Assembly: GCF_000425145.1 (NCBI RefSeq)
Contig: NZ_AULF01000021.1
Span: forward strand, 1-64,000
Reading direction: 5' to 3'
From: Pedobacter glucosidilyticus DSM 23534
GTDB lineage: Bacteria; Bacteroidota; Bacteroidia; Sphingobacteriales; Sphingobacteriaceae
DNA: 64,000 nucleotides
Below the pieces are notes generated by a model that was not told the origin of the DNA, ran no database searches, and was given only the letters and a program-made list of their open reading frames with translations. Shown here in pieces: positions 1 to 64,000 of the stretch. Numbering within the stretch: position 1 is the first letter of the stretch; each line of letters opens with the position of its first letter. The position numbers and the translations under genes were made by a program.

Positions 1-450
1 GTTCTTTTCCTGTACCGTGGTGTCTATACTCACGGTATCATCATGACCGTCTTTGCCGTTAACCCTGATGCTTTCCTGCAAAATCAGTTCTACTCCTTTT
101 TCCCCAATACGATGTCTAAAATGAACCAGCTCTGAGGCCTCACAGGGGGCACCACATACAAAAGTAGATTCTCCACAAAAGTATTGGTAATAATTGTTCT
201 CGCTCCATTGCTCTACAACGCTTTCATCTGATACGTTACGGATATGTTTCAACATCAGTAAACCCACCATTAAACGTATGGGCTTGGCCGGACGGCCGTT
301 ATCCTTACAATAGAGTGGGGCAAAGGCCTTTTCAAAAACACTCCAATCTATCCTGTTGGCAAGTAAAAATAAGGGATGGTGGCGGTTTAGGGTGTGCTCA
401 AAAGTGAAAAATAGGCTGGTTTGATTCTCTGGTTTTTTATTGGGAAGCAT
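1..450 (-). CDS. IS5-type transposase, N-terminal part (cut by window edge)
   Basis: The minus strand is open from an ATG at 450 to the window edge, giving 150 codons without a stop. The protein begins MLPNKKPENQ. It continues with a segment containing NGRPAKPIRLMVGLLMLKH and SVVEQWSENNYYQYFCGE, the pattern I know from the N-terminal domain (DUF772/PF05598) of IS5- and IS1182-type transposases. The visible part ends at SIDTTVQEKN, just at the first predicted DDE aspartate region, so the catalytic domain lies outside the window. The element therefore ends somewhere between 451 and about 600; I could not fix the terminal inverted repeat with one end only. It is not possible to say whether the transposase is intact. 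Confidence 0.8.
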   Translation of the reverse strand, partial: MLPNKKPENQTSLFFTFEHTLNRHHPLFLLANRIDWSVFEKAFAPLYCKDNGRPAKPIRLMVGLLMLKHIRNVSDESVVEQWSENNYYQYFCGESTFVCGAPCEASELVHFRHRIGEKGVELILQESIRVNGKDGHDDTVSIDTTVQEKN

Positions 451-621
451 CTTAAATATTTGCAAGTTTTACGATATAAATATAACAAATCTTGCAATTA
501 TTTCACAATAAAATTATACGCAAAGTGTTGATAATCATAATTTTATATACTTCTTAAGACTCGACTAAATAATACTCCTAAAAGCAAGCAATTTTAAGAC
601 TTTGGCATCATACAAAAATTC

Positions 622-655
622 AAAAGCCATCTGCTAAAATTAACAGATGGCTTTT
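622..655 (-). terminator. Rho-independent terminator downstream of carB
   Basis: A perfect 12-bp stem, AAAAGCCATCTG with CAGATGGCTTTT, closes a 10-nt loop 23 bp beyond the carB stop. In the minus direction it is followed by a short T run. The A and T flanks are symmetric, so it could also stop transcription coming from the left. Confidence 0.8.
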
Positions 656-677
656 GCTTTGATGATTTTATCTCTTG

Positions 678-3494
678 CTATTTAGATAAATACATTGATT
701 TCTCTTTGTATAACTGAATAAAATATGGGTCTTCTAAAGATTTGATGAAACGGATAGCTTCTCCGGTTGATTTCATCTCAGGACCTAATTCTTTCTGAAT
801 TTCAGGGAATTTATGGTGAGAGAAAACGGGTTCTTTAATAGCATAACCTTCTAATTTTCTTTCTATTTTAAAGTCTTTTAACTTCTTAGTACCCAACATT
901 ACTTTAGTTGCGATATTGATATAAGGCACATCATAAGCTTTAGCAATAAAAGGAACCGTTCTTGATGCTCTTGGGTTTGCCTCTATCACATAAACATCCT
1001 CGTTTTTAATAGCAAACTGGATATTCATTAAACCTCTAATATCTAAAGCTCTAGCAAGTTTTTCTGTATACTCTTCCATTTTGCCAATAACTGCATCAGA
1101 TAAATTAAACGGAGGTAAAACCGAGAATGAATCTCCGGAGTGAATACCCGCAGGCTCAATATGCTCCATTAAACCAATGATATGTACATCCTCGCCATCA
1201 AAAATAGAATCTGATTCTGCTTCTTCTGCTCTGTCTAAGAAATGATCAATTAAAACCCTGTTTCCTGGTAAATCTCCAAGTAATTTTACAACAGCTTTTT
1301 CTAAATCTTCATCGTTGATAACGATGCTCATACCTTGACCACCTAATACATAAGACGGACGAACCAATACCGGGTAACCTACTTCATTAGCTACTTTTAT
1401 AGCTTCTTCAGCATCTTCTGCTACGCCGTATCGTGGATAAGGGATGTCTAATTCTCTCAATAAATCAGAGAAACGACCACGGTCTTCGGCAATGTCCATA
1501 TTATTGTAAGAAGTACCTATAATTTTGATGCCTTTTTCGTGTAACTTCTCAGCCATTTTTAAGGCTGTTTGGCCACCAAGCTGTACAATTACACCTTCTG
1601 GTTGTTCTAAATCAATAATTTCTCTTACATGCTCCCAAAAAACAGGCTCGAAGTACAATTTATCTGCCATGTTAAAATCTGTAGATACTGTTTCTGGGTT
1701 ACAGTTTACCATAATAGCTTCATATCCTTCTTGGCCAGCAGCAATTAAGCCGTGTACGCAAGAATAATCAAACTCTATACCTTGGCCTATACGGTTTGGA
1801 CCAGAACCTAAAACAATGATTTTCTTTTTGTCTGATGGACGAGATTCATTTTCGCCCTCGTAAGTAGAGTAGTAGTATGGCGTTTGTGCCGGAAACTCTG
1901 CCGCACAAGTATCCACCATTTTATAAACTCGGTTTAAACCTAGTTCTTTTCTTCTATCGTAAACCTCATCTTCTGTTACGTTACCTAAAATCCAAGCAAT
2001 TTGAACATCAGAGAAGCCTTTTTGCTTCACCGTAAGGAAAATATCTTTAGGGATGTTGTTTAAGTTGTATCGTTTAAGTTCTTGCTCTAAGGTTACCAAT
2101 TCTTGTATTTGGTTTAAGAACCACTTATCTATTTTGGTAACTTTTCTTACTGATTCTATCGGCACACCCATTCTTAAAGCATCTTTGATAGCAAATAATC
2201 TATCCCAACTTGGATGCTCTAGCTTATGCATGATGTCTTCGATGTTGCGGTTTTGTCTGCCATCGGCACCTAAACCTGCTCTGCCTATCTCTAAAGACTG
2301 ACAAGCTTTTTGTAATGCTTCAATAAAAGAACGACCGATAGCCATTACCTCACCTACAGATTTCATCTGTAAACCAAGCTCGGTATTAGCACCTTTAAAT
2401 TTATCGAAATTCCAACGTGGAACCTTAACAATTACATAATCTATCGTAGGCTCAAAATAAGCCGAAGTTGTTTTAGTGATTTGATTTTCTAGCTCGTCTA
2501 GGTTATAACCGATAGCCAATTTAGCAGCAATTTTCGCAATTGGGTAACCAGTAGCTTTAGACGCTAAAGCTGATGAACGAGAAACACGTGGGTTAATTTC
2601 AATAGCGATAATTTCATCGTTTACTGGATTTACAGAGAACTGTACATTACAACCACCTGCAAAATTACCAATAGCCCTCATCATTTTGATGGCTTGGTTA
2701 CGCATATCTTGGTAGCAACGGTCAGAAAGTGTCATCGCAGGAGCTACTGTAATAGAATCTCCGGTATGGATCCCCATAGGGTCGAAGTTTTCTATAGAAC
2801 AGATGATGATAACGTTATCTTTATTATCTCTTAATAGCTCTAATTCATACTCTTTCCAGCCTAATACAGCTTGCTCTACCAAAACCTCATGCGTAGGCGA
2901 AGCTTGTAAACCGTGAGAAAGCGCTGCATCAAAATCTTCTTTTTTATGTACGAAACCCCCTCCGTAACCTCCTAAAGTATAAGAAGGACGAATTACCAAC
3001 GGGAAGCCAATTTCTTGAGCTGCTTCTTTACCTTCTAAAAAAGAGTTTGCGATTTTAGATTTTGCAACCCCAATGCCAATATCAACCATCAATTGTCTAA
3101 AGGCTTCGCGGTTTTCTGTTTTCTCAATGGCAGCGGTATCAACACCAACAATTCTTACATTATATTTTTCCCAAATACCACGCTCTTCTGCCTCGATAGC
3201 CAAGTTAAGCGCAGTTTGACCACCCATAGTAGGTAAAACCGCATCAATTTTACGTTCTTGTAAAATCTCTTCTATAGAAGCTACAGTTAAAGGTTTTAAA
3301 TAAACATGGTCTGCAATAACCTTATCCGTCATGATAGTTGCCGGATTTGAGTTGATGATGGAAACCTCAATACCTTCGTCTTTTAAAGATAAAGCGGCTT
3401 GTGAACCAGCATAATCAAATTCGCAAGCTTGACCGATAATAATAGGACCAGATCCGATGATCAGGATGGATTTAATGGAAGTATCTTTTGGCAT
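678..3494 (-). CDS. carB: Carbamoyl-phosphate synthase large subunit, without the MGS domain
   Basis: CarB makes carbamoyl phosphate from bicarbonate, ammonia supplied by CarA, and two ATP, feeding arginine and pyrimidine synthesis in the cytoplasm. The 938 residues show the two homologous halves of the family. The first starts with SIKSILIIGSGPIIIGQACE and has ATP-grasp motifs VIRPSYTLGGYGGG and AIEINPRVSRSSALASKATG. The second starts near residue 560 with IIVLGSGPNRIGQGIEFDY and has VRPSYVLGGQGMSIV and VIEANPRASRTVPF. The family length is about 1070 in E. coli. This protein stops at YKEKSMYLSK, where the C-terminal allosteric MGS-like domain would begin, so UMP/ornithine control of that type is absent. 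From memory the short form is usual in Bacteroidota. No carA is present in the window. Confidence 0.97.
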   Translation of the reverse strand: MPKDTSIKSILIIGSGPIIIGQACEFDYAGSQAALSLKDEGIEVSIINSNPATIMTDKVIADHVYLKPLTVASIEEILQERKIDAVLPTMGGQTALNLAIEAEERGIWEKYNVRIVGVDTAAIEKTENREAFRQLMVDIGIGVAKSKIANSFLEGKEAAQEIGFPLVIRPSYTLGGYGGGFVHKKEDFDAALSHGLQASPTHEVLVEQAVLGWKEYELELLRDNKDNVIIICSIENFDPMGIHTGDSITVAPAMTLSDRCYQDMRNQAIKMMRAIGNFAGGCNVQFSVNPVNDEIIAIEINPRVSRSSALASKATGYPIAKIAAKLAIGYNLDELENQITKTTSAYFEPTIDYVIVKVPRWNFDKFKGANTELGLQMKSVGEVMAIGRSFIEALQKACQSLEIGRAGLGADGRQNRNIEDIMHKLEHPSWDRLFAIKDALRMGVPIESVRKVTKIDKWFLNQIQELVTLEQELKRYNLNNIPKDIFLTVKQKGFSDVQIAWILGNVTEDEVYDRRKELGLNRVYKMVDTCAAEFPAQTPYYYSTYEGENESRPSDKKKIIVLGSGPNRIGQGIEFDYSCVHGLIAAGQEGYEAIMVNCNPETVSTDFNMADKLYFEPVFWEHVREIIDLEQPEGVIVQLGGQTALKMAEKLHEKGIKIIGTSYNNMDIAEDRGRFSDLLRELDIPYPRYGVAEDAEEAIKVANEVGYPVLVRPSYVLGGQGMSIVINDEDLEKAVVKLLGDLPGNRVLIDHFLDRAEEAESDSIFDGEDVHIIGLMEHIEPAGIHSGDSFSVLPPFNLSDAVIGKMEEYTEKLARALDIRGLMNIQFAIKNEDVYVIEANPRASRTVPFIAKAYDVPYINIATKVMLGTKKLKDFKIERKLEGYAIKEPVFSHHKFPEIQKELGPEMKSTGEAIRFIKSLEDPYFIQLYKEKSMYLSK

Positions 3495-3511
3495 GTGCGT
3501 AAATTATTTGT

Positions 3512-3568
3512 GGGTTTTCTTACGCGATAAAAAGAAAAACCCGACTTGTTTGTCGGGATGCAAAGATA
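3512..3568 (-). promoter_or_regulatory. carB promoter element and possible attenuator-like leader
   Basis: On the minus strand TATCTTTG (3568-3561) matches the Bacteroidota -7 consensus TAnnTTTG, 67 bp before the carB ATG; no clear -33 TTG is seen. The leader then contains hairpin CCCGAC/GTCGGG (3557-3540) followed by a T-rich run. Further on, GAAAACCC (3519-3512) is complementary to GGGTTTTTC of that hairpin's 3' arm and run (3542-3534), so the two structures exclude each other. This resembles an attenuator, but pairing is read by eye and no ligand is implied. The same hairpin may simply end the upstream gene. Confidence 0.4.
3531..3557 (-). terminator. Hairpin with U-run after the TonB/MORN gene cluster
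   Basis: CCCGAC (3557-3552 on the minus strand), a 6-nt loop and GTCGGG (3545-3540) are followed by TTTTTCTTTTT. It lies 66 bp beyond the stop of the gene ending at 3623 and is a good intrinsic terminator. The possible dual role in the carB leader is described separately. Confidence 0.65.
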
Positions 3569-3622
3569 GAAAAATTGTGCTTATTGAGATATCTTTTTTT
3601 TTAATTTATCACGAAGCTTAAA

Positions 3623-4579
3623 TTATCTCAAATTAAATATTACAGGAAGAGTGTAAGATGATTTTACTGGAACTCCTCTTGTTGTGGCTGGTTCCCAATT
3701 AGCCGATTTTTGTAAAACTCGTATCGCTTCTCTGGTTAAAGTCTCCGATGGAGACTTTATCACCTTAAAACTATTAAGGCTACCATCTGCTTCAACTACA
3801 AAATTCACAATTACTCTGCCCGTTACTTTGGCAATCCTATCCTCTGGAGGGTAACTTATATTATTTCTTAAAAATTCAAATAAAGCTTTCTGACCACCTT
3901 TAAATGTAGCCAAAGTTTCCCTAACGGTATACTTACCAGTTTTTCCATTTATTAATTTATATGTACCAGATTGTAATACACCCTTTGAAAAAACTTCTTC
4001 ATAATCAATCTGCGTTTTTAAATCTTGCAATACCCATAACCCATCTTTATAACCACCTTTATAAGGACCTTTACTTACCCAATTTTCACTTCTAGTTTCT
4101 ACTACTCCGTTACCTTCACCATCTAAGAACTTTCTACCTGTAGAATCTCCCATTTGTAAAAGTTTATAATTGGTTTCTGCCATGTTGTACCTATCTAATG
4201 GTACTTCAAAATAACGATACGATTTTAGCTCTCCGTTTCTGAAATATTCATAAGCAGGGCCAACTAATTTGTTTTCTGCGTAGACTTTAACAGCCTCCTT
4301 TTTCCCATCATCGTAATAAGTAGTAACCTCTCCTTCTAACATAGCTGACTTCGTGGAAGAAGTTCTTCCCGTTCTTTTCAGTGTACCACTTTTATAGTAC
4401 TCAACCAGTTTATGATAAGTTTCTCCAGAATCTGGAGAGCTTATAGTTCTGATATAATCTGCACTATCTTTTTCTTGAACTTGCTTACCGTTTTTCTTGA
4501 AATAGTAGGTGTTATGTTTTTCTTGGGCTTGTGTTAGTTCTACTATTGAAAGTAGAATAATGGTTAGTAATAGTTTCAT
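3623..4579 (-). CDS. Secreted MORN/YwqK-like repeat protein with TonB C-terminal domain, copy 1
   Basis: A 318-residue protein with a signal peptide (residues 1-18, cut before QEKHNTYYF). Residues 60-190 carry repeats such as EYYKSGTLKRTG, YYDDGKKEA and YEYFRNGELKSY, the YxNG pattern of MORN/YwqK-like proteins, then a GGYKDGLW motif. Residues about 220-318 form a TonB_C fold: FLRNNISYPPEDRI, GRVIVNFVVEADGSL, and the closing SYTLPVIFNL. There is no membrane anchor or proline-rich linker, so it is not a classical TonB; a periplasmic role is inferred. It is the most downstream of five tandem paralogues, 11 bp after the next copy. Its function is unknown. Confidence 0.85.
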   Translation of the reverse strand: MKLLLTIILLSIVELTQAQEKHNTYYFKKNGKQVQEKDSADYIRTISSPDSGETYHKLVEYYKSGTLKRTGRTSSTKSAMLEGEVTTYYDDGKKEAVKVYAENKLVGPAYEYFRNGELKSYRYFEVPLDRYNMAETNYKLLQMGDSTGRKFLDGEGNGVVETRSENWVSKGPYKGGYKDGLWVLQDLKTQIDYEEVFSKGVLQSGTYKLINGKTGKYTVRETLATFKGGQKALFEFLRNNISYPPEDRIAKVTGRVIVNFVVEADGSLNSFKVIKSPSETLTREAIRVLQKSANWEPATTRGVPVKSSYTLPVIFNLR

Positions 4580-4590
4580 AAAAGAATCAC

Positions 4591-5547
4591 TTAAAGTTTA
4601 AATACGATTGGCAGACTATAATTTACGCGTACAGCCTTACCTCTATTTTCTCCTGGAGTCCAGTTTGGAGAGTCAGTCATAACACGTAGTGCTTCATTTG
4701 CCAGCTCATCATCTGGCGATCTCATGACCCTTAGGTTGGTTAAACTACCATCTTTTTCTACTGTAAAATTCAAAATTACCCTACCCTGTATTTTATTGGC
4801 TCTAGCAATTGAAGGGTAAACTAGCCTTCTAGAAAGATATTCACTAAATTTATTGCCTCCACCTCTAAATTGAGGTAATTTAAATTTCTCCTTGTAATTG
4901 ATGATTTTTCCATCCTCATCTATTCTTTTCCCACTTATGAATTTACCATGATCATAAAATTCCTCAAAAGAAGTATTAGTTTTAAAATCTCGTTCTTTCC
5001 AAAGACCATTTTTATACCCATTTACATAAAATCCTTCTTCCTGATAATCTGCTGTTTTTAAATCTACTTTACCATTGCCTTCATTATCCAAAAATTTCTT
5101 GCCTAAAACATCATTAACTTCAAGCACTCTAAAATTAGTATCGATATAAGACTTCTCCATATCAGTAGGTTTATCAAAAACTTTAACTAGCTTAATTTGA
5201 CCATTTTCATAAAACTCTTTTTGTTCGCCTAAAAGTTTTCCACTGCTGTAAGACTGTTCTTTCTCTTTGATACCATTTTCATTGTAAACAGTAATAATAC
5301 CTTCTAATTTTATGCTTATAACAGATGAGGTTTTACCACTTCTTTTTGGTTTTCCATTTTTATAAAACTCTTCCAGCTTAAATAATTTTTCATTACCAGT
5401 AATTGCGCTTATAGTTCTGATATAATCTGCGCTATCTTTCTCTTGAACTTCTTTACCGTTTTTATTGAAATAGTAGGTGTTTTGTTTTTCTTGAGCATAG
5501 GTGCTACCTGCTATTAGCATAAGCAGTAGCATCATCAGATTCTTCAT
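4591..5547 (-). CDS. Secreted MORN/YwqK-like repeat protein with TonB C-terminal domain, copy 2
   Basis: 318 residues with signal peptide MKNLMMLLLMLIAGSTYA. YwqK-like repeats include EFYKNGKPKRSG, VYNENGIKEKEQ and EFYENGQIKLVK; the second half has YVNGYKNGLWKERDFK. The TonB_C domain occupies residues about 225-318 (YPSIARANKIQGRVILNFTV, ending SLPIVFKL). The first 45 residues are nearly identical to copy 3, while the middle and C-terminal parts differ. The spacing of 11 bp to copy 1 suggests co-transcription. No partner or ligand can be read from the sequence. Confidence 0.85.
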   Translation of the reverse strand: MKNLMMLLLMLIAGSTYAQEKQNTYYFNKNGKEVQEKDSADYIRTISAITGNEKLFKLEEFYKNGKPKRSGKTSSVISIKLEGIITVYNENGIKEKEQSYSSGKLLGEQKEFYENGQIKLVKVFDKPTDMEKSYIDTNFRVLEVNDVLGKKFLDNEGNGKVDLKTADYQEEGFYVNGYKNGLWKERDFKTNTSFEEFYDHGKFISGKRIDEDGKIINYKEKFKLPQFRGGGNKFSEYLSRRLVYPSIARANKIQGRVILNFTVEKDGSLTNLRVMRSPDDELANEALRVMTDSPNWTPGENRGKAVRVNYSLPIVFKL

Positions 5548-5665
5548 GGTGTTATAGGTTTTATTTTTTATGGTTTTAGGTAAACATTTGTTTAAATATA
5601 GTACAATTTAAAAATTCGCATCAAGTTGACTAAACAATTACCTAGAAAAAGCAATTTTATTAATA

Positions 5666-6622
5666 TCATCTCAAATTAAATAGAATTGGAAGAGTGTAAG
5701 ATGACTTTATTGGAATTCCTCTTTGCAGAGCTGGTTCCCAATTTGGCGACTGCTGTAAAACACGTATTGCTTCTTTTGTTAAAGTCTCAGAAGGAGACTT
5801 TAATACCTTAAAACTATTAAGGCTTCCATCTGCTTCTACTATAAAACTAATTTGAACACTGCCCGTTATTTTTGCTAATTTATCCTCAGTTGGATATCTT
5901 AAATTACCTTTTAAAAATTCAAATAAAGTTTGCTCTCCGTTTTTAAATTTAGCTAAAGTTTGTTTAACAGTATAAACTCCTGTTTTACCATCCGTCAACT
6001 TATAAGTACCAGATTGCAAAACACCTTTAGCATAAATCTCTTCATAAACAATCTGCGTTTTTAAATCTTGCATTTGCCACAAACCATCTTTATAGCCATC
6101 TTTATAAAGGCCTTTTTCTGCCCAGGTTTCACTTCTACTTTCTACCACCCCGTTACCTTCACCATCTAAGAACTTTCTACCTGTAGAATCTCCTATTTGT
6201 AAGGTTTTATAATTTATTTCTACTTTGTTATACTTGGCAGAGGGCACATCATAATAACGATATGATTTTAACTCTTCATTTTTAAAATACTCATAAGCAG
6301 GACCAACTAATCTATTTCCTACATAGTTTTTTAAACTTGCTCTTTTCCCATTATCATAAAAAGTAGTAACTTCTCCTTCTAATTTTACTTCCTCCTTGGA
6401 GGAAGTTGTTCCAATTCTTTTAATAGCACCATTTTTATAATATTCTATCAATTTAAAGTAAGTTTTTCTAGATTCAGGAGAGCTTATAGTTCTGATATAA
6501 TCTGCACTATCTTTGTCTTGAACTTCTTTACCGTTTTTGTTGAAATAGTAGGTGTTTTGTTTTTCTTGAGCAGAGGTGCTACCTGCTATTAGCATAAGCA
6601 GTAGCATGATTACATTCTTCAT
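5666..6622 (-). CDS. Secreted MORN/YwqK-like repeat protein with TonB C-terminal domain, copy 3 (mosaic)
   Basis: 318 residues: signal peptide MKNVIMLLLMLIAGSTSA, YwqK-like repeats (EYYKNGAIKRIG, FYDNGKRASLKN, YEYFKNEELKSY) and a TonB_C domain ending SYTLPILFNLR. The N-terminal ~45 residues match copy 2 almost exactly, whereas from about residue 48 the protein follows copy 1 (shared stretches GPAYEYF, GDSTGRKFLDGEGNGVVE, EADGSLNSFKV and SPSETLT). This mosaic pattern points to recombination or gene conversion between neighbours. The 118-bp gap before copy 2 probably contains a separate promoter. The function is unknown. Confidence 0.85.
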   Translation of the reverse strand: MKNVIMLLLMLIAGSTSAQEKQNTYYFNKNGKEVQDKDSADYIRTISSPESRKTYFKLIEYYKNGAIKRIGTTSSKEEVKLEGEVTTFYDNGKRASLKNYVGNRLVGPAYEYFKNEELKSYRYYDVPSAKYNKVEINYKTLQIGDSTGRKFLDGEGNGVVESRSETWAEKGLYKDGYKDGLWQMQDLKTQIVYEEIYAKGVLQSGTYKLTDGKTGVYTVKQTLAKFKNGEQTLFEFLKGNLRYPTEDKLAKITGSVQISFIVEADGSLNSFKVLKSPSETLTKEAIRVLQQSPNWEPALQRGIPIKSSYTLPILFNLR

Positions 6623-6825
6623 GGTGTTATTGATTTTTATTATCTAAGGTTTTAGGTAAAATGTTTATTTAAATATAAATGCAATTTATCACTTAAAATT
6701 AAGCTGTATCAGCAGCCTTATAAGCTTTTTTGGCAAAAAACTTAAGCTCAAATAAACCATAATGATCTCTCGAATTGGCCAGAGAACAATATTTTTATAT
6801 CGTTCTATTTACTTAACTAAAACAA

Positions 6826-6900
6826 TTAATTATTTAAGCCAAATACAAAAGGGAGATTATCAGATGACTTTATTGGACTTCTTTTTAGCTGCTCAAACCG
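6826..6900 (-). pseudogene. Remnant of the C-terminus of a sixth TonB/MORN paralogue
   Basis: The minus strand reads EQLKRSPIKSSDNLPFVFGL and then stops at 6828-6826. It aligns with the last residues of copy 3 (RGIPIKSSYTLPILFNLR). An in-frame stop lies just upstream, so only the tail survives. It begins immediately after the stop of the lipoprotein gene at 6909, suggesting that gene replaced the body of an ancestral sixth copy. The DNA from 6848 to 6890 is visibly similar to 5692-5735. Confidence 0.65.
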
Positions 6901-6908
6901 AACTCACG

Positions 6909-7325
6909 TTAGTTAAAAATAAATACTAAGTAAGAATAACCACTTATCTCAGGCAATACAGAATAATATTTTAATTGTATTTTAGATTCTTCTGCCACCT
7001 TAAATTTTATATTATCTATAGTTAATTCTTTCGTGTCCCTGTTATAAAAGTAATCTACAATTTTAATAGCTTCCTCTCCCTCACATTTTATGGCGCCATG
7101 GTTAATGGTTAATTTTCCATTTGTTCCAAATTGATAAGTGTCATCCTGCTCGCAGTTTAAAAAAGGATGGTATTGCACATTCGTAGAAGGATTAGATGCC
7201 GTATTTGCATCTGTTAAAGATGGTTTCCATACTTTAGATGTTATGGTAACAGTAGAATTTTCACTCTTTTTGCAGCTTAAAAAGCTCAGGAAGAATATCA
7301 ATAAAAGAATGTTTTTGTTAAGCAT
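6909..7325 (-). CDS. Small lipoprotein of unknown function
   Basis: The open frame starts at 7361, but the ATG at 7325 gives a proper lipoprotein signal, MLNKNILLLIFFLSFLSCKK, so I chose it (138 residues). The mature part contains SKVWKPSLTDANT, a FGTNGKLTINHG segment and ends SGYSYLVFIFN. The length and the alternating beta-type pattern resemble small lipocalin-like lipoproteins of Bacteroidota, but I do not recognise a specific family. It interrupts the tandem TonB/MORN array and abuts the remnant of a lost copy, so it looks like a later arrival. Confidence 0.7.
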   Translation of the reverse strand: MLNKNILLLIFFLSFLSCKKSENSTVTITSKVWKPSLTDANTASNPSTNVQYHPFLNCEQDDTYQFGTNGKLTINHGAIKCEGEEAIKIVDYFYNRDTKELTIDNIKFKVAEESKIQLKYYSVLPEISGYSYLVFIFN

Positions 7326-7385
7326 AGTTATTATAGTTTGGTTAAAATTATCTTTTTTCACAAACGCTATCTGGAAGAAATAATA

Positions 7386-8348
7386 TTACCCTAATTTAAA
7401 TACAATAGGTATATTAAAACTAACTCTAACCGGTTTACCGCTTCTAATACCAGGCTTCCATTTTGGTGATACCATTAAAACCCTTAGTGCTTCTTTATCT
7501 ATGGAGGGAAAAACAGATTGAATAATTTTAAATTCAGTTAAAGTACCATCTTTTTCTACAATAAAATTCATAATTACCCGTCCTTGTTTTCCAGTATCTC
7601 TGGCATCTGCAGGGTAAACAAGGTTTCTTGATAAAAAATCACTAAATGCCTTAAATCCACCTACAAAATCAGGTACTGTATCAACATCAAAAAATAACTC
7701 TAAAGATTTTCCATCATTCTCTTTTCTAACTCTTTGCACCAGTTGTCCTGATCTATACTCTTCTTCTAATGTAAAGCTGTCTTGTCTATTAGAAGATTTC
7801 CAAATTCCATTTTTTAAACCGTTTAAATAATCTCCTTGTAGAGCAAATCCATCTCTATAAATAATATTAAAATGCCCTGTGCCTGTGCTATCTAAAAAGG
7901 AATTGCCTAAAGAATCAGCAAAATAAATAATCTTGCAATGAGATTCCTCCATGTGAAGTTTAACAGGCATTTTATAAATTGCTTTTTCATTTAACACCCC
8001 GTTAGGATAATAAACCTTAAACTCTCCATATTTAAAATTTTTCTGATAAAAACCCATTTCTTTTTTATTTCCATTAGGATAATAGTCTCTGCAATAACCT
8101 TCTAAAATAAGCTTAGGTTCAAAAGAACTTACGTAACCTAATCTTTTAACTTTACCGTTTTTATAATTTTCAATCAGTTCAAAAAATACCTGACCAGAGT
8201 CTGGTTCAGAAATAACTCTTATAAAATCTGCACTGTCTCTTTCTTTAACTAATTCTCCGTTATATTTAAGAAAATAAATATTTTGCCTTTTTTGTGCTGT
8301 TACATTTATGGTAATAAATAATAAAAATATTGTTGTTAATGATTTCAT
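7386..8348 (-). CDS. Secreted MORN/YwqK-like repeat protein with TonB C-terminal domain, copy 4
   Basis: The frame is open from 8402, but the ATG at 8348 begins a good signal peptide (MKSLTTIFLLFITINVTAQ) and avoids overlap with the gene ending at 8350, giving 320 residues. Repeats include NYKNGKVKRLG, YYPNGNKKEMG and YYPNGVLNEK, followed by DYLNGLKNGIW. The TonB_C domain contains YPADARDTGKQGRVIMNF and ends FNIPIVFKLG. It is closest to copy 5 (shared KRQNIYFLK, ERDSADFIR-like and GYC-DYYPNG segments), so copies 4-5 form one subfamily and 1-3 another. Confidence 0.85.
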   Translation of the reverse strand: MKSLTTIFLLFITINVTAQKRQNIYFLKYNGELVKERDSADFIRVISEPDSGQVFFELIENYKNGKVKRLGYVSSFEPKLILEGYCRDYYPNGNKKEMGFYQKNFKYGEFKVYYPNGVLNEKAIYKMPVKLHMEESHCKIIYFADSLGNSFLDSTGTGHFNIIYRDGFALQGDYLNGLKNGIWKSSNRQDSFTLEEEYRSGQLVQRVRKENDGKSLELFFDVDTVPDFVGGFKAFSDFLSRNLVYPADARDTGKQGRVIMNFIVEKDGTLTEFKIIQSVFPSIDKEALRVLMVSPKWKPGIRSGKPVRVSFNIPIVFKLG

Positions 8349-8349
8349 T

Positions 8350-9384
8350 TTAAAAGTTATTTCTATTGGTATTATGGTAGCTATCAAATGAGGATCTTTC
8401 AAATGGATTTTGATATTCTGCTTTCTCTTGTAAGTTAAATACTATTGGAACCGTATAAGAAATCCTAACGAATTTTCCATTTTGTATACCCGGTTTCCAT
8501 TTAGGGCTTTTCGATAATACCCTTAAAGCTTCTTCGCCACAGCCGCCACCAATACCTCTAAGTATTTTCAAATTCGCTAAGGATCCGTCTTTCTCAACAA
8601 CAAAATTTATTATTATTCGTCCTTTTATATTTTGCTCTTTAGCCTCCTTTGGGTAATATAAATTACGACTTAAAAATTCTCCAAATGCTGCATTTCCTCC
8701 AGGAAATTCTGGTAAAGTTTCTCTAGCTTTATATTCAAAAACTTTTCCATCCCTCTCTATTCTTTTTCCATTTCTGAATTGCCCTAACTGATACATTTCT
8801 TCTATGATAGAACCATCAGTAATATCAAATGATTTCCAAAGTCCATATTTTAATCCTTCTCTATAAAACCCTTCCTTAAAAGAACCATTTGTAGAAACCA
8901 TTTTAAACTGTCCTGTACCGGTACTATCAAGAAACGATTTTCCTAAAGAATCTGCCAAATAAGTCACAATACCACCATCAAAAGAGTCTTTAATACTTAT
9001 TGGCGTTTTATAATTTTTTTTCTCTCTCAAGACTCCATTATGATAATAGTATCTAAATAAGCCCACTTTTAAATTTTTCTGATAAAACCCGATTTGTTCT
9101 TTAGCTCCATTTGGATAAAAATCTGTGCAATAACCATCTAAAACCAAATTAGGTAAAAATGAGCTTACATGTCCTAATCTTCGGATTTTTCCATCTTTAT
9201 AATACTCTATCAATTCATAGTTTACCATTCCAGAATCTGGCTCTCTGATAATTCTTATGAAATCTGCGCTGTCTTTTTCTTTAACAGATTTTCCATTTTC
9301 TTTTAAAAAATAAATGTTTTGTCTTTTTTGAGCCGATACTGAAAAAGAAATCAAAAGCACTAATAATAGATACAAGTTTTTCAT
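8350..9384 (-). CDS. Secreted MORN/YwqK-like repeat protein with TonB C-terminal domain, copy 5
   Basis: 344 residues with signal peptide MKNLYLLLVLLISFSVSAQ. YwqK-like repeats EYYKDGKIRRLG, FYPNGAKEQIG and YYHNGVLREKK are followed by GLKYGLWKSF and a TonB_C domain ending SYTVPIVFNL. Unlike the other copies it has about 25 extra residues after that end (from QEKAEYQNPF to NTNRNNF), which run to within one base of copy 4's start. The extension may be accidental read-through into spacer DNA. It is the first gene of the array and starts divergently from the lipoprotein at 9470. Confidence 0.85.
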   Translation of the reverse strand: MKNLYLLLVLLISFSVSAQKRQNIYFLKENGKSVKEKDSADFIRIIREPDSGMVNYELIEYYKDGKIRRLGHVSSFLPNLVLDGYCTDFYPNGAKEQIGFYQKNLKVGLFRYYYHNGVLREKKNYKTPISIKDSFDGGIVTYLADSLGKSFLDSTGTGQFKMVSTNGSFKEGFYREGLKYGLWKSFDITDGSIIEEMYQLGQFRNGKRIERDGKVFEYKARETLPEFPGGNAAFGEFLSRNLYYPKEAKEQNIKGRIIINFVVEKDGSLANLKILRGIGGGCGEEALRVLSKSPKWKPGIQNGKFVRISYTVPIVFNLQEKAEYQNPFERSSFDSYHNTNRNNF

Positions 9385-9469
9385 TTTTAAATTGGTAGAA
9401 TGATTTTATACGTAGTAAATTTATTAATTTGGAATGAAGATTGCTAATATTGAGCTAAATTTTGAATAT

Positions 9470-9988
9470 ATGAAAAAGGTATTAATTTATACACTTTTAG
9501 TGTTTTTATTTTTTACTAGCTGTGCAACTGTTCAATCTGTAGTACGCTCGGTTTTTCCTTATACGGCTACTTTAATCATCCCCGCTGCGAATAGCAGCAA
9601 TAACGCTTTTAGCATCAGTAGCGCTGCCCGCAGTTTCGATCAAATTTTTACCGGACAAACCAATAACAACCAAATTTCACAAGTTCGTATTGCATCAGCT
9701 AGGATAGATGCTATAAGTCCTACAACGCAAAACTTAGGCACTTTCAAGTCGATTAAATTGTATTTGGTAAACGGCAAAGAACAAACTTTAGTAGCTACTA
9801 GAACAGATATTGCAGCTACTGCCGGAAGATCTATTATGCTAGATACTGATAATAGTAAACTGTTGGATGATTATCTTAAAACAGGAACTTCGAGCATTAA
9901 AATGGAGTATGTGCTACAGAACAACTTACAGGTAGACCTTAGTGTTAAAGTAAGTTTAAGCTTTAATGTAGCTACGCCTACTAGATAA
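9470..9988 (+). CDS. Lipoprotein of unknown function
   Basis: The frame opens at 9434, but the ATG at 9470 starts MKKVLIYTLLVFLFFTSCAT, a clear lipoprotein signal with lipobox FTSC, so the protein is taken as 172 residues. The mature part is rich in Ser, Asn and Thr (PAANSSNNAFSISSAARSFD). It has a segment SQVRIASARIDAISPTTQN and an end with alternating beta pattern (SIKMEYVLQNN to SLSFNVATPTR). This looks like an all-beta, membrane-anchored domain. No named family is recognised. It is divergent from the TonB/MORN array and followed by the long non-coding repeat region. Confidence 0.75.
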   Translation: MKKVLIYTLLVFLFFTSCATVQSVVRSVFPYTATLIIPAANSSNNAFSISSAARSFDQIFTGQTNNNQISQVRIASARIDAISPTTQNLGTFKSIKLYLVNGKEQTLVATRTDIAATAGRSIMLDTDNSKLLDDYLKTGTSSIKMEYVLQNNLQVDLSVKVSLSFNVATPTR

Positions 9989-10095
9989 GGTTTTCAAAAA
10001 GTAGAAAGTCAAAAGTACATAGTATAAAGATGCCTAAATAGCGATATTTTAAAGTAGAAAGTACAGCGTATAAAGTATAAAGACCCTAAAGAGCA

Positions 10096-10793
10096 GATAT
10101 TTAGGAACTTCCAATAATGTTTAAACAATCTTTCCGAAGAACGAGGACGGCCTATGAAGATTTGGACGTGAAGTCAAATAAATCTTTTGCAAAAACTTTC
10201 ATTATGCACTGGCGGGAAACAATCCGACGGGTGTTGTAGTAGCTTTCAATATGCAAACCCCTTCACACCACTCAGGATTGTGGATAAAGATTTATTTAGA
10301 CGTAACAACAAATATTCATCAGCCTTGAGTTTTTGGCAACTTTTTTATCAAGAAAAAAGTAGCTAGGGTTGGCCGCCTATGAGGCTGGAAAGCCTTGTGC
10401 GGAGATGCCATTTTAATCTTTAATGATATTAATTATCCGCCTCATGAGCCGGCGGGGCCCATTACTTTTTAGAGGAAAAAAGTAATCAAAATCCTTGATC
10501 AATCCCACAGGAGCCTTTGTCGCACACCCCTTAACACACTCAAAAACAGGGAGCGCTTATTTTTGCTCGTTTATGCTTATTGAAAGTTAGTAAAAACTCG
10601 AACACAAAACCGCATGCGCTATAGGCTTGGTTGTGCAAGATTTTTAATTTCTGCTCCTGTTTTTCGTCTTTCCGGCTCTTGGGGATTGCTCATGCGCTTC
10701 GGGATAGTCTGTTTTTTATGAATGTTTGTTCCTTTCTGGAAGTATCTGTAAGTATAAAGTACTGATTAGAAAGCAGAAAGGCTTTTTAAATCG
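10096..10793. repeat. Tandem ~700-bp non-coding unit, copy 1
   Basis: This unit runs from GATATTTAGGAACTTCC to the next occurrence of the same start, 698 bp on. No open frame of convincing length is seen on either strand. It contains a nested stem: AAATAAATCTTT (10176-10187) pairs with AAAGATTTATTT (10286-10297), ACAATCC (10219-10225) with GGATTGT (10275-10281), and GGTGT (10230-10234) with ACACC (10265-10269). Further right are two hairpins of the form ACTTTTTT..AAAAAAGT that lie in inverted orientation to each other. The 90 bp before the unit are AAAGTAGAAAGTA-type degenerate repeats. Confidence 0.8.
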
Positions 10794-11503
10794 GATATTT
10801 AGGAACTTCCAATAATATTAAACCAAACTTTCCGAAGAACGAAAGACGGCCTATGAAGATTTGGAAGTATAGGTAAATAAATCTTTTGCAAAAACTTTCA
10901 TTATGCACTGGCGGGAGGGAAACAATCCGACGGGTGTTGTAGTAGCTTTCAATATGCAAAAACATTCACACCACTCAGGATTGTGCATAAAGATTTATTT
11001 AGACGTAACAACAAATATTCATCAGCCTTGAGTTTTTGGCAACTTTTTTATCAAGAAAAAAGTGGCTAGCGTTGGCCGCCTATGAAGCCGGAGAGCCTTG
11101 AGCGCTAAGCCTACTAATTCAAAGATCTTTAATGATATTAATTATCCGCCTCAAGAGCCGGCGGGGCCCATTACTTTTTAGAGGAAAAAAGTAATCAAAA
11201 TCCTTGATCAATCCCACAGGAGCCTTTGTCGCACACCCCTTAACACACTCAAAAACAGGGAGCGCTCATTTTTGCTCGTTTATGCTTATTGAAAGTTAGT
11301 AAAAACTCGAACACAAAACCGCATGCGCTATAGGCTTGGTTGTGCAAGATTTTTAATTTCTGCTCCTGTTTTTCGTCTTTCCGGCTCTTGGGGATTGCTC
11401 ATGCGCTTCGGGATAGTCTGTTTTTTTATGAATGGTTGCTCTTTTCTGGAAGTATCTGTAAGTATAAAGTACTGATTAGAAAGCAGAAAGGCTTTTTAAA
11501 TCG
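10794..11503. repeat. Tandem ~700-bp non-coding unit, copy 2
   Basis: Second copy, 710 bp. The same nested stem spans 10875-11000. Relative to copy 1 the loops and spacers differ (for example GGCGGGAGGGAAACAATCC against GGCGGGAAACAATCC), while all three paired segments are kept. It is nearly identical to copy 3. No coding frame is supported. Confidence 0.85.
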
Positions 11504-12205
11504 GATATTTAGGAACTTCCAATAATATTAAACCAAACTTTCCGAAGAACGAAAGACGGCCTATGAAGATTTGGAAGTATAGGTAAATAAATCTTTTGCA
11601 AAAACTTTCATTATGCACTGGCGGGAGGGAAACAATCCGACGGGTGTTGTAGAAGCTTTCAATATGCAAAAACATTCACACCACTCAGGATTGTGCATAA
11701 AGATTTATTTAGACGTAACAACAAATATTCATCAGCCTTGAGTTTTTGGCAACTTTTTTATCAAGAAAAAAGTGGCTAGTGTTGGCCGCCTATGAGGCCG
11801 GAGAGCCTTGAGCGCTAAGCCTACTAATTCAAAGATCTTTAATGATAATAATTATCCGCCTCAAGAGCCGGCGGGGCCCATTACTTTTTAGAGGAAAAAA
11901 GTAATCAAAATCCTTGATCAATCCCACAGGAGCCTTTGTCGCACAAGGCTTACCCACACTCAAAAACAGGGAGCGCTTATTTTTGCTCGTTTATGCTTAT
12001 TGAAAAAAGCTCGAACACAAAACCGCATGCGCTATAGGCTTGGAAGTGCAAGATTTTTTAATTTCTGCTATTGTTTTTTCGTTTTTCCGGCTCTGGGGGA
12101 TTGCCCATGCTTTTCGGGATAGCCTGTTTTTTTATGAATGGTTGCTCTTTTCTGGAGTATAAAGTAAAAAGTACAGAGTAGAAAGTATAAAGAACCTAAA
12201 ATTGA
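11504..12205. repeat. Tandem ~700-bp non-coding unit, copy 3
   Basis: Third copy, 702 bp, with the nested stem at 11585-11710. The first 450 bp are almost the same as copy 2; the last 250 bp diverge (a deletion near 12005 and changes such as GCACAAGGCTTACCC). This gradient suggests copies 2 and 3 duplicated recently. The 61-codon plus-strand frame at 11340-11525 spans the copy 2/3 junction and is not conserved, so it is not called. Confidence 0.85.
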
Positions 12206-12515
12206 GATTTTTAGGAACTGCCTTTAAATATAAAACTCATCTTTCCTAAGAACGAGGGATGGCCTATGGAGATTTGGAAGTGTAGTCAAATAAATCTTTT
12301 GTATAAACTTTCATAAAACACTAGCAGGAAACAATCCGACGGGTGTTGTAAATACTTTCATCAAGCAAAACCCTTCACACCACTTAGGATTGTGGATAAA
12401 GATTTATTTAGACGTAACAACAAATATTCATCAGCCTTGAGTTTTTGGCAACTTTTTTATCAAGAAAAAAGTGGCTAGGGTTGGCCGCCTATGAGGCCGG
12501 AAAGCCTTGTGCGTA
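12206..12515. repeat. Tandem non-coding unit, copy 4 (partial and divergent)
   Basis: The first ~310 bp of a fourth unit. The stem at 12288-12409 keeps all three paired segments even though the intervening loop has changed strongly (TAAATACTTTCATCAAGC replaces GTAGTAGCTTTCAATATGC). The unit breaks off after GCCGGAAAGCCTTGTGCG, exactly where the second inverted arm should follow. AAAGTAAAAAGTACAGAGTAG repeats precede it at 12157-12190. Confidence 0.75.
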
Positions 12516-12578
12516 ATTGCCCAATTTTAAGACATATAACAGCGTTAAAGATATTAAAATCCTTAAACCCAATTACCT

Positions 12579-12770
12579 TTATTTTTTTAACATCACATTT
12601 ATCATAGAAGAAACACCAGCCTTTACAAATAAACCAGCTTTACTTTTATGATCTGCTGCAAAAGCTTCTTCTGTTTGCTGTTGTTTCAATCCTAATGAAA
12701 GTCCTAAAATTAAAATTACAGGAACTATTAACATGATAAATGGCGATATAGTGGTTGATATTTTTTTCAT
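12579..12770 (-). CDS. Small single-pass membrane protein, hypothetical
   Basis: The frame starts at 12812, but the ATG at 12770 (MKKISTTISP) puts a hydrophobic helix (FIMLIVPVILILGLSLGL) directly after a short charged N-terminus, so 63 residues are annotated. A QQQTEEAFAADHKSKAG linker and an amphipathic end (VSSMINVMLKK) follow. The helix could be a signal anchor. I recognise no family. It lies alone between the repeat region and the divergent LytS-type kinase. Confidence 0.5.
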   Translation of the reverse strand: MKKISTTISPFIMLIVPVILILGLSLGLKQQQTEEAFAADHKSKAGLFVKAGVSSMINVMLKK

Positions 12771-12990
12771 CTTATGTTGTTTTATCGTTTTGTTGAAACA
12801 AATATTCACCATCTTTTTAGCTTCCTAAAAAGTATTATACTAAGCCCCTATATTTAAAGACGAATAGCCATTTTAGCAGATAAACCCATTTTTAAAGACC
12901 ATTACCTGTTGGTAGATAAAATACGGGCGTTGGTAGAAAAAAACTGTTTAAAACAGTATAAAAATCAATAATTTTAAGACATTAGACAAC

Positions 12991-14016
12991 ATGAACTGGA
13001 GAAAGAAAATAATGCTACACGCTATGGTATGGGCTTTTTTAATTGCCCTATTTACCTTGGTAGCTTCTGGCGGATTTAACTCTAGCAAGGGTTTTTACAT
13101 CCATTTCATCAATATGTCTATCCTTAACGTGATTATCTTTTACGTTAACCTCTATATCATTATCCCGGCAACACTAAACAAAAGGAAGTTCTTTTTATGG
13201 TTTTTCTCTTGCTCAGCAGTAGTGATATTGTTTACATTAATAAAATATGCCGAAAGCTTCTATATGTTTAAGCTGAGCAATTTAGACATCACCATAGAGG
13301 GTAAAAAAATAGCCGATAACGAGTTTTGGGCTAATATCATTTCCTTCTTTCTTACCAATGGCTTCTTTATATTCTTAAGTACTGTTTATAAATTTACTGT
13401 CGACTGGTTTTTTAATGAGAAAGAAAAAAGCGATTTAGAAAAGCAAAGTTTATCGGCAGAGTTGGCCTTTCTAAAATCGCAGATTAACCCCCACTTTTTA
13501 TTTAACTCGCTAAATAATATTTACTCTTTAGCCTATCAAAAATCTGATGCAACACCCAACGCTATTCTAAAACTATCAGAAATTATGCGCTATATGCTCT
13601 ACGAGAGTAATGATAGCAGGGTAAATTTGGCTAAAGAGATTAATTATCTACAAAGTTATATAGAGCTTCAAAAGTTAAGGTTTAGAGAAGGCGCTCATGT
13701 TGTTTTAGAGGTAGAGGGCGAAGTTAAAGACCAAGTTATTGTACCCTTAATTTTAATATCTTTTGTAGAAAACGCTTTTAAACACGGTGTAGCTACTGAT
13801 GAACGTAACCCTATTTATATCAATATTTCGCTGTTTGAAAACACCCTACTTTTTACGCTACGTAACCTTAAGAACAAGCAAAACAAAGATCAAACTGGTG
13901 GTATAGGTATGGTAAATGTAAAAAGAAGATTAGACCTCACCTATCCACAGCAATATAAACTTACCGTAGAAGATGGCGAAGAGCATTATTTCTGCGAATT
14001 ATATTTAAATTTATAG
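12991..14016 (+). CDS. LytS-family sensor histidine kinase
   Basis: 341 residues, with four hydrophobic segments in the first ~130 (around residues 8-26, 38-58, 68-88 and 108-128), then a His_kinase (PF06580) domain. The phospho-acceptor histidine is in LKSQINPHFLFNSLNNIYSL (about residue 168). The ATP-binding part shows SFVENAFKHGV and GGIGMVNVKRRLDLTYPQQY. The pair with the LytTR regulator starting 2 bp downstream forms a standard Bacteroidota two-component system acting from the inner membrane. No signal is apparent from the sequence; the neighbours do not identify a target. Confidence 0.93.
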   Translation: MNWRKKIMLHAMVWAFLIALFTLVASGGFNSSKGFYIHFINMSILNVIIFYVNLYIIIPATLNKRKFFLWFFSCSAVVILFTLIKYAESFYMFKLSNLDITIEGKKIADNEFWANIISFFLTNGFFIFLSTVYKFTVDWFFNEKEKSDLEKQSLSAELAFLKSQINPHFLFNSLNNIYSLAYQKSDATPNAILKLSEIMRYMLYESNDSRVNLAKEINYLQSYIELQKLRFREGAHVVLEVEGEVKDQVIVPLILISFVENAFKHGVATDERNPIYINISLFENTLLFTLRNLKNKQNKDQTGGIGMVNVKRRLDLTYPQQYKLTVEDGEEHYFCELYLNL

Positions 14017-14018
14017 CC

Positions 14019-14741
14019 ATGATACGCTGCCTTGTTGTAGATGACGAGCCTTTGGCTATCGATATAATCTCTGATTATATCGAGAAAATACCTTTTCTTA
14101 CCCTAGTTAAAAGCTATCAAAACCCTATTGAAGCTTTAATGGCCGTACAAAACGGCGAAGCTGATTTGGTTTTCCTTGATGTGCAAATGCCAGAACTAAC
14201 AGGTATTCAGTTTTTAAAAATCGCTAACGGGAAGTGTAAGGTAATTTTAACTACTGCCTACCAAGAGTATGCTTTAGAAGGTTATGAGCTTAATGTGGTT
14301 GATTATCTATTAAAGCCAGTAGCTTTTGAGCGTTTTTACCAAGCAGCACAAAAAGCACAACAATTGTTATGTAATGTAGCGGCTCCGCTTCCTGTAGAAA
14401 CTAATGCTGCTCCAGCCCCCATCAATAATTTTATTTTTGTTAAAACGGAGCATAAAATCCAAAAGATATACTTAAATGATATTTTGTTTATTGAGGGTTT
14501 GAAAGATTATATCTCCATCTATACCAAAACAGAACGTATCATTACCTTGCAAAGCATGAAAAAAATGGAGGATGTTTTACCAGAGCATCAATTCATCAGG
14601 GTACATAAATCTTATATTCTTGCTTTAGATAAAATTGAAAGTATAGAGCGTAGCCGCATCAGTATTGGAGATAAAATTATCCCGATAGGAGACACCTACC
14701 GGGATGGATTTTTTAAAGCTATCGAGAGCAGAAATGTTTAA
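14019..14741 (+). CDS. LytTR-family response regulator
   Basis: 240 residues. The receiver domain (1-120) has the acidic pair in VVDDEPLA and the phospho-acceptor in DLVFLDVQMPELTG, with LTTAYQEYALEGYELNVVDY further on and the lysine in LLKPV. The DNA-binding LytTR domain (about 138-238) has NNFIFVKTEHKIQKI and FIRVHKSYILALDKIES. It is presumably phosphorylated by the kinase 2 bp upstream and should bind direct repeats. Its last four bases overlap the end of the convergent dehydrogenase gene. Confidence 0.93.
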   Translation: MIRCLVVDDEPLAIDIISDYIEKIPFLTLVKSYQNPIEALMAVQNGEADLVFLDVQMPELTGIQFLKIANGKCKVILTTAYQEYALEGYELNVVDYLLKPVAFERFYQAAQKAQQLLCNVAAPLPVETNAAPAPINNFIFVKTEHKIQKIYLNDILFIEGLKDYISIYTKTERIITLQSMKKMEDVLPEHQFIRVHKSYILALDKIESIERSRISIGDKIIPIGDTYRDGFFKAIESRNV

Positions 14742-15745
14742 TCCTCGAAAGTAATCACAATCTTTCCAAACTGATCTGATTGATCCATTAAACGGATAGC
14801 TTTTTCTGCATCTTCGCAAGGAAAAACGCTTTCTACCACAGGTTTAATTTCATGTTTGGTCATAAATTGTAGCATATCCTCAAATTCTTGAGCCGTACCC
14901 ATCGTTGTACCCATAATTTGTAGTTGTTTCCAGAAGATGATACGGGCATTAAGAGGTGGTAAATCTCCGGCAGTAGCGCCAAAGAAAACCAAACGAGCAC
15001 CAGGTTTTACGTGGTTTAAGTGTTTAGCAAAACCTTCGCCAATAGCGCTATCTATAATCACATCAAAACCATCAGCAGCTAAGGCTTGCAAATCTGTATC
15101 ATAACTTGGGCTTTTATAGTTTATACCACCCTTTGCTCCTAGCGTAATTGCTTTGGCTATTTTATCATCAGAACCAGAGGTTACATAAACCTCAGCACCT
15201 GCATAAACAGCCCAAAGTAAAGCAAAAGTAGCTGCGCCACCACCTATACCCACAATCAATACTTTTTCATTTTTTTTAAGCTGCGCTTTGGTAAATAAAG
15301 CCCGGTATGCGGTTAATCCTGCCAAGGGGAAAGCTGCAGCTTCTATATGGTTTAGATATTTAGGCTTTTCGTAAACTTGTGCTACAGGTACTTTAACATA
15401 GGCTGCAAAAGTACCATCATCTGGCAAACCTAATATTTTAAAGTCTTTTCCTTGATAATTTGGAGCATCGCCCCAGTTAAATGATGGGTTGATAACTACT
15501 TCTTTGCTTATCCAGTGTTGGTTGGCATCGTCATAAACTTCTGCCACAACACCACAGCCATCAGAACCTAAAGTAATAGGGAACTTTAAGCCTGCATATT
15601 TGCCTTGTTGTATCCAGTAATCTCTACGATTAAAAGCTGCTGCTTTAATCTTTACCAATACCTCGCCAGTATTGAGCGTAGGTTTGCTAACTTCTTCTAA
15701 TTTAAGGGGTTCTTTTATGCCGTGAAGCACTAAAGCTTTCATCAT
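14738..15745 (-). CDS. Zinc-independent medium-chain dehydrogenase (quinone-oxidoreductase-like)
   Basis: 335 residues of the MDR superfamily. The N-terminal GroES-like domain has VLVKIKAAAFNRRDYWIQQG and LGSDGCGVV. The Rossmann domain has VLIVGIGGGAATFALLWAVY, which is the NAD(P)H-binding glycine motif. The structural-zinc cysteine cluster of alcohol dehydrogenases is missing, so an NADPH-dependent quinone or enone reductase is likely; the substrate is unknown. The start at 15745 is chosen because its ATG overlaps the TGA of the small lipoprotein gene in an ATGA arrangement, suggesting translational coupling. A second ATG follows directly. Confidence 0.88.
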   Translation of the reverse strand: MMKALVLHGIKEPLKLEEVSKPTLNTGEVLVKIKAAAFNRRDYWIQQGKYAGLKFPITLGSDGCGVVAEVYDDANQHWISKEVVINPSFNWGDAPNYQGKDFKILGLPDDGTFAAYVKVPVAQVYEKPKYLNHIEAAAFPLAGLTAYRALFTKAQLKKNEKVLIVGIGGGAATFALLWAVYAGAEVYVTSGSDDKIAKAITLGAKGGINYKSPSYDTDLQALAADGFDVIIDSAIGEGFAKHLNHVKPGARLVFFGATAGDLPPLNARIIFWKQLQIMGTTMGTAQEFEDMLQFMTKHEIKPVVESVFPCEDAEKAIRLMDQSDQFGKIVITFED

Positions 15746-15903
15746 CTTTTAAATTTGTTGTATATAAAAAATATGATTGCCAATACAATCACCACAACAA
15801 ATATACCTACATAATAACCAGCTTTAAAAATAGTACCTATAGCCTCGCAACTACTTAAAAAAGTTACCAGTAAAAGCAAACCGGGAATGGATAATTTTTT
15901 CAT
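15742..15903 (-). CDS. Tiny lipoprotein with C-terminal membrane helix (53 aa)
   Basis: A short frame on the minus strand codes for 53 residues: MKKLSIPGLLLLVTFLSSCE is a lipoprotein signal with lipobox LSSC, and VGIFVVVIVLAIIFFI is a second hydrophobic helix before the basic end YNKFKR. Similar ~50-residue proteins are common in Bacteroidota and, as I recall, are sometimes labelled phosphatidate cytidylyltransferase without basis. The stop codon overlaps the start of the dehydrogenase gene. The protein signature and the overlap together support a real gene. Confidence 0.7.
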   Translation of the reverse strand: MKKLSIPGLLLLVTFLSSCEAIGTIFKAGYYVGIFVVVIVLAIIFFIYNKFKR

Positions 15904-15910
15904 AAACATA

Positions 15911-15944
15911 AAAAAAGCGGAGAGATGAATTTCCCTCCGCTTTT
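15911..15944 (-). terminator. Terminator downstream of sodA
   Basis: AAAAAAGCGGAG (15911-15922) pairs with CTCCGCTTTT (15935-15944). On the minus strand the stem is followed by a run of T. It lies 24 bp after the sodA stop. Confidence 0.8.
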
Positions 15945-15967
15945 ATAAGCATTAAAATAATGCCAAA

Positions 15968-16570
15968 TTATTTTGCAGCTGCAAAACGCTCTGCAACAGC
16001 ATCCCAATTAACTACATTCCAAAATGCAGCAATATAATCAGGACGTTTGTTTTGATATTTTAGGTAGTAAGCATGCTCCCAAACATCCATACCTAAGATT
16101 GGTGTACCTTTAACCTCAGCAATATCCATTAAAGGGTTGTCTTGGTTTGGAGTTGAAGTTACTGCTAATTTACCATCAGCCACAATTAACCACGCCCAAC
16201 CAGAACCAAAACGGGTAGCACCTGCTTCAGCAAATTTAGTTTTGAAATCTTCAAAAGAACCAAAAGCAGCATTGATAGCATCAGCCAACTCGCCACTTGG
16301 TGCACCACCCGCATTTGGACCCATTACAGACCAAAATAAAGAGTGATTATAATGACCACCACCATTGTTTCTTACAGCAGCAGGGTAAGCAGAAATATTT
16401 TGGCAAATTTCTTCAATAGAAGAACCGTCTTCTTTACCTTCTAAAGCTTTGTTTAAATTGGTAACATAAGCAGCATGGTGTTTACCATGGTGGATTTCCA
16501 TTGTTGTAGCATCAATATGTGGTTCTAATGCGTTTGTTGCGTATGGTAACGCTGGTAATTCAAAAGCCAT
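15968..16570 (-). CDS. sodA: Superoxide dismutase, Mn or Fe/Mn type
   Basis: 200 residues converting superoxide to peroxide and oxygen in the cytoplasm; there is no signal peptide. Metal ligands are visible in [16 protein letters not shown], and [11 protein letters not shown]. The glycine in [11 protein letters not shown] and the glutamine in TPNQDNPLM are at positions typical of the manganese type, although Bacteroidota enzymes can accept either metal. A -7 promoter element is seen upstream and a terminator downstream, so it is probably a single-gene unit. Confidence 0.96.
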
Positions 16571-16611
16571 AATTTATTTATTTTAAGATTTAACAATATG
16601 AGTTAATTTTA

Positions 16612-16619
16612 CAAAGATA
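16612..16619 (-). promoter_or_regulatory. Candidate -7 element of the sodA promoter
   Basis: TATCTTTG on the minus strand matches the Bacteroidota TAnnTTTG consensus, about 42 bp before the sodA ATG. I see no convincing -33 TTG at the right distance, so this is a partial match. Confidence 0.4.
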
Positions 16620-16651
16620 AAGTACTACAGGTATTTTTTGTTTTATTAATG

Positions 16652-17128
16652 TTAAGATTTCTTTCTCTTTTCCTGAAAGAATTTACGCACTACATCTCCA
16701 CACTGTTCTTGTAAAACACCCCCTACAAAAACGGTTTTCGGATGTAAGATTGTAGGACTAACCCTACTAAAACCTCTTTGAGCATCGTAAGCACCAAAAA
16801 CAATCCTACTTACTTGTGTCCAATAAGAAGCTCCTGCACACATCACACAAGGCTCTATCGTTACATATAAAGTGCAATCTTTTAGATATTTGCCACCCAT
16901 AGCATTACTTGCGGCTGTAAAAGCTTGCATTTCTGCATGGGCAGTAACATCATTTAAGCGCTCGGTAAGGTTATGCCCTCTACCAATAATTCTACCGTTA
17001 GCAGCTACAACAATTGCACCAATGGGTACCTCATCCGCATCCAGAGCTAACAAAGCTTCTTTGTAAGCTTCTTTCATGTAAAATTCATCAGGAGAAATTT
17101 CAGGCTCTTCACCAAAAGTATAACGCAT
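16652..17128 (-). CDS. tadA: tRNA-specific adenosine-34 deaminase
   Basis: 158 residues of the cytidine/deoxycytidylate deaminase fold. The zinc and catalytic motif HAEMQAF and the second zinc motif EPCVMCAGA are both present, with VPIGAIVV ahead of them and a family-typical C-terminus (QEQCGDVVRKFFQEKRKK). TadA converts A34 to inosine in tRNA-Arg(ACG), which is essential for decoding CGN. The first 17 residues before MKEAYKEAL may not be translated. It starts 2 bp after the csaA stop, so the two are probably co-transcribed. Confidence 0.93.
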   Translation of the reverse strand: MRYTFGEEPEISPDEFYMKEAYKEALLALDADEVPIGAIVVAANGRIIGRGHNLTERLNDVTAHAEMQAFTAASNAMGGKYLKDCTLYVTIEPCVMCAGASYWTQVSRIVFGAYDAQRGFSRVSPTILHPKTVFVGGVLQEQCGDVVRKFFQEKRKKS

Positions 17129-17130
17129 AT

Positions 17131-17466
17131 TTAAATCAATTTTGCTCCATTAGGCACTCTACGCTCTGTTGTAGCCAGTATAATCGCACCATTTTCATCC
17201 GGGAAACCGGTAACTAAAAACTCAGACATAAACTTCCCTATCTGCTTTTTAGGGAAATTTATAACACCTATAATTTGTTTACCTATTAAGTCTTCTTCTT
17301 GATAATGTATAGTAATTTGTGCGCTAGACCATTTAATACCCAGCTCGCCAAAATCTACTTTCACCTTCCAAGCGGGTTTCTTAGCTTCCGGAAAAGGCAT
17401 CACTTCTACGATGGTGCCGGCCCTTAACTCAACTTTTTCAAAATCTGCCCAGTTGATAACCTCCAT
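17131..17466 (-). CDS. csaA: CsaA-like tRNA-binding-domain protein
   Basis: 111 residues forming one tRNA_bind (EMAP-II-like) OB-fold domain: FEKVELRAGTIVEVMPFPEA, DFGELGIKWSSAQI, QIIGVINFPKKQIGKFMSE and the end RRVPNGAKLI. This is the normal length for CsaA, a dimeric tRNA-binding protein also described as an export-associated chaperone in Bacillus. The cellular role in Bacteroidota is uncertain. It is followed at 2 bp by tadA, and the upstream DUF4197 gene ends 6 bp before it on the same strand. Confidence 0.9.
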   Translation of the reverse strand: MEVINWADFEKVELRAGTIVEVMPFPEAKKPAWKVKVDFGELGIKWSSAQITIHYQEEDLIGKQIIGVINFPKKQIGKFMSEFLVTGFPDENGAIILATTERRVPNGAKLI

Positions 17467-17472
17467 AACCTG

Positions 17473-18204
17473 TTACTTTTTAGTAGCAGCGTAACCAAAT
17501 ACTTTTTGCAATAAAGGCGTAGACCTTGCCGATACCTGCTGTCTTATTTTTAACTCTTCTTGAGCTATTTCTACAAATAGGCCGGCTATAGCTTTATCGG
17601 TAACATAACCTGTTAAATCTGTTTGTATAGGTTTTACCAAAGGTATTTTATTGTATCGGGTAGTAACATCAGTCCAGTAACGGGTAGCACCTACTTTATT
17701 GATGCTACTTTCTATTACTGGTCTAAATTTTTGCGCTAATAAACTACTGGTTGTTCTTTTAAAATAATTGGTAGCAGCATCTTGCTGACCTAATAAAATA
17801 TTGCTCACATCCTGAAAAGTCATTTGCTTGATAGCAGCCACAAAAATAGGTTTGGCTTCTTTTGCAGCATCCTCAGCAGCCCGGTTTAAGCTTAAAATAA
17901 CATTATCGCAAAGCTGGTTTAAACCTAAAGAACGCAAAGTGTTTTCTACTTTTTTGGCTTCATCAGGAAATAAAATTTTAACAGCCATATTGCCTAAGAA
18001 ACCATCTTTGGCAGATAATCTATCGGCACTGTAATTAGTACCAAATTCTAAGGCTTGTTTTAAACCCATGCTCATTTCGGTTTGTGTTGGCGTAACCACT
18101 TGGTTAAGCACACCACCATAAGCACCCGCATATTGGTTTAAAGTTTCGCAACTGCTTAGTAAAAAAGTAGTTGTAATAGCTGCTGCTAAAGCAATTTTTT
18201 TCAT
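17473..18204 (-). CDS. DUF4197 lipoprotein
   Basis: 243 residues with lipoprotein signal MKKIALAAAITTTFLLSSCE. The body contains TEMSMGLKQALEFGTNYSAD, ILFPDEAKKVENTLRSLG, RAAEDAAKEAKPIFVAAIKQ and DALDVTTRYN-like WTDVTTRYNKIPLV segments. These match my memory of DUF4197, an all-helical family found in Bacteroidota and Proteobacteria with no assigned function. The length is normal for the family. It lies 3 bp downstream of the von Willebrand gene and 6 bp upstream of csaA, so a common transcript is likely. Confidence 0.85.
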   Translation of the reverse strand: MKKIALAAAITTTFLLSSCETLNQYAGAYGGVLNQVVTPTQTEMSMGLKQALEFGTNYSADRLSAKDGFLGNMAVKILFPDEAKKVENTLRSLGLNQLCDNVILSLNRAAEDAAKEAKPIFVAAIKQMTFQDVSNILLGQQDAATNYFKRTTSSLLAQKFRPVIESSINKVGATRYWTDVTTRYNKIPLVKPIQTDLTGYVTDKAIAGLFVEIAQEELKIRQQVSARSTPLLQKVFGYAATKK

Positions 18205-18207
18205 GTT

Positions 18208-20067
18208 TTATTCTTTTGATGATTTTATTAAACGAGCATTCTCTATCAGTTGTATAAACTCAGCTCGGTATCCTTCCTTATCTTCTCCTTTACCTGCTTT
18301 TGCTAAAGTAAGTAAGTCGGTATAATTAAAATCCTGTAAATATTCAGAATTTCTTAAATACATTCCAAATGTAGCTATAGCAGCCGCAAATTTTAAATCT
18401 GTTGATGCTTTTTCCAGAGAAGTATCATCAGCTATGAAAGGATGACTCAATAAAATACTTTCCTCGTTTCCCGGATTTTTATAACGCACATTAACCGTCA
18501 ATAACTCAGCCGAATTTTTGATGCTACCTGCTTGCTGGTATTTTAAATCGTCATCCTTTTTCACAAATTTGCTTTGCACACCTACCGGGATAACTTCATA
18601 CAAGGCTGTAACCGAATGGCCAGCACCCATATCACCAGCATCTTTAGTATCATCAGCAAAATCTTCTTTATTTAATAACCTGTTTTCGTAACCTATTAAA
18701 CGGTAAGCCTTAACTTTTGATGGATTAAACTCTACCTGTAATTTAACATCCTTGGCTATGGTAAACAGGGTAGAACCAAACTCGTTAACCAATACTTTCT
18801 TGGCCTCATTCATGTTATCAATATAAGCGTAATTGCCGTTTCCTTTATCGGCCAAAGCCTCCATCTTGCTGTCTTTTAAATTACCCATCCCAAAACCTAA
18901 AACGGTTAAAAACACGCCATCATTTCTGTTTTCCTCAATCAAACGTTGCATCTCAGCATCGCTAGAAGCACCCACGTTAAAATCACCATCGGTAGCTAAA
19001 ATAACTCGGTTATTGCCACCTTTAATAAATTGAGAGCGAGCAATTTCATAAGCCTTTTTAATACCTGCACCTCCGGCAGTAGAGCCACCGGCTTCTAATC
19101 GCTCTAAAGCAGCTTTAATTTTAGTTTTATCATCGCCAGAAGTAGCGGGCAATACTACCCCTGCCGCACCAGCATAAACCACTATAGAAACTTTATCTTG
19201 CTCGCGAAGTTGATTTGTTAATAGTTTAAAAGCCGTTTTTAGCAAACCCAATCTGCTAGAACCTTGCATAGAGCCAGAAACATCTATCAAGAAAACCAAA
19301 TTGGCAGCAGGTAAATTATCCGTTGCTATTGGTTTGGCTTTTAAGCCGATTTTAACCAATTGGTGTTTCTTGTTCCAAGGCGCTGTAGTTATCTCTGTTT
19401 GGATATGGATAGGATGTTTTCCTTTAGGTGCCTCGTAAGGATATTGGAAATAATTTATCAACTCTTCTATACGTACGGCATCTTTGGGTGGTAACTGTCC
19501 GTTTTGGATAAAACGCCTCATATTACTGTAAGAAGCAGCATCTACATCAATAGAGAAGGTTGATAGCGGATTGGAGAGCGAAGTTTTAAAGCCATTTTCT
19601 GAAATGGCCGAGTAAGATTCTGTATTAAAATCTTGTGGAGCATGATGATTGATCATATAGTGCTGTGAAGTCATACCCTCAGCTTTCCCTGAAATATCCA
19701 CTGCGCCTGTCATACTCATTTTCTTTTGTGTACCATAGCCTACAACCACAACCTCATCTAAGGTATGGGTATCTTTATCCAAATAAACCTTTAAAGAAGT
19801 TTGCTTTCTGATGGTAACCTCACGTTTTTTAAATCCTAAAAAACTAAACTCTAATATTTTATCGTTAGAGGATAGCGTTATTTTAAAATATCCGCTTGCA
19901 TTGGTTAGGGTTTTCTGGTTCGGATGATCTTTAACCTGAACCTGAACTCCCGGTAATGGCGTTTTATCAGAACTTTGGTAAACATAACCGCTTATGGTTT
20001 TAGTGTTAATTTGGCCGCAAACCCATACCGGGAAAAAGACCATCAGAAATAAAGTAAGTGTTTTCAT
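18208..20067 (-). CDS. von Willebrand factor A protein (YfbK-like) with carboxypeptidase-like and SusC-signature N-terminus
   Basis: 619 residues. A signal peptide (1-19) is followed by a CarboxypepD_reg-like beta-sandwich (about 23-100) and then LDEVVVVGYGTQKK at about 103-116, the signature that opens the plug of SusC-type TonB receptors. Next come the vWF_A N-terminal region (FSIDVDAASYSNMRRFIQNG), a VWA domain with intact MIDAS (FLIDVSGSMQ, then ATDGDFN) and a C-terminal DUF3520-like domain (FADDTKDAGDMGAGHSVTAL). The protein is probably exported; the VWA part should bind a divalent cation and a protein ligand. It is divergent from the sigma/anti-sigma pair, whose anti-sigma member has the same signature. 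Confidence 0.88.
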   Translation of the reverse strand: MKTLTLFLMVFFPVWVCGQINTKTISGYVYQSSDKTPLPGVQVQVKDHPNQKTLTNASGYFKITLSSNDKILEFSFLGFKKREVTIRKQTSLKVYLDKDTHTLDEVVVVGYGTQKKMSMTGAVDISGKAEGMTSQHYMINHHAPQDFNTESYSAISENGFKTSLSNPLSTFSIDVDAASYSNMRRFIQNGQLPPKDAVRIEELINYFQYPYEAPKGKHPIHIQTEITTAPWNKKHQLVKIGLKAKPIATDNLPAANLVFLIDVSGSMQGSSRLGLLKTAFKLLTNQLREQDKVSIVVYAGAAGVVLPATSGDDKTKIKAALERLEAGGSTAGGAGIKKAYEIARSQFIKGGNNRVILATDGDFNVGASSDAEMQRLIEENRNDGVFLTVLGFGMGNLKDSKMEALADKGNGNYAYIDNMNEAKKVLVNEFGSTLFTIAKDVKLQVEFNPSKVKAYRLIGYENRLLNKEDFADDTKDAGDMGAGHSVTALYEVIPVGVQSKFVKKDDDLKYQQAGSIKNSAELLTVNVRYKNPGNEESILLSHPFIADDTSLEKASTDLKFAAAIATFGMYLRNSEYLQDFNYTDLLTLAKAGKGEDKEGYRAEFIQLIENARLIKSSKE

Positions 20068-20168
20068 GTTTTTTAGTTTTTTTTAGATGAGATGTTATAA
20101 AACCTAAAATTCCATAATAGAAAATAATTTTTATTAATATTGATTAAAATCTAATACTCCTATTAAAC

Positions 20169-20717
20169 TTGGATACAGCTACAGACCATAAACTGATTGT
20201 ACAGTATAAAAAATCTGGCGACTTAAATGTCTTAGGAGAGCTGTATAAACCTTATATGCCGCTGGTTTATGGTGTAGCTCTAAAATATCTCAAAGATGAG
20301 GAGCTTAGTAAAGATGCTGTTATCCAGATTTTTGAAGAGCTTATACAAAAAGTAAAAACACACGAGATAAGCTATTTTAAAAGTTGGCTTTATGTGGTTT
20401 GCAGAAACCATTGTTTAATGATTTTACGTAAAGCACAGAAAAACATAACCATTTCTTTTGATGATGTGCTTATGGAAAATGAACCTTTTTTGCATCATGA
20501 AGATAGTCAAGAGAAAGAGCAAAAGTTAAAAGCAATGGAACGCTGTTTAGAAAGTCTTAACCATGAGCAAAAATTAAGTGTAGATTTATTCTATCTACAA
20601 CAAAAGTGTTATGCAGAGGTTGCTGCTTTAACAGGTTATGAGTTACAGAAAGTAAAAAGCTATATCCAAAACGGTAAAAGAAATTTAAAAATTTGTATAG
20701 AAAAGAACGGTGAATAA
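20169..20717 (+). CDS. ECF-type RNA polymerase sigma factor
   Basis: 182 residues from a TTG at 20169; no better ATG exists near the conserved start (TDHKLIVQYKKSGDLNVLGE). Region 2 has VYGVALKYLKDEELSKDAV and FKSWLYVVCRNHCLMIL; region 4 ends with CYAEVAALTGYELQKVKSYI and QNGKRNLKICIEK. The region 2-4 linker is short, as in ECF factors. The adjacent gene overlaps by 8 bp and encodes a membrane protein placed like an anti-sigma factor. Target promoters cannot be read from the window. Confidence 0.9.
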   Translation: MDTATDHKLIVQYKKSGDLNVLGELYKPYMPLVYGVALKYLKDEELSKDAVIQIFEELIQKVKTHEISYFKSWLYVVCRNHCLMILRKAQKNITISFDDVLMENEPFLHHEDSQEKEQKLKAMERCLESLNHEQKLSVDLFYLQQKCYAEVAALTGYELQKVKSYIQNGKRNLKICIEKNGE

Positions 20718-21933
20718 GCAGCTAACAGATATAGAACTTATACAAAAATACCATCGTAACGAGTTGGATAGCCGCTCTATGCAACAATTAGAGCAAAGAG
20801 CACTGGATGACCCTTTTCTAGCCGATGCTTTAGATGGTTTTCAGGACCATCAACTTCAAGCAACAGAAATAGCAGATTTAAATAAACGTTTAGAACAAAG
20901 CATTCAGAAACATCAGCGTAAGCAAAAAATATTGGGTGGCTATGCTAGTTGGGCTATTGCGGCTTCTGTGGTGGTACTGATTGGCTTTATAAGCATTTAC
21001 CTGAACCAACCCGCAGAAAATACTTCTATCCGGATGAAAGATGTGCCCGAGATAACCAAAGTACCACAGGGCGAGAAAGAAGAAGAAAATATCCTTAACG
21101 GCGATGCTCAAACGCTAAAAGAGGATGAGAATTTTAAAATCATAGAAGAAAGTCCTACGGTGGTTACCACCATAAAAAAACCAAGAAGTAAATTTTCTGA
21201 GCAGGGTTTAGCAGATCCTATTCCGCTAGAAGCAACACAAAAGAAAGATACTTTAGATTTAGATGAAGTAATAGTTATAGGCTATGGCACACAAAAGAAG
21301 GCCGAAATTTCTGGTGCAGTAGCTACTTTATCTGGAAGGGTTGCCGGCGTAGCTGTACAAGAATCAGAAAACACTGCTTTAAGTAAAACAGCCTCTTTAG
21401 CTAAAATTTCGGGTAAGGTAGTTGATGAAAATGGCTTGCCTTTACCAGGCGTACAAATTACCAACCAGCAAACCAAAGAAGTAGCATTAAGCAATGCTGA
21501 GGGCGAGTTTTCTATTGCTGCCACACAAGGGCAAACGCTTAACAGTTCTTATTTAGGTTTTTTAAATGAAGAGGTGAAAATTGCCAACCAAAATAAGTTA
21601 AATGTTACGCTAAAAGAGGATGAAAAATCATTATCAGAAGTAGTTGTAGTGGGGTACGGAACTAAAATTAATAAAATTGCTGGTCCGGTTAAAGGCTGGG
21701 TTGATTTTAGAAAATACATCAAGGCCAATAATAAATTAGCAGGTTCCAGAGGTGCTGTTGCAGTACAGTTTACTATTATGCCTAATGGCGAACTTAAAGA
21801 TTTTAACATCCTTAAAAGTTTAAATAAGCAAGCTGATGCCAAGGCTATTGAATTGATTAAAAATTATTCATCGTGGCAAGGCTCATCCAACGGAAAGCCA
21901 GAAACTTTTAAAGTAAGTATCAGGTTTAACTAA
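20710..21933 (+). CDS. Membrane anti-sigma-like protein fused to carboxypeptidase-like and TonB C-terminal domains
   Basis: 407 residues from a GTG overlapping the sigma gene. The N-terminal ~75 residues (LIQKYHRNELDSRSMQQLEQ) are cytosolic and resemble anti-sigma N-termini. One membrane helix follows (about residues 78-98). The periplasmic part holds LDEVIVIGYGTQKK, a CarboxypepD_reg domain (KISGKVVDENGLPLPGVQIT), LSEVVVVGYGTK, and a TonB_C-like end (AVAVQFTIMPNGELKDFNIL). The fusion suggests a sensor linking an envelope state to the sigma factor, perhaps by mimicking or contacting TonB receptors. This is inference; the exact anti-sigma contact is not visible. Confidence 0.75.
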   Translation: MNKQLTDIELIQKYHRNELDSRSMQQLEQRALDDPFLADALDGFQDHQLQATEIADLNKRLEQSIQKHQRKQKILGGYASWAIAASVVVLIGFISIYLNQPAENTSIRMKDVPEITKVPQGEKEEENILNGDAQTLKEDENFKIIEESPTVVTTIKKPRSKFSEQGLADPIPLEATQKKDTLDLDEVIVIGYGTQKKAEISGAVATLSGRVAGVAVQESENTALSKTASLAKISGKVVDENGLPLPGVQITNQQTKEVALSNAEGEFSIAATQGQTLNSSYLGFLNEEVKIANQNKLNVTLKEDEKSLSEVVVVGYGTKINKIAGPVKGWVDFRKYIKANNKLAGSRGAVAVQFTIMPNGELKDFNILKSLNKQADAKAIELIKNYSSWQGSSNGKPETFKVSIRFN

Positions 21934-22563
21934 TTAAGACTGTAAGATTTTAAGATAGCTTTCTCTGTCAATCATTCTGGCTCCCATACTTTCTAGGTGT
22001 GCAGTATGAACCTGACAATCAATAAGTTTAAGTTCTAGATTTTGGCAAAGCCATATCAAGGCCATTTTAGAAGCATTACTTACACGAGCAAACATAGACT
22101 CGCCGCAGAAAACACCGTTGATGAGGACCCCATATAAGCCGCCTACTAGTTTCTCGTCTTTCCAAACTTCAACAGCATGTGCATAACCTTTTTCATGAAG
22201 TTTGATATAAGCTGCTTGCATGTCTGTGGTAATCCAAGTGCCGTCTTGTCCATCACGGTTTATGGTTGCACAGGCGGTAATAACATCAGCGAAAGCTTTA
22301 TTTAGAGATATTTGAAACTCTTGGCGTTTTAAAACTTGTTTCATGCTTTTGCTGATTTTAATTTCATCAGGAAATAATACAAAACGTTCATGAGGGGCAT
22401 ACCAAAGAATAGGCGTATCATCATTAAACCATGGGAATATGCCGTGGCTATAAGCCAGCAATAAACGCTCAACAGATAAATCTCCGCCTACGGCAAGTAA
22501 ACCATCTTCCTCAGCATGAGCCGGATTAGGAAATACTAAATCTTCACTGAGCTCAAATATCAT
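21934..22563 (-). CDS. aat: Leucyl/phenylalanyl-tRNA-protein transferase
   Basis: 209 residues. Characteristic stretches are FPNPAHAEEDGLLAVGGDLS, YSHGIFPWFNDDTPILWYAP, HERFVLFPDEIKISKSMKQV, GLYGVLINGVFCGESMFARV and DCQVHTAHLESMGARMIDR. The enzyme adds Leu or Phe to proteins with N-terminal Arg or Lys, marking them for ClpS/ClpAP degradation. The length is normal. The stop abuts the stop of the convergent anti-sigma gene with no spacer. ClpA/ClpS are not in the window. Confidence 0.95.
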   Translation of the reverse strand: MIFELSEDLVFPNPAHAEEDGLLAVGGDLSVERLLLAYSHGIFPWFNDDTPILWYAPHERFVLFPDEIKISKSMKQVLKRQEFQISLNKAFADVITACATINRDGQDGTWITTDMQAAYIKLHEKGYAHAVEVWKDEKLVGGLYGVLINGVFCGESMFARVSNASKMALIWLCQNLELKLIDCQVHTAHLESMGARMIDRESYLKILQS

Positions 22564-22682
22564 CTTTGTTACAAAAATATTTTTATGGGTGTTAAACTTA
22601 AGCCTTGTTTAGGCTGTCCAAAAATTGGTTTTAATTATCATAAGCATCTTTTCATTAGATAATTTTTTGATTTATTTGGTTA

Positions 22683-22709
22683 ATCTGTTCCTGTGGTTGG
22701 GGACAGATT
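22683..22709. terminator. Hairpin with T-run between aat and the frameshifted gene
   Basis: AATCTGTTCC (22682-22691) pairs with GGACAGATT (22701-22709) with one bulged T, and TTTTTTTATTT follows on the plus strand. It is oriented like a plus-strand terminator although both flanking genes are on the minus strand. It may act weakly for the gene ending at 22713. Confidence 0.4.
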
Positions 22710-22712
22710 TTT

Positions 22713-23122
22713 TTATTTATGATAATTTCTGTGTATCTGTACAGCATAATAAAGCCTCAACAACTCGCCAAAAACAATCAAAGGCATCAACATATTGGTA
22801 ATGATTGGCCAGTTGACGATATAGGTGAGTAAAGAGATAAACCCGAAAGAGAAAATAAAAAAAAGATAAGCCTTAGCGGGAGCTGTGCGTAATACAACCA
22901 AAGTCCTGCTTTTTTAGGAATGGCCAATAAAATTGCCGAGAAAATTAAGGAACCCCAACCCAATAAAAAAAGTGTTCTCGAGAAGAATTCTAAACTTGTT
23001 AAAACCTCATTGGATAATAATGATTGGTATTGGGTATAAGCCTGCTCTGCTAATAAAACTAAACAAATAACATCTAGCAAAGCAAAAAAACGTTGTGTCC
23101 AAAGCATAACACGAATATACAC
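22713..23122 (-). pseudogene. Multi-helix membrane protein, frameshifted at a T8 run
   Basis: Two overlapping frames make one protein. The first (from 23122, MYIRVMLWTQRFFALLD) runs through three hydrophobic segments to YYAQLPLRLIFF; the second supplies SFGFISLLTYIVNWPIITN and the end YYAVQIHRNYHK at 22713. The switch falls on eight T on the minus strand (22864-22857). Nine T would restore one frame of 136-137 residues reading LRLIFFFIFSFGFISLL. I recognise no family. This could be a real mutation, a homopolymer assembly error, or slippage. Confidence 0.7.
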
Positions 23123-23151
23123 TTAAAGGTGGGGGATAAAAAAGGGAGTTA

Positions 23152-23331
23152 TTAAACAATAGTAAATAAGCCCCACAATCCAAGTACGCTTAAAACCAAG
23201 CCGCTTAGAAACAATTTTAATTCTGTTGGAAGTAACATCGTATTACTACGTAAATAAAAACATCTATTATTCTACATTATTATTATTCCAATAATCAAGA
23301 AAACAACACAAATAATAAAACTTGATTTCAC
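23152..23331 (-). pseudogene. Decayed tandem paralogue of the small membrane protein at 23343-23531
   Basis: From a GTG at 23331 the frame reads VKSSFIICVVFLIIGIINNV and stops; the next frame gives CFYLRSNTMLLPTELKLFLS followed by GLVLSVLGLWGLFTIV and a stop at 23154-23152. These align in order with the two halves of the intact neighbour (VFLLFFIVGLIIMFKHKFYH and FATKFKIFLSGLLASLIGVY). A frameshift therefore separates the two halves. The last 28 codons could still be translated from an internal ATG. Confidence 0.6.
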
Positions 23332-23342
23332 AAAAAAATTTC

Positions 23343-23531
23343 TTACTCAATAAAAAGCTTAAACAATCCATAAACCCCAATTAGACTTGCTAATAATCCA
23401 GATAAAAAAATTTTAAATTTGGTAGCAAATAACATATCATTAGTGGAATAATGATAGAATTTATGTTTAAACATAATAATTAACCCCACAATAAAAAACA
23501 ACAAAAAAACTAGCATTAGCTTAATATTCAT
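23343..23531 (-). CDS. Small two-helix membrane protein, hypothetical
   Basis: 62 residues: an N-terminal helix (MNIKLMLVFLLFFIVGLIIM), a basic/aromatic loop (FKHKFYHYSTNDMLFATKFK) and a second helix (IFLSGLLASLIGVYGLFKLF). No family is recognised. The decayed copy next to it shows the same two-helix plan, which supports a real protein family. It lies 11 bp upstream of that copy on the same strand. Confidence 0.6.
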   Translation of the reverse strand: MNIKLMLVFLLFFIVGLIIMFKHKFYHYSTNDMLFATKFKIFLSGLLASLIGVYGLFKLFIE

Positions 23532-23545
23532 AATTACTTATATAA

Positions 23546-23665
23546 TTACAATCTAGTGTAAGCCTTAAACTTTCTCTTATCTGGCACAAGAAGCCTTTGC
23601 CCGCTTGCCTTGGTCATCATTATTGCGCCATTGAGGATACTCACAAGTATTTTATCTTTTGCCAT
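23546..23665 (-). CDS. Small basic protein, 39 aa, hypothetical
   Basis: A short minus-strand frame from the ATG at 23665 encodes 39 residues beginning MAKDKILVSILNGAIMMTK and containing ASGQRLLVPDKRKFKAY. The central part recurs 374 bp upstream as NGARMMTKPSGQRLLVPDR without a start codon. Changes between the copies include synonymous or conservative ones (A/P, K/R), and the frame stays open in both, which favours a translated segment. The function is unknown. Confidence 0.4.
   Translation of the reverse strand: MAKDKILVSILNGAIMMTKASGQRLLVPDKRKFKAYTRL
23578..23632. repeat. 55-bp direct repeat, copy A
   Basis: TATCTGGCACAAGAAGCC followed by TTTGCCCGCTTGCCTTGG and TCATCATTATTGCGCCATT. It is nearly identical to 23952-24006, with about three substitutions, and overlaps the 39-residue frame. 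Confidence 0.85.
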
Positions 23666-23683
23666 ATTTTAATTCCCACTTTG

Positions 23684-23708
23684 AGGTGGTCGCATTTCGC
23701 GACTACCT
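23684..23708. promoter_or_regulatory. 10-bp hairpin ahead of the 39-aa frame
   Basis: AGGTGGTCGC (23684-23693), loop ATTTC, and GCGACTACCT (23699-23708) form a 10-bp stem with one mismatch, 19 bp upstream of the ATG at 23665. There is no T-run, so it is more likely an operator or leader structure than a terminator. Confidence 0.35.
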
Positions 23709-23951
23709 ACTGAATAATATTATTTCTGTTTATCCTATATGATGATATTTTCTTACAAATGTTTTAGGTCATTTACTTGGTAGATTTAAGTAATGTCCAC
23801 AAAAAGGTGTATAACTATGTTTTACCAGTACAATAGTTTGCAGCCTGAGCCCAGTGTGTTGAATACTTGTGTTTGGTTACTAAATCATTATCCCTGTTTT
23901 TAACTTAATTGAGAAGTTATACTTCCTACCGCATATTAAAGTCTTTGCTTC

Positions 23952-24006
23952 TATCTGGCACAAGAAGCCTTTGCCCGCTTGGCTTGGTCATCATTCTTGC
24001 GCCATT
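23952..24006. repeat. 55-bp direct repeat, copy B
   Basis: Second copy of the repeat at 23578-23632. On the minus strand it reads NGARMMTKPSGQRLLVPDR and then stops after SKDFNMR; a stop codon lies directly before it, so this copy is a fragment. The 320 bp between the copies hold no frame I can support. Confidence 0.85.
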
Positions 24007-24058
24007 TTAGGATTTTGTTTTTAGCGACTTGTCAATGTGTGAGACTGCTTCGTTGGCA

Positions 24059-24401
24059 TTAGAATTTCCTTTCTGTTTTTAAAAGCTGTCCTGTTGATGT
24101 AAAAACAATCTCTTCCCAAAAGTCAGCGTTCTTGGTCTTGTCTGACTTGTTATAGTTTTTGTCATAGAAAGTTTTAACATTCTTAAATCCGTGTTGAGTT
24201 GGACCTTTGGGGTCTGTGTTTTTAGTTATCCAATAATTAACCATGCCTTTTGAAATCACAGTGTCCTTGCCAAGTTCTTTTAGAGGTCTAAAGTCGTCTT
24301 CTAGCTTGATTTCACTTGTGCCTTTATTATTGTAAATACATCTTTCTATTAAACTTAGACAGCATTGAATAAGGACTGTTAAACTTATATTTTGAACTCA
24401 T
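24059..24401 (-). pseudogene. Probable broken gene of unknown function
   Basis: The downstream frame ends with FWEEIVFTSTGQLLKTERKF and is open backwards through GKDTVISKGMVNYWITKNTD to CIYNNKGTSEIKLEDD with no suitable start. A second frame from the ATG at 24401 reads MSSKYKFNSPYSMLSKFNRK and stops just where the first becomes protein-like. One frameshift near 24335 would join them into about 114 residues. Alternatively only the last 66 residues (ATG at 24259) are translated. No family is recognised. Confidence 0.35.
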
Positions 24402-24931
24402 TTTTAGTGGTAGTGCTTTTATTAAATAAGCACAAGTCAGGCTCTCCCTCTTAACCAATACTCACTAAGACTTGCACTAGTGAGGGAAAAAAGTCGGAAT
24501 GCTTTTCCTTTGTACTGTATGTTTAAGCGACCCACTTTGAAAATGTATTTTCAGCGAATCTTTTCGCAAAGCTTGAAGCAGCACTTTTTCGTGTTGCTAT
24601 TCCTCATAATTAAGATACTTTAATAGTTATAAACAACAACAGCACAAGTGTAAAAAATTGATTAGACAAGGGACTCCTCCCAGACAGGTTCGAGTCTTCT
24701 TCGGGAAAACACCCCTATTTCCCGAACAAGTCTCGAAGAGGTCTCGAACAAGTGTGCAAAAAGACTGGCAAAAGCCAGCAAATGGCGGCAACTGACGGCA
24801 AAAGCCGGCAAAATAGGCTCTGGCTATTGACATGAATTTCGCAAAACACCACCTTTAGCGCAAATAAAAAATAGATAGCATTACAAAAGAAAATTTGGCA
24901 CCATGGTTAAACCCTTAAAACGAAAGGATAT
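24402..24931. other. Non-coding stretch with a GC-rich, hairpin-rich patch
   Basis: No supported gene in 530 bp. From 24660 to 24830 the DNA is markedly more GC-rich than its surroundings. It has the hairpin TCGGGA..TCCCGA around 24699-24725, near-repeats of TCGAGTC/TCTCGAA, and GGCAAAAGCC-type short repeats at 24767-24815. A 68-codon minus frame across the patch is Cys-rich and low in credibility. The base composition suggests imported DNA. Confidence 0.4.
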
Positions 24932-25081
24932 ATGATAAGAGCATATTTACAGCCCGTATTTGATGAATTTATGAGGAAATACAAAGCGTATGCGCTTTTT
25001 TTATTTGGCACTTTTAAATATGAAACAAGGTCTTTCAGGATTATCCAATGTACACATAAAATTTACAAACTGAAACGTTAA
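24932..25081 (+). CDS. Possible 49-aa basic protein
   Basis: ATG at 24932, preceded by an AAAGGATAT stretch that may serve for ribosome binding, opens 49 codons: MIRAYLQPVFDEFMRKYKAY and on to KIYKLKR. It is rich in aromatic and basic residues. Its stop overlaps the stop of the convergent pentapeptide gene by a few bases. I recognise no family, so this is a tentative call. Confidence 0.3.
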   Translation: MIRAYLQPVFDEFMRKYKAYALFLFGTFKYETRSFRIIQCTHKIYKLKR

Positions 25082-25650
25082 ACAATTTCAATTTGATAAT
25101 GATGGAGCAAGCCGCTAAGATGGTGCATAGAAAATTTAGCCTTTTTTAGCAAATTAGCCTCCGGGTGGATGCTAAAGTTATACGCTGTACTAAAATCAGC
25201 TTTCTGTAAATTGGTATTACTAAACGTGGCTTTTAATAAATTACAATCGGTAAAATCTGCATTACTTAAATCGGTATCAGTAAAATCTACCTCTTGCAGG
25301 CTACAATTGATAAATTTTGTGCCTTTAATTTTTAAACTATAAAAGGACGAATGGTTGAGGTTACAAGCTGTAAAAGAGAAGGCTAAACCAAAAGTATGAC
25401 AATCTTCAAACTTTAAGCCCAAGAGTTTGCAGGCATCAAAATGGATATTTCTAAAAGCTGTTTTAGAAAGCTTTGCCATGCTAAGATTACAGTCTTTAAA
25501 AGTGCAATCTAAAAAACTATAATTAAACAGATGAAGGCTTTCAAAATTACAATTGATAAATTTACAATTCTCATAAGATGCTTTTTCCAGCATGGATGTT
25601 GTAAAGTCAATCTGTTCAAAGGTTTTTTCTTCAATAAAAAATGTTGCCAT
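25078..25650 (-). CDS. Pentapeptide-repeat protein
   Basis: 190 residues from the ATG at 25650, preceded by AGGAAGTG; a GTG one codon earlier is also possible. From residue 20 to 165 the sequence follows the A(D/N)LXX pattern: CKFINCNFESL, CTFKDCNLSM, TDTDLSNADFTDCNL and FSNTNLQKADFS. It should form a right-handed quadrilateral beta-helix. The C-terminus (HPEANLLKKAKFSMHHLSGL) resembles the tail of Qnr/McbG-like proteins, some of which protect gyrase by imitating DNA. That role is not shown here. Confidence 0.9.
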   Translation of the reverse strand: MATFFIEEKTFEQIDFTTSMLEKASYENCKFINCNFESLHLFNYSFLDCTFKDCNLSMAKLSKTAFRNIHFDACKLLGLKFEDCHTFGLAFSFTACNLNHSSFYSLKIKGTKFINCSLQEVDFTDTDLSNADFTDCNLLKATFSNTNLQKADFSTAYNFSIHPEANLLKKAKFSMHHLSGLLHHYQIEIV

Positions 25651-25674
25651 CACTTCCTATATTATTCTTAAAAA

Positions 25675-25708
25675 AAGATGGACGATGTGCTATGCCATCG
25701 TCCATCTT
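25675..25708. terminator. Strong bidirectional-looking terminator
   Basis: AAGATGGACGATG (25675-25687) pairs perfectly with CATCGTCCATCTT (25696-25708) around an 8-nt loop. It lies 21 bp beyond the M16 protease stop; on the minus strand it is followed by TTTT. Confidence 0.85.
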
Positions 25709-25728
25709 TAATCATGAGGTTAACATAA

Positions 25729-28572
25729 CTATTTCTTTTCAGGTAGTAAAATCATCCTTACAAAATTATTTTGGTTAAAGTACTTTGCTGCACTAGCTTT
25801 ACTACTGCTTGTGGTTACCTGTTTTAAGGTATCTAAGTAACTAAGCACCTTTTTAGGGTCTTCGCCACTTGCGTAAGCATTTTGTAGGTATCCCAACCAA
25901 AAACCATTATCTCTTAACTGAATTTCTAACTGTCTTCTTTCTTCTGCATTAAACTTTTGGATATCTTCTGCTGTTGCTCCGTTTTGTTTGAGTTTATTAA
26001 CCTCATCAATGGCAGCAGCAATAAGTTTATCTACGTTAGCAGTAGCGCAGCTAAAATTAATACTGATGGTATATTTTTCTTTAGGCTCATCGTTATAGCT
26101 AATTCCAACCCTTGGGCTATACACGCCACTTTCTTTTTCTCTTAAACGCTCTGTTATTTTAATATCTAAAATAGCTTTTAATGCGTCTAATTGAAGGTTT
26201 TCTTCGTCAGAATAGTTATAATCTCCATGGTAAATTAAAGCTACAGTTGCTTTATCCTCTAAGCCTTTATAAACTTTTTTAGTGATATCACCTTTAAGGG
26301 GTTCTAAACCTAAATCTTTAAAATTCTCTTTGTTATTGTTAGCAGGTAAACTACCTAAGTATTGCGCTAACAGGGGCTTAACCTCCTCAACGTTAAAGTT
26401 CCCTACAAAAGTAAAGGTAAAATCGCCGGCATTTGCAAAGCGCTCTTTGTAGAAATTTAAAGCTTTATCAGCAGTAATCTGGTCTAGCTCGTTAATTTTG
26501 ATAGCTTGTGCTCTTTTCTTGTAAGAATTCATTACCGCACTTAAAGTATCCTGATAAACAGCACTAGGTTGCGATTCGCGGTTTGCTAAAACCGCTTTCA
26601 TTTCTTCTAACTGTGTTTTTAAAACTTTTTCGTCTTTTCTTGGAGCCGTAAAGTATAAATGAGTTAACTGTAAAGCTGTTTCAAAATCTTTTGGTGATGA
26701 TGAGCCGCTTAAGCCTTCTCTGAAAGTACTAATAGACGGACTAACGCCAACTACTTTTCCAGTTAATAATTTACCTAATTGACTTTCATCAAACTCGGCA
26801 ATACCAGATGCGTTTACCAATTGGTCTGCCATTTCTGCCGAGCGGAAAATATCATCGCCGGCTAAAGATGTACCTCCTTTACTGGTTGCAGCAAAAATGA
26901 TTTGGTCGTTCTTAAAATCTGTAGGTTTTAAAACAACTTTAACCCCGTTAGATAAGGTTAGCTCAGTTACATTTAGCTCAGCTATTTTCTTTTCAGAAGT
27001 AATGGTACCAGCCTTAGGTTTTTGAGCCATCAACGGTTTTGTAACCACTTGGTCTACATAAGGCTGTACATCTGCTCCGGCAGTTTTAATCCAATTAATA
27101 TATTCGGTTTCAGATGGTAAATTGGCTTTTTCTTTTTCAGGAGCTTGTAAAATGGCAATTAAATTTTCTTCGGTAAAGAAAGTAGCCGCCAGTTTATTTA
27201 CATCCTCTAGGGTAATTTTATCCAGATTTTTCTTGTAGAAATTATAAGTATAATCTACAGATGGTATAGCCTGCCCTTTTAAAAAGTTTTGAACGTAAAG
27301 CTGCACAAAGTTGGTAGATTTGGTTTTGTCTTTCTCTTTAAACTGTTTTTCTACCCCTGTCATGATATTGGTTTTCACTCTATCTAACTCTGTTTGGGTA
27401 AAACCAAATTTTTTCATTCTTACGTTTTCTGCTATTACGGCTTGTACCGCTGCTTTTAAGCCTGCTGCATCTTTAGAAACAGCAACGCTATTAAATGCGT
27501 CCAGATTTACCAAACCACCTTGGAAAGCACTATAACTACTTTGTGCAAAAATAAAAGGTGCATTTCCTTTCTGTACTATCTCTGTTAAACGATTACCAAG
27601 CATGCTATTAATCATACTGGTTTTAATTTTGGTGATGAGTTGATCTTCTGTTGTTTCTACCACCTCGGGGTGTTTTACAGTAATAGCTGCAACGTTATAA
27701 GGAAACTCAGGATCGGTAATGATTTTTACTAAAGGTTCTTTGTTGCCAGGAATGCTAAACGCTTCTCTCTTTCTTTCATTCTCTGGATTTTTTAGCTCAG
27801 AGAAATTATCGATAATCAATTTTTCAACCTCGGCAACATCAAAATCTCCTACAGCGATGATAGCCTGTAAGTTTGGACGATACCAATCTTTATAAAAAGC
27901 TTTAAGGGTTTCATACTTGAAAGATTGTAATACATCAATTTTACCTATGGGCAGGCGCTCAGCATATTTAGAATTTGCTAAAAGAACGGGTAATAATTGC
28001 TTGCTCATTCTTTCCTGAGCATTTTTACCACGCTGGCGATCTTCCTCAATAATTACCCCACGTTCCTGATCTATTTCTTTATCCTCAAAAGTTACATGCC
28101 CTGCCCAGTTGGCTAAAATATCAAAGCCTTTTTTAAATACTTCTACGCTATCTGTTGGCAGCGGCAATTGATACACCGTTTGGTTAAAGCCTGTATAAGC
28201 ATTTAAATCTGCTCCAAACCTAACACCAGCTTTCTGCAAATAACTGATTAACTCGTTTTTAGGAAAGTCTCTGGTGCCATTAAAGGCCATGTGTTCTGTA
28301 AAATGCGCTAAGCCCTGTTGATCGTCGCTTTCTAAGATAGAACCTACTTTATTAACCAAATAAAGCTCTGCCCTATTTTTAGGTTCCACATTTTTTCTGA
28401 TGTAATAAGTTAAGCCATTTGGTAATGTTTTAATGATGACATTACTGTCTGCCGGAATTGTTGCAGCAGCTGCAGCAGTCTCCTGCTTATGGTTGTCTCC
28501 TGTAACTTTAGGGCTACAGGCATAAACGGCCATACCCAAAGTTAGCGCAATAGCATAGTGGTTAAATTTCAT
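25729..28572 (-). CDS. M16-family metalloprotease, lipoprotein
   Basis: 947 residues with lipoprotein signal ending VYAC (Cys19). The first M16 domain has the inverted zinc motif HFTEH (H90, E93, H94) in GLAHFTEHMAFNGT and the downstream glutamate segment ERGVIIEEDRQRG. The second half (from about 530, LTLSNGVKVVLKPTDFKND) is a catalytically silent M16 pair with FTFTFVGNF. The layout is that of full-length insulinase/pitrilysin-like proteases. It probably sits on the periplasmic or outer-membrane side and degrades peptides. It is a single-gene unit with its own terminator. Confidence 0.94.
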   Translation of the reverse strand: MKFNHYAIALTLGMAVYACSPKVTGDNHKQETAAAAATIPADSNVIIKTLPNGLTYYIRKNVEPKNRAELYLVNKVGSILESDDQQGLAHFTEHMAFNGTRDFPKNELISYLQKAGVRFGADLNAYTGFNQTVYQLPLPTDSVEVFKKGFDILANWAGHVTFEDKEIDQERGVIIEEDRQRGKNAQERMSKQLLPVLLANSKYAERLPIGKIDVLQSFKYETLKAFYKDWYRPNLQAIIAVGDFDVAEVEKLIIDNFSELKNPENERKREAFSIPGNKEPLVKIITDPEFPYNVAAITVKHPEVVETTEDQLITKIKTSMINSMLGNRLTEIVQKGNAPFIFAQSSYSAFQGGLVNLDAFNSVAVSKDAAGLKAAVQAVIAENVRMKKFGFTQTELDRVKTNIMTGVEKQFKEKDKTKSTNFVQLYVQNFLKGQAIPSVDYTYNFYKKNLDKITLEDVNKLAATFFTEENLIAILQAPEKEKANLPSETEYINWIKTAGADVQPYVDQVVTKPLMAQKPKAGTITSEKKIAELNVTELTLSNGVKVVLKPTDFKNDQIIFAATSKGGTSLAGDDIFRSAEMADQLVNASGIAEFDESQLGKLLTGKVVGVSPSISTFREGLSGSSSPKDFETALQLTHLYFTAPRKDEKVLKTQLEEMKAVLANRESQPSAVYQDTLSAVMNSYKKRAQAIKINELDQITADKALNFYKERFANAGDFTFTFVGNFNVEEVKPLLAQYLGSLPANNNKENFKDLGLEPLKGDITKKVYKGLEDKATVALIYHGDYNYSDEENLQLDALKAILDIKITERLREKESGVYSPRVGISYNDEPKEKYTISINFSCATANVDKLIAAAIDEVNKLKQNGATAEDIQKFNAEERRQLEIQLRDNGFWLGYLQNAYASGEDPKKVLSYLDTLKQVTTSSSKASAAKYFNQNNFVRMILLPEKK

Positions 28573-28682
28573 ACTTGTTAGTGTTGTTTTAAAGCTTTTG
28601 ACTGCTAAATATAAGTTTTGTTACGCTTAATTGATGTAAACTTTTTGATGATTATAAATAAGGTGTATATTTGCACCATCAT

Positions 28683-28816
28683 TAGGGGTGCCTTGTATTG
28701 CTAAGATGATAAGCAAACACAAATACAGGCTGAGATTATACCCATTAGATTGGCAAAAAGGCATGCACCTTTAACCTTTCTAAGCACCTGATCCGGATAA
28801 TGCCGGCGTAGGGAAT
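28683..28816 (+). ncRNA. TPP riboswitch
   Basis: All conserved blocks of the THI element are present in order: TAGGGGTGCC (28683), GGCTGAGATTATACCC (28728-28743), ACCTGATCCGGATAATGCC and GGCGTAGGGAA (ending near 28816). The variable P3 arm contains AAGATGATAAGC. It binds thiamine pyrophosphate and should repress the TonB receptor 75 bp downstream. Confidence 0.96.
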
Positions 28817-28820
28817 AGGT

Positions 28821-28876
28821 AAAAGCAAATATATTTTGTAGAGTAGTGTAGCCCCTAGCTGCTTTTGTTTAATTTT
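28821..28876 (+). terminator. Possible riboswitch expression platform
   Basis: AAAAGCA (28821-28827) can pair with TGCTTTT (28860-28866), followed by GTTTAATTTTTT, a likely terminator. CCCCTA (28852-28857) inside its loop is complementary to TAGGGG at the 5' start of the aptamer (28683-28688), offering an alternative pairing. Read by eye only. Confidence 0.5.
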
Positions 28877-28890
28877 TTAATTCTATAACA

Positions 28891-31365
28891 TTGAGAAAAT
28901 TTACATTAACAGTTCTTATGGCAATTGCTGCTCCGTTATGGTTGCTGGCACAAAACACCATTTTAAAAGGTAAAATAACCGATGCCGCAACTAAGGAAGC
29001 CATGGCAGGTGCTACCGTTACTTTGTTAGATTACAATCTACAAACCCAAACCGATGCAAATGGAAGTTTCAGCTTCAATAAACTAAGAAACGGCAATTAC
29101 CAAATTCAAATCACTTTTTTAGGGTTCAAACCTTTGGTTAAAAACATCAGTATCAATGGAGAAACACAAGTTGATTTAGCTTTAGAAAAAGCTTTATTTC
29201 TGGCTGATGAGGTTATCGTAAGTGCTACCAGAGCATCGGCAAACTCGGCAACTACATATAAAAACCTAAGCAAAGCTGATATTGAAAAGAATAATTTCGG
29301 GCAAGATTTACCTTTCTTGCTAAACCAAACACCATCTGTTGTGGTAACATCAGATGCAGGTGCTGGTATTGGTTACACGGGTATCCGTATTCGTGGTTCT
29401 GATGCTACACGTATCAATGTAACCATCAACGGTATCCCTTATAATGATACCGAAAGCCAAGGTACTTTTTGGGTTAACCTACCTGATTTTGCTTCATCGG
29501 TTGATAATATCCAAATACAAAGAGGTGTGGGAACCTCTACCAACGGAGCAGGTGCTTTTGGAGCAAGCTTAAACATCCAAACTTCTACCCGTAATGATTC
29601 GGCTTTTGCTGAGGTTAACAACTCAATAGGTTCTTTTGGGACCATTAAAAATACATTAAAAATAGGAACAGGCCTTATCAATGGTAAGTTTAGTATTGAT
29701 GGCAGATTATCCAGAATCAAGTCTGATGGGTTTATAGACAGGGCATTTTCTGATTTAAAATCTTTCTATGTATCTGGCGCTTATTATGGTAAATCAAGCA
29801 TTTTAAGAGCCAATGTGTTTTCTGGTGCTGAGCAAACTTATCAATCCTGGACGGGAGTGCCCGAGGCTAAATTGAGAGGAAGCCAAGCAGATTTATTAAC
29901 CCATTATTTTAATAATTTAGGTTCTGCCTATTTTACCCAGCAGGATTCTTTAAACCTTTTCAATTCAAATCCACGCAAGTATAATAGCTATTTGTATGAT
30001 AATCAGACAGATAATTATCAGCAAGACCATTACCAATTGCTATATGCAAAAGAAATAAATAGCCAGTTATCTTTTAACGGAGCTTTACATTATACCCGTG
30101 GCAGAGGTTATTATGAAGAGTTTAAACATCAAGAAGATTTTGAAGATTATGGCTTCGCCCCTTTTGTGATTGGCGCAGAAACTATTGATAAAACAGATTT
30201 AGTACGCCGCCGTTGGTTAGATAATGATTTTTACGGATTAACCTATTCTTTAAATTATAAGCCAAGTAAAGCCTTAGATTTTACTTTGGGCGGTGCTTAT
30301 AACGAATACAAAGGAGCGCATTTTGGTGAAGTTATCTGGGCCAGATTTGCCCAGTTAGACAATAACAAACAACGTTATTATGATAACGATGCTACAAAAA
30401 CAGATTTTAACGTTTTTGGTAAAGCAACTTATACCTTAAACAACCTTAGTATTTATACCGATTTACAGTACAGAAGCGTAGATTACTCTTTCTTAGGTTT
30501 TAACAATGCTGGTGATAATGTTCAACAAAGGGATATCCTAAACTTTTTCAATCCAAAGTTTGGTTTAACCTACCAAATTGATAAAATAAGTAATGTTTAT
30601 GCCTCTTTTGCCAGGGCTAACAAAGAGCCTAATAGAGATGATTATACAGAATCTTCACCAGGTAGTAGACCACTAGCAGAAAGATTAGACAACATAGAAG
30701 TAGGCTATCGTTACCTTAGAAAAAATGTAACAGCAGGTTTTAACCTTTACGGGATGTTTTACAAAGACCAATTGATTTTAACGGGCGAGGTTAATGATGT
30801 TGGTGCTTATGTAAGAGATAATGTGGATAGAAGCTACCGTATAGGTGCCGAGTTTGATGCTAAGTGGCAAATTTTTAATCAGCTAAGTTGGGCGGCTACC
30901 GCCACTTTAAGCCAAAACAGAATAAAAAGGTTTAGCGAGTTTTTTGATATTTATGATGCTGATTTTGATTTTATAGGACAAGCAGAAAACCAATATACCA
31001 ATACAGATATAGCTTTCTCGCCTTCTTTTATTGCCTCTAATGAGTTTGCTTATAAGCCTATTAAAGCTTTGGAAATAGCTTTATTAACCAAATATGTTAG
31101 CGACCAGTATTTAGATAATACCAGCAATAACGCTCGTAAATTAGATGCGTTTTTTGTCAACGATTTAAGACTGAGTCATAACCTTAAATTTAGAGGCGTT
31201 AAAAATGTGAACTTAAGCTTACTGGTGAATAATATCTTTAATGAAAAGTATGAAAGTAATGGATATACTTTTGGCTATATTTATGATAATAACCTCATCA
31301 CAGAAAATTATTATTACCCACAAGCAGGAACTAATTTTCTGCTAAGCTTAAGTGCCAAGTTTTAA
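28891..31365 (+). CDS. TPP-riboswitch-controlled TonB-dependent receptor (probable thiamine uptake)
   Basis: 824 residues from a TTG, beginning with signal peptide RKFTLTVLMAIAAPLWLLAQ. A CarboxypepD_reg domain (ILKGKITDAATKEAMAGATV) occupies about 22-105. The plug (about 110-230) has SVVVTSDAGAGIGYTGIRIR and GVGTSTNGAGAFGASLNI. The 22-strand barrel ends with the aromatic ...NFLLSLSAKF. Control by the riboswitch strongly suggests transport of thiamine or a precursor across the outer membrane, as proposed for THI-element receptors of Bacteroidota. No inner-membrane thiamine transporter follows. A terminator lies downstream. Confidence 0.92.
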   Translation: MRKFTLTVLMAIAAPLWLLAQNTILKGKITDAATKEAMAGATVTLLDYNLQTQTDANGSFSFNKLRNGNYQIQITFLGFKPLVKNISINGETQVDLALEKALFLADEVIVSATRASANSATTYKNLSKADIEKNNFGQDLPFLLNQTPSVVVTSDAGAGIGYTGIRIRGSDATRINVTINGIPYNDTESQGTFWVNLPDFASSVDNIQIQRGVGTSTNGAGAFGASLNIQTSTRNDSAFAEVNNSIGSFGTIKNTLKIGTGLINGKFSIDGRLSRIKSDGFIDRAFSDLKSFYVSGAYYGKSSILRANVFSGAEQTYQSWTGVPEAKLRGSQADLLTHYFNNLGSAYFTQQDSLNLFNSNPRKYNSYLYDNQTDNYQQDHYQLLYAKEINSQLSFNGALHYTRGRGYYEEFKHQEDFEDYGFAPFVIGAETIDKTDLVRRRWLDNDFYGLTYSLNYKPSKALDFTLGGAYNEYKGAHFGEVIWARFAQLDNNKQRYYDNDATKTDFNVFGKATYTLNNLSIYTDLQYRSVDYSFLGFNNAGDNVQQRDILNFFNPKFGLTYQIDKISNVYASFARANKEPNRDDYTESSPGSRPLAERLDNIEVGYRYLRKNVTAGFNLYGMFYKDQLILTGEVNDVGAYVRDNVDRSYRIGAEFDAKWQIFNQLSWAATATLSQNRIKRFSEFFDIYDADFDFIGQAENQYTNTDIAFSPSFIASNEFAYKPIKALEIALLTKYVSDQYLDNTSNNARKLDAFFVNDLRLSHNLKFRGVKNVNLSLLVNNIFNEKYESNGYTFGYIYDNNLITENYYYPQAGTNFLLSLSAKF

Positions 31366-31383
31366 AATATTTTCTTGCTTACG

Positions 31384-31421
31384 AAAAAGCTGCTTCAAGT
31401 ATTCTTTTGAAAGCAGCTTTT
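31384..31421. terminator. Terminator between the convergent receptor and FAD genes
   Basis: AAAAGCTGCTTCAA pairs with TTGAAAGCAGCTTTT with one bulge; T-runs are present in both directions, so it can serve both genes. Confidence 0.8.
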
Positions 31422-31444
31422 TTATTTATTCACCTCTTTAAAAC

Positions 31445-32722
31445 TTATTTGATAAAAATACCTTGCATATTTACTCCAATGCTGTAAGGATTTAGATAGG
31501 TATCAAAAATAATGGTCATTTCTTTTTTAGTAACGTAATTGTCAGGTTTAAAATCGCTCTCTAGCTCATATTTCATTTTCCAGTTACTATTTAACTCCCT
31601 ATTCATATCATAAATTTCTCTTCCAGTGATAAAACTGATTAAAGAAACAGCATCTTTTAAGGTAAGTTCCTGAATAGGATTTTCTATAAACCAAATTCTA
31701 GAGCGGGGATGTAGCTCAGATAAAATGGTTTTAATATCCTCTGGTTTTACATGTTCATCCGGATTAAATTTCCCTTTAACAAAATCATGCTTCATCATAT
31801 CTGTAGCGATAATTTTTTGTACTGCCGCCCAAGCATACTCGGTAGTATTAACATCTAAAACCGGATAAAGTAAGCCTTTATAAACAAAAACCTCATTTTG
31901 TGTGGTTCTTACATTTGCCTTTGCCGTTGGCACATCAAAAAATGGCCCATAGGCTGCTAAAGCCCCTGCTAGTTGACCAATGTTTACCCAAGTAGCAATA
32001 TTTTTAAAATCATCTGCCTGCCAACCTATCAAACCAGCTTGTGGCGAAACAAAAAGCAGGTTATCAAGCTCGGCACTGATAAATACACCCATAGGGAAAT
32101 AATGTAGCATAGTGCTATCTTTCCCATAGCCTGTTGCTCCGCTACTTCTATAAAGTTTTAAAACTTGTTCATAAGGTTTTTCACGTTCTATTGGGGTATA
32201 TTTACTTATGGTTTTAATATGACCATCATTTAACTTTACAATACCGGCTTTTAACACTGGCGATTGTTGTGCATCAAAAAAAGCATCTACCAATACATCA
32301 GCTTTTATTTTTTCTATTTTACTTCCATTTTTCTGGATGCTCACCTCCCAGGATTTCCCTTTTTTAACAATATTTACAACTTGGGTTTCTTTAAAATAGC
32401 GCAAATTGTTGACTTTACTAACGATGCCTTCCAGCGCTACACGAGGGTCGGTTTGTAGAGAATCTAGTTTTTTGGTGTAAGCATCTTTCCACTCTTTCCA
32501 GATACCAAAATTAAAAGCCGGCACATCCATACTAGGCGCAATAGCACCAATACTAAAGTTATTAGGCTCTACCAGTATAACTTTTACACCACTTCTGGCT
32601 GCTTGTATAGCGGTAGCTGTACCAGAAGCACTGGCCCCTAGTACTAAAACATCGGTTTTATACTGTGCTAAAACTTGGCTAGTTAAAAACGTTAATATAA
32701 AGAAGGTAAGTTTTTTTAGCAT
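31445..32722 (-). CDS. Exported FAD-dependent oxidoreductase
   Basis: 425 residues with a signal peptide (cut after SQVLAQ). The dinucleotide-binding motif is VLVLGASASGTATAIQAARS followed by KVILVEP, the FAD_oxidored (PF12831) pattern. DVLVDAFFDAQQSPVLKAGI and PHAGLIGWQA-like PQAGLIGWQADD match the family's middle part. The C-terminal ~130 residues (EHVKPEDIKTILSELHPRSR) are an extra helical region. Such proteins are often found with carbohydrate-related genes, but nothing nearby identifies the substrate. Export before or after FAD loading (Tat or Sec) is unclear: no twin arginine is seen. Confidence 0.85.
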   Translation of the reverse strand: MLKKLTFFILTFLTSQVLAQYKTDVLVLGASASGTATAIQAARSGVKVILVEPNNFSIGAIAPSMDVPAFNFGIWKEWKDAYTKKLDSLQTDPRVALEGIVSKVNNLRYFKETQVVNIVKKGKSWEVSIQKNGSKIEKIKADVLVDAFFDAQQSPVLKAGIVKLNDGHIKTISKYTPIEREKPYEQVLKLYRSSGATGYGKDSTMLHYFPMGVFISAELDNLLFVSPQAGLIGWQADDFKNIATWVNIGQLAGALAAYGPFFDVPTAKANVRTTQNEVFVYKGLLYPVLDVNTTEYAWAAVQKIIATDMMKHDFVKGKFNPDEHVKPEDIKTILSELHPRSRIWFIENPIQELTLKDAVSLISFITGREIYDMNRELNSNWKMKYELESDFKPDNYVTKKEMTIIFDTYLNPYSIGVNMQGIFIK

Positions 32723-32850
32723 AAAATGATAAACGAAGATTTAACTGTTAAAGTTTGTTTGTTAAAGCTATAAAAATTATTGTAAGCCTAGAGCTTTTAA
32801 GTTGCATGGCTAAAGGTTTAATATAATTTGATATTTTTAACCTTTGATAT

Positions 32851-33624
32851 ATGGAAACCCAAAAATCTAAACTTTATTTTGCTTCTGATTTCCATTTAGG
32901 AGCGCCTAACTATGCCTCTAGCCGAGAACGTGAAGCATGGATAGTAAGCTGGCTAGACCACATCAAACACGATGCAGCGGAATTATTTTTAATGGGCGAT
33001 GTTTTTGATTTTTGGTTTGAATATGCTACTGCAGTTCCTAAAGGCTTTATCAGGTTACAAGGTAAGCTTGCCGAGTTGAGCGATGCCGGCACTAAAATAT
33101 ACTTTTTTAAAGGCAACCACGATATGTGGGTATTTGATTATTTTAAGAAAGAATTTGGCATGGAAATCATTAACGATGAGCTTTTGATAGAACGCCATGG
33201 TAAAAAGTTTTTATTACACCACGGAGATGGCCTAGGCCCTGGTGACGCATCCTACAAGTTTTTAAAGAAAATTTTTAGAAGTGAATTGTGTCAATGGCTT
33301 TTTGCCCGTTTGCATCCTAACTTAGGCATTGGTATTGCCAATTACTGGAGTAGCAAAAGCAGGTTAGCCTCCTACAAAAAAGAAGGCGATATTACCCAGC
33401 AGTATGAAGAAACTTTTATTAAGAGTTTTTATAAACAACTTAAGCATGATTATGGCAATTTTGACCATTTAGTTATGGGGCACAGGCATTTTCCTACTCA
33501 GTTTAAATTGGATGAGGAAACCCTGTATACCAATTTGGGCGAATGGGTAAATTATTCTTATTACGCTGTTTTTGACGGTGTGGAACTTAAATTGCTTGAT
33601 TGGAATAAGCATCATGAAAAATAA
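32851..33624 (+). CDS. lpxH: UDP-2,3-diacylglucosamine diphosphatase (LpxH-type)
   Basis: 257 residues of the calcineurin-like metallophosphoesterase fold. The metal motifs are all present: FASDFHLG, GDVFDFWF, KGNHDMW, HHGDGLG and MGHRHFP. The pattern GDVFDFWFEYA matches LpxH-like enzymes, which remove UMP from UDP-diacylglucosamine in lipid A synthesis at the inner membrane. Other substrates of the wider family cannot be excluded. The next gene overlaps by 11 bp, so the two are probably translated together. Confidence 0.88.
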   Translation: METQKSKLYFASDFHLGAPNYASSREREAWIVSWLDHIKHDAAELFLMGDVFDFWFEYATAVPKGFIRLQGKLAELSDAGTKIYFFKGNHDMWVFDYFKKEFGMEIINDELLIERHGKKFLLHHGDGLGPGDASYKFLKKIFRSELCQWLFARLHPNLGIGIANYWSSKSRLASYKKEGDITQQYEETFIKSFYKQLKHDYGNFDHLVMGHRHFPTQFKLDEETLYTNLGEWVNYSYYAVFDGVELKLLDWNKHHEK

Positions 33625-34432
33625 AAGTCTTTTAAAACTACTGTTACTTTGTTGCTGTATTTTGATACTGACATGGAAAAGTAATGCCCAAAGTTTTAAA
33701 CTGATTAAGCAGATAGATACCCTTGCTAAAATAGCTCGGGTTGATAATTTGGGGAATTTATTCTTGGTTACGCCTGCTAACGAGCTCATGAAGTTTAACC
33801 CTGATGGTAAGTTTTTATGGAATTATACCAACAATAGCTTTGGTGATATAGACCAAATTGATATTACAGACCCTTTAAGGGTAATTTTATATTATCAGGC
33901 TTACCAACAAGTTGTGGTACTGAATAATAATTTAAGCGAGATTAGCAGTTATTCTTTTAACAATAACCCCAACCAGCAGATTGCGCTGGTAGCATCAGCT
34001 AATAATAATGGTTTTTGGATTTATGACCAACTGAACCGAGAGCTTAAAAAACTGAGTAATAATTTTATAGATGAGCTTAAAAGTGGCAATATTTACCAGA
34101 GAAATGGTTTTGATATGAATGCTGTTTTTATGCTGAGTACAGACTTATATGTGTTTATTAACGATGCTGGCGAAGGTGTCAGGATATTTGACAGGTTTGG
34201 TAATTACTACAAAACCGCTGTTATTAATCCTGTTAGAGCTTTTGAGGTAGAGGGCGATGAACTGATTTACCAGCAAGACCATAAGCTATGGCGTTATAAC
34301 TTCATGACTTTTAAAAAGGAAGAAATAAAACTACCGCTTACAAAACCTGGTGGCACTTTTAGCTACCGCTTAAAGCGACTCTTCATATTAAATGAAAAAG
34401 GCTTAACTTTGTGGGCTTTAAATGCTAACTGA
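33614..34432 (+). CDS. Secreted protein of unknown function (beta-propeller-like)
   Basis: The ATG at 33614 begins MKNKSLLKLLLLCCCILILT, a signal peptide ending at SNAQ, and is preferred over the earlier start at 33572 inside lpxH; this gives 272 residues. The mature part has repeated blade-like units (KIARVDNLGNLFLVTPANEL, NNNGFWIYDQLNRELKKLSN, VRIFDRFGNYYK, YQQDHKLWRYNFM) typical of NHL/YncE-like propellers. It overlaps lpxH by 11 bp. I know of similar genes next to lpxH-like and prfA genes in Bacteroidota, but no function. Confidence 0.75.
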   Translation: MKNKSLLKLLLLCCCILILTWKSNAQSFKLIKQIDTLAKIARVDNLGNLFLVTPANELMKFNPDGKFLWNYTNNSFGDIDQIDITDPLRVILYYQAYQQVVVLNNNLSEISSYSFNNNPNQQIALVASANNNGFWIYDQLNRELKKLSNNFIDELKSGNIYQRNGFDMNAVFMLSTDLYVFINDAGEGVRIFDRFGNYYKTAVINPVRAFEVEGDELIYQQDHKLWRYNFMTFKKEEIKLPLTKPGGTFSYRLKRLFILNEKGLTLWALNAN

Positions 34433-34460
34433 GTTTAATGCATTGTTTTGCGTTAACTAA

Positions 34461-34540
34461 ACCGGATAGCAGCGGAAACCCCACAGTGTGTGTAGGGTTT
34501 AGCGCCTTGGAAAAACGAGGAGTTGCAGCGTATAGCCGGA
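34461..34540. ncRNA. Structured intergenic element between the lpxH operon and prfA
   Basis: This element starts ACCGGATAGCAGCGG and ends GCAGCGTATAGCCGG, so CCGG-ATA at the left can pair with TAT-AG-CCGG at the right, and GCAGCG occurs in both arms. Inside, AAACCC (34476-34481) pairs with GGGTTT (34495-34500). It is GC-richer than the flanks. No coding frame is seen. It could be a transcribed terminator-like structure or a dispersed repeat. Confidence 0.45.
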
Positions 34541-34582
34541 CTACCCAGACCCAAGTATTACAGGATTTGATTTTCAAAAAAA

Positions 34583-35656
34583 ATGTTAGATAAATTAGAA
34601 GCTATAAAACTCCGCCGAGATGATGTGGAGCGGGAATTAACCAACCCAGAGGTTACGCAAGACATGAAACGTTTTGCACAGCTGAACCGTGAGTATAAGG
34701 AGTTGGGTTTGATTGTGGATGAGTATTATAAGTACAAAAATGTAATCAGTAATATTGATGCTAACCGCGATATTTTAGCGAACGAGAAAGATCAGGAGTT
34801 GCGTGAGATGGCCAAAGAAGAGTTGGATACTTTGGTGCCTTTAAAGGATGAAATGGAGGCTAAAATTAGGTTGATGCTAGTGCCTAAAGACCCAGGAGAT
34901 GAAAAAGATGCCATTGTAGAGATTAGAGGTGGTACTGGTGGTGATGAGGCTGCAATTTTTGCTGGCGATTTATACCGTATGTATACCCGTTATTGCGAAG
35001 GCAGGGGCTGGCGTACCGAAACTTTAGAGGTTACAGAGGGCACCAATGGTGGTTACAAAGAGGTCATTTTTAAAGTTATTGGTGAGGATGTTTACGGAAT
35101 TTTAAAATACGAATCTGGTGTGCACCGGGTGCAACGCGTTCCGGATACAGAAACCCAGGGAAGGGTACATACTTCTGCCGCATCAGTAGCGGTGTTGCCA
35201 GAAGCTGAAGAGGTTGATGTGGAAATTAACCCTGCGGATGTGGAATTACAAACATCAAGATCTGGTGGTGCTGGTGGACAAAATGTAAACAAGGTGGAAA
35301 CAAAAGTACAGCTAACACACAAGCCATCGGGTATTGTGGTGGTTTGCCAGATAGAGCGTTCGCAATTGGGTAACCGTATTAGAGCTATGGAAATGCTGAG
35401 GAGTAAATTGTACGAGCGTGAGTTGGCTAAACATAATGAAGCTATTGCCAGCACACGTAAAACTATGGTATCAACCGGAGACCGATCTGCCAAAATACGT
35501 ACTTATAACTACCCGCAAGGGCGTGTTACGGAGCATAGAATAGGTTTAACTTTATATAATTTACCAGCTATTATGGATGGTGATATACAGGAAATACTTG
35601 ATGCTCTGCAATTTGCAGAAAATGCTGAAAAACTGAAAGAGGGCTCTATTGCATAA
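34583..35656 (+). CDS. prfA: Peptide chain release factor 1
   Basis: 357 residues, the normal RF1 length. The PCRF domain (1-200) has [20 protein letters not shown]; the codon-recognition tripeptide region reads [11 protein letters not shown], that is P-D-T where many RF1 have PAT or PVT. The catalytic GGQ is in [21 protein letters not shown]-like context (about residue 233). The C-terminus has [22 protein letters not shown]1 ends translation at UAA and UAG. A downstream tRNA-Asp begins 73 bp after the stop. Confidence 0.96.
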
Positions 35657-35729
35657 ATTTAAAAAAAGATTTTGCACTTCAATAGAAATATCTATATTTG
35701 CACTCCCGAACGATAAGAACGGAAAAAAC

Positions 35730-35803
35730 GGAGTGGTAGTTCAGCTGGTTAGAATGCCTGCCTGTCACGCAGGAGGTCGCGGGTTCGAGTCCCGTCCATT
35801 CCG
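35730..35803 (+). tRNA. tRNA-Asp (GTC)
   Basis: 74 bases. The acceptor stem GGAGTGG/CCATTCC is complete with one G-T pair, the D-arm contains AGTTCAGCTGGTTAGAAT, the anticodon loop is CTGTCAC with GTC, and the T-arm is CGGGTTCGAGTCCCG. CCA is not encoded. A terminator follows directly. Confidence 0.97.
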
Positions 35804-35806
35804 CGA

Positions 35807-35838
35807 AACCTCTTAGAGAAATCTAAGAGGTTTTTTGT
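35807..35838 (+). terminator. Terminator of the tRNA-Asp gene
   Basis: AACCTCTTAG (35807-35816) and CTAAGAGGTT (35823-35832) form a perfect 10-bp stem with a 6-nt loop, followed by TTTTGTTTTT. Confidence 0.92.
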
Positions 35839-36073
35839 TTTTATAGCATTTCCTGAAATAAGCTGGATCAAGGATCAAGCGTAAAAGTTGGGGAGAGACA
35901 TTAAGCATATATTTTAGCTAGTCTAAAGAGGAAGAACTTGACATTTCTTACGCCTCTGAACTGCGATCGGAAAGCATCTATTTGATTGGGTACTCACCAA
36001 AAACTTCATAAAAAACAAATACAAACAATAATGAAATAACTTGCTTGCTAAATTTTTGTTCATTAAATTTGTT

Positions 36074-36092
36074 TGTTCATGATTCATGAACA
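36074..36092. promoter_or_regulatory. Perfect 9-bp palindrome, operator-like
   Basis: TGTTCATGA-T-TCATGAACA lies 10 bp before the ATG at 36103. A further TTTGTTCAT-like half site (TTGTTCATTAAA) lies at 36057-36067. The symmetry is that of a dimeric repressor site (TetR or similar). No regulator gene is nearby. Confidence 0.45.
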
Positions 36093-36102
36093 CATTAAAA
36101 AA

Positions 36103-36195
36103 ATGAACAAAGAGAATCGCCAAACTTTGCAATTTGCAACAGAAAGACTAACTGGAATAGCCGGAGCTGAAATTGAAATGATTACTCTGGATTGA
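36103..36195 (+). CDS. Possible 30-aa frame behind the palindrome, probably a gene remnant
   Basis: From the ATG at 36103 the frame reads MNKENRQTLQFATERLTGIA and ends with GAEIEMITLD and TGA. It looks protein-like and is preceded by an operator-like site, but is too short to assign. It may be the 5' end of a gene whose remainder has decayed. Confidence 0.25.
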   Translation: MNKENRQTLQFATERLTGIAGAEIEMITLD

Positions 36196-36560
36196 GCAAA
36201 TATTAGCTAATCGACCCACCACTTGGTGGCAAAATATGTTAGAAGGTATGAGAGATAAAGTTTAATTTATCGAGTGCTAAATTTATTTCAATAGCAGACA
36301 AATAGTTGCAGAAAAAAGGTGAGCATCTTCTCTAAAAAATCGCAAAAAATTGGTTTAAAGGCAAATATGGGATAAGTCTAAGTTCATCCATTCCGCAAAA
36401 ATAACATCAAAAAACCCATCCAGAAAACGGGCATTACCAAGACCAATCTCTCCTGAATATTCCCGAAGATGAACGTTCTCTTCGATAAGATAAATGTACA
36501 TTTAACTTTACAGTAATTTCAAAACTTTATTTTTGTTTAAACAAGCTTTAAAATACCGTA

Positions 36561-37556
36561 ATGAAATATTTCTTAGCAGCAATTTTTGTTGTATCAATAG
36601 CAATCAGCGTTAAAGCTCAAACTCATAAAAGTCAAACATTTGCTTTTGGCTCTTGTAATCGTCAGAACTTGCCACAACCCTTATGGGATGTTATCTTAAA
36701 GGACCAACCCAATGTATGGATATGGCTAGGAGACAATATTTATGGCGATAGCCATGACATATCGGTTTTAAAAGAGAAATATCAAATACAAAATGATAAT
36801 CCTAATTATAAAAAGTTTACTGCTAAAGTACCTATCATTGGTACTTGGGATGACCATGATTATGGAATCAACGATGCTGGAATAAACTACCCTCGTAAGC
36901 AAGAAAGTCAGCAATTAGCCCTTGATTTTTTAAACGTACCTAAAGAAAGTCCAGTTCGTAAACAAGCTGGTATTTATTCGTCTCATAATTATCAAGTAGG
37001 AAACAAACAAGTAAAAGTAATACTATTAGACTGCCGATATCATCGTGATACTTTAATGCAAGACAATGATAAAAGATACATCCCCAACTTTAAAGGAGAT
37101 ATTTTAGGAGAAGAGCAGTGGACTTGGTTAGAAAAACAGTTAAGCAGCAATGCTGATGCTTATGTGATTGGCTCTAGTATACAGGTATTATCTGCGGAGC
37201 ATCCACATGAAAAATGGGCCAATTTCCCTACTGCTAAAAAAAGATTGATGGATTTGTTGGTAAAAACCAAACCTAAAGGCGTGATTTTACTAAGTGGAGA
37301 TAGGCATATTGGAGAGTTTTCCAAAACACAAATTATAGGTTTAAACTTCCCACTTTACGATATTACTTCCAGTGGACTTACAAATCCTGCATCACATATT
37401 AAAGCAGAGCATAACCCATACCGTGTAGGACCATTGGTTAACCAAAAGAATTATGGACTGTTAGAATTTAAAGACAAGGGCAAAAAGCTTGAGGTAACGA
37501 TGTCTTTAAAAGGCCTTGAAACACCTGTTTATCATAAAGAGGTAGTGGAATTCTGA
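36561..37556 (+). CDS. Exported PhoD-like phosphoesterase
   Basis: 331 residues with a signal peptide (MKYFLAAIFVVSIAISVKAQ). Metal and active-site motifs of the PhoD-like metallophosphatase family are present in order: FGSCNRQ, WLGDNIYGD, WDDHDYGIND, LDCRYHRD, and LSGDRHIGEF. It lacks the N-terminal PhoD_N domain, so it belongs to the short form. It probably hydrolyses phosphomono- or diesters in the periplasm. It stands alone, downstream of the tRNA-Asp scar and divergent from nothing; the kdp kinase ends convergently at 37651. Confidence 0.9.
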   Translation: MKYFLAAIFVVSIAISVKAQTHKSQTFAFGSCNRQNLPQPLWDVILKDQPNVWIWLGDNIYGDSHDISVLKEKYQIQNDNPNYKKFTAKVPIIGTWDDHDYGINDAGINYPRKQESQQLALDFLNVPKESPVRKQAGIYSSHNYQVGNKQVKVILLDCRYHRDTLMQDNDKRYIPNFKGDILGEEQWTWLEKQLSSNADAYVIGSSIQVLSAEHPHEKWANFPTAKKRLMDLLVKTKPKGVILLSGDRHIGEFSKTQIIGLNFPLYDITSSGLTNPASHIKAEHNPYRVGPLVNQKNYGLLEFKDKGKKLEVTMSLKGLETPVYHKEVVEF

Positions 37557-37650
37557 TTCGCACTTTAAATCTTTATGATAAGCGCATTGCTTGGATTTAA
37601 GTTACAAAGGTTTAATAATAGTGATTATCTCAACAAGCTTTTCCTCAATA

Positions 37651-39387
37651 CTATGAAAACGATTTTATAAGTGTTAATGTAAAAACACTACCTACCCCAA
37701 ATTCACTATCAACGCTGATATTACCTCCTTGGGCTTCAATAAAATCTTTACTGATGGCAAGTCCTAATCCGGTACCTTCTTTTTGGGTGCCTGGAACTCT
37801 AAAATAGCGTTCAAAAATTTTATCTAGGTATTGGGGGGCTATGCCTTGCCCTTGGTCCTTAATAATTATTTTTACTTCTTTTGTGGTTTCTAACATTTTA
37901 ACATTAATAACAGATTGCTCATGAGAGTACCTGATGGCATTGGCTATCAAATTGGTGATTACCCATGCTGTTTTTTCTTTATCCGCTAAAACTTTAGACA
38001 CCGTATCAGAATAATTGATTTCAAATTTTATTTGTTTTTGCTCTGCTTGTGTTTTAGTTGCTTGGATAGCATAATCTAAAATTTCTATAGGGCTAGCAGG
38101 TAATATATTTAACTGTATATGACCACTTTCTAATTGTGCCATGTTTAATAACTCGCTCGTAATTTTCAATAAACGATGTGTGTCATCTTGTATACTTTCA
38201 ATCAAATCATTTTGCTCTGGATTTAGATCCCCCATTTGTTTATTTTTCAAAAGTTGCGTACTCATTTTGATAGAAGAAATGGGTGTTTTTAACTCATGAG
38301 AGATGGTTGCTATGAAATTGGTTTTAGCTTCATCCAGCTCGTGGAAAGCGGTAATATTCTTCAAAATATAAACAGAACCAATATTTGTAAAAGCGTAGTT
38401 GATATTTTTTTCGGGATATAAATTACTTTGTGGAACCAAAATATTTAAAGCTTCCTTTTTAAAATAACTTTCTTTTGCATCGGCATAAATTTTCAGTTCA
38501 TGGTTTACATGATTGTTAAGCAAGTTTTTTAATAAATCGTTCTTTAATGCAACATCGGGCGCAAATTTACCTACGAGGTCATTTTCGTTTAAACCAAAGA
38601 GTTTAAGAGCTACAGGGTTAACAAATAAAATATGCTGATGCTCGTCTAACCCGATTACACCATCATTCATGCTGTTAATGATGGCCTCTATCCTTTTTTT
38701 CTCAAAAAGAATTTTTGCCAAATTAGAGTTTTCAAAATCATGAAGCTTTTGAGCCATACTATTAAAAGCCTGAGCTAACTCGCCAAACTCGTCTTTAGAA
38801 GTAAAGCTTAAACGCTTGTTATAATTTTTTGCTTCAATTTCTTTTATTCCTTCTGTTAATAATTTAATGGGATTTGCAATATAACCTGGGAAATTAACGA
38901 TAAAACTAAAAGTGATTAATAAACAGATACCTCCCCAAAAAATTAGAAATAAATTGGCACTATGCGCTGTTTTGTTTGCTAGTTCATTTTTAAAGATGAT
39001 GGCCTTTAAATTTAAGTCCATGATTTTGTTCAAGCTAGCTCTAATTTGTTGTTGATGTTTAGCTATGTTTAGGGTGTCCTTAGTAGCCTTTAACTGTTCT
39101 AAGTGATGTCTTACCTTTGCGGTTAAAACCTGTTCTCCCGGCTCTGTTAGGTTGCTTTCCTGTTTAATAAGTTGCCTTTCAAAGTTATTTAATGAGCTAC
39201 CAAAATCAGACTTATCTAATTCGTACAACATCAATCGGGTATATTCTAGGGTCTCGTAATTATCTTTAAGAACCAGTTTTGCTTCAGCAGATAGCTTGTT
39301 TAAATAATAAGCTGATAGTGCTCCAAGTATCAGAATAATGATAAAAAGTAAGCTAAAGCCTAAACGAAGTTTGGTTTTTATTTTCAT
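37651..39387 (-). CDS. Sensor histidine kinase of the kdp locus
   Basis: 578 residues. Two membrane helices (about 9-29 and 147-167) flank a helical periplasmic sensor. Then come a HAMP domain (YIANPIKLLTEGIKEIEAKN), a PAS-like domain (about 230-345, IINSMNDGVIGLDEHQHILF), HisKA with TISHELKTPISSIKMSTQLL, and HATPase with NLIANAIRY, DQGQGIA and GTGLGLAISKDF. It starts 4 bp after the KdpD-type gene, and probably supplies the kinase half missing from that protein. Its partner is likely the sigma-54 activator at 47780. Confidence 0.9.
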   Translation of the reverse strand: MKIKTKLRLGFSLLFIIILILGALSAYYLNKLSAEAKLVLKDNYETLEYTRLMLYELDKSDFGSSLNNFERQLIKQESNLTEPGEQVLTAKVRHHLEQLKATKDTLNIAKHQQQIRASLNKIMDLNLKAIIFKNELANKTAHSANLFLIFWGGICLLITFSFIVNFPGYIANPIKLLTEGIKEIEAKNYNKRLSFTSKDEFGELAQAFNSMAQKLHDFENSNLAKILFEKKRIEAIINSMNDGVIGLDEHQHILFVNPVALKLFGLNENDLVGKFAPDVALKNDLLKNLLNNHVNHELKIYADAKESYFKKEALNILVPQSNLYPEKNINYAFTNIGSVYILKNITAFHELDEAKTNFIATISHELKTPISSIKMSTQLLKNKQMGDLNPEQNDLIESIQDDTHRLLKITSELLNMAQLESGHIQLNILPASPIEILDYAIQATKTQAEQKQIKFEINYSDTVSKVLADKEKTAWVITNLIANAIRYSHEQSVINVKMLETTKEVKIIIKDQGQGIAPQYLDKIFERYFRVPGTQKEGTGLGLAISKDFIEAQGGNISVDSEFGVGSVFTLTLIKSFS

Positions 39388-39391
39388 TTCA

Positions 39392-40504
39392 TCAAGATAA
39401 AATAATCAGGTCAATATCTGTATTTGTTAAGCGTTTAGAAAGTTTTTCGAAAAGATTTGGTTTGAAAAGATTAAGCAGACTAGTACTTTTAGGTTTACCG
39501 ATGCAAATGGTTGTAATTTGTTTTTCAAGAACCAACTCCATGATGGCTTCAACAATATCAACATTTTTTTTTCTGACAACTTCTGCACCCATTTCTGTAG
39601 CTAGCTTTAAATGATTTATTAAGTGTCTTTGACTGGCTAATTTTATTTTATCAGCCGCTTCTGATGGGATTTGAACATATAAAACCATCCATTTAGCATG
39701 ATAATAAGAGGCTAACCTTGCTGTTTTTCTAATGATGTTTTTTGCACTATTTGGATGTGAACTGATGCAAGCTAAAAAGTATTCTTGCCTTAATTGTACT
39801 TGCTTAGGAACTTCTGTTTGAATTTTTCTTTCTAGCTGATTAGAAACTTCCCTTAGAGCCAATTCTCTTAATTGTAATATTTTCTCGATTTGGAAAAAAT
39901 TCCTCAGGGCTAAAGGTACTTTGTCCAAAGTATAAATCTTACCTGTTTTTAGTCTGTCAATCAATTCATCAGCTGTTAAATCAATATTAACTACCTCATC
40001 TGCCATTTGCAACACCTTATCTGGCACTCTTTCTTGCACCTCAATACCGGTGATAGCTTTGACATCTTCATTTAAACTTTCTAAATGCTGGATATTTACA
40101 GCTGATATCACATTGATACCAGCATTTAAAATATCCAGCACATCTTGCCAGCGTTTTTCGTTTTTGCTACCTTCTATATTCGTGTGTGCCAGTTCATCAA
40201 TAATAACTACCTCTGGATGCAAATTAATAACTGCTTGTACATCTAGTTCTTCTAATTCTTTACCTTTATAAAATAATTTTCTGCGGGTTATAATGGGCAA
40301 ACCTTCTAAAAGCGCATGCGTCTCTTTTCTTAAATGCGTTTCAATAAAAGCTATTTTTACATCAATACCATTTGCTAAAAGCGCATGTGCTTCTTGCAAC
40401 ATTTTATAAGTTTTGCCTACACCGGCACTCATGCCTATATAAACTTTAAACTTACCTCTTCTATTTGATTTTACTAATTCGAGAAAATCAGAAACTTGTT
40501 GCAT
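39392..40504 (-). CDS. kdpD: KdpD sensor half (KdpD plus UspA-like domain, no kinase)
   Basis: 370 residues. Residues 15-215 are the KdpD N-terminal domain with Walker A GMSAGVGKT, EThLRKET-like FIETHLRKETHALLEGL, and Walker B VVIIDELAHTN. Residues about 245-370 form a UspA-like domain (FLACISSHPNSAKNIIR, ICIGKPKSTSLLNL). E. coli KdpD is near 900 residues and continues with four helices, GAF and kinase; all of that is missing. This is a split KdpD, with the kinase gene 4 bp downstream. It probably senses potassium or ATP state in the cytoplasm. Confidence 0.9.
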   Translation of the reverse strand: MQQVSDFLELVKSNRRGKFKVYIGMSAGVGKTYKMLQEAHALLANGIDVKIAFIETHLRKETHALLEGLPIITRRKLFYKGKELEELDVQAVINLHPEVVIIDELAHTNIEGSKNEKRWQDVLDILNAGINVISAVNIQHLESLNEDVKAITGIEVQERVPDKVLQMADEVVNIDLTADELIDRLKTGKIYTLDKVPLALRNFFQIEKILQLRELALREVSNQLERKIQTEVPKQVQLRQEYFLACISSHPNSAKNIIRKTARLASYYHAKWMVLYVQIPSEAADKIKLASQRHLINHLKLATEMGAEVVRKKNVDIVEAIMELVLEKQITTICIGKPKSTSLLNLFKPNLFEKLSKRLTNTDIDLIILS

Positions 40505-40516
40505 CTCAATTTTAAA

Positions 40517-41590
40517 TTAAAAAGACAAGGCCAAACTTGCAGTTAAACTGGTATTGTAATTTACAGCATTGTTATTTCTAATAAAGATTTGGTCTTTGCT
40601 ATCATAAGTTTTGCCTTCTATTCTAAACGTTGCATTACTTACCGGAGCATAATCAATATTTATTGAATAACCGGTTGTGCTAAAACCATTTGGCGTACCT
40701 GTATTGATGATGATGCCATCGCTATCTTTATAAAACTCTACTCTTCCTGCTACAGCCCATTTGGGTTGAAACTTGTATTGAGCAATCAAAACTGGAGCAA
40801 AAATCTCACTCTTATCAGATTGACCGCTTAGCTTTTGCTGCGTTCCGTAATCAAACCCTGCTGTTAGCCCTAATACATCCGTTAGTTGTGCAATTGCATA
40901 AAAGTTATGATAAAATCGATGCACACTAACTTCATCCACACCTTCGGTACCATAATAATTACTGTAGTTAAAAGTTAAACTTGAATTTGGTTTATAGGTA
41001 AGCTGTAATCCACCGGCTGGCTTACTGTTACCATCTTGTCGCATGATTTTTTGCCATCCATTTAAATAAAGTAAGGTTGCAGCAAACTTATTATTGGCCG
41101 TAGCATAAGATAATTTTGCCCCAGCTTCATAATAAGGTGTGTTTTCAGAAACTATATTTCTGGTTAACACCCAGCAGTCTTTACTGATAGCGCTCTCAAA
41201 ACCTATATGAGAGGGAAAAATTCCTGCATCAAACCAAATATTTTGAGTTTTACTTATTTTGACACCTACATTAGCCTCAAAAATGTTTTTTAAAACTCCT
41301 GATTCTGCTGCTAAATTGGCATTGGTATAAGTTCCTGCCATTAAAGCCAGATTTCCTCTTAGCATTTCACTGCTGTAATTGGCTTTTAGAAATCCTAAAT
41401 TTAGGTTTACTTCATTGTGTCTGTTGTGCGAATAGATAAAATTTGGTCTGTTATTACTAGTTGGCTTGTTAAAATCATAAACGTAATAGGTCTCTAAATA
41501 TCCACTAATATTTATTTTGATAGGTTCTTGCGCTTTTAGTAGAGTTACAACTATTAAGATCAAAGCCAATGATAAAATTTTTGTTTTCAT
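40517..41590 (-). CDS. Outer-membrane beta-barrel (porin-like) of the kdp operon
   Basis: The ATG at 41590 starts signal peptide MKTKILSLALILIVVTLLKA and is chosen over 41620; the protein is 357 residues. The mature part consists of alternating beta strands with aromatic girdles (SGYLETYYVYDFNKPTSNNR, YSHNRHNEVNLNLGFLKANY, SSLTFNYSNYYGTEG) and ends in SLTASLALSF with the terminal Phe typical of barrels. Similar DUF1597/porin-like proteins accompany kdp genes in Bacteroidota as I recall, suggesting a pore that lets K+ into the periplasm. That role is inferred. Confidence 0.8.
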   Translation of the reverse strand: MKTKILSLALILIVVTLLKAQEPIKINISGYLETYYVYDFNKPTSNNRPNFIYSHNRHNEVNLNLGFLKANYSSEMLRGNLALMAGTYTNANLAAESGVLKNIFEANVGVKISKTQNIWFDAGIFPSHIGFESAISKDCWVLTRNIVSENTPYYEAGAKLSYATANNKFAATLLYLNGWQKIMRQDGNSKPAGGLQLTYKPNSSLTFNYSNYYGTEGVDEVSVHRFYHNFYAIAQLTDVLGLTAGFDYGTQQKLSGQSDKSEIFAPVLIAQYKFQPKWAVAGRVEFYKDSDGIIINTGTPNGFSTTGYSINIDYAPVSNATFRIEGKTYDSKDQIFIRNNNAVNYNTSLTASLALSF

Positions 41591-41620
41591 GCTTGTATAA
41601 TTATTAAAAAGGAAAAACAT

Positions 41621-42187
41621 CTATCTTTTTAATTCGTCTAAAGCCAAATTCAACTTTAAAACATTAAGTGCCGAAGGTCCAAATAAGCCTAATAAAGGTT
41701 TTTCAGTATTTTCTTCAACCAGTTTTTCCACTTGTTTCTTGTCGAGTTTGCGATATTCTGCTACTCTTTTAATTTGAATTTTAGCTCCTTCTAGAGAGAT
41801 ATTTGGGTCTAAACCACTTCCTGAAGCAGTTACCATATCTGATGGGATTTGGGATTTTTTTAGATAAGGATGATATTTCAAAAGTGTATCTACCCTATCA
41901 GATACTTGTTGCAAATAATCAGGGTTTGATGGGCCTTTGTTAGAACCTCCAGAACCTGCTGCGTTATAACCTACTGCTGATGGACGCCCCCAAAAATATT
42001 CTGGATTGGTAAAAGACTGACCGATTAAAGCATAACCAACGGTCTTTCCGTTTTTAGTTACTTTTTCTCCGCTGCCTTCTCCTTTACTAAATTTACCAGC
42101 AAACGCTAATGTTAAAGGATAGAGGATGCATAGCAGCACCATTAAAACTAATGTTAGGCGTATAGATTGTAAAATGTACTTTTTCAT
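41621..42187 (-). CDS. kdpC: Potassium-transporting ATPase KdpC subunit
   Basis: 188 residues with one N-terminal helix (IRLTLVLMVLLCILYPLTLA) and the periplasmic domain: GYALIGQSFTNPEYFWGRPS, YNAAGSGGSNKGPSNPDY, VTASGSGLDPNISLEGAKIQ and the end LNVLKLNLALDEL. KdpC raises ATP affinity of the KdpFABC pump. It is separated from kdpB by 546 bp holding a plus-strand toxin-antitoxin pair, which is unusual since kdpB and kdpC are normally adjacent. Confidence 0.96.
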   Translation of the reverse strand: MKKYILQSIRLTLVLMVLLCILYPLTLAFAGKFSKGEGSGEKVTKNGKTVGYALIGQSFTNPEYFWGRPSAVGYNAAGSGGSNKGPSNPDYLQQVSDRVDTLLKYHPYLKKSQIPSDMVTASGSGLDPNISLEGAKIQIKRVAEYRKLDKKQVEKLVEENTEKPLLGLFGPSALNVLKLNLALDELKR

Positions 42188-42224
42188 GATTTTTAATAAT
42201 TATATTTGATATAAACTTTTAAAT

Positions 42225-42482
42225 ATGGAAACGACGTTTAGACTTAAACTTTCAGAATTGGATGAAAACCTTTTAAATTCAATTAAAAGCTTGTTTAAAG
42301 ATGATAGAGAGATTAATCTAACAATATCAAGCGCAACAGATTTTGATTTAAACCAACAAGAAACTAAAGAAGAATATTTTACTCGTTTAGCTAAAGCCAT
42401 TTCTAACCTTGATAAAGGCCAAGGAGTAACATATACTGAGGAGGAATTAAACGAATTGGTTATCTCAAATTTAAAACATTGA
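42225..42482 (+). CDS. Antitoxin of a YoeB-type pair
   Basis: 85 residues: METTFRLKLSELDENLLNSI, then ITISSAT-like INLTISSATDFDLNQQETKE, YFTRLAKAISNLDKGQGVTY, and [15 protein letters not shown]. The small acidic protein precedes and overlaps the toxin gene by four bases (TTGA), the usual order and coupling. The N-terminal ribbon plus helix probably binds its own promoter; the C-terminal half should cover the toxin. It lies 37 bp from the divergent kdpC. Confidence 0.82.
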   Translation: METTFRLKLSELDENLLNSIKSLFKDDREINLTISSATDFDLNQQETKEEYFTRLAKAISNLDKGQGVTYTEEELNELVISNLKH

Positions 42483-42745
42483 TAAAGTTTAAATTTGAAC
42501 CTGATGCCCTTGAACAATTTACCGATTGGGGCGTTTACGACCGCCAAAAATTTCTTAAAATCTACGACTTGCTTAAAGACATTAGTAGAACGCCATTTAC
42601 TGGTATAGGAAAACCAGAAGCCATGAAACATAACCTTAAAGGATGCTGGTCTAGAAGGATTGACGATAAACATCGTTTGGTTTACAGAATTTCCTCTGAT
42701 GGAACTATTGAAATTATAAGCTGTAAAGGTCATTCAGATAAATAA
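42479..42745 (+). CDS. yoeB: YoeB/Txe-family mRNA interferase toxin
   Basis: 88 residues from a TTG. Catalytic positions of YoeB are visible: E47 in GKPE, R66 in [10 protein letters not shown], and H85 in CKGHS; the tyrosine that follows in E. coli YoeB is replaced by serine. [19 protein letters not shown] and CWSRRIDD match the family closely. It cuts mRNA in the ribosomal A site. Its last 12 bases overlap the last codons of kdpB on the other strand, so the pair is wedged tightly into the kdp operon. Confidence 0.9.
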
Positions 42746-44773
42746 ACCAACTACTAAATCAATTAATTTGATACCTATAAATGGCGCAACAACTCCTCCA
42801 ATACCATATATCAAAAGGTTTTGACGTAATAAAGCAGTTGCCCCTATGGGTTTATAAGCAACTCCTTTTAATGCTAAAGGAATTAGAATTGGAATAATGA
42901 TGGCATTAAAAATTACTGCCGATAGGATTGCGCTCTCTGGACTGTTTAACCCCATGATGTTTAAGCTTTGTAAAGCCGGAATAGAGGCTATGAAAAGTGC
43001 AGGAACGATAGCAAAGTATTTAGCAACATCGTTAGCAATAGAAAATGTAGTTAATGTACCTCTGGTAATTAATAGCTGCTTTCCAATTTCAACAATTTCA
43101 ATCAGTTTAGTAGGGTCGTTATCTAAATCAACCATATTACCGGCTTCTTTAGCGGCTTGTGTTCCACTATTCATGGCAACACCAACATCGGCCTGAGCCA
43201 AAGCAGGCGCATCATTTGTTCCATCTCCCATCATAGCCACTAATTTTCCTTGTTGTTGCTCTGCTTTAATATAGTTCATTTTATCTTCTGGCTTTGCTTC
43301 CGCGATAAAATCATCAACACCTGCTTTTTCTGCTATAAACTTAGCTGTAAGTGGATTATCCCCAGTAACCATTACGGTTTTAACGCCCATTTTTCGTAAG
43401 CGCTCAAAGCGCTCGCTGATACCTGGTTTGATGATGTCTTGCAATTCTATTACACCCATTACCACTGCGTTTTCAGTCACTACTAAAGGTGTTCCTCCGT
43501 TTGAAGATATTTTCTTTACTTCTTCAGCGGTATCTTCGGGGAAATTAAAGCCAGCTTTTTGTGTGATATTTCTCATAGCATCAGAAGCACCTTTAAGAAT
43601 TTGATTTCCGTTGCTTAGTTTAACACCGCTAGACCTTGTTTCTGCAGTAAATTTGATAAAATCCATCCCTTCCTTTTCTGATGATGAAACAGCGCCAATG
43701 GGTAAAAGCTGATTGGCCAACTCTACGATTGATTTCCCTTCTGGTGTATCATCGGGGATTGAACTTAATAAACAAAGCTTTATAAAAACTTCTCTTGGTA
43801 TTCCTTTAGAAGGATAAAATTGTGTTGCCTTTCTGTTACCTATGGTGATGGTGCCCGTTTTATCTAACAATAAAACATCAATATCACCAGCAGTCTCAAC
43901 CGCCTTTCCAGATTTAGTAATCACATTAGCTCTTAAAGCCCTGTCCATACCTGCTATACCAATTGCAGAAAGTAAACCACCAATGGTTGTAGGGATTAAA
44001 CAAACAAAAAGAGAGATTAAAGCCGCGATGGTAATTGGCGTATTTGCATAATCAGCAAATGGTTTTAAAGTGATACAAACAATGATGAAAACCAATGTAA
44101 AACTTGCTAATAAAATGGTTAAAGCAATTTCATTAGGTGTTTTTTGACGAGAAGCACCTTCTACCAAAGCAATCATTTTATCTAAAAAGCTTTCGCCTAG
44201 CGAAGTACTTACCATGACTTTAATTTCATCAGAAAGTACTTTTGTACCTCCAGTTACTGATGATTTATCACCACCAGCTTCTCTGATAACTGGTGCCGAT
44301 TCTCCAGTAATTGCTGATTCATCTATGGTCGCAATACCTTCAACAATTTCTCCGTCTGTTGGGATGGTATCTCCTGTTTCACAAATAAAAATATCACCCT
44401 TTTTTATTTGACTTGAAGAAACTTGTTTGATGGTTCCATCTGCTAAAATTAATTTAGCAGGAGTTTCTTCTCTGGTTTTTCGTAAACTATCTGCTTGTGC
44501 TTTTCCTCTTGCTTCGGCAATAGCCTCTGCAAAATTTGCAAACAAAAGCGTAAGGAATAGCACTAAAAAGATGAAAAAGTTATATAATGCTGAACCTTGA
44601 CCAGTATTACTGATAGAATAAAAAGTAACATAAGCCATTACCAAAGTACCAATCTCTACAGTAAACATCACCGGGTTTTTAATCATTACCCTTGGATCTA
44701 ATTTTACAAAAGATTGTTTTAGTGCAGTTTGAACCAATGCTGGCTCGAATAATTTATTGGATTGAGATTTCAT
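42734..44773 (-). CDS. kdpB: Potassium-transporting P-type ATPase KdpB subunit
   Basis: 679 residues, normal length. P-type motifs: actuator AITGESAPV, phosphorylation loop [19 protein letters not shown], nucleotide-binding KGASDA, and hinge [18 protein letters not shown]. Membrane helices include the N-terminal pair near 35-80 and the C-terminal group ending [10 protein letters not shown]. The helix with [19 protein letters not shown] is typical for KdpB. It hydrolyses ATP for KdpFABC. On both sides the normal neighbours are displaced by plus-strand insertions. Confidence 0.98.
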
Positions 44774-44814
44774 TTTTTATAGTATTAGTGAGAATAGGAA
44801 ATAGATACTTTTAT

Positions 44815-44890
44815 ATGGAGAGATAGAGAATAGAGACCATTTTCGCATTTACCCCCCTTCTATTTAAATTCCTTAAAGTCTATTCCTATT
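44815..44890. repeat. Left satellite-like flank of the four-helix-bundle gene
   Basis: Short AGAGAATAGAGAC and CCCCCCTTCTATTTAAATTCC stretches with TCTATTCCTATTT. The pieces resemble the longer TTCTATTCCC array on the other side of the gene. The array here is degenerate. Confidence 0.5.
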
Positions 44891-44928
44891 TTTATGTATA
44901 TTAAGATTTTAAATTAATAAGCTAGTTT

Positions 44929-45303
44929 GTGAAACCACACCAAAATTTAGAAGTATGGAAGCAAAGTTTTTCTCTTGTTAAAAAATTATATGCCCTTACT
45001 TCTGCTTTTCCAACTGAAGAAAAATTTGGACTTACCTCACAAATTAGAAGGGCCTGCACTTCTGTTCCAGTTAATATAGCGGAAGGTTCTGCCAGAAGAT
45101 CTGATAAAGAGCTGCTACAATTTTTATACATATCTCTTGGTTCTGCTAGCGAGTTAGATACATTGTTATTGTTATCCAAAGAGCTTGGATTTATAAGTAA
45201 TGATGATTGCGAAATCGTATTAAAAGATTTAGACTCCATATATAAGTTACTTTTAGGTTTTATCAATACTGTTAAAAAAAGAATCATGGCTGTAAGCAAA
45301 TAG
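44929..45303 (+). CDS. Four-helix-bundle protein (S23/IVS, Avd-like)
   Basis: 124 residues from a GTG. The pattern HQNLEVWKQSFSLVKKLYAL, FPTEEKFGLTSQIRRACTSV, PVNIAEGSARRSDKELLQFL and SLGSASELDTLLLLSKELGF is that of the S23 family, first known from intervening sequences of 23S rRNA genes. It is related to the Avd accessory protein of diversity-generating retroelements. Here there is no rRNA, reverse transcriptase or variable repeat nearby. The gene lies antisense between kdpA and kdpB and is flanked by satellite-like repeats. Its role is unknown; nucleic-acid binding is plausible. Confidence 0.9.
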   Translation: MKPHQNLEVWKQSFSLVKKLYALTSAFPTEEKFGLTSQIRRACTSVPVNIAEGSARRSDKELLQFLYISLGSASELDTLLLLSKELGFISNDDCEIVLKDLDSIYKLLLGFINTVKKRIMAVSK

Positions 45304-45384
45304 GAGATTGAAAATAGAGAGCATGAAATAGTCTCTTCTTTTAATTTTATCATACTATAATCAATAATTCTCATTTTCTTCAAT

Positions 45385-45531
45385 CTATTATCTATTCCCT
45401 CTATTCTATTCCCTACTCCCTATTCCCCATGTTCTATTCCCCTTATTCTATTCCCTCCATTCTATTCCCTATTCCTCATGTTCTATTCCCTATTCCCCAT
45501 GTTCTATTCCCCCTTATTCTATTCCCTTAAT
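45385..45531. repeat. TTCTATTCCC satellite array
   Basis: About 145 bp of head-to-tail, slightly varying decamers to dodecamers (CTATTCCCTC, TATTCTATTCCC, TATTCCCCATGTTC, TTCTATTCCCTCCA). A 32-bp higher-order unit TATTCC(C/T)CATGTTCTATTCCC recurs. It starts 80 bp after the four-helix-bundle gene and ends against kdpA's stop. There are no unique spacers, so it is not a CRISPR. Confidence 0.85.
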
Positions 45532-47246
45532 CCAATCATAGTAAAGTACTCTGCCAAAGGACCCAATGCCAAAGCAGGAAAATAGGAAAGTGCGTTTAAA
45601 ACTAGAATGACTGCAAATGTCATTAAAGCGAAAGTTTTGGTATCTGTTTTTAGCGTACCTGCCGATGCTGGAATATATTTCTTGGCACCTAATAAACCTG
45701 CAATGGCTATTGGACCAATGATAGGTAAGAAACGGCCAAGGAATAAAACTATGCCTGTTGAGATATTCCAGAAAATATTATTATCGCCCAAACCTTCAAA
45801 ACCAGAACCGTTATTGGCATTTGAAGAAGTCATTTCATATAACATTTCTGAAAAGCCGTGGAAACTTGGATTATTCAACCAATTTGCTGGTTTAACGGCC
45901 CAATCGGCATCGCCATAGCTTCCAAAAACAAAACTGGCTATTGCTGTACCTGCTAAAATCAATAACGGACTTAATAATGTGATGATGGCTGCAATTTTCA
46001 CTTCTCGGGCTTCTACTTTATGTCCAAGAAACTCTGGTGTTCTACCCACCATTAATCCAGAAATGAATACAGCTATAATGAGATAAATAAAGTAGTTTAA
46101 AATACCTACTCCGCAACCTCCATAAAATGAATTAATCATCATTCCAAGTAATTGCCATAATCCTGATAAAGGCATTCCACTATCATGCATAGAATTAACT
46201 GATCCGGTAGATATAATCGTGGTAACAGTACTCCAATAGGCTGATGCTGCTGGCCCAAACCTTACTTCTTTGCCTTCCATGGCTCCTATGGTTTGGCTAA
46301 TTCCTAATTTTTCTATGGCAGGATTACCCCCCAATTCACTCATAATGGTTGGTATCAGGAGCATAAACATCCCAATGGTCATCACCCCAAAAATGGTCCA
46401 GGCAAATTTTCTCTTTCTGATAAAATATCCAAAAGCTAAAACCATAGCTATAGGAATAATCATTTGAGAAATCACCTCAACCATATTGGTTAAATAACTT
46501 GGGTTTTCTAGCGGATGCGCAGAATTTACACCAAACCACCCTCCTCCGTTTGTTCCTAAATGTTTTACAGCAATCATTCCAGCAGCAGGCCCTCTTGATA
46601 CATTTACCGTATCTCCTTGCAAAGAAATGAATTGATCTTTTCCTTCATAACTGGTTGGTGTACCATTAAAAGCTAATATTAAACCTACAATTAAAGAAAG
46701 TGGAAGTAATAATCTGGTTATTGATTTCACAAAAAACTCCCAAAAATTACCTAGGGTAGTAGTGGTTTTATCTCTAAATGCTTTAAAGAACACTACTGCT
46801 GCTGCAATACCTGTAGCTGCACTTGTAAAATGCAAAAACATGATTACAAATTGTTGGGTAAAATATGTTAAGCCAGATTCGCCCGAGTAGTGCTGTAAAT
46901 TACAGTTTACGACGAAACTGATGATGGTATTGAATGATAAATCAGGACTCATCCCTGCGTTTCCATCAGGGTTTAGTGGTAATTTATCTTGATACATCAA
47001 AACAAAAAAACCATAAACTAACCAAACAGAATTAATGGTTAACATGGCTTTTAAATGTTGCTTCCAGGTCATTTGCTCTTTAGGATTGATGCCAGATAGC
47101 TTATAAATGATGCTTTCAAAGGGTTTTAAAAAGTCTGTCCAAGTTTTTTCTCCAGCAAATACATTTGCCAGGTATTTTCCAAGTGGTACAGCAATTACCA
47201 AGGTGATGGCAAATGAAGCTATAATTCCAAGTAATTCAGTATTCAT
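45519..47246 (-). CDS. kdpA: Potassium-transporting ATPase KdpA subunit
   Basis: 575 residues with about ten membrane helices, normal for KdpA. Pore-loop segments include SFVVNCNLQHYSGESG, KHLGTNGGGWFGVNSAHPLE and TTIISTGSVNSMHDSG. The N-terminus (IIASFAITLVIAVPLGKYLA) and the C-terminus (NALSYFPALALGPLAEYFTM) match the family. KdpA is the K+-selective channel-like subunit. kdpF precedes it by 9 bp; kdpB follows only after a 745-bp gap filled by the four-helix-bundle cassette. Confidence 0.98.
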   Translation of the reverse strand: MNTELLGIIASFAITLVIAVPLGKYLANVFAGEKTWTDFLKPFESIIYKLSGINPKEQMTWKQHLKAMLTINSVWLVYGFFVLMYQDKLPLNPDGNAGMSPDLSFNTIISFVVNCNLQHYSGESGLTYFTQQFVIMFLHFTSAATGIAAAVVFFKAFRDKTTTTLGNFWEFFVKSITRLLLPLSLIVGLILAFNGTPTSYEGKDQFISLQGDTVNVSRGPAAGMIAVKHLGTNGGGWFGVNSAHPLENPSYLTNMVEVISQMIIPIAMVLAFGYFIRKRKFAWTIFGVMTIGMFMLLIPTIMSELGGNPAIEKLGISQTIGAMEGKEVRFGPAASAYWSTVTTIISTGSVNSMHDSGMPLSGLWQLLGMMINSFYGGCGVGILNYFIYLIIAVFISGLMVGRTPEFLGHKVEAREVKIAAIITLLSPLLILAGTAIASFVFGSYGDADWAVKPANWLNNPSFHGFSEMLYEMTSSNANNGSGFEGLGDNNIFWNISTGIVLFLGRFLPIIGPIAIAGLLGAKKYIPASAGTLKTDTKTFALMTFAVILVLNALSYFPALALGPLAEYFTMIGLRE

Positions 47247-47255
47247 GATGAAGGG

Positions 47256-47333
47256 TTAAAATTTTTCGGGCTTTAGCAGTACATAAACCATGTAAATGAA
47301 AACTGCTATGGATATAATTAATAAATAAATCAT
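47256..47333 (-). CDS. kdpF: KdpF small subunit
   Basis: 25 residues, MIYLLIISIAVFIYMVYVLL followed by KPEKF. One membrane helix and the (L/I)xPExF end are characteristic of KdpF, which stabilises KdpFABC. It lies 9 bp before kdpA. Confidence 0.9.
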   Translation of the reverse strand: MIYLLIISIAVFIYMVYVLLKPEKF

Positions 47334-47345
47334 TGTTTTGGGGGG

Positions 47346-47429
47346 TTAAATTTTCTCGAACCAGCTTATACATTTAAATGCAAGCCAGCAGAGTAATAAA
47401 AGAGTTAGCAATAAGATGAGTATAAGCAT
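47346..47429 (-). CDS. Tiny membrane protein at the head of the kdp operon (27 aa)
   Basis: The frame codes for MLILILLLTLLLLCWLAFKC and then ISWFEKI. It is one hydrophobic helix with a short amphipathic end. It lies 12 bp before kdpF and 2 bp after the 35-residue frame. The tight spacing supports translation, although hydrophobic frames of this length can arise by chance. Confidence 0.45.
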   Translation of the reverse strand: MLILILLLTLLLLCWLAFKCISWFEKI

Positions 47430-47431
47430 GA

Positions 47432-47539
47432 TTAAGATTTTAAAAAGATGTTTGAAAGGATAGAGATAACAGCTAAGCTCAGCATTAAACCCATAAATAC
47501 TTGGTATGGTGTGGGTTTGTAATGATTTGATTTTTCCAT
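47432..47539 (-). CDS. Small membrane protein at the head of the kdp operon (35 aa)
   Basis: The frame is open from 47647, but the ATG at 47539 gives a sensible small protein: MEKSNHYKPTPYQVFMGLML then SLAVISILSNIFLKS. It has a polar N-terminus and one helix. It is the first frame of the kdp gene series, followed at 2 bp by the 27-residue frame. I recognise no family. Confidence 0.5.
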   Translation of the reverse strand: MEKSNHYKPTPYQVFMGLMLSLAVISILSNIFLKS

Positions 47540-47626
47540 ATTTGTGATATTAATTTTGATAACCCATACCAAAACAAATACCCTGATAAAAATTAGGAAA
47601 AGAATAAAATCAATAGGCTGATTATC

Positions 47627-47648
47627 AGTGCTTTTAACAAAAAGCACT
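47627..47648 (-). promoter_or_regulatory. Perfect 9-bp hairpin upstream of the kdp operon
   Basis: AGTGCTTTT (47627-47635) and AAAAGCACT (47640-47648) with a 4-nt spacer lie about 90 bp before the first kdp frame. There is no following T-run in the minus direction. It may be an activator-binding palindrome or a leader hairpin. I searched for a sigma-54 -24/-12 match here and found no convincing one. Confidence 0.4.
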
Positions 47649-47779
47649 CATCATACGAATTATAAAAGCCTATCAAAATGGAAGGGTACATTTTCAAATT
47701 GGTAGGCTTTGGGGAAAGGATGATAACCATACAGCTTATTGATAAATCAAAAGCTGATTAAAAATAATATCGTGTAAGC

Positions 47780-49108
47780 TTATTTTAAACCGTATTCTTC
47801 CAGCTTGCGATAAAGGGTAGTTAAACCAATATTGAGTAGCCTAGCGGCCTCGGTTTTATTTTGACTGGTATGATGTAAAACTTTAAGGATGTGCTGTTTT
47901 TCGATGGTTTGCAAATCAAAAGCATTAAGATTTAAATCTGATTTATTAAACTCCCAGGGAAGCAAAGAGCTGTCTAACTCATCAGCGGAAGCTAAAATAA
48001 CCGCTCTTTCTATCATATTTTTTAATTCTCTGACATTCCCTTTCCATTGGTGAGCTTTCAACTCTTTTAAAAAATCTGGAGATATTTTTTTCACTCCTTG
48101 ATTGATTTTAGCAGCAAATTCTTTGAGGTAAAAATCAGCCAATAATTCAATATCTTCTTTTCTTTGGTTTAAGGATGGAATGGCTATAGAAAAAACCGAT
48201 AGTCGATAAAAAAGATCTAATCTAAACCTGTTTTCTTCCGCTTCTTTTTGTAAATTTCTATTGGTGGCAGCAATAATTCTTACATCTACTTTTATGGTTT
48301 CAGTAGCACCTACTTTTATAAAAGTACCGGTTTCTAAAACACGTAATAATTTGGCTTGTAAATCAATATCAAGTTCGCCAATCTCATCTAAAAATAAAGT
48401 ACCTAAATGAGCTTCTTCAAACAAGCCTTTTTTATCTTTTAATGCCCCGGTAAATGCGCCTGCTTTATGCCCAAATAATTCGCTTTCTAATAATTCTTTT
48501 GATAATGCACTACAATTGATAGCTACAAATTTTTTATTTGCTCTTTTGCTTTCGTAATGAATGGCATTGGCAAAAACCTCTTTCCCAGAACCAGTTTCTC
48601 CTAAAAGTAAAACAGTTGTATCAGTTTTAGCTACTTTTTCGGCCAAGTTTATCACTTCTTTTATGGCATCAGATTTACCAATGATAGATTTAAAACTAAA
48701 CTTACCAGCTATTTTAGCTTCCAATTCCAGAACTCTCCTCTGTAATAAAGATTTTTCCATTGCTTTGGCTATCAAAGGGATAATTTTATCATTATCATCT
48801 CCTTTAATGATATAGTCAAAAGCTCCATTCTTTATAGCTTGTACACCATCAGAAATATTTCCATAGGCAGTTAAAAGGATAACTTCAGGTATGGGATATT
48901 GCTCTTTTATTTTTTTTACAAATGTAACCCCATTACCATCTGGTAGTTTTACATCGCATAATATGATATCTACATCGTACTGTTCAAGCTTCTTTAATGC
49001 AGTTTTACAATCTGCGGCTTGTATAACTTCAAAACCCTCCAGTGTAATAATTCTGGCCATCAGAGTTCTTAGTTTATCTTCATCATCTATCAGTAATACT
49101 TTTCTCAA
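47780..49108 (-). CDS. Sigma-54-dependent response regulator (NtrC family), probable kdp activator
   Basis: 442 residues from a TTG. The receiver (1-120) has LIDDEDKLR, phospho-acceptor IILCDVKLPDGNG and LLTAYG. The AAA+ domain (about 140-370) has Walker A GETGSGKE, the sigma-54 contact motif GAFTGA, Walker B GTLFLDEIGELD and the RIIAATNRNL sensor. A Fis-type helix-turn-helix ends the protein (NKTEAARLLNIGLTTLYRKL). It lies upstream of kdpFABC in the same direction. Unlike the OmpR-type KdpE of Proteobacteria, control here would be sigma-54-based, with the kinase at 37651. Confidence 0.92.
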   Translation of the reverse strand: MRKVLLIDDEDKLRTLMARIITLEGFEVIQAADCKTALKKLEQYDVDIILCDVKLPDGNGVTFVKKIKEQYPIPEVILLTAYGNISDGVQAIKNGAFDYIIKGDDNDKIIPLIAKAMEKSLLQRRVLELEAKIAGKFSFKSIIGKSDAIKEVINLAEKVAKTDTTVLLLGETGSGKEVFANAIHYESKRANKKFVAINCSALSKELLESELFGHKAGAFTGALKDKKGLFEEAHLGTLFLDEIGELDIDLQAKLLRVLETGTFIKVGATETIKVDVRIIAATNRNLQKEAEENRFRLDLFYRLSVFSIAIPSLNQRKEDIELLADFYLKEFAAKINQGVKKISPDFLKELKAHQWKGNVRELKNMIERAVILASADELDSSLLPWEFNKSDLNLNAFDLQTIEKQHILKVLHHTSQNKTEAARLLNIGLTTLYRKLEEYGLK

Positions 49109-49291
49109 AATATGACGCTTATATTATGATGTAAAGGTATTGTTTATTTCTTTTTTACAAGATAGTATGAATAAGTGACTATACGTATTGCTTTGGGTTA
49201 AAGCATAGTCCTATGTAAGAAAGAAGTTATCATTTTTTTAGGCTAATGTAATAGTTTAAAATTTACCTGCTTATCATCAGGTTATTATATA

Positions 49292-49416
49292 ATAAGGCTG
49301 TATCAAAATTTTTCATGTTAATTGCCAATATATTGGCTGTGGTAAAGTTAATATACTTAAAAAGTACCTTTGATTTATGCATTACTAATAAGAACATGAG
49401 TTTGATACAGCCTTAT
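49292..49416. mobile_element. MITE-like element or IS remnant with long inverted repeats
   Basis: Left end ATAAGGCTGTATCAAA..TTCATGTT (49292-49319) matches the reverse complement of right end AACATGAGTTTGATACAGCC TTAT (49393-49416), about 23 of 25 positions allowing a short gap. The ~75 bp between are AT-rich and non-coding. The ends of the GGCTGTATCAAA type occur in several IS families. A TA duplication may flank it, but it merges with the repeat. Confidence 0.65.
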
Positions 49417-49484
49417 ACTTCGTTTAAAATGGATTTAAGTAGGATAACTTTTTTCTGCTTGTAAATTTATGCGTTAGCTCATTC

Positions 49485-50357
49485 TTAAAACTGATATCCC
49501 AGAACCAAATCAAACTGCCCACCGGTTAGGCCTTGTAAGCCTTGCGGCTCTGTACTATACATGATAGACAAGAGTAACTTCTTCTGATGTAAGAAACCAA
49601 AACCGCCTGTAAATGTCTTATTGCTATGATACATGGTATATACTTTCAACTGCTCTATACTTAGTTCTGTGGCTACATCCCATTGGTTTTCAAATCCTTT
49701 TACGCCTCGGTATGCAATCAATGGTTTTAGCATTAAACTACCATCATTTACTAAGTCTATTTTATAACTTAAAGCACTATAAAATGTAGCATAATTTACT
49801 GATGAAAACTGATTCTGACGTTTGTTATTTAAATTAAGATAGCTAAACTGAGCCTCTATTTTTTTGCCTATATAAGCCACACCAAAATTTCCATCTAAAT
49901 AACTCCTTTGGTTATTGTAAGCAGCAAACGCAGGGTCTAGGTTCCCATTAGAAGTTGCGTCACCTTGGTCAAATCGGTTTTGTGCCCAACTTAATGATAC
50001 GCCAAATCTTAAGCTCTCTTCACCGCTTAAGTTAACTTTATAAGCATAACTACCCATTGCTTGGCTTCTTCTTAGTAACCCTGCCTTATCACTCATATAA
50101 TTAAAGCCTATTGCAGCTTTTTCCGTTATTCTTCCTGAGCCTGAAAAGGACATCAACACTGGTGCGCCATCTATTTTATTCCATTGGTCGCTATAATTAG
50201 CAAATACATTTAACTTTCCGTTATAGCCTGCCATAGCCGCATTTACTAAATACGGATTTTGGTAATACTGACTTTTCATAGGGCTTATTTGTGCCGATAC
50301 TTTTTCGCCCATTAGTACGGCTATCATTAACAAGATGGTTTTTATATATTTTCTCAT
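49485..50357 (-). CDS. PorP/SprF-family type IX secretion membrane protein
   Basis: 290 residues with signal peptide (cut before QISPMKSQYY). The start of the mature protein, MKSQYYQNPYLVNAAMAGYN, and the following NVFANYSDQWNKIDGAPVLM and GAIGFNYMSDKAGLLRRSQA-like segments are the hallmark of the PorP/SprF family. The rest is a 14-strand-type barrel ending GGQFDLVLGYQF. These proteins often follow genes for large T9SS cargo with type B sorting domains, and help in its secretion or attachment. Here it lies 13 bp after such a gene. Confidence 0.92.
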   Translation of the reverse strand: MRKYIKTILLMIAVLMGEKVSAQISPMKSQYYQNPYLVNAAMAGYNGKLNVFANYSDQWNKIDGAPVLMSFSGSGRITEKAAIGFNYMSDKAGLLRRSQAMGSYAYKVNLSGEESLRFGVSLSWAQNRFDQGDATSNGNLDPAFAAYNNQRSYLDGNFGVAYIGKKIEAQFSYLNLNNKRQNQFSSVNYATFYSALSYKIDLVNDGSLMLKPLIAYRGVKGFENQWDVATELSIEQLKVYTMYHSNKTFTGGFGFLHQKKLLLSIMYSTEPQGLQGLTGGQFDLVLGYQF

Positions 50358-50370
50358 GTTATTGTCCTCC

Positions 50371-53300
50371 TTATTTTATTATCGTGATGTATCCTTTTAC
50401 TGGTCTGATGCTTGTATCATCAAACTTAAAGAAGTAATAGTAGGTGCCATCATCTACAGGTTGGCCATCTATTTTTCCGTCCCAATCATTTTGATAACCT
50501 CGTTTTCTATACAATACTCTTCCTCCTCTATCAACAATCATTAATTCGTGGTTCGGGTAAGTCTCAATATTCTGAACTTTCCAGACATCATTTATACCAT
50601 CTCCGTTTGGCGAGAAATTATTGTCTGCAACAATCACATAATCATCTTTTACCCTTACGGTGATGGATGACGTGGTGGCAAAACCTGAACTATTGGTGAT
50701 GGTTACGGTATAGGTTGTTGTAGTACTAGGACTAGCAACTGGATTGCTAATATTATAATTGCTCAATCCTGCTCCACTCCAGCTGTAACTTTGAGCGTCT
50801 ACGGCTTCTAACTTAAATTTAGAACTCAAACCCTTTCCTATTTCTGGATTAGCGGTATAAGGAGTTTCTAGATTACTACCTATATCGGTTCCGGTTCCCG
50901 TAAGAATTGGTGCGGCATCTACCGTTAACGTAAAGCTTCTGCTTATCTGGTCCACGCCGCCATTAGCTGTACCGCCATTATCTCTTACGGTTACTGTGAT
51001 GGTTGCTGTTCCTATTTGCCCATTATTGATGACATAGCTGATTTGATTATTGTTAGCACTTAAGCTTTGGAATAAACTTGGATTATTGCTTGTTACCAGT
51101 GTTTGAACGCTCTGACTTGTCTCTGGTCCGGCAGTAACATTTTGTAAAACTATTCTTTCTGTTACGCCTTCACGGAAGTAAATTCTTTGGTTTGCGATGG
51201 CATTAAGCGTTGGAGTTTCGTTTACATCACTTAAGTTTACTGTAAAAGTTTGATCTAAACTGAAACCAAATTGAGTCGTACTTCTTACTCTTATTTGGTA
51301 GCTTTGCTTATTTTCATAATTTAAGCTTGATGCAGTTTGTAATTGATTACCATTGATAACAAAACTTGCATTATCTGTTGAACCAGTACCCGTAACTAAA
51401 CTGTAAGTAAACGTTGCATTAGGGTCATCAGAAGTGCTGCTTAAAGTTCCTGCTAAGGCCCCTGATGGCCTGTTTTCAAACAAGGTTATTGCTGCCAAAC
51501 TCACACTAGTTGGTGCGCCTGGTATAACTTGTAGTATTCCATTTACATAACTGATGTTATAGTTTTGAGCCGAAGCACCTGATACCGTTATTGGGTAATT
51601 GCCTAATGGACTATTTAATACTGCCGTAGTGCTAAAGCTAGGCTGAATTATCAATACTATTGCATCTTCTCCAGCTATAAAACCATTATAATTTGCGGTA
51701 AACACAGGGTTTGCTGTACCCACAAACTTTTGTTTATCTGCTGCTGTAATGATTAATGCTTTAGCTGTGATGTTAGCTGTGGTACTTGCAGTCGTGTTTA
51801 CTGTATAATTTCCTGCATCTGTACCGCTGATGCTAATACCTGATACTGATACTGCTTTACCTGTGCCTACATTTCTATCGATAAACGTGGCTGTAGTATA
51901 AGCTGCTGTTAATACATCACCCGATATTCTATCATCAGATAATGTTACGGTTGCTGATGTATTACCATTATACTCTTTGTTAACACCCGTTGCTGTTACC
52001 AATAAAGATTTTGCGGTGATATTAGCTGTAAAACCTGTGGTAGGTTGTGATAAGGTATAATTAGCCGCTGCTGTTCCGCCTAAAGTATAATTACCGATAA
52101 TGGTGATGGCTTTTCCTATCCCTACATTTTTATCATTGAAACTTGCTGTCGCTGTTCCGCCGATGGTGACATTATCACTACCTACTATTCCAGTAAGGCT
52201 AGCCGTTCCGGTAATGGTTGCAGCAGTATTTCTATCGTATACTTTATTTGCAATGCTTATACCTGTTACAGTTAAAGCTTTCGGATTTACCGTACTGCTT
52301 ATGGTAGCTATCTTAACACTATCTGCATTTAGACTGCTTAGTGCGATGTTACCGCTGTAATTTCCTGCTGGCGTGTTAGCTGCTAGTCTGATATAAACAG
52401 GGGTACTATTTATGGTGCCTGTAGTTCCTACTGTTAGGGTAGAAGTAAAGGTTGTATTATCTGCGGAAACCTCAAAACCTGTAGGAGGAGTTACTTTAAT
52501 CCCTGCTTGCATACTTGCACCTGAAACATTGAAACTAATAGCACTTGAAGGAGTGCCATAAGTGCTACTCATGGCCGTTAGCGTTCCGCTATTTGAAATA
52601 ACTGGTGGGTCTATATTTTTGAAAATGGACACGAAATTTGCCCCACTGTTGGCAACAGCAAAATCTAGTCTGCCGTCTCCATCTAAATCACCAATAGCAA
52701 CATTTTGAGGGCGTCTGCCTGTTGTAAAGTTTAATGCTGGTGCAAGAGAAGATAAATTTATATCTCCTGGCGTTGAAGTATTTCTGTAAACTAATAGTGC
52801 ATTGTTGTTATAACTTACAGAAGCAATATCAGGTTTACCGTTACCATCTAAATCACCAATTGCAATTCCATACTGTGTATTTATATTATTGAAGTTTATC
52901 TTGGTTGCAAAATTACTGCTTGTAATTGCACCATTGATATCGTTCTTTAAAACAGTCATGTATGAGTCTGCATAGAATCCTACCACGATATCAGCTTTAC
53001 CATCGCTATCTATATCGCCCATGCTCACTGCAAATGGATTTCCGCTTAAAGAAATATTTACTGCTGAGGCAAAGCTTCCGCTATTAATACTTCCTACGAT
53101 GCTGGTATTCTTAAGAATGGATAAGGTTTTAGAACTATAAATAACAACAGCTAAGTCTGATTTACCATCATTATCTAAATCTCCTATAGCTAAACCTTGT
53201 GGTTGGAAACCTACGCCAAAATCTACCCTTGGGGCAAAAGAAATTACAGAACCAGCGCTTGTATTTGCGAAAACCGAAACTGAATTACTAGAAAGGTTAA

Positions 53301-56300
53301 GCACAGTAATGTCTAACTTTCCATCTAAATCTATATCACTAATTTTTACATTTATTGGATTTAAGCCAGTAGCTATAGTACCAACAGATGTAAAACTTGT
53401 AGTACTAAAATTACCGCTTGTTGTAGTATTTCTAAATATTTGCATATTGTTACTACCTACAACAACTAAATCCAATTTACCATCACCATCTAAATCTCCT
53501 TTAGCAATACCGGTTGAAAACCCACCATAACTAACTGGTATATCAACCTTGGTATCAAAACCACCATTTCCATTATTTCTAAATAATGAAACAAAACTAG
53601 CTCCGTTATTAGAAGCTGCCATATCTAATTTGCCGTCTCCGTCAAAGTCGCCTAAGGTTACATCAAATGTTCCATTACCAGCCGTATAATCTACTTTAGC
53701 TGCAAAATCTCCAGTGCCTAGCTTAGCTTTTGAAGGGCTGAAAATTGGATTGAAATTAAGAGGACTTTCTGCGGCTAATTTAGTTTGGGTATTTAATAAA
53801 GTAATGGCGCCATAAGTAGCACCAGACGGAACTGTTACTGTTAGACTTGTTGTTGTTGCCCCATTTACTATTCCTTTGGTAGCACCAAAGAAAACTATAT
53901 TATTTGCAGATGTAGTACTAAAGTTCGTCCCTGTAATCGTTATCACATCTCCCGGCTTTGCACTTTCTGGGCTAAAACTGGTGATTGTAGGTGGAGCTGT
54001 AAAAATCACTAACTCTTTATTAGCGCCCAATGAACTTGATGCTCCTGGTGCTGCTAAAGTTAAATTAGCATCTACATTGGTAATTCCTTTTATAGTACCG
54101 TTATTTAAACTTAAAGCTGAGGTAGAAGTATAATCCAAATCTGTACTTACATCCCCAGCTTGTACAGTGTAGTTAAAATTTAGAGTATCCGTACCACTTC
54201 CAGAGATATAATTGGCCCATTGGTCTATTGTACCTGTTTCTAAGCGAAGCCTAGGGTTACCTGTAACGTTAACTATTTTATCAAAAGCAACTTTAATCGT
54301 AATGATATCACCTAACTGATAAGTACCATTAGCTGATGATGAGCTGACTAGGTTTACAATAGGAGCGATATCAGCATTACGTAAAACAGAGATAGAATTT
54401 GATGCGGTATTGCTATTGGATACCACTAAATCAAGGCGACCATCGCCATCAAAATCTGTTAAAGCTACCGAAATAGGATTAGTGCCAGTTGTGTGAATCG
54501 TCTTGTCAAAAATCAAGAATGCACTAGTGCTATTATTCTTAAAAATGTTAATCGAGCTAGCATTGATGTTAGCTACTGCTAAATCTACTTTGCCATCTCC
54601 ATCTACATCACCCATGGTAAGTTCTCTCGGACTATCCATAGCAAAATAAGCTTGACCATCAGCAAAACTTGTGATATTACTAGTTCCAGTGTTTTTATAG
54701 AAAGAAACGGTATTTGAGTTGGTATTAGAAACTGCTATATCGGCTTTACCATCTTGGTCTAAATCGCCAATTACTACAGATAGCGGGAAAGACTGTGTAT
54801 CATAGCTATTATCTAAAACAAAACTTAGTGCATTAACTGAGCTTGTATTGCGATACAAGGCTAACTTACTGGTTCCGAAATTGGTTATAGCTATATCTAA
54901 TTTGCCATCTCCGTTTACATCTCCTAAAGCCAATGCAGAAGGATTGCTACCTGCACCCGTACTCAATGTATTTGCTGAAGCAAAAGTAATTGCTCCAACA
55001 TTACTAGTATTTCTAAATATAGAAAAGCTATTATTCCCAAACTCATTGATAACTAAATCAAGTTTACCATCACCATCCAAATCTCCAATCTTTATTTGGC
55101 CTGGATTACTTTGTGTTATATAATCTTGTTTAGCTTCAAAGCTGATAGTCCCGCTTGACCCATTATTTCTTAAGATAGAAATACTATTTGCTGATGAGTT
55201 GACAATAGCTAAATCTAGCTTACCATCACCATCAAAATCTCCAGACTGAATAGAAACTGGCGTATTATCGGTTGCAAAATCTATCTTATTAGCAAAGCCA
55301 ATAGCTGTACCGTTCCCTGTATTCCTAAAAATAGAGACGTTATTGTCTGAACTGTTAACCACAGCTATATCAGGGTATCCATCACCATCAAAATCTCCTG
55401 TAGTTAAAGCGGATGGTCTATTACCAGTTGCAAAATCTACCTTTGGTTCAAAATCAGAATTAGTGAAAGTAAGTTTAGATGGACTGTAAATTGGGTTGAA
55501 ACTTGATGGGCTTTGTGCTAACAAATTAGAACCTGTATTTAACACGCTTATTGGTGCGTAAGTAGCACCTGTTGGTACGGTTACCGTTAAACTGGTTGCT
55601 GTTGCCGCTGTAACGGTTGCTTTTGTTGCGCCAAAGTATACTATATTATTCGCTGCTGTAGTGTTAAAGCCTGTTCCGGTTATGGTTACTACATCGCCCG
55701 GTTTGGCACTTAATGGTGTAAATGAAGTAATGGTTGGAGACGGAATCAATATCACTAAATTTTTATTTGCACCTAATGAACCAGCCGCCCCCGTTGTTGG
55801 TAGCATAAGTATAGCATCTACAGTGGTTGTTACACTTTTTATGGTGCCATCATTTAAAGCTAAAGCTGAGCTAGAGATATAATCTAAATCAGCACTTATA
55901 TCTCCATTTTGTACAGTATAGTTGAAAGTTAAAGTATTGGTTCCGGTACCGGATGCATAGTTGATAATACGGTCTGTAGCACCTGTTTCTAGCGTTAATT
56001 GCGGTGTTCCTGTAACATCTACAACTTCATTAAAAGTGATGGTAATAGGAATATTTTCTCCTGGGTAATAACTACCATCTGCTTTTGTAGAGGTAACATT
56101 GGTAATGCTTGGAGGTATTTCAGTATTTCGTAAAACAGATACTCCATTTGACTGCGAATTAGCAGTTGCAATATCTGGTTTCCCATCGCCATCCAAGTCT
56201 GCAATACTTACAGATAGTGGAGTTGAACCTACATTAACATTAACCCCTGTAGCTAAACTTGAAGTGCTTATACTACCCACCGAGCTAGTATTTCTGAAAA

Positions 56301-58440
56301 TTGATACTGTACTAGAATTCGCATTCATAGCAGCAATATCGGGCTTACCATCTCCATCTATATCACCAATAGCTAGGGCGTATGGGCCATTACCCGCACC
56401 AGTTGCAAAATCAACTTTTGTAGCAAAAGAACTAGATGATATATTTCCTGTTGAATGAGTATTTTGAAATACTGATAAACTATTGTTATTTCTATTTGCA
56501 ACTATTAATTCGGGTTTCCCATCTAAATCAACATCTGTAATTGAAACAGCCCATGGTCCAAGTTCTGTATTAAAATCAACTTTAGTTGCAAATGAACTAC
56601 TCGATATATTGCCACTTACATGTATATTTTGGAAAACAGAAACTGTGTTAATTGAAGCATTGGCTGTGGCAATATCTAGCTTCCCATCGCCATCTATATC
56701 TCCAACTGTAATTAACTGAGGGGAAGCACCTAAACCAATAGCAAAATCAACTTTGGCAGCAAATGAACTAGTTGTTATAGAGCCACTAGCTGCTGTATTT
56801 TGTAATACAGAAAAAGTATTATGGCCAGGGTTAGCTGTTGCTATGTCTGGCTTTCCGTCTCTATTAAAATCTCCAACAGCTACTGATGTTGGCTGCAGAC
56901 CTGTAGCAAAGTCAACTTTGGCAGCAAATGAAGATGTTGTGATGCTTCCAGTAGTACTGGTATTACGAAATACCGAAACACTATGGCCTCCATAATTTGC
57001 TACAACAATATCTAACTTACCATCCCCATCAACGTCTGTAATTGAAACTGCAATTGGAAAATTCCCTGTTGTAAAATCAACTTTTGTGGCAAATGAACCA
57101 GAAGTGATACTTCCACTAGAACTTGTATTATGGAATACAGATAGGCTATTAGCTCCGTAGTTAACAACTGCCATATCTAGCTTACCATCCCCATCTAAAT
57201 CTCCAGTAGCAATAGAATAAGTTGCACTTCCAGCTGAAAAATCTTGCCTTGGTGAAAAATCTAATAGTGAAATCCCTGTTTTAGATGGACTAAAAGTTGG
57301 TATAAAACTTTCTCTGCTAGATGCAGCTAAACTCGTTACAGAATTTAAAACTTTAATAGGTCCAAACATAGCACCACTAGGTACTGTTACTGTTAAACTT
57401 GAGGCTGTTGCTGCGGTTACTAGTGCTTTTGTTGCACCAAAGAATACTACATTATTGGTTGCTGTGGTGTTAAAGTTAGTACCTGTTATGGTAATTACAT
57501 CGCCTGGTTTTGCACTTAAAGGACTAAAGCTAGTAATTACAGGTATAGACCTTACCAAATGCGTTGCACCTGCATTATAGTCCGCAGTAAATCCGTTGGT
57601 GCCATTTCCATTGCCTAAATCATCAGTAAGATTAGTACTATTCTTTAAATCTAATCTTAATGATCCTAAACCCGAAATAGCATTTACAGTAACATCAACA
57701 GAACTTCCTGTAGTGGCACTTACACTACTGATATTCCCACTAGCAGTACCTGTTGAAGTAAGTATAAAGTCATCAACACTGATATTATTAGCGTTCTCAT
57801 CAAAAGTTACACGATAAATTACAGAGCTAGCACTTTCTTGCGGTGAAGCTGGTAACGAAATACTTGTTACTTCGGGTGCCAATATGTCAATAGCAGGACC
57901 TACTGTAAAACCATTAAAAAGGGCTCTCATTCCGGGAGATGTAATCACCACCTTATCTACATTAGAAAAGATAGCATCGGGTAATTCATTTGGTCCATAA
58001 AGAATGGTTCCTAATGGAGTAAGGCCTAAGTTAACAAACCCAGTTAACCTTGAATTTCTAAAGGCTCGAACTGTAATTGATGCCCCAAAAGTAAACCCAA
58101 CTTCAGCCACTCTAAAACCATTAAAATCAAAATTACCTGATGATGATGAAATGACTAAACCATCAAATCCAGTTTGATAATTACTGGGTCCCAATCCCTC
58201 AAAAACCCCAAAACTATTGAAAGAATAATAAAATATATCTCCACCTGTAGGAACGCCCAAACTATTACTGGCGAAAATGTTAAATGTAAATCCAGAAATA
58301 TCAGTAGAACCTCCTTCGCCGTCTACAGCCTCTGTTCCAAGATTGGTACCACTTGCGACTGAGAAATTTAAAGTTCCAGTTTGCGCATATAGGCAATTGC
58401 TTGTGAGTATAATAAAAATGAAGAGTAGCAATTTTTTCAT
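50371..58440 (-). CDS. Giant T9SS-secreted adhesin-like protein with type B sorting domain
   Basis: 2689 residues. A signal peptide (1-19) and a unique N-terminal region come first. Then three rounds of IPT/TIG domain (about 300-385, 900-985, 1483-1565) plus FG-GAP/VCBS repeats (395-770, 994-1357, 1573-1943) follow, with a bacterial Ig-like domain after the first two. Then come two YDG-type repeats (2057-2227), an MBG-like domain, cadherin-like domains (about 2310-2500), an Ig/PKD-like domain and the gliding-motility-type C-terminus ([27 protein letters not shown]). FG-GAP units carry Ca-binding D-D-DGDGKxD loops. Probably a cell-surface adhesin. Confidence 0.92.
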
Positions 58441-58532
58441 AAAATTATATTGAGGGTAAATTATTTAATTCTTATATCTTGTTTCTTTATGATTGCAAAG
58501 ACTATCCTTTTGATAAAATTTGCTTTCAACTT

Positions 58533-61500
58533 TTACTGTTTAATAATTTGCTTAGTTGTTATTTTTCCTGTTCCAGTTAATCTGATATGGTAAAATCCTG
58601 TGCTAAGTTTATTGATATCTAAACTGATGCTGTTTTCTTGCTTTTGAATAGTTTGACTGATTAATATCTTACCAGTTAGGTCTATCACCTCTAATTTCTG
58701 GTAAACATCAGCCTCAAAACTTAAATTAATTAAACTGCTTGCTGGGTTAGGGTAAACTGTTAACTCTTTTGAACCAAGCGTTACATTTACAGCTCTTACA
58801 CCTAAATCTGTTTGTTTACCATTATCATCATATTGTATTAATTGATAATAATTTGAACCACTGGAAGGTCTAGTGTCTGTATAATCATACTGTGTTTGTT
58901 GTGTTGAGTTTCCTGAACCGTTTACTTTAGCTATGGAACTAAAATTTTTACCATCTGTTGATTTTAAAATTTCAAAATGGCTGTTATTCGTTTCTGATGC
59001 TGTTAGCCAATGAAGTTGTACTGTACCGTTTGTGTTTAATTTGGCTGTGTAATTGATTAAAGTTACAGGAAGAACTATATCGGTATTTCTCAGTATGGAG
59101 ATATTATTTACCGAATTATTAGCTACTGCTAAATCAGGTTTACCATCTCCATCTAGGTCACCGATAGCAACAGACTGTGGTCCTCCTCCTGTTATGAAGT
59201 CTATTTTAGGTGAAAAAGAACCTGAAGTTATACTACCTGTAGAACTAACATTGCGATATAATGAAACCGTATTTTGCCCTCCATTTACTACTGCCAAATC
59301 GGGTTTACCATCTCCATTTAAATCGCCAATGGCAATTGAACTTGATGTAGAGCCGGTGGTAAAATCTACTTTTGCAGCAAAAGAACCAGAGGTAATACTT
59401 CCAGTAGTACTAGTATTATGGAATACAGAAAAATCGTTAGAGTTGAAGTTGGTTACTACTAAATCAGATTTACCATCACCATCTAAATCACCTACGTTTA
59501 AAAACGCTGGTAAATCGCTTGTTATAAAATCTACTTTACTTGCAAACGAACTAGAGTTAATACTTCCAGTAGTACTGGTATTGCGTAAAACAGAGATATT
59601 GTTTGAACCAAAATTTGCTGTAGCTAAATCTAGTTTTCCATCTCCGTCTAAATCAGCAGCAACTATAGTATATGGGTTAAATCCTACAAAAAAATCTACT
59701 TTTGGAGCAAATGATGCAGAAGTTATATTTCCAGCTGTACTTGTATTACGTAATACGGATATGTTGTTTTGAGAGCCCGAAACATTAGATGTCGCAATAT
59801 CAACTTTTCCATCTCCATCTAAATCTCCGATGGCAACAGATAAAGGAGTACTTGATCCCAAAGTAAAATCTACTCTTGCAGCAAAAGAACTAGAGCTAAT
59901 ACTTCCAGTAGTACTAGTATTTCTAAAGATGGAAATACTACTCGAATTTGAATTAGGCACTATTATATCAGGCTTACCATCTCCATCAATATCACTAATA
60001 GAAATAAAAAATGGATTAGATCCTGTTGCAAAATCTACTTTTGAAGTATACGACGCTGAATTAATACTTCCATTACTACTTGTATTGTGGTAAATAGAAA
60101 TTGTATTCTCATTGTTGTTTGATACTATTAAATCTGGTTTCCCATCTCCGTCTAAATCTGCATGAACTACAGAAATTGGATTTGTGCCCGCTGTAAAGTC
60201 TTGCTTTGGCGAAAAGTCTGTTAAAGTAATATTGGTTTTAGCAGGTGCAAAAATTGGATTAAACTTTTTTAAGCTTTGTGTTGCTAAGCTAATTTCAGAA
60301 TTTAAAAGAGTTATAAAATCGTAGGTGGCGCCAAGTGGTACAGTTACTGTTAAACTAGTAGCGCTAGCCGCTGTAACAGTTGCTTTGGTTGCTCCAAAAA
60401 ACACCACATTGTTTGTTGCAGTGGTGTTAAAGTTTGTGCCTATTATGGTTACTGCATCTCCTGGTTTGGCGTTTAATGGGGAGAAACTGGTAATTGTAGG
60501 AGGGAGTACATCTGTATTACGAAATACAGAAACGTTATTTGAGCCCAAATTAGCCACTGCTAAATCTGGTTTACTATCTCCATCTAAATCTCCTATGGCT
60601 ACTGAAAGTGGTGAGTCGCCTGTGGCAAAGTCTACTTTTGCAGCAAAAGAGCTTGTTGTTATAGAACCACTGGTGCTGGAATTACGAAATATAGAAATAC
60701 TATTTGAGTTGAAATTTGCAACTGCCAAATCGGCTTTATTATCTCCGTCCAAATCGCCAATAGCAACAGAATATGGAAAATTTGAGGTTGCAAAATCTAC
60801 TTTTTCAGCAAAAGAACTTGATGTAATAGCACCAATGTTACTAGTATTGTATAAAATTGAAACATTGTTTGATGCTCTATTTGCAACTGCCAAATCAGGC
60901 TTGCCATCTCCATCTAAATCCCCAATAGCAATAGATGTAGGGTTAGTTCCCGTGGTAAAATTTACTTTAGCAGCAAATGAGCTTGAAGTAATAGTACCAC
61001 TAGTGCTAGTGTTGCGGAACAAAGAAACGTTGTTTGAGTTTTGGTTAGTTACCACAAAATCAGTTTTATCGTCTCCGTCTAAATCGCCTAAAGCAACTGA
61101 ACTTGGATTAGCTTCTGTAGGAAAATCTACTTTACCAGCAAAAGATTGTATTGTTATACTTCCATTAGTACTAGTATTACGAAAGACAGAAACAATGTTT
61201 GAATTTTGACTAGTTACTAATAAATCAGGTTTACCATCTCCATCTAAATCGCCAATAGCTAAAGATGTAGGGCTTGCTTCGGTATTAAAATCTACTTTTG
61301 CGGCAAAAGAACTAGAGGTGATACTTCCACTTGTACTTGTATTACGCAGAATGGAAATACTATTTGAGCCTTGATTAACAACACTTAAATCGGGCTTGCC
61401 ATCTCCGTCTAAATCGCCAATGGCAACAAAAACTGGAGAGAATCCTATTGCAAAATCTACTTTTGCTGCAAATGATGAAGAGTTTATAGCTCCACTACTA

Positions 61501-61985
61501 CTAGTATTGTGAAATATAGATACATTGTTTGAGTTCAGATTTATTACTGCTAAATCTGACTTGCCATCGCCATCTAAATCGCCAATGGCAACAGAAAAAG
61601 GATTAGTTCCGGCTGTAAAAGATTGTACAGAAGAAAAGTCTGAGTTTGTAATATTTGCTTTTGCAGGGCTAAATATTGGGTTAAAATTACTTAAGCTTTG
61701 TGCGACTAAACTATTTGCAGTGTTTAATAAAGTTATGGGGGCATAAGTAGCACCACTAGGTACAGTTACCGTTAAACTTGTAGCATTAGCCGCTGTTACT
61801 GTTGCCTTAGTAGCCCCAAAGAATACCACATTGTTTGTAGTGGTGGTATTAAAGTTTGTTCCTGTTATCGTGACCGCATCACCCGGCTTGCCGTTTACTG
61901 GGCTAAAGGAAGTAATGGTGGGCATTTGTGCTAAGAGCGTTCTACTAAAAAATATTAACGTAAAAAAAAGTAGTGCTTTTTTCAT
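58533..61985 (-). CDS. FG-GAP/IPT surface protein with type A T9SS sorting domain
   Basis: 1150 residues: signal peptide (1-19), IPT domain (about 22-105), eight or so FG-GAP/VCBS units (115-500), a second IPT (502-590), more FG-GAP units (600-968) and a C-terminal part. The latter has a fibronectin-like stretch (LHWLTASETNNSHFEILKST) and a type A sorting domain (VYPNPASSLINLSFEADVYQ, ending TTKQIIKQ). Each FG-GAP unit has an [15 protein letters not shown] loop. Export by T9SS with cleavage of the C-terminus is expected. The sequence is near-repeated in the next gene. Confidence 0.93.
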   Translation of the reverse strand: MKKALLFFTLIFFSRTLLAQMPTITSFSPVNGKPGDAVTITGTNFNTTTTNNVVFFGATKATVTAANATSLTVTVPSGATYAPITLLNTANSLVAQSLSNFNPIFSPAKANITNSDFSSVQSFTAGTNPFSVAIGDLDGDGKSDLAVINLNSNNVSIFHNTSSSGAINSSSFAAKVDFAIGFSPVFVAIGDLDGDGKPDLSVVNQGSNSISILRNTSTSGSITSSSFAAKVDFNTEASPTSLAIGDLDGDGKPDLLVTSQNSNIVSVFRNTSTNGSITIQSFAGKVDFPTEANPSSVALGDLDGDDKTDFVVTNQNSNNVSLFRNTSTSGTITSSSFAAKVNFTTGTNPTSIAIGDLDGDGKPDLAVANRASNNVSILYNTSNIGAITSSSFAEKVDFATSNFPYSVAIGDLDGDNKADLAVANFNSNSISIFRNSSTSGSITTSSFAAKVDFATGDSPLSVAIGDLDGDSKPDLAVANLGSNNVSVFRNTDVLPPTITSFSPLNAKPGDAVTIIGTNFNTTATNNVVFFGATKATVTAASATSLTVTVPLGATYDFITLLNSEISLATQSLKKFNPIFAPAKTNITLTDFSPKQDFTAGTNPISVVHADLDGDGKPDLIVSNNNENTISIYHNTSSNGSINSASYTSKVDFATGSNPFFISISDIDGDGKPDIIVPNSNSSSISIFRNTSTTGSISSSSFAARVDFTLGSSTPLSVAIGDLDGDGKVDIATSNVSGSQNNISVLRNTSTAGNITSASFAPKVDFFVGFNPYTIVAADLDGDGKLDLATANFGSNNISVLRNTSTTGSINSSSFASKVDFITSDLPAFLNVGDLDGDGKSDLVVTNFNSNDFSVFHNTSTTGSITSGSFAAKVDFTTGSTSSSIAIGDLNGDGKPDLAVVNGGQNTVSLYRNVSSTGSITSGSFSPKIDFITGGGPQSVAIGDLDGDGKPDLAVANNSVNNISILRNTDIVLPVTLINYTAKLNTNGTVQLHWLTASETNNSHFEILKSTDGKNFSSIAKVNGSGNSTQQTQYDYTDTRPSSGSNYYQLIQYDDNGKQTDLGVRAVNVTLGSKELTVYPNPASSLINLSFEADVYQKLEVIDLTGKILISQTIQKQENSISLDINKLSTGFYHIRLTGTGKITTKQIIKQ

Positions 61986-62036
61986 ATTTTAAAATATATA
62001 TGGTGCTTGTTTATCGCTTTAATTTTTAAACATTCA

Positions 62037-62075
62037 AAAAAGCCTGTTAATAAAATAGTTTACTAACAGGCTTTT
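62037..62075 (-). terminator. Terminator of the FG-GAP gene at 62085
   Basis: AAAAGCCTGTTA (62037-62048) and TAACAGGCTTTT (62064-62075) form a perfect 12-bp stem; a T-rich stretch follows on the minus strand. It ends transcription 10 bp beyond the stop codon. Confidence 0.88.
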
Positions 62076-62084
62076 GAATTATTG

Positions 62085-64000
62085 CTATTGTTTAATCATT
62101 TGCTTAGTTATGAGCTTACCTTCTCCAAATAATCTGATATTGTAAATACCGCTTCCAAGATTGCTAATATCTAAACTGATGCTGTTTTCTTGCTTTTGAA
62201 TAGTTTGACTCATTAATATCTTACCAGTTAGGTCTATAACCTCTAATTTTTGGTAAACATCAGCCTCAAAACTTAAATTAATTAAACTGCTTGCTGGGTT
62301 AGGATAAACTGTTAACTCTTTTGAACTAAATGTTACATTTACAGCTCTTACACCTAAATCTGTTTGTTTACCATTATCATCATATTGTATTAATTGATAA
62401 TAATTTGAACCACTAGCAGGTCTAGTGTCTGTATAATCATACTGTGCTTGTTGTGTTGAGTTTCCTGAACCGTTTACTTTAGCTATGGAACTAAAATTTT
62501 TACCATCTGTTGATTTTAAAATTTCAAAATAGCTGTTATTCGTTTCTGATGCTGTTAGCCAATTTAACTGCACTGTTCCATTAGTTTGAAGTTTGGCTTG
62601 GTAACTTATTAATGATACTGGTAAAGGAACTATATCTGCATTCCTAATAACTGAAACATTATCAGAGAATTCATTTGCAACTATTAAGTCGGGTTTGGTG
62701 TCTCCATCTATATCACCTACAATGACGTTTCTAGTTACGAGACCCGCCGTAATTTGAACTACAGAACCGAAGTTAATGCTACCAATGCTAGAAGTGTTTG
62801 GAAAAACATTCACAAAGCTATTATTAGCAGTCAACAAATCTGGTTTTCCATCGCTATCTATATCGCCTAAAGCAAAAGAATCATGAGAACCTAATAAAAA
62901 ATCAACCTTTGCGGCAAAGTTGATGTTTCCGGGTGTAGAGGTATTGAGAAAACATGAAAATCTTGAATCAAAACCATAAGTTACCGCCACATCAAGTTTT
63001 GTATCTCCATCCAAATCACCAATTACCATAGAAACATCATATTCTCTGGTACGAATAAAAACTCCATTTTCAAAACTTATCACCCCATTTATAGATGTAT
63101 TACGATACACGGTAAATCCCGTATCTCCTCCTAATACCAAGTCTAATAGGTTATCTCCGTCTATATCTGCCGCGGTAATATTATAGGTGTAAAGCTGCCC
63201 AACAATAGTTATAGCGCTACTAAAACTTATGCTTCCGCTTGAGGATGAGTTAGGATATACCAAAATCTCCCCGTCTTTGGCAACTGCAATATCAGGTCTA
63301 CCATCGCTATTAAAATCCCCAATGGTAAACCAAGAATAAAAGCTAGCGTTAACAACCAAAAATTCTTTTGCAGCAAAGCTAATGTTGCCGCTGGTTGATG
63401 TATTTCTAAATATTGAAATATTGGCACTAGCTGAATTAGATACAATTACATCGGGCTTCCCATCTCCATCTATATCGCTAATAATTACATTTATAGGAAG
63501 AACAGTGCTAAGATCAATTTTGTCAGCAAAACTGCTTGATGAAATACTTCCATTAGTTGCAGTGTTTCTTAGAACTGATATTGTATTGCCAACATAATTT
63601 GCAACCACCAAATCGGCTTTGCCGTCTCCATCTAAATCACCACTTGCCGTAAATATAGGGCTATCGCCAGCTGCAAAGTCTACTTTATCATCGGTAGTGA
63701 ATACACCTGCTTTGCTAGGACTAAAAAGTGGATGGAATTTTTTTAAACTTTGGGCAGCTAAAGTTGTACTTGCATTTAAAACATTAAGATAATCGTAAGT
63801 TGCTCCCACTGGCACAGTAACCGTTAAACTAGTTGCTGTTGCCGCTGTAACAGTTGCTCTGGTAGCTCCAAAAAACACCACATTATTTGTAGTTGTGGTA
63901 TTAAAGTTAGTGCCTGTTATGGTTACTGCATCTCCTGGTTTGGCGTTTAACGGGGAGAAACTGGTAATAGTTGGAGGTAGGTCCGTATTTCTCAATATAG
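62085..64000 (-). CDS. FG-GAP/IPT surface protein with type A T9SS sorting domain (N-terminus outside window)
   Basis: The frame is open to the window edge. The leftmost possible start (a TTG at 63995) lies inside an [20 protein letters not shown] segment equivalent to the middle of the neighbouring gene, so the true start is beyond 64000. Visible are one IPT domain, about seven FG-GAP units with degenerate D-D-DGD loops, the fibronectin-like stretch and the type A sorting domain (ending TKQMIKQ). The last ~180 residues are almost identical to those of the gene at 58533. A paralogous tandem pair is evident. Confidence 0.92.
   Translation of the reverse strand, partial: ILRNTDLPPTITSFSPLNAKPGDAVTITGTNFNTTTTNNVVFFGATRATVTAATATSLTVTVPVGATYDYLNVLNASTTLAAQSLKKFHPLFSPSKAGVFTTDDKVDFAAGDSPIFTASGDLDGDGKADLVVANYVGNTISVLRNTATNGSISSSSFADKIDLSTVLPINVIISDIDGDGKPDVIVSNSASANISIFRNTSTSGNISFAAKEFLVVNASFYSWFTIGDFNSDGRPDIAVAKDGEILVYPNSSSSGSISFSSAITIVGQLYTYNITAADIDGDNLLDLVLGGDTGFTVYRNTSINGVISFENGVFIRTREYDVSMVIGDLDGDTKLDVAVTYGFDSRFSCFLNTSTPGNINFAAKVDFLLGSHDSFALGDIDSDGKPDLLTANNSFVNVFPNTSSIGSINFGSVVQITAGLVTRNVIVGDIDGDTKPDLIVANEFSDNVSVIRNADIVPLPVSLISYQAKLQTNGTVQLNWLTASETNNSYFEILKSTDGKNFSSIAKVNGSGNSTQQAQYDYTDTRPASGSNYYQLIQYDDNGKQTDLGVRAVNVTFSSKELTVYPNPASSLINLSFEADVYQKLEVIDLTGKILMSQTIQKQENSISLDISNLGSGIYNIRLFGEGKLITKQMIKQ

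What the first reader, a model, noticed from the sequence alone, without database searches (positions are those of the whole stretch)
10096..12515. Four tandem ~700-bp non-coding units sharing a three-level nested stem
Seen in sequence: head-to-tail units with periods 698, 710 and 702 bp and a partial fourth. In every copy, AAATAAATCTTT pairs with AAAGATTTATTT (12 bp), enclosing ACAATCC/GGATTGT and GGTGT/ACACC. Copy 4 has a quite different apical loop but keeps all three paired segments, as expected for selection on a fold. No frame is conserved. Inference: a structured RNA or DNA element present as a tandem array, or a decayed mobile element. I know no described class that fits.
Basis: partly seen in the sequence, partly recalled or inferred. 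Interest (0 to 1): 0.78.

Follow-up and report, generated by a model that had tools for sequence, protein, structure and literature searches.

The report
Dispersed hairpin DNA repeat in Pedobacter
The four copies are one local array of a long hairpin-forming, non-coding repeat scattered through this Pedobacter-like genome and its relatives, whose base pairing has been kept by matching mutations, so the fold matters, most likely for how the repeat spreads.

Summary
In detail: three ~700-bp units plus a partial fourth (periods 698, 710, 702), each with the nested stem, and no open frame through a unit. But the array is one site of a dispersed family. The genome holds about 30 copies of the hairpin module (A, ~190 nt), often alternating with a second module (B). 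A covariance model finds A in 50 of 251 genomes of the family (7 of 25 genera) and, weakly, in 4 genomes outside the family among 295 of the class. The fold is larger than reported (42 pairs, with an outermost helix) and strongly supported by compensatory changes: 24 of 42 pairs in one alignment, 32 of 42 in a second. No Rfam family matches. At one orthologous site of a genus I read no copy, one copy, eight tandem copies, or a copy with the hairpin interior missing, so copies come and go. I read it as a non-autonomous, REP/MITE-like mobile repeat that needs its hairpin as DNA, with tandem arrays made by recombination. The mobilising enzyme is unknown, no clean insertion footprint was found, and an RNA function is neither shown nor excluded. 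At 17 RAYT transposase genes read, A is not the flanking repeat, apart from one fragment.

The parts
9998..10102 (+). A/T-rich tag of degenerate ~7-bp repeats (AAGTANA-like) that precedes units; two ~52-bp copies right after the stop codon of the upstream gene
   Evidence: D9; the same tag (unit about 664-700) lies next to stop codons at other loci, e.g. L010, L071, L095
10144..10336 (+). hairpin module A, copy 1
   Evidence: model R1, 218.6 bits
10339..10360 (+). T-rich hairpin ACTTTTTT/AAAAAAGT just 3' of module A, copy 1 (further copies start at 11042, 11752, 12451)
   Evidence: sequence; the copy at 11042-11063 forms in the fold
10416..10715 (+). module B, copy 1
   Evidence: D2/D5; B elsewhere
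10843..11039 (+). hairpin module A, copy 2
   Evidence: R1, 207.1 bits; fold
11125..11424 (+). module B, copy 2 (99% identical to copy 1)
   Evidence: D2
11553..11749 (+). hairpin module A, copy 3
   Evidence: R1, 209.3 bits
11835..12150 (+). module B, copy 3 (end approximate)
   Evidence: D5-D8
12256..12448 (+). hairpin module A, copy 4, terminal copy of the array
   Evidence: R1, 221.1 bits; a copy of A also lies upstream of this kinase gene in G012 and G013
9434..9988 (+). upstream neighbour gene, 184 aa, no Pfam match at E 0.001
12991..14016 (+). downstream neighbour gene, sensor histidine kinase (PF06580), followed by a LytTR response regulator

Best explanation
The window holds a tandem array of a non-coding, non-autonomous mobile repeat. 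SHOWN: module A is a ~190-nt imperfect hairpin of stacked helices (outer GGC...GCC with ATGAAGATTTG, then AAATAAATCTTT, ACAATCC, GGTGT) followed by a T-rich hairpin; it is dispersed in intergenic DNA of this genome and of a patchy set of Bacteroidia; pairing is kept by compensatory changes; copies appear, vanish and multiply at orthologous sites. INFERRED: the hairpin is needed as DNA (extruded or single-stranded) by an unidentified trans-acting machinery that copies or moves A, with or without B; after landing, direct repeats recombine unequally, giving tandem arrays, swapped flanks and homogenised copies. The window array grew by at least one duplication of one ~710-bp period.
For: Dispersal: 79 matching pieces of the unit in the own genome; 36 model matches, of which 30 are own-strand copies and 6 palindrome echoes; 50 of 251 family genomes, 47 of 236 good ones. 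Covariation: 51-copy MAFFT alignment, 94.6% of cells paired, 24 of 42 pairs with two-sided change, 0 of 500 shuffles as high on any measure, slid controls 36-45% paired; 37 distinct copies of a second set, 88.9% paired, 32 of 42 pairs (fitted to the model; no locus shared with the first set, but G002 and G018 gave copies to both; 15 of its 40 copies are from the window's genus). Gain, loss and amplification: beside one gene of genus g14, of 16 orthologous loci read 3 carry one A, one carries 8 tandem A, one keeps both ends of A without the hairpin interior, one may be a remnant, and 10 have none. In G013 a 1.38-kb intergenic stretch with an A-B-A array stands where three relatives have 44-54 bp; in G000 an array stands where three relatives have ~950 bp of other sequence. 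Turnover: for 42 of 58 copies in 15 orthologous groups the nearest copy lies at another locus (a locus in two groups counts twice). Of 27 same-locus pairs stems differ at 68 of 2226 and loops at 362 of 2430 sites, but among the 5 mutual-nearest, most surely vertical pairs it is 8 of 378 against 15 of 433, p 0.29, and the old pair L070/L098 has 6 stem and 4 loop changes: weak protection in place, as expected if the constraint acts on spreading. Distinct G.T states do not clearly exceed A.C (28 v 22 and 15 v 15; in well-paired columns 26 v 21 and 11 v 9), as expected if the fold is not read only as RNA of one strand.
Against: No mobilising protein was identified: none of 20 proteins scanned near arrays (10 of the window, 10 of L132, L135, L136) has a transposase, integrase or reverse transcriptase domain, though they are not all direct neighbours. 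No clean empty site with a target duplication was seen; in the L067 case about 160 bp left and 75 bp right of the array are foreign as well. Tandem growth and gene conversion could explain much of the spread without transposition. Results that lean to RNA or to selection in place: pooled over cells G.T exceeds A.C (121 v 85; 58 v 38), single-copy states are 9 v 4 in both halves, and the 11 one-way nearest same-locus pairs differ at 22 of 882 stem against 61 of 975 loop sites, p 7e-5. Absence of A in many family genomes rests on a search that scored 10 candidates per genome. G000 and G010 have N runs or contig ends in the repeats, so swapped flanks may be assembly errors.
Confidence: 0.55

Rival explanations
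1. A is a structured RNA acting at the 3' end of transcripts (terminator or mRNA stabiliser). The hairpin base GGC/GCC followed by TTGATTTTTT resembles a large intrinsic terminator read from the upstream gene.
For: In the close clade (G000, G010, G012, G013) 59 repeat clusters were placed: 28 lie between convergent genes, 16 between co-directional genes on the same strand as them, 4 on the opposite strand, 5 between divergent genes, 6 lacked a neighbour (many loci are orthologous, so not independent). At least 5 T follow the stem in 60 of 114 scored copies, of 131 given. RNA fold z -2.36 on this strand. Pooled G.T over A.C cells 121 v 85 and single-copy states 9 v 4 twice. Stem protection in 11 one-way nearest same-locus pairs, p 7e-5.
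Against: The placement rule fails elsewhere: of 55 clusters chosen in other genomes (some loci entered twice) 16 same/same, 11 opposite/opposite, 6 convergent, 12 divergent, 10 without one neighbour. 54 of 114 scored copies lack a 5-T run. Distinct G.U against A.C states are near parity. The strand folds at least as unusually as DNA (z -3.84; other energy parameters). The terminator scan found no site at the hairpin, though its loop limit would exclude it.
Confidence: 0.22
2. A-B is the non-coding remnant of a larger autonomous element (transposon or retroelement) whose gene has been lost here.
For: B lies just 5' of A also in another genus (L132, G018) and in a more distant genome of the same genus (L192, G001), so B-A is an old composite; ends are modular.
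Against: The B-A pairs are too close together for a gene; no Pfam match to mobility proteins in the ORFs tested; no phage match and one 46-bp plasmid match; the fold is maintained, not decaying.
Confidence: 0.12
3. A and B are chromosomal sites for a DNA-binding or recombination protein (like BIME sites for gyrase or IHF, recalled), kept by the host and spread only by recombination.
For: Swapped flanks between loci of G000 and G012/G013, at repeats; turnover of copies between loci.
Against: Patchy presence: 201 of 251 family genomes had no match, G011 and G017 of the same genus among them (10 candidates scored per genome; G017 has one weak DNA match, G011 none), so the host lineage does not need it.
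Confidence: 0.08

Closest known systems
REP/BIME sequences mobilised by TnpA-REP (RAYT)
   Same: Dispersed, extragenic, palindromic, occurring singly and in arrays, no coding capacity
   Different: A is ~190 nt with stacked helices, against 20-40 bp (abstract of PMC3733652, seen in a search listing); at 17 RAYT-like genes read it is not the flanking repeat, apart from one fragment
MITEs (non-autonomous relatives of insertion sequences; recalled)
   Same: Short, non-coding, many copies, complementary ends, patchy distribution
   Different: No related transposase or insertion sequence found; target duplication not seen; stem has covarying inner helices
Pedo-repair RNA motif (RF01715; listed for Pedobacter in PMC2864571, passages seen)
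   Same: Structured motif reported from Pedobacter
   Different: Its Rfam model gives no match to the window at gathering, nor to 9900-12700 at E up to 5
Intrinsic terminators
   Same: Stem followed by a T-run in about half of the scored copies; often 3' of genes in the close clade
   Different: Far larger hairpin; placement rule not kept in other genomes

Membership tests
REP/BIME with RAYT | 20-40 bp palindrome with GTAG or CGTC tag | tested here: not met
   length: A is ~190 nt; the tag was not searched for
REP/BIME with RAYT | cognate repeats immediately flank a tnpA-REP gene | tested here: not met
   17 RAYT-like genes of 11 genomes, chosen from the PF01797 matches: 13 have neither a unit nor a model match in the stretch held, 3 (L190, L192, L139) have one 2.2-2.5 kb away, 1 (L132, G018) has a fragment of the 3' end of A 83 bp away; flanks shown carry other palindromes by eye; flanks held are short on one side for L139 (45 bp) and L178 (452 bp)
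REP/BIME with RAYT | extragenic, high copy | tested here: met
   about 30 A copies in the own genome, between genes at the loci laid out
MITE | terminal inverted repeats shared with an autonomous element | tested here: inconclusive
   GGC.../...GCC ends pair; no autonomous relative found
MITE | target-site duplication at an empty site | tested here: inconclusive
   orthologous empty sites exist but flanks are too diverged or replaced
structured RNA family | covariation-supported secondary structure | tested here: met
structured RNA family | stable transcript | not testable with these tools
   no RNA-seq
structured RNA family | member of a described Rfam family | tested here: not met
   only a tRNA elsewhere in the window at gathering; three U4 hits below cut-off at E 0.22-2.3
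intrinsic terminator | orientation fixed to the upstream gene | tested here: not met
   tendency in the close clade, not in other genomes

The most novel reading that the evidence does not exclude
A is the substrate of an undescribed mobility system of Bacteroidia that recognises a long stacked hairpin in folded DNA (or in an RNA intermediate), works without terminal repeats of a known insertion sequence, and produces head-to-tail concatemers directly, for example by rolling-circle copying, rather than by later recombination.
Probability: 0.22. Interest if true: 0.8.

Novelty: new variant of a known kind. Interest (0 to 1): 0.52.

Why it matters
A repeat family with a very clear covariation signal, found in at least seven genera of one family and weakly beyond it, has no Rfam match, and my literature searches (open-access PMC only) showed no description of it. 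It would make testable whether long hairpin repeats move as folded DNA, and what enzyme does it. It also marks repeat-rich sites where drafts break and flanks look exchanged.

Tried and rejected
Coding remnant: a frame in A reads AYEDLEV, which recalled the start of four-helix-bundle (S23/IVS) proteins; Pfam gave no such match, rejected. Known RNA: Rfam at gathering and at E up to 5; the U4 hits are on the opposite strand and below cut-off, rejected. RAYT as mobiliser: the Y1 transposase family is present in 16 of 16 genomes including G011 and G017, which have no model match, so presence does not discriminate; flanks carry other palindromes. Five more Y1 regions (L189, L191, L193-L195) were fetched and have no model match, but their genes were not read. 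B as a second covarying hairpin: 54 copies folded; many pairs there are invariant or partly unpaired, so I make no structural claim for B. Plasmid or phage carriage: one 46-bp plasmid match, no phage match. tRNA at the g14 site: suspected from repeated hits, ARAGORN found none in 8 loci. B across the class: 4 of 294 other genomes, matches of 27-37 bp, with 2 candidates scored per genome. G.T/A.C test: distinct states near parity, cells and single-copy states lean to G.T, and no yardstick from a known RNA was run. Rare versus common variants, stem:loop 21:34 against 26:85, Fisher p 0.066: suggestive only; rows dropped there were truncated copies and L028. One search used 15 hand-picked orthologous groups (27 pairs); one search scored 114 of 131 copies for the T-run.

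Full report
WHAT IS THERE. The array is as described. Unit starts are 10096, 10794, 11504 and 12206. Each full unit is a hairpin module A, a T-rich hairpin, a module B and an A/T-rich tag of degenerate 7-bp repeats. Copies 1 and 2 are nearly identical over B and copies 2 and 3 over A, so about one period was duplicated recently. Flanking genes are ordinary: a 184-aa gene without Pfam match upstream, and a PF06580 histidine kinase with a LytTR regulator downstream.

WHERE IT COMES FROM. The genome is a 4.02-Mb draft in 62 contigs.

DISPERSAL. The unit hits 79 pieces of the own genome. Model R1 gives 36 matches, of which 6 are opposite-strand echoes of the palindrome; of the other 30, 27 score 120 bits or more (150 candidates scored). 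By DNA, 24 of 60 genomes (the own genome counted) match. By model, 50 of 251 genomes of the family match, in 7 of 25 genera (stricter filters, 10 candidates scored per genome, so copy numbers are capped and absences are soft), and 7 of 295 of the class (8 scored per genome). Four of those seven lie outside the family: G492, G437, G281 and G042, best scores 60, 53, 46 and 38 bits. By eye their loci keep a long outer stem and a CTTGA-plus-T-run at its 3' base (residue-level alignment seen for G492 only).

THE FOLD. RNAalifold on a MAFFT alignment of 51 copies gave one long hairpin; I kept 42 pairs and dropped 10 weak ones. On that alignment 94.6% of cells pair, 24 pairs show change on both sides and 0 of 500 shuffles reach any of the five measures; sliding partners by 1-3 columns drops pairing to 36-45%. 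The structure was derived from the same alignment. On a second set of 40 matches (37 distinct rows), none from a locus of the first, 88.9% pair and 32 pairs change on both sides, including all 13 of helix 4, the AAATAAATCTTT helix. That set was fitted to the model, 15 of its 40 copies are from the window's genus, and G002 and G018 gave copies to both sets. Single-sequence folds of copy 2 give the same hairpin: z -2.36 as RNA and -3.84 as DNA on the + strand, -2.08 as RNA on the - strand.

MODULES AND ARRAYS. Loci of four close genomes read mostly as A and B in turn, with A at the 3' end, gaps and alternative 3' ends. In another genus (L132) and in G001 (L192), B lies directly 5' of A, so B-A is an old pair; elsewhere A stands alone, or forms an array of eight at ~313 bp (L134).

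GAIN AND LOSS. In genus g14, 16 orthologous loci upstream of one gene (it looks like a DUF1304 gene; name recalled, not tested) were read: one A in L112, L228 and L229, eight in L134, both ends of A without the hairpin interior in L230, a possible remnant in L236, and none in the other ten. The model was run on 14 of the 16, where the best score at a locus without a full A was 14.8 bits (L230); L112 and L134 were scored. The 14 were chosen from the 42 of 60 genomes with any match. In G013 a 1.38-kb intergenic stretch with an A-B-A array stands where G000, G010 and G012 have 44-54 bp between the same genes, but about 160 bp left and 75 bp right of it are also foreign to them. In G000 an array stands where G010, G012 and G013 carry ~950 bp that by eye encode a small toxin-antitoxin-like pair (not tested against Pfam).

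REARRANGEMENT. Comparing flanks, several G000 loci, the window among them, carry the left flank of one G012/G013 locus and the right flank of another. This fits recombination between repeats, but draft assemblies with gaps in repeats could produce the same picture.

SELECTION: WHERE DOES IT ACT? At 27 same-locus pairs stems differ at 68 of 2226 and loops at 362 of 2430 sites. Yet for 42 of 58 copies in these groups the most similar copy lies at another locus, so copies are replaced or converted. Among 5 mutual-nearest pairs stems differ at 8 of 378 and loops at 15 of 433 sites (p 0.29); among 11 one-way nearest pairs it is 22 of 882 and 61 of 975 (p 7e-5; pairs share copies). The old pair L070/L098 has 6 stem and 4 loop changes. 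Rare variants are less depleted in stems than common ones, p 0.066. I read this as constraint mainly on copies that spread; some protection in place is not excluded and nothing here is proven.

RNA OR DNA? An RNA fold tolerates G.U but not A.C. Cells lean that way (121 v 85; 58 v 38), and so do states seen in a single copy (9 v 4 in the close set and 9 v 4 in the distant set). Distinct states, which count events better, are near parity (28 v 22, 15 v 15; in well-paired columns 26 v 21, 11 v 9). Placement 3' of same-strand genes is a tendency in the close clade and not elsewhere. A terminator or 3'-UTR role is therefore unlikely to be the shared function of the family, though it may be a local side effect.

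MOBILISER. None found. RAYT-like or other Y1 genes are in each of 16 genomes tested. Of 17 such genes read in 11 genomes, 13 have no unit or model match in the stretch held, 3 have one 2.2-2.5 kb away and one (G018) has a 3' fragment of A 83 bp away. PMC6006769 (passages seen) reports a Bacteroidetes-dominated TnpA-REP subclass 2.6 flanked by atypical secondary structures; the genes here carry similar motifs by eye, which was not tested.

KNOWN OR NEW. PMC2864571 (passages seen) lists a Pedobacter motif, Pedo-repair; its model does not match. PMC12306157 (term search only) does not mention Pedobacter. My searches of the open-access library found no description (listings only except the papers named). 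I file it as a new variant of the known kind 'dispersed palindromic repeat', not as a member of REP or MITE families, since defining features failed or stayed open.

Noticed in passing
L014:3085-4504 against L225, L226, L227: Between the same two genes G000 has the repeat array while three relatives have ~950 bp that by eye encode a small toxin-antitoxin-like pair.
   Followed up: partly
L230 (G127), ~460-490: Hairpin interior of A missing, leaving GGCCTCA next to GCCTTGATTTTT, as slippage across a hairpin would leave.
   Followed up: partly
L134:2771-5310: Eight tandem A modules at ~313-bp spacing (one interval 469 bp) at a site where three related species read have one.
   Followed up: yes
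L178-L188, L190, L192, L196, L197: Pedobacter and related genomes carry RAYT-like genes flanked by palindromes that differ between genes.
   Followed up: partly
window 3623-9384: Run of minus-strand genes; the three of these tested have TonB_C and weak MORN_2 matches.
   Followed up: no
window 9998-10102 and next to stop codons in L010, L031, L071, L095: Degenerate 7-bp tandem tag (AAGTANA-like) next to stop codons, in L031 without the rest of the repeat.
   Followed up: no
L068, L069, L096, L098, L026, L215: A CCTGCCTGCC-type palindrome sits just 3' of the stem of some A modules, as a nested repeat.
   Followed up: no
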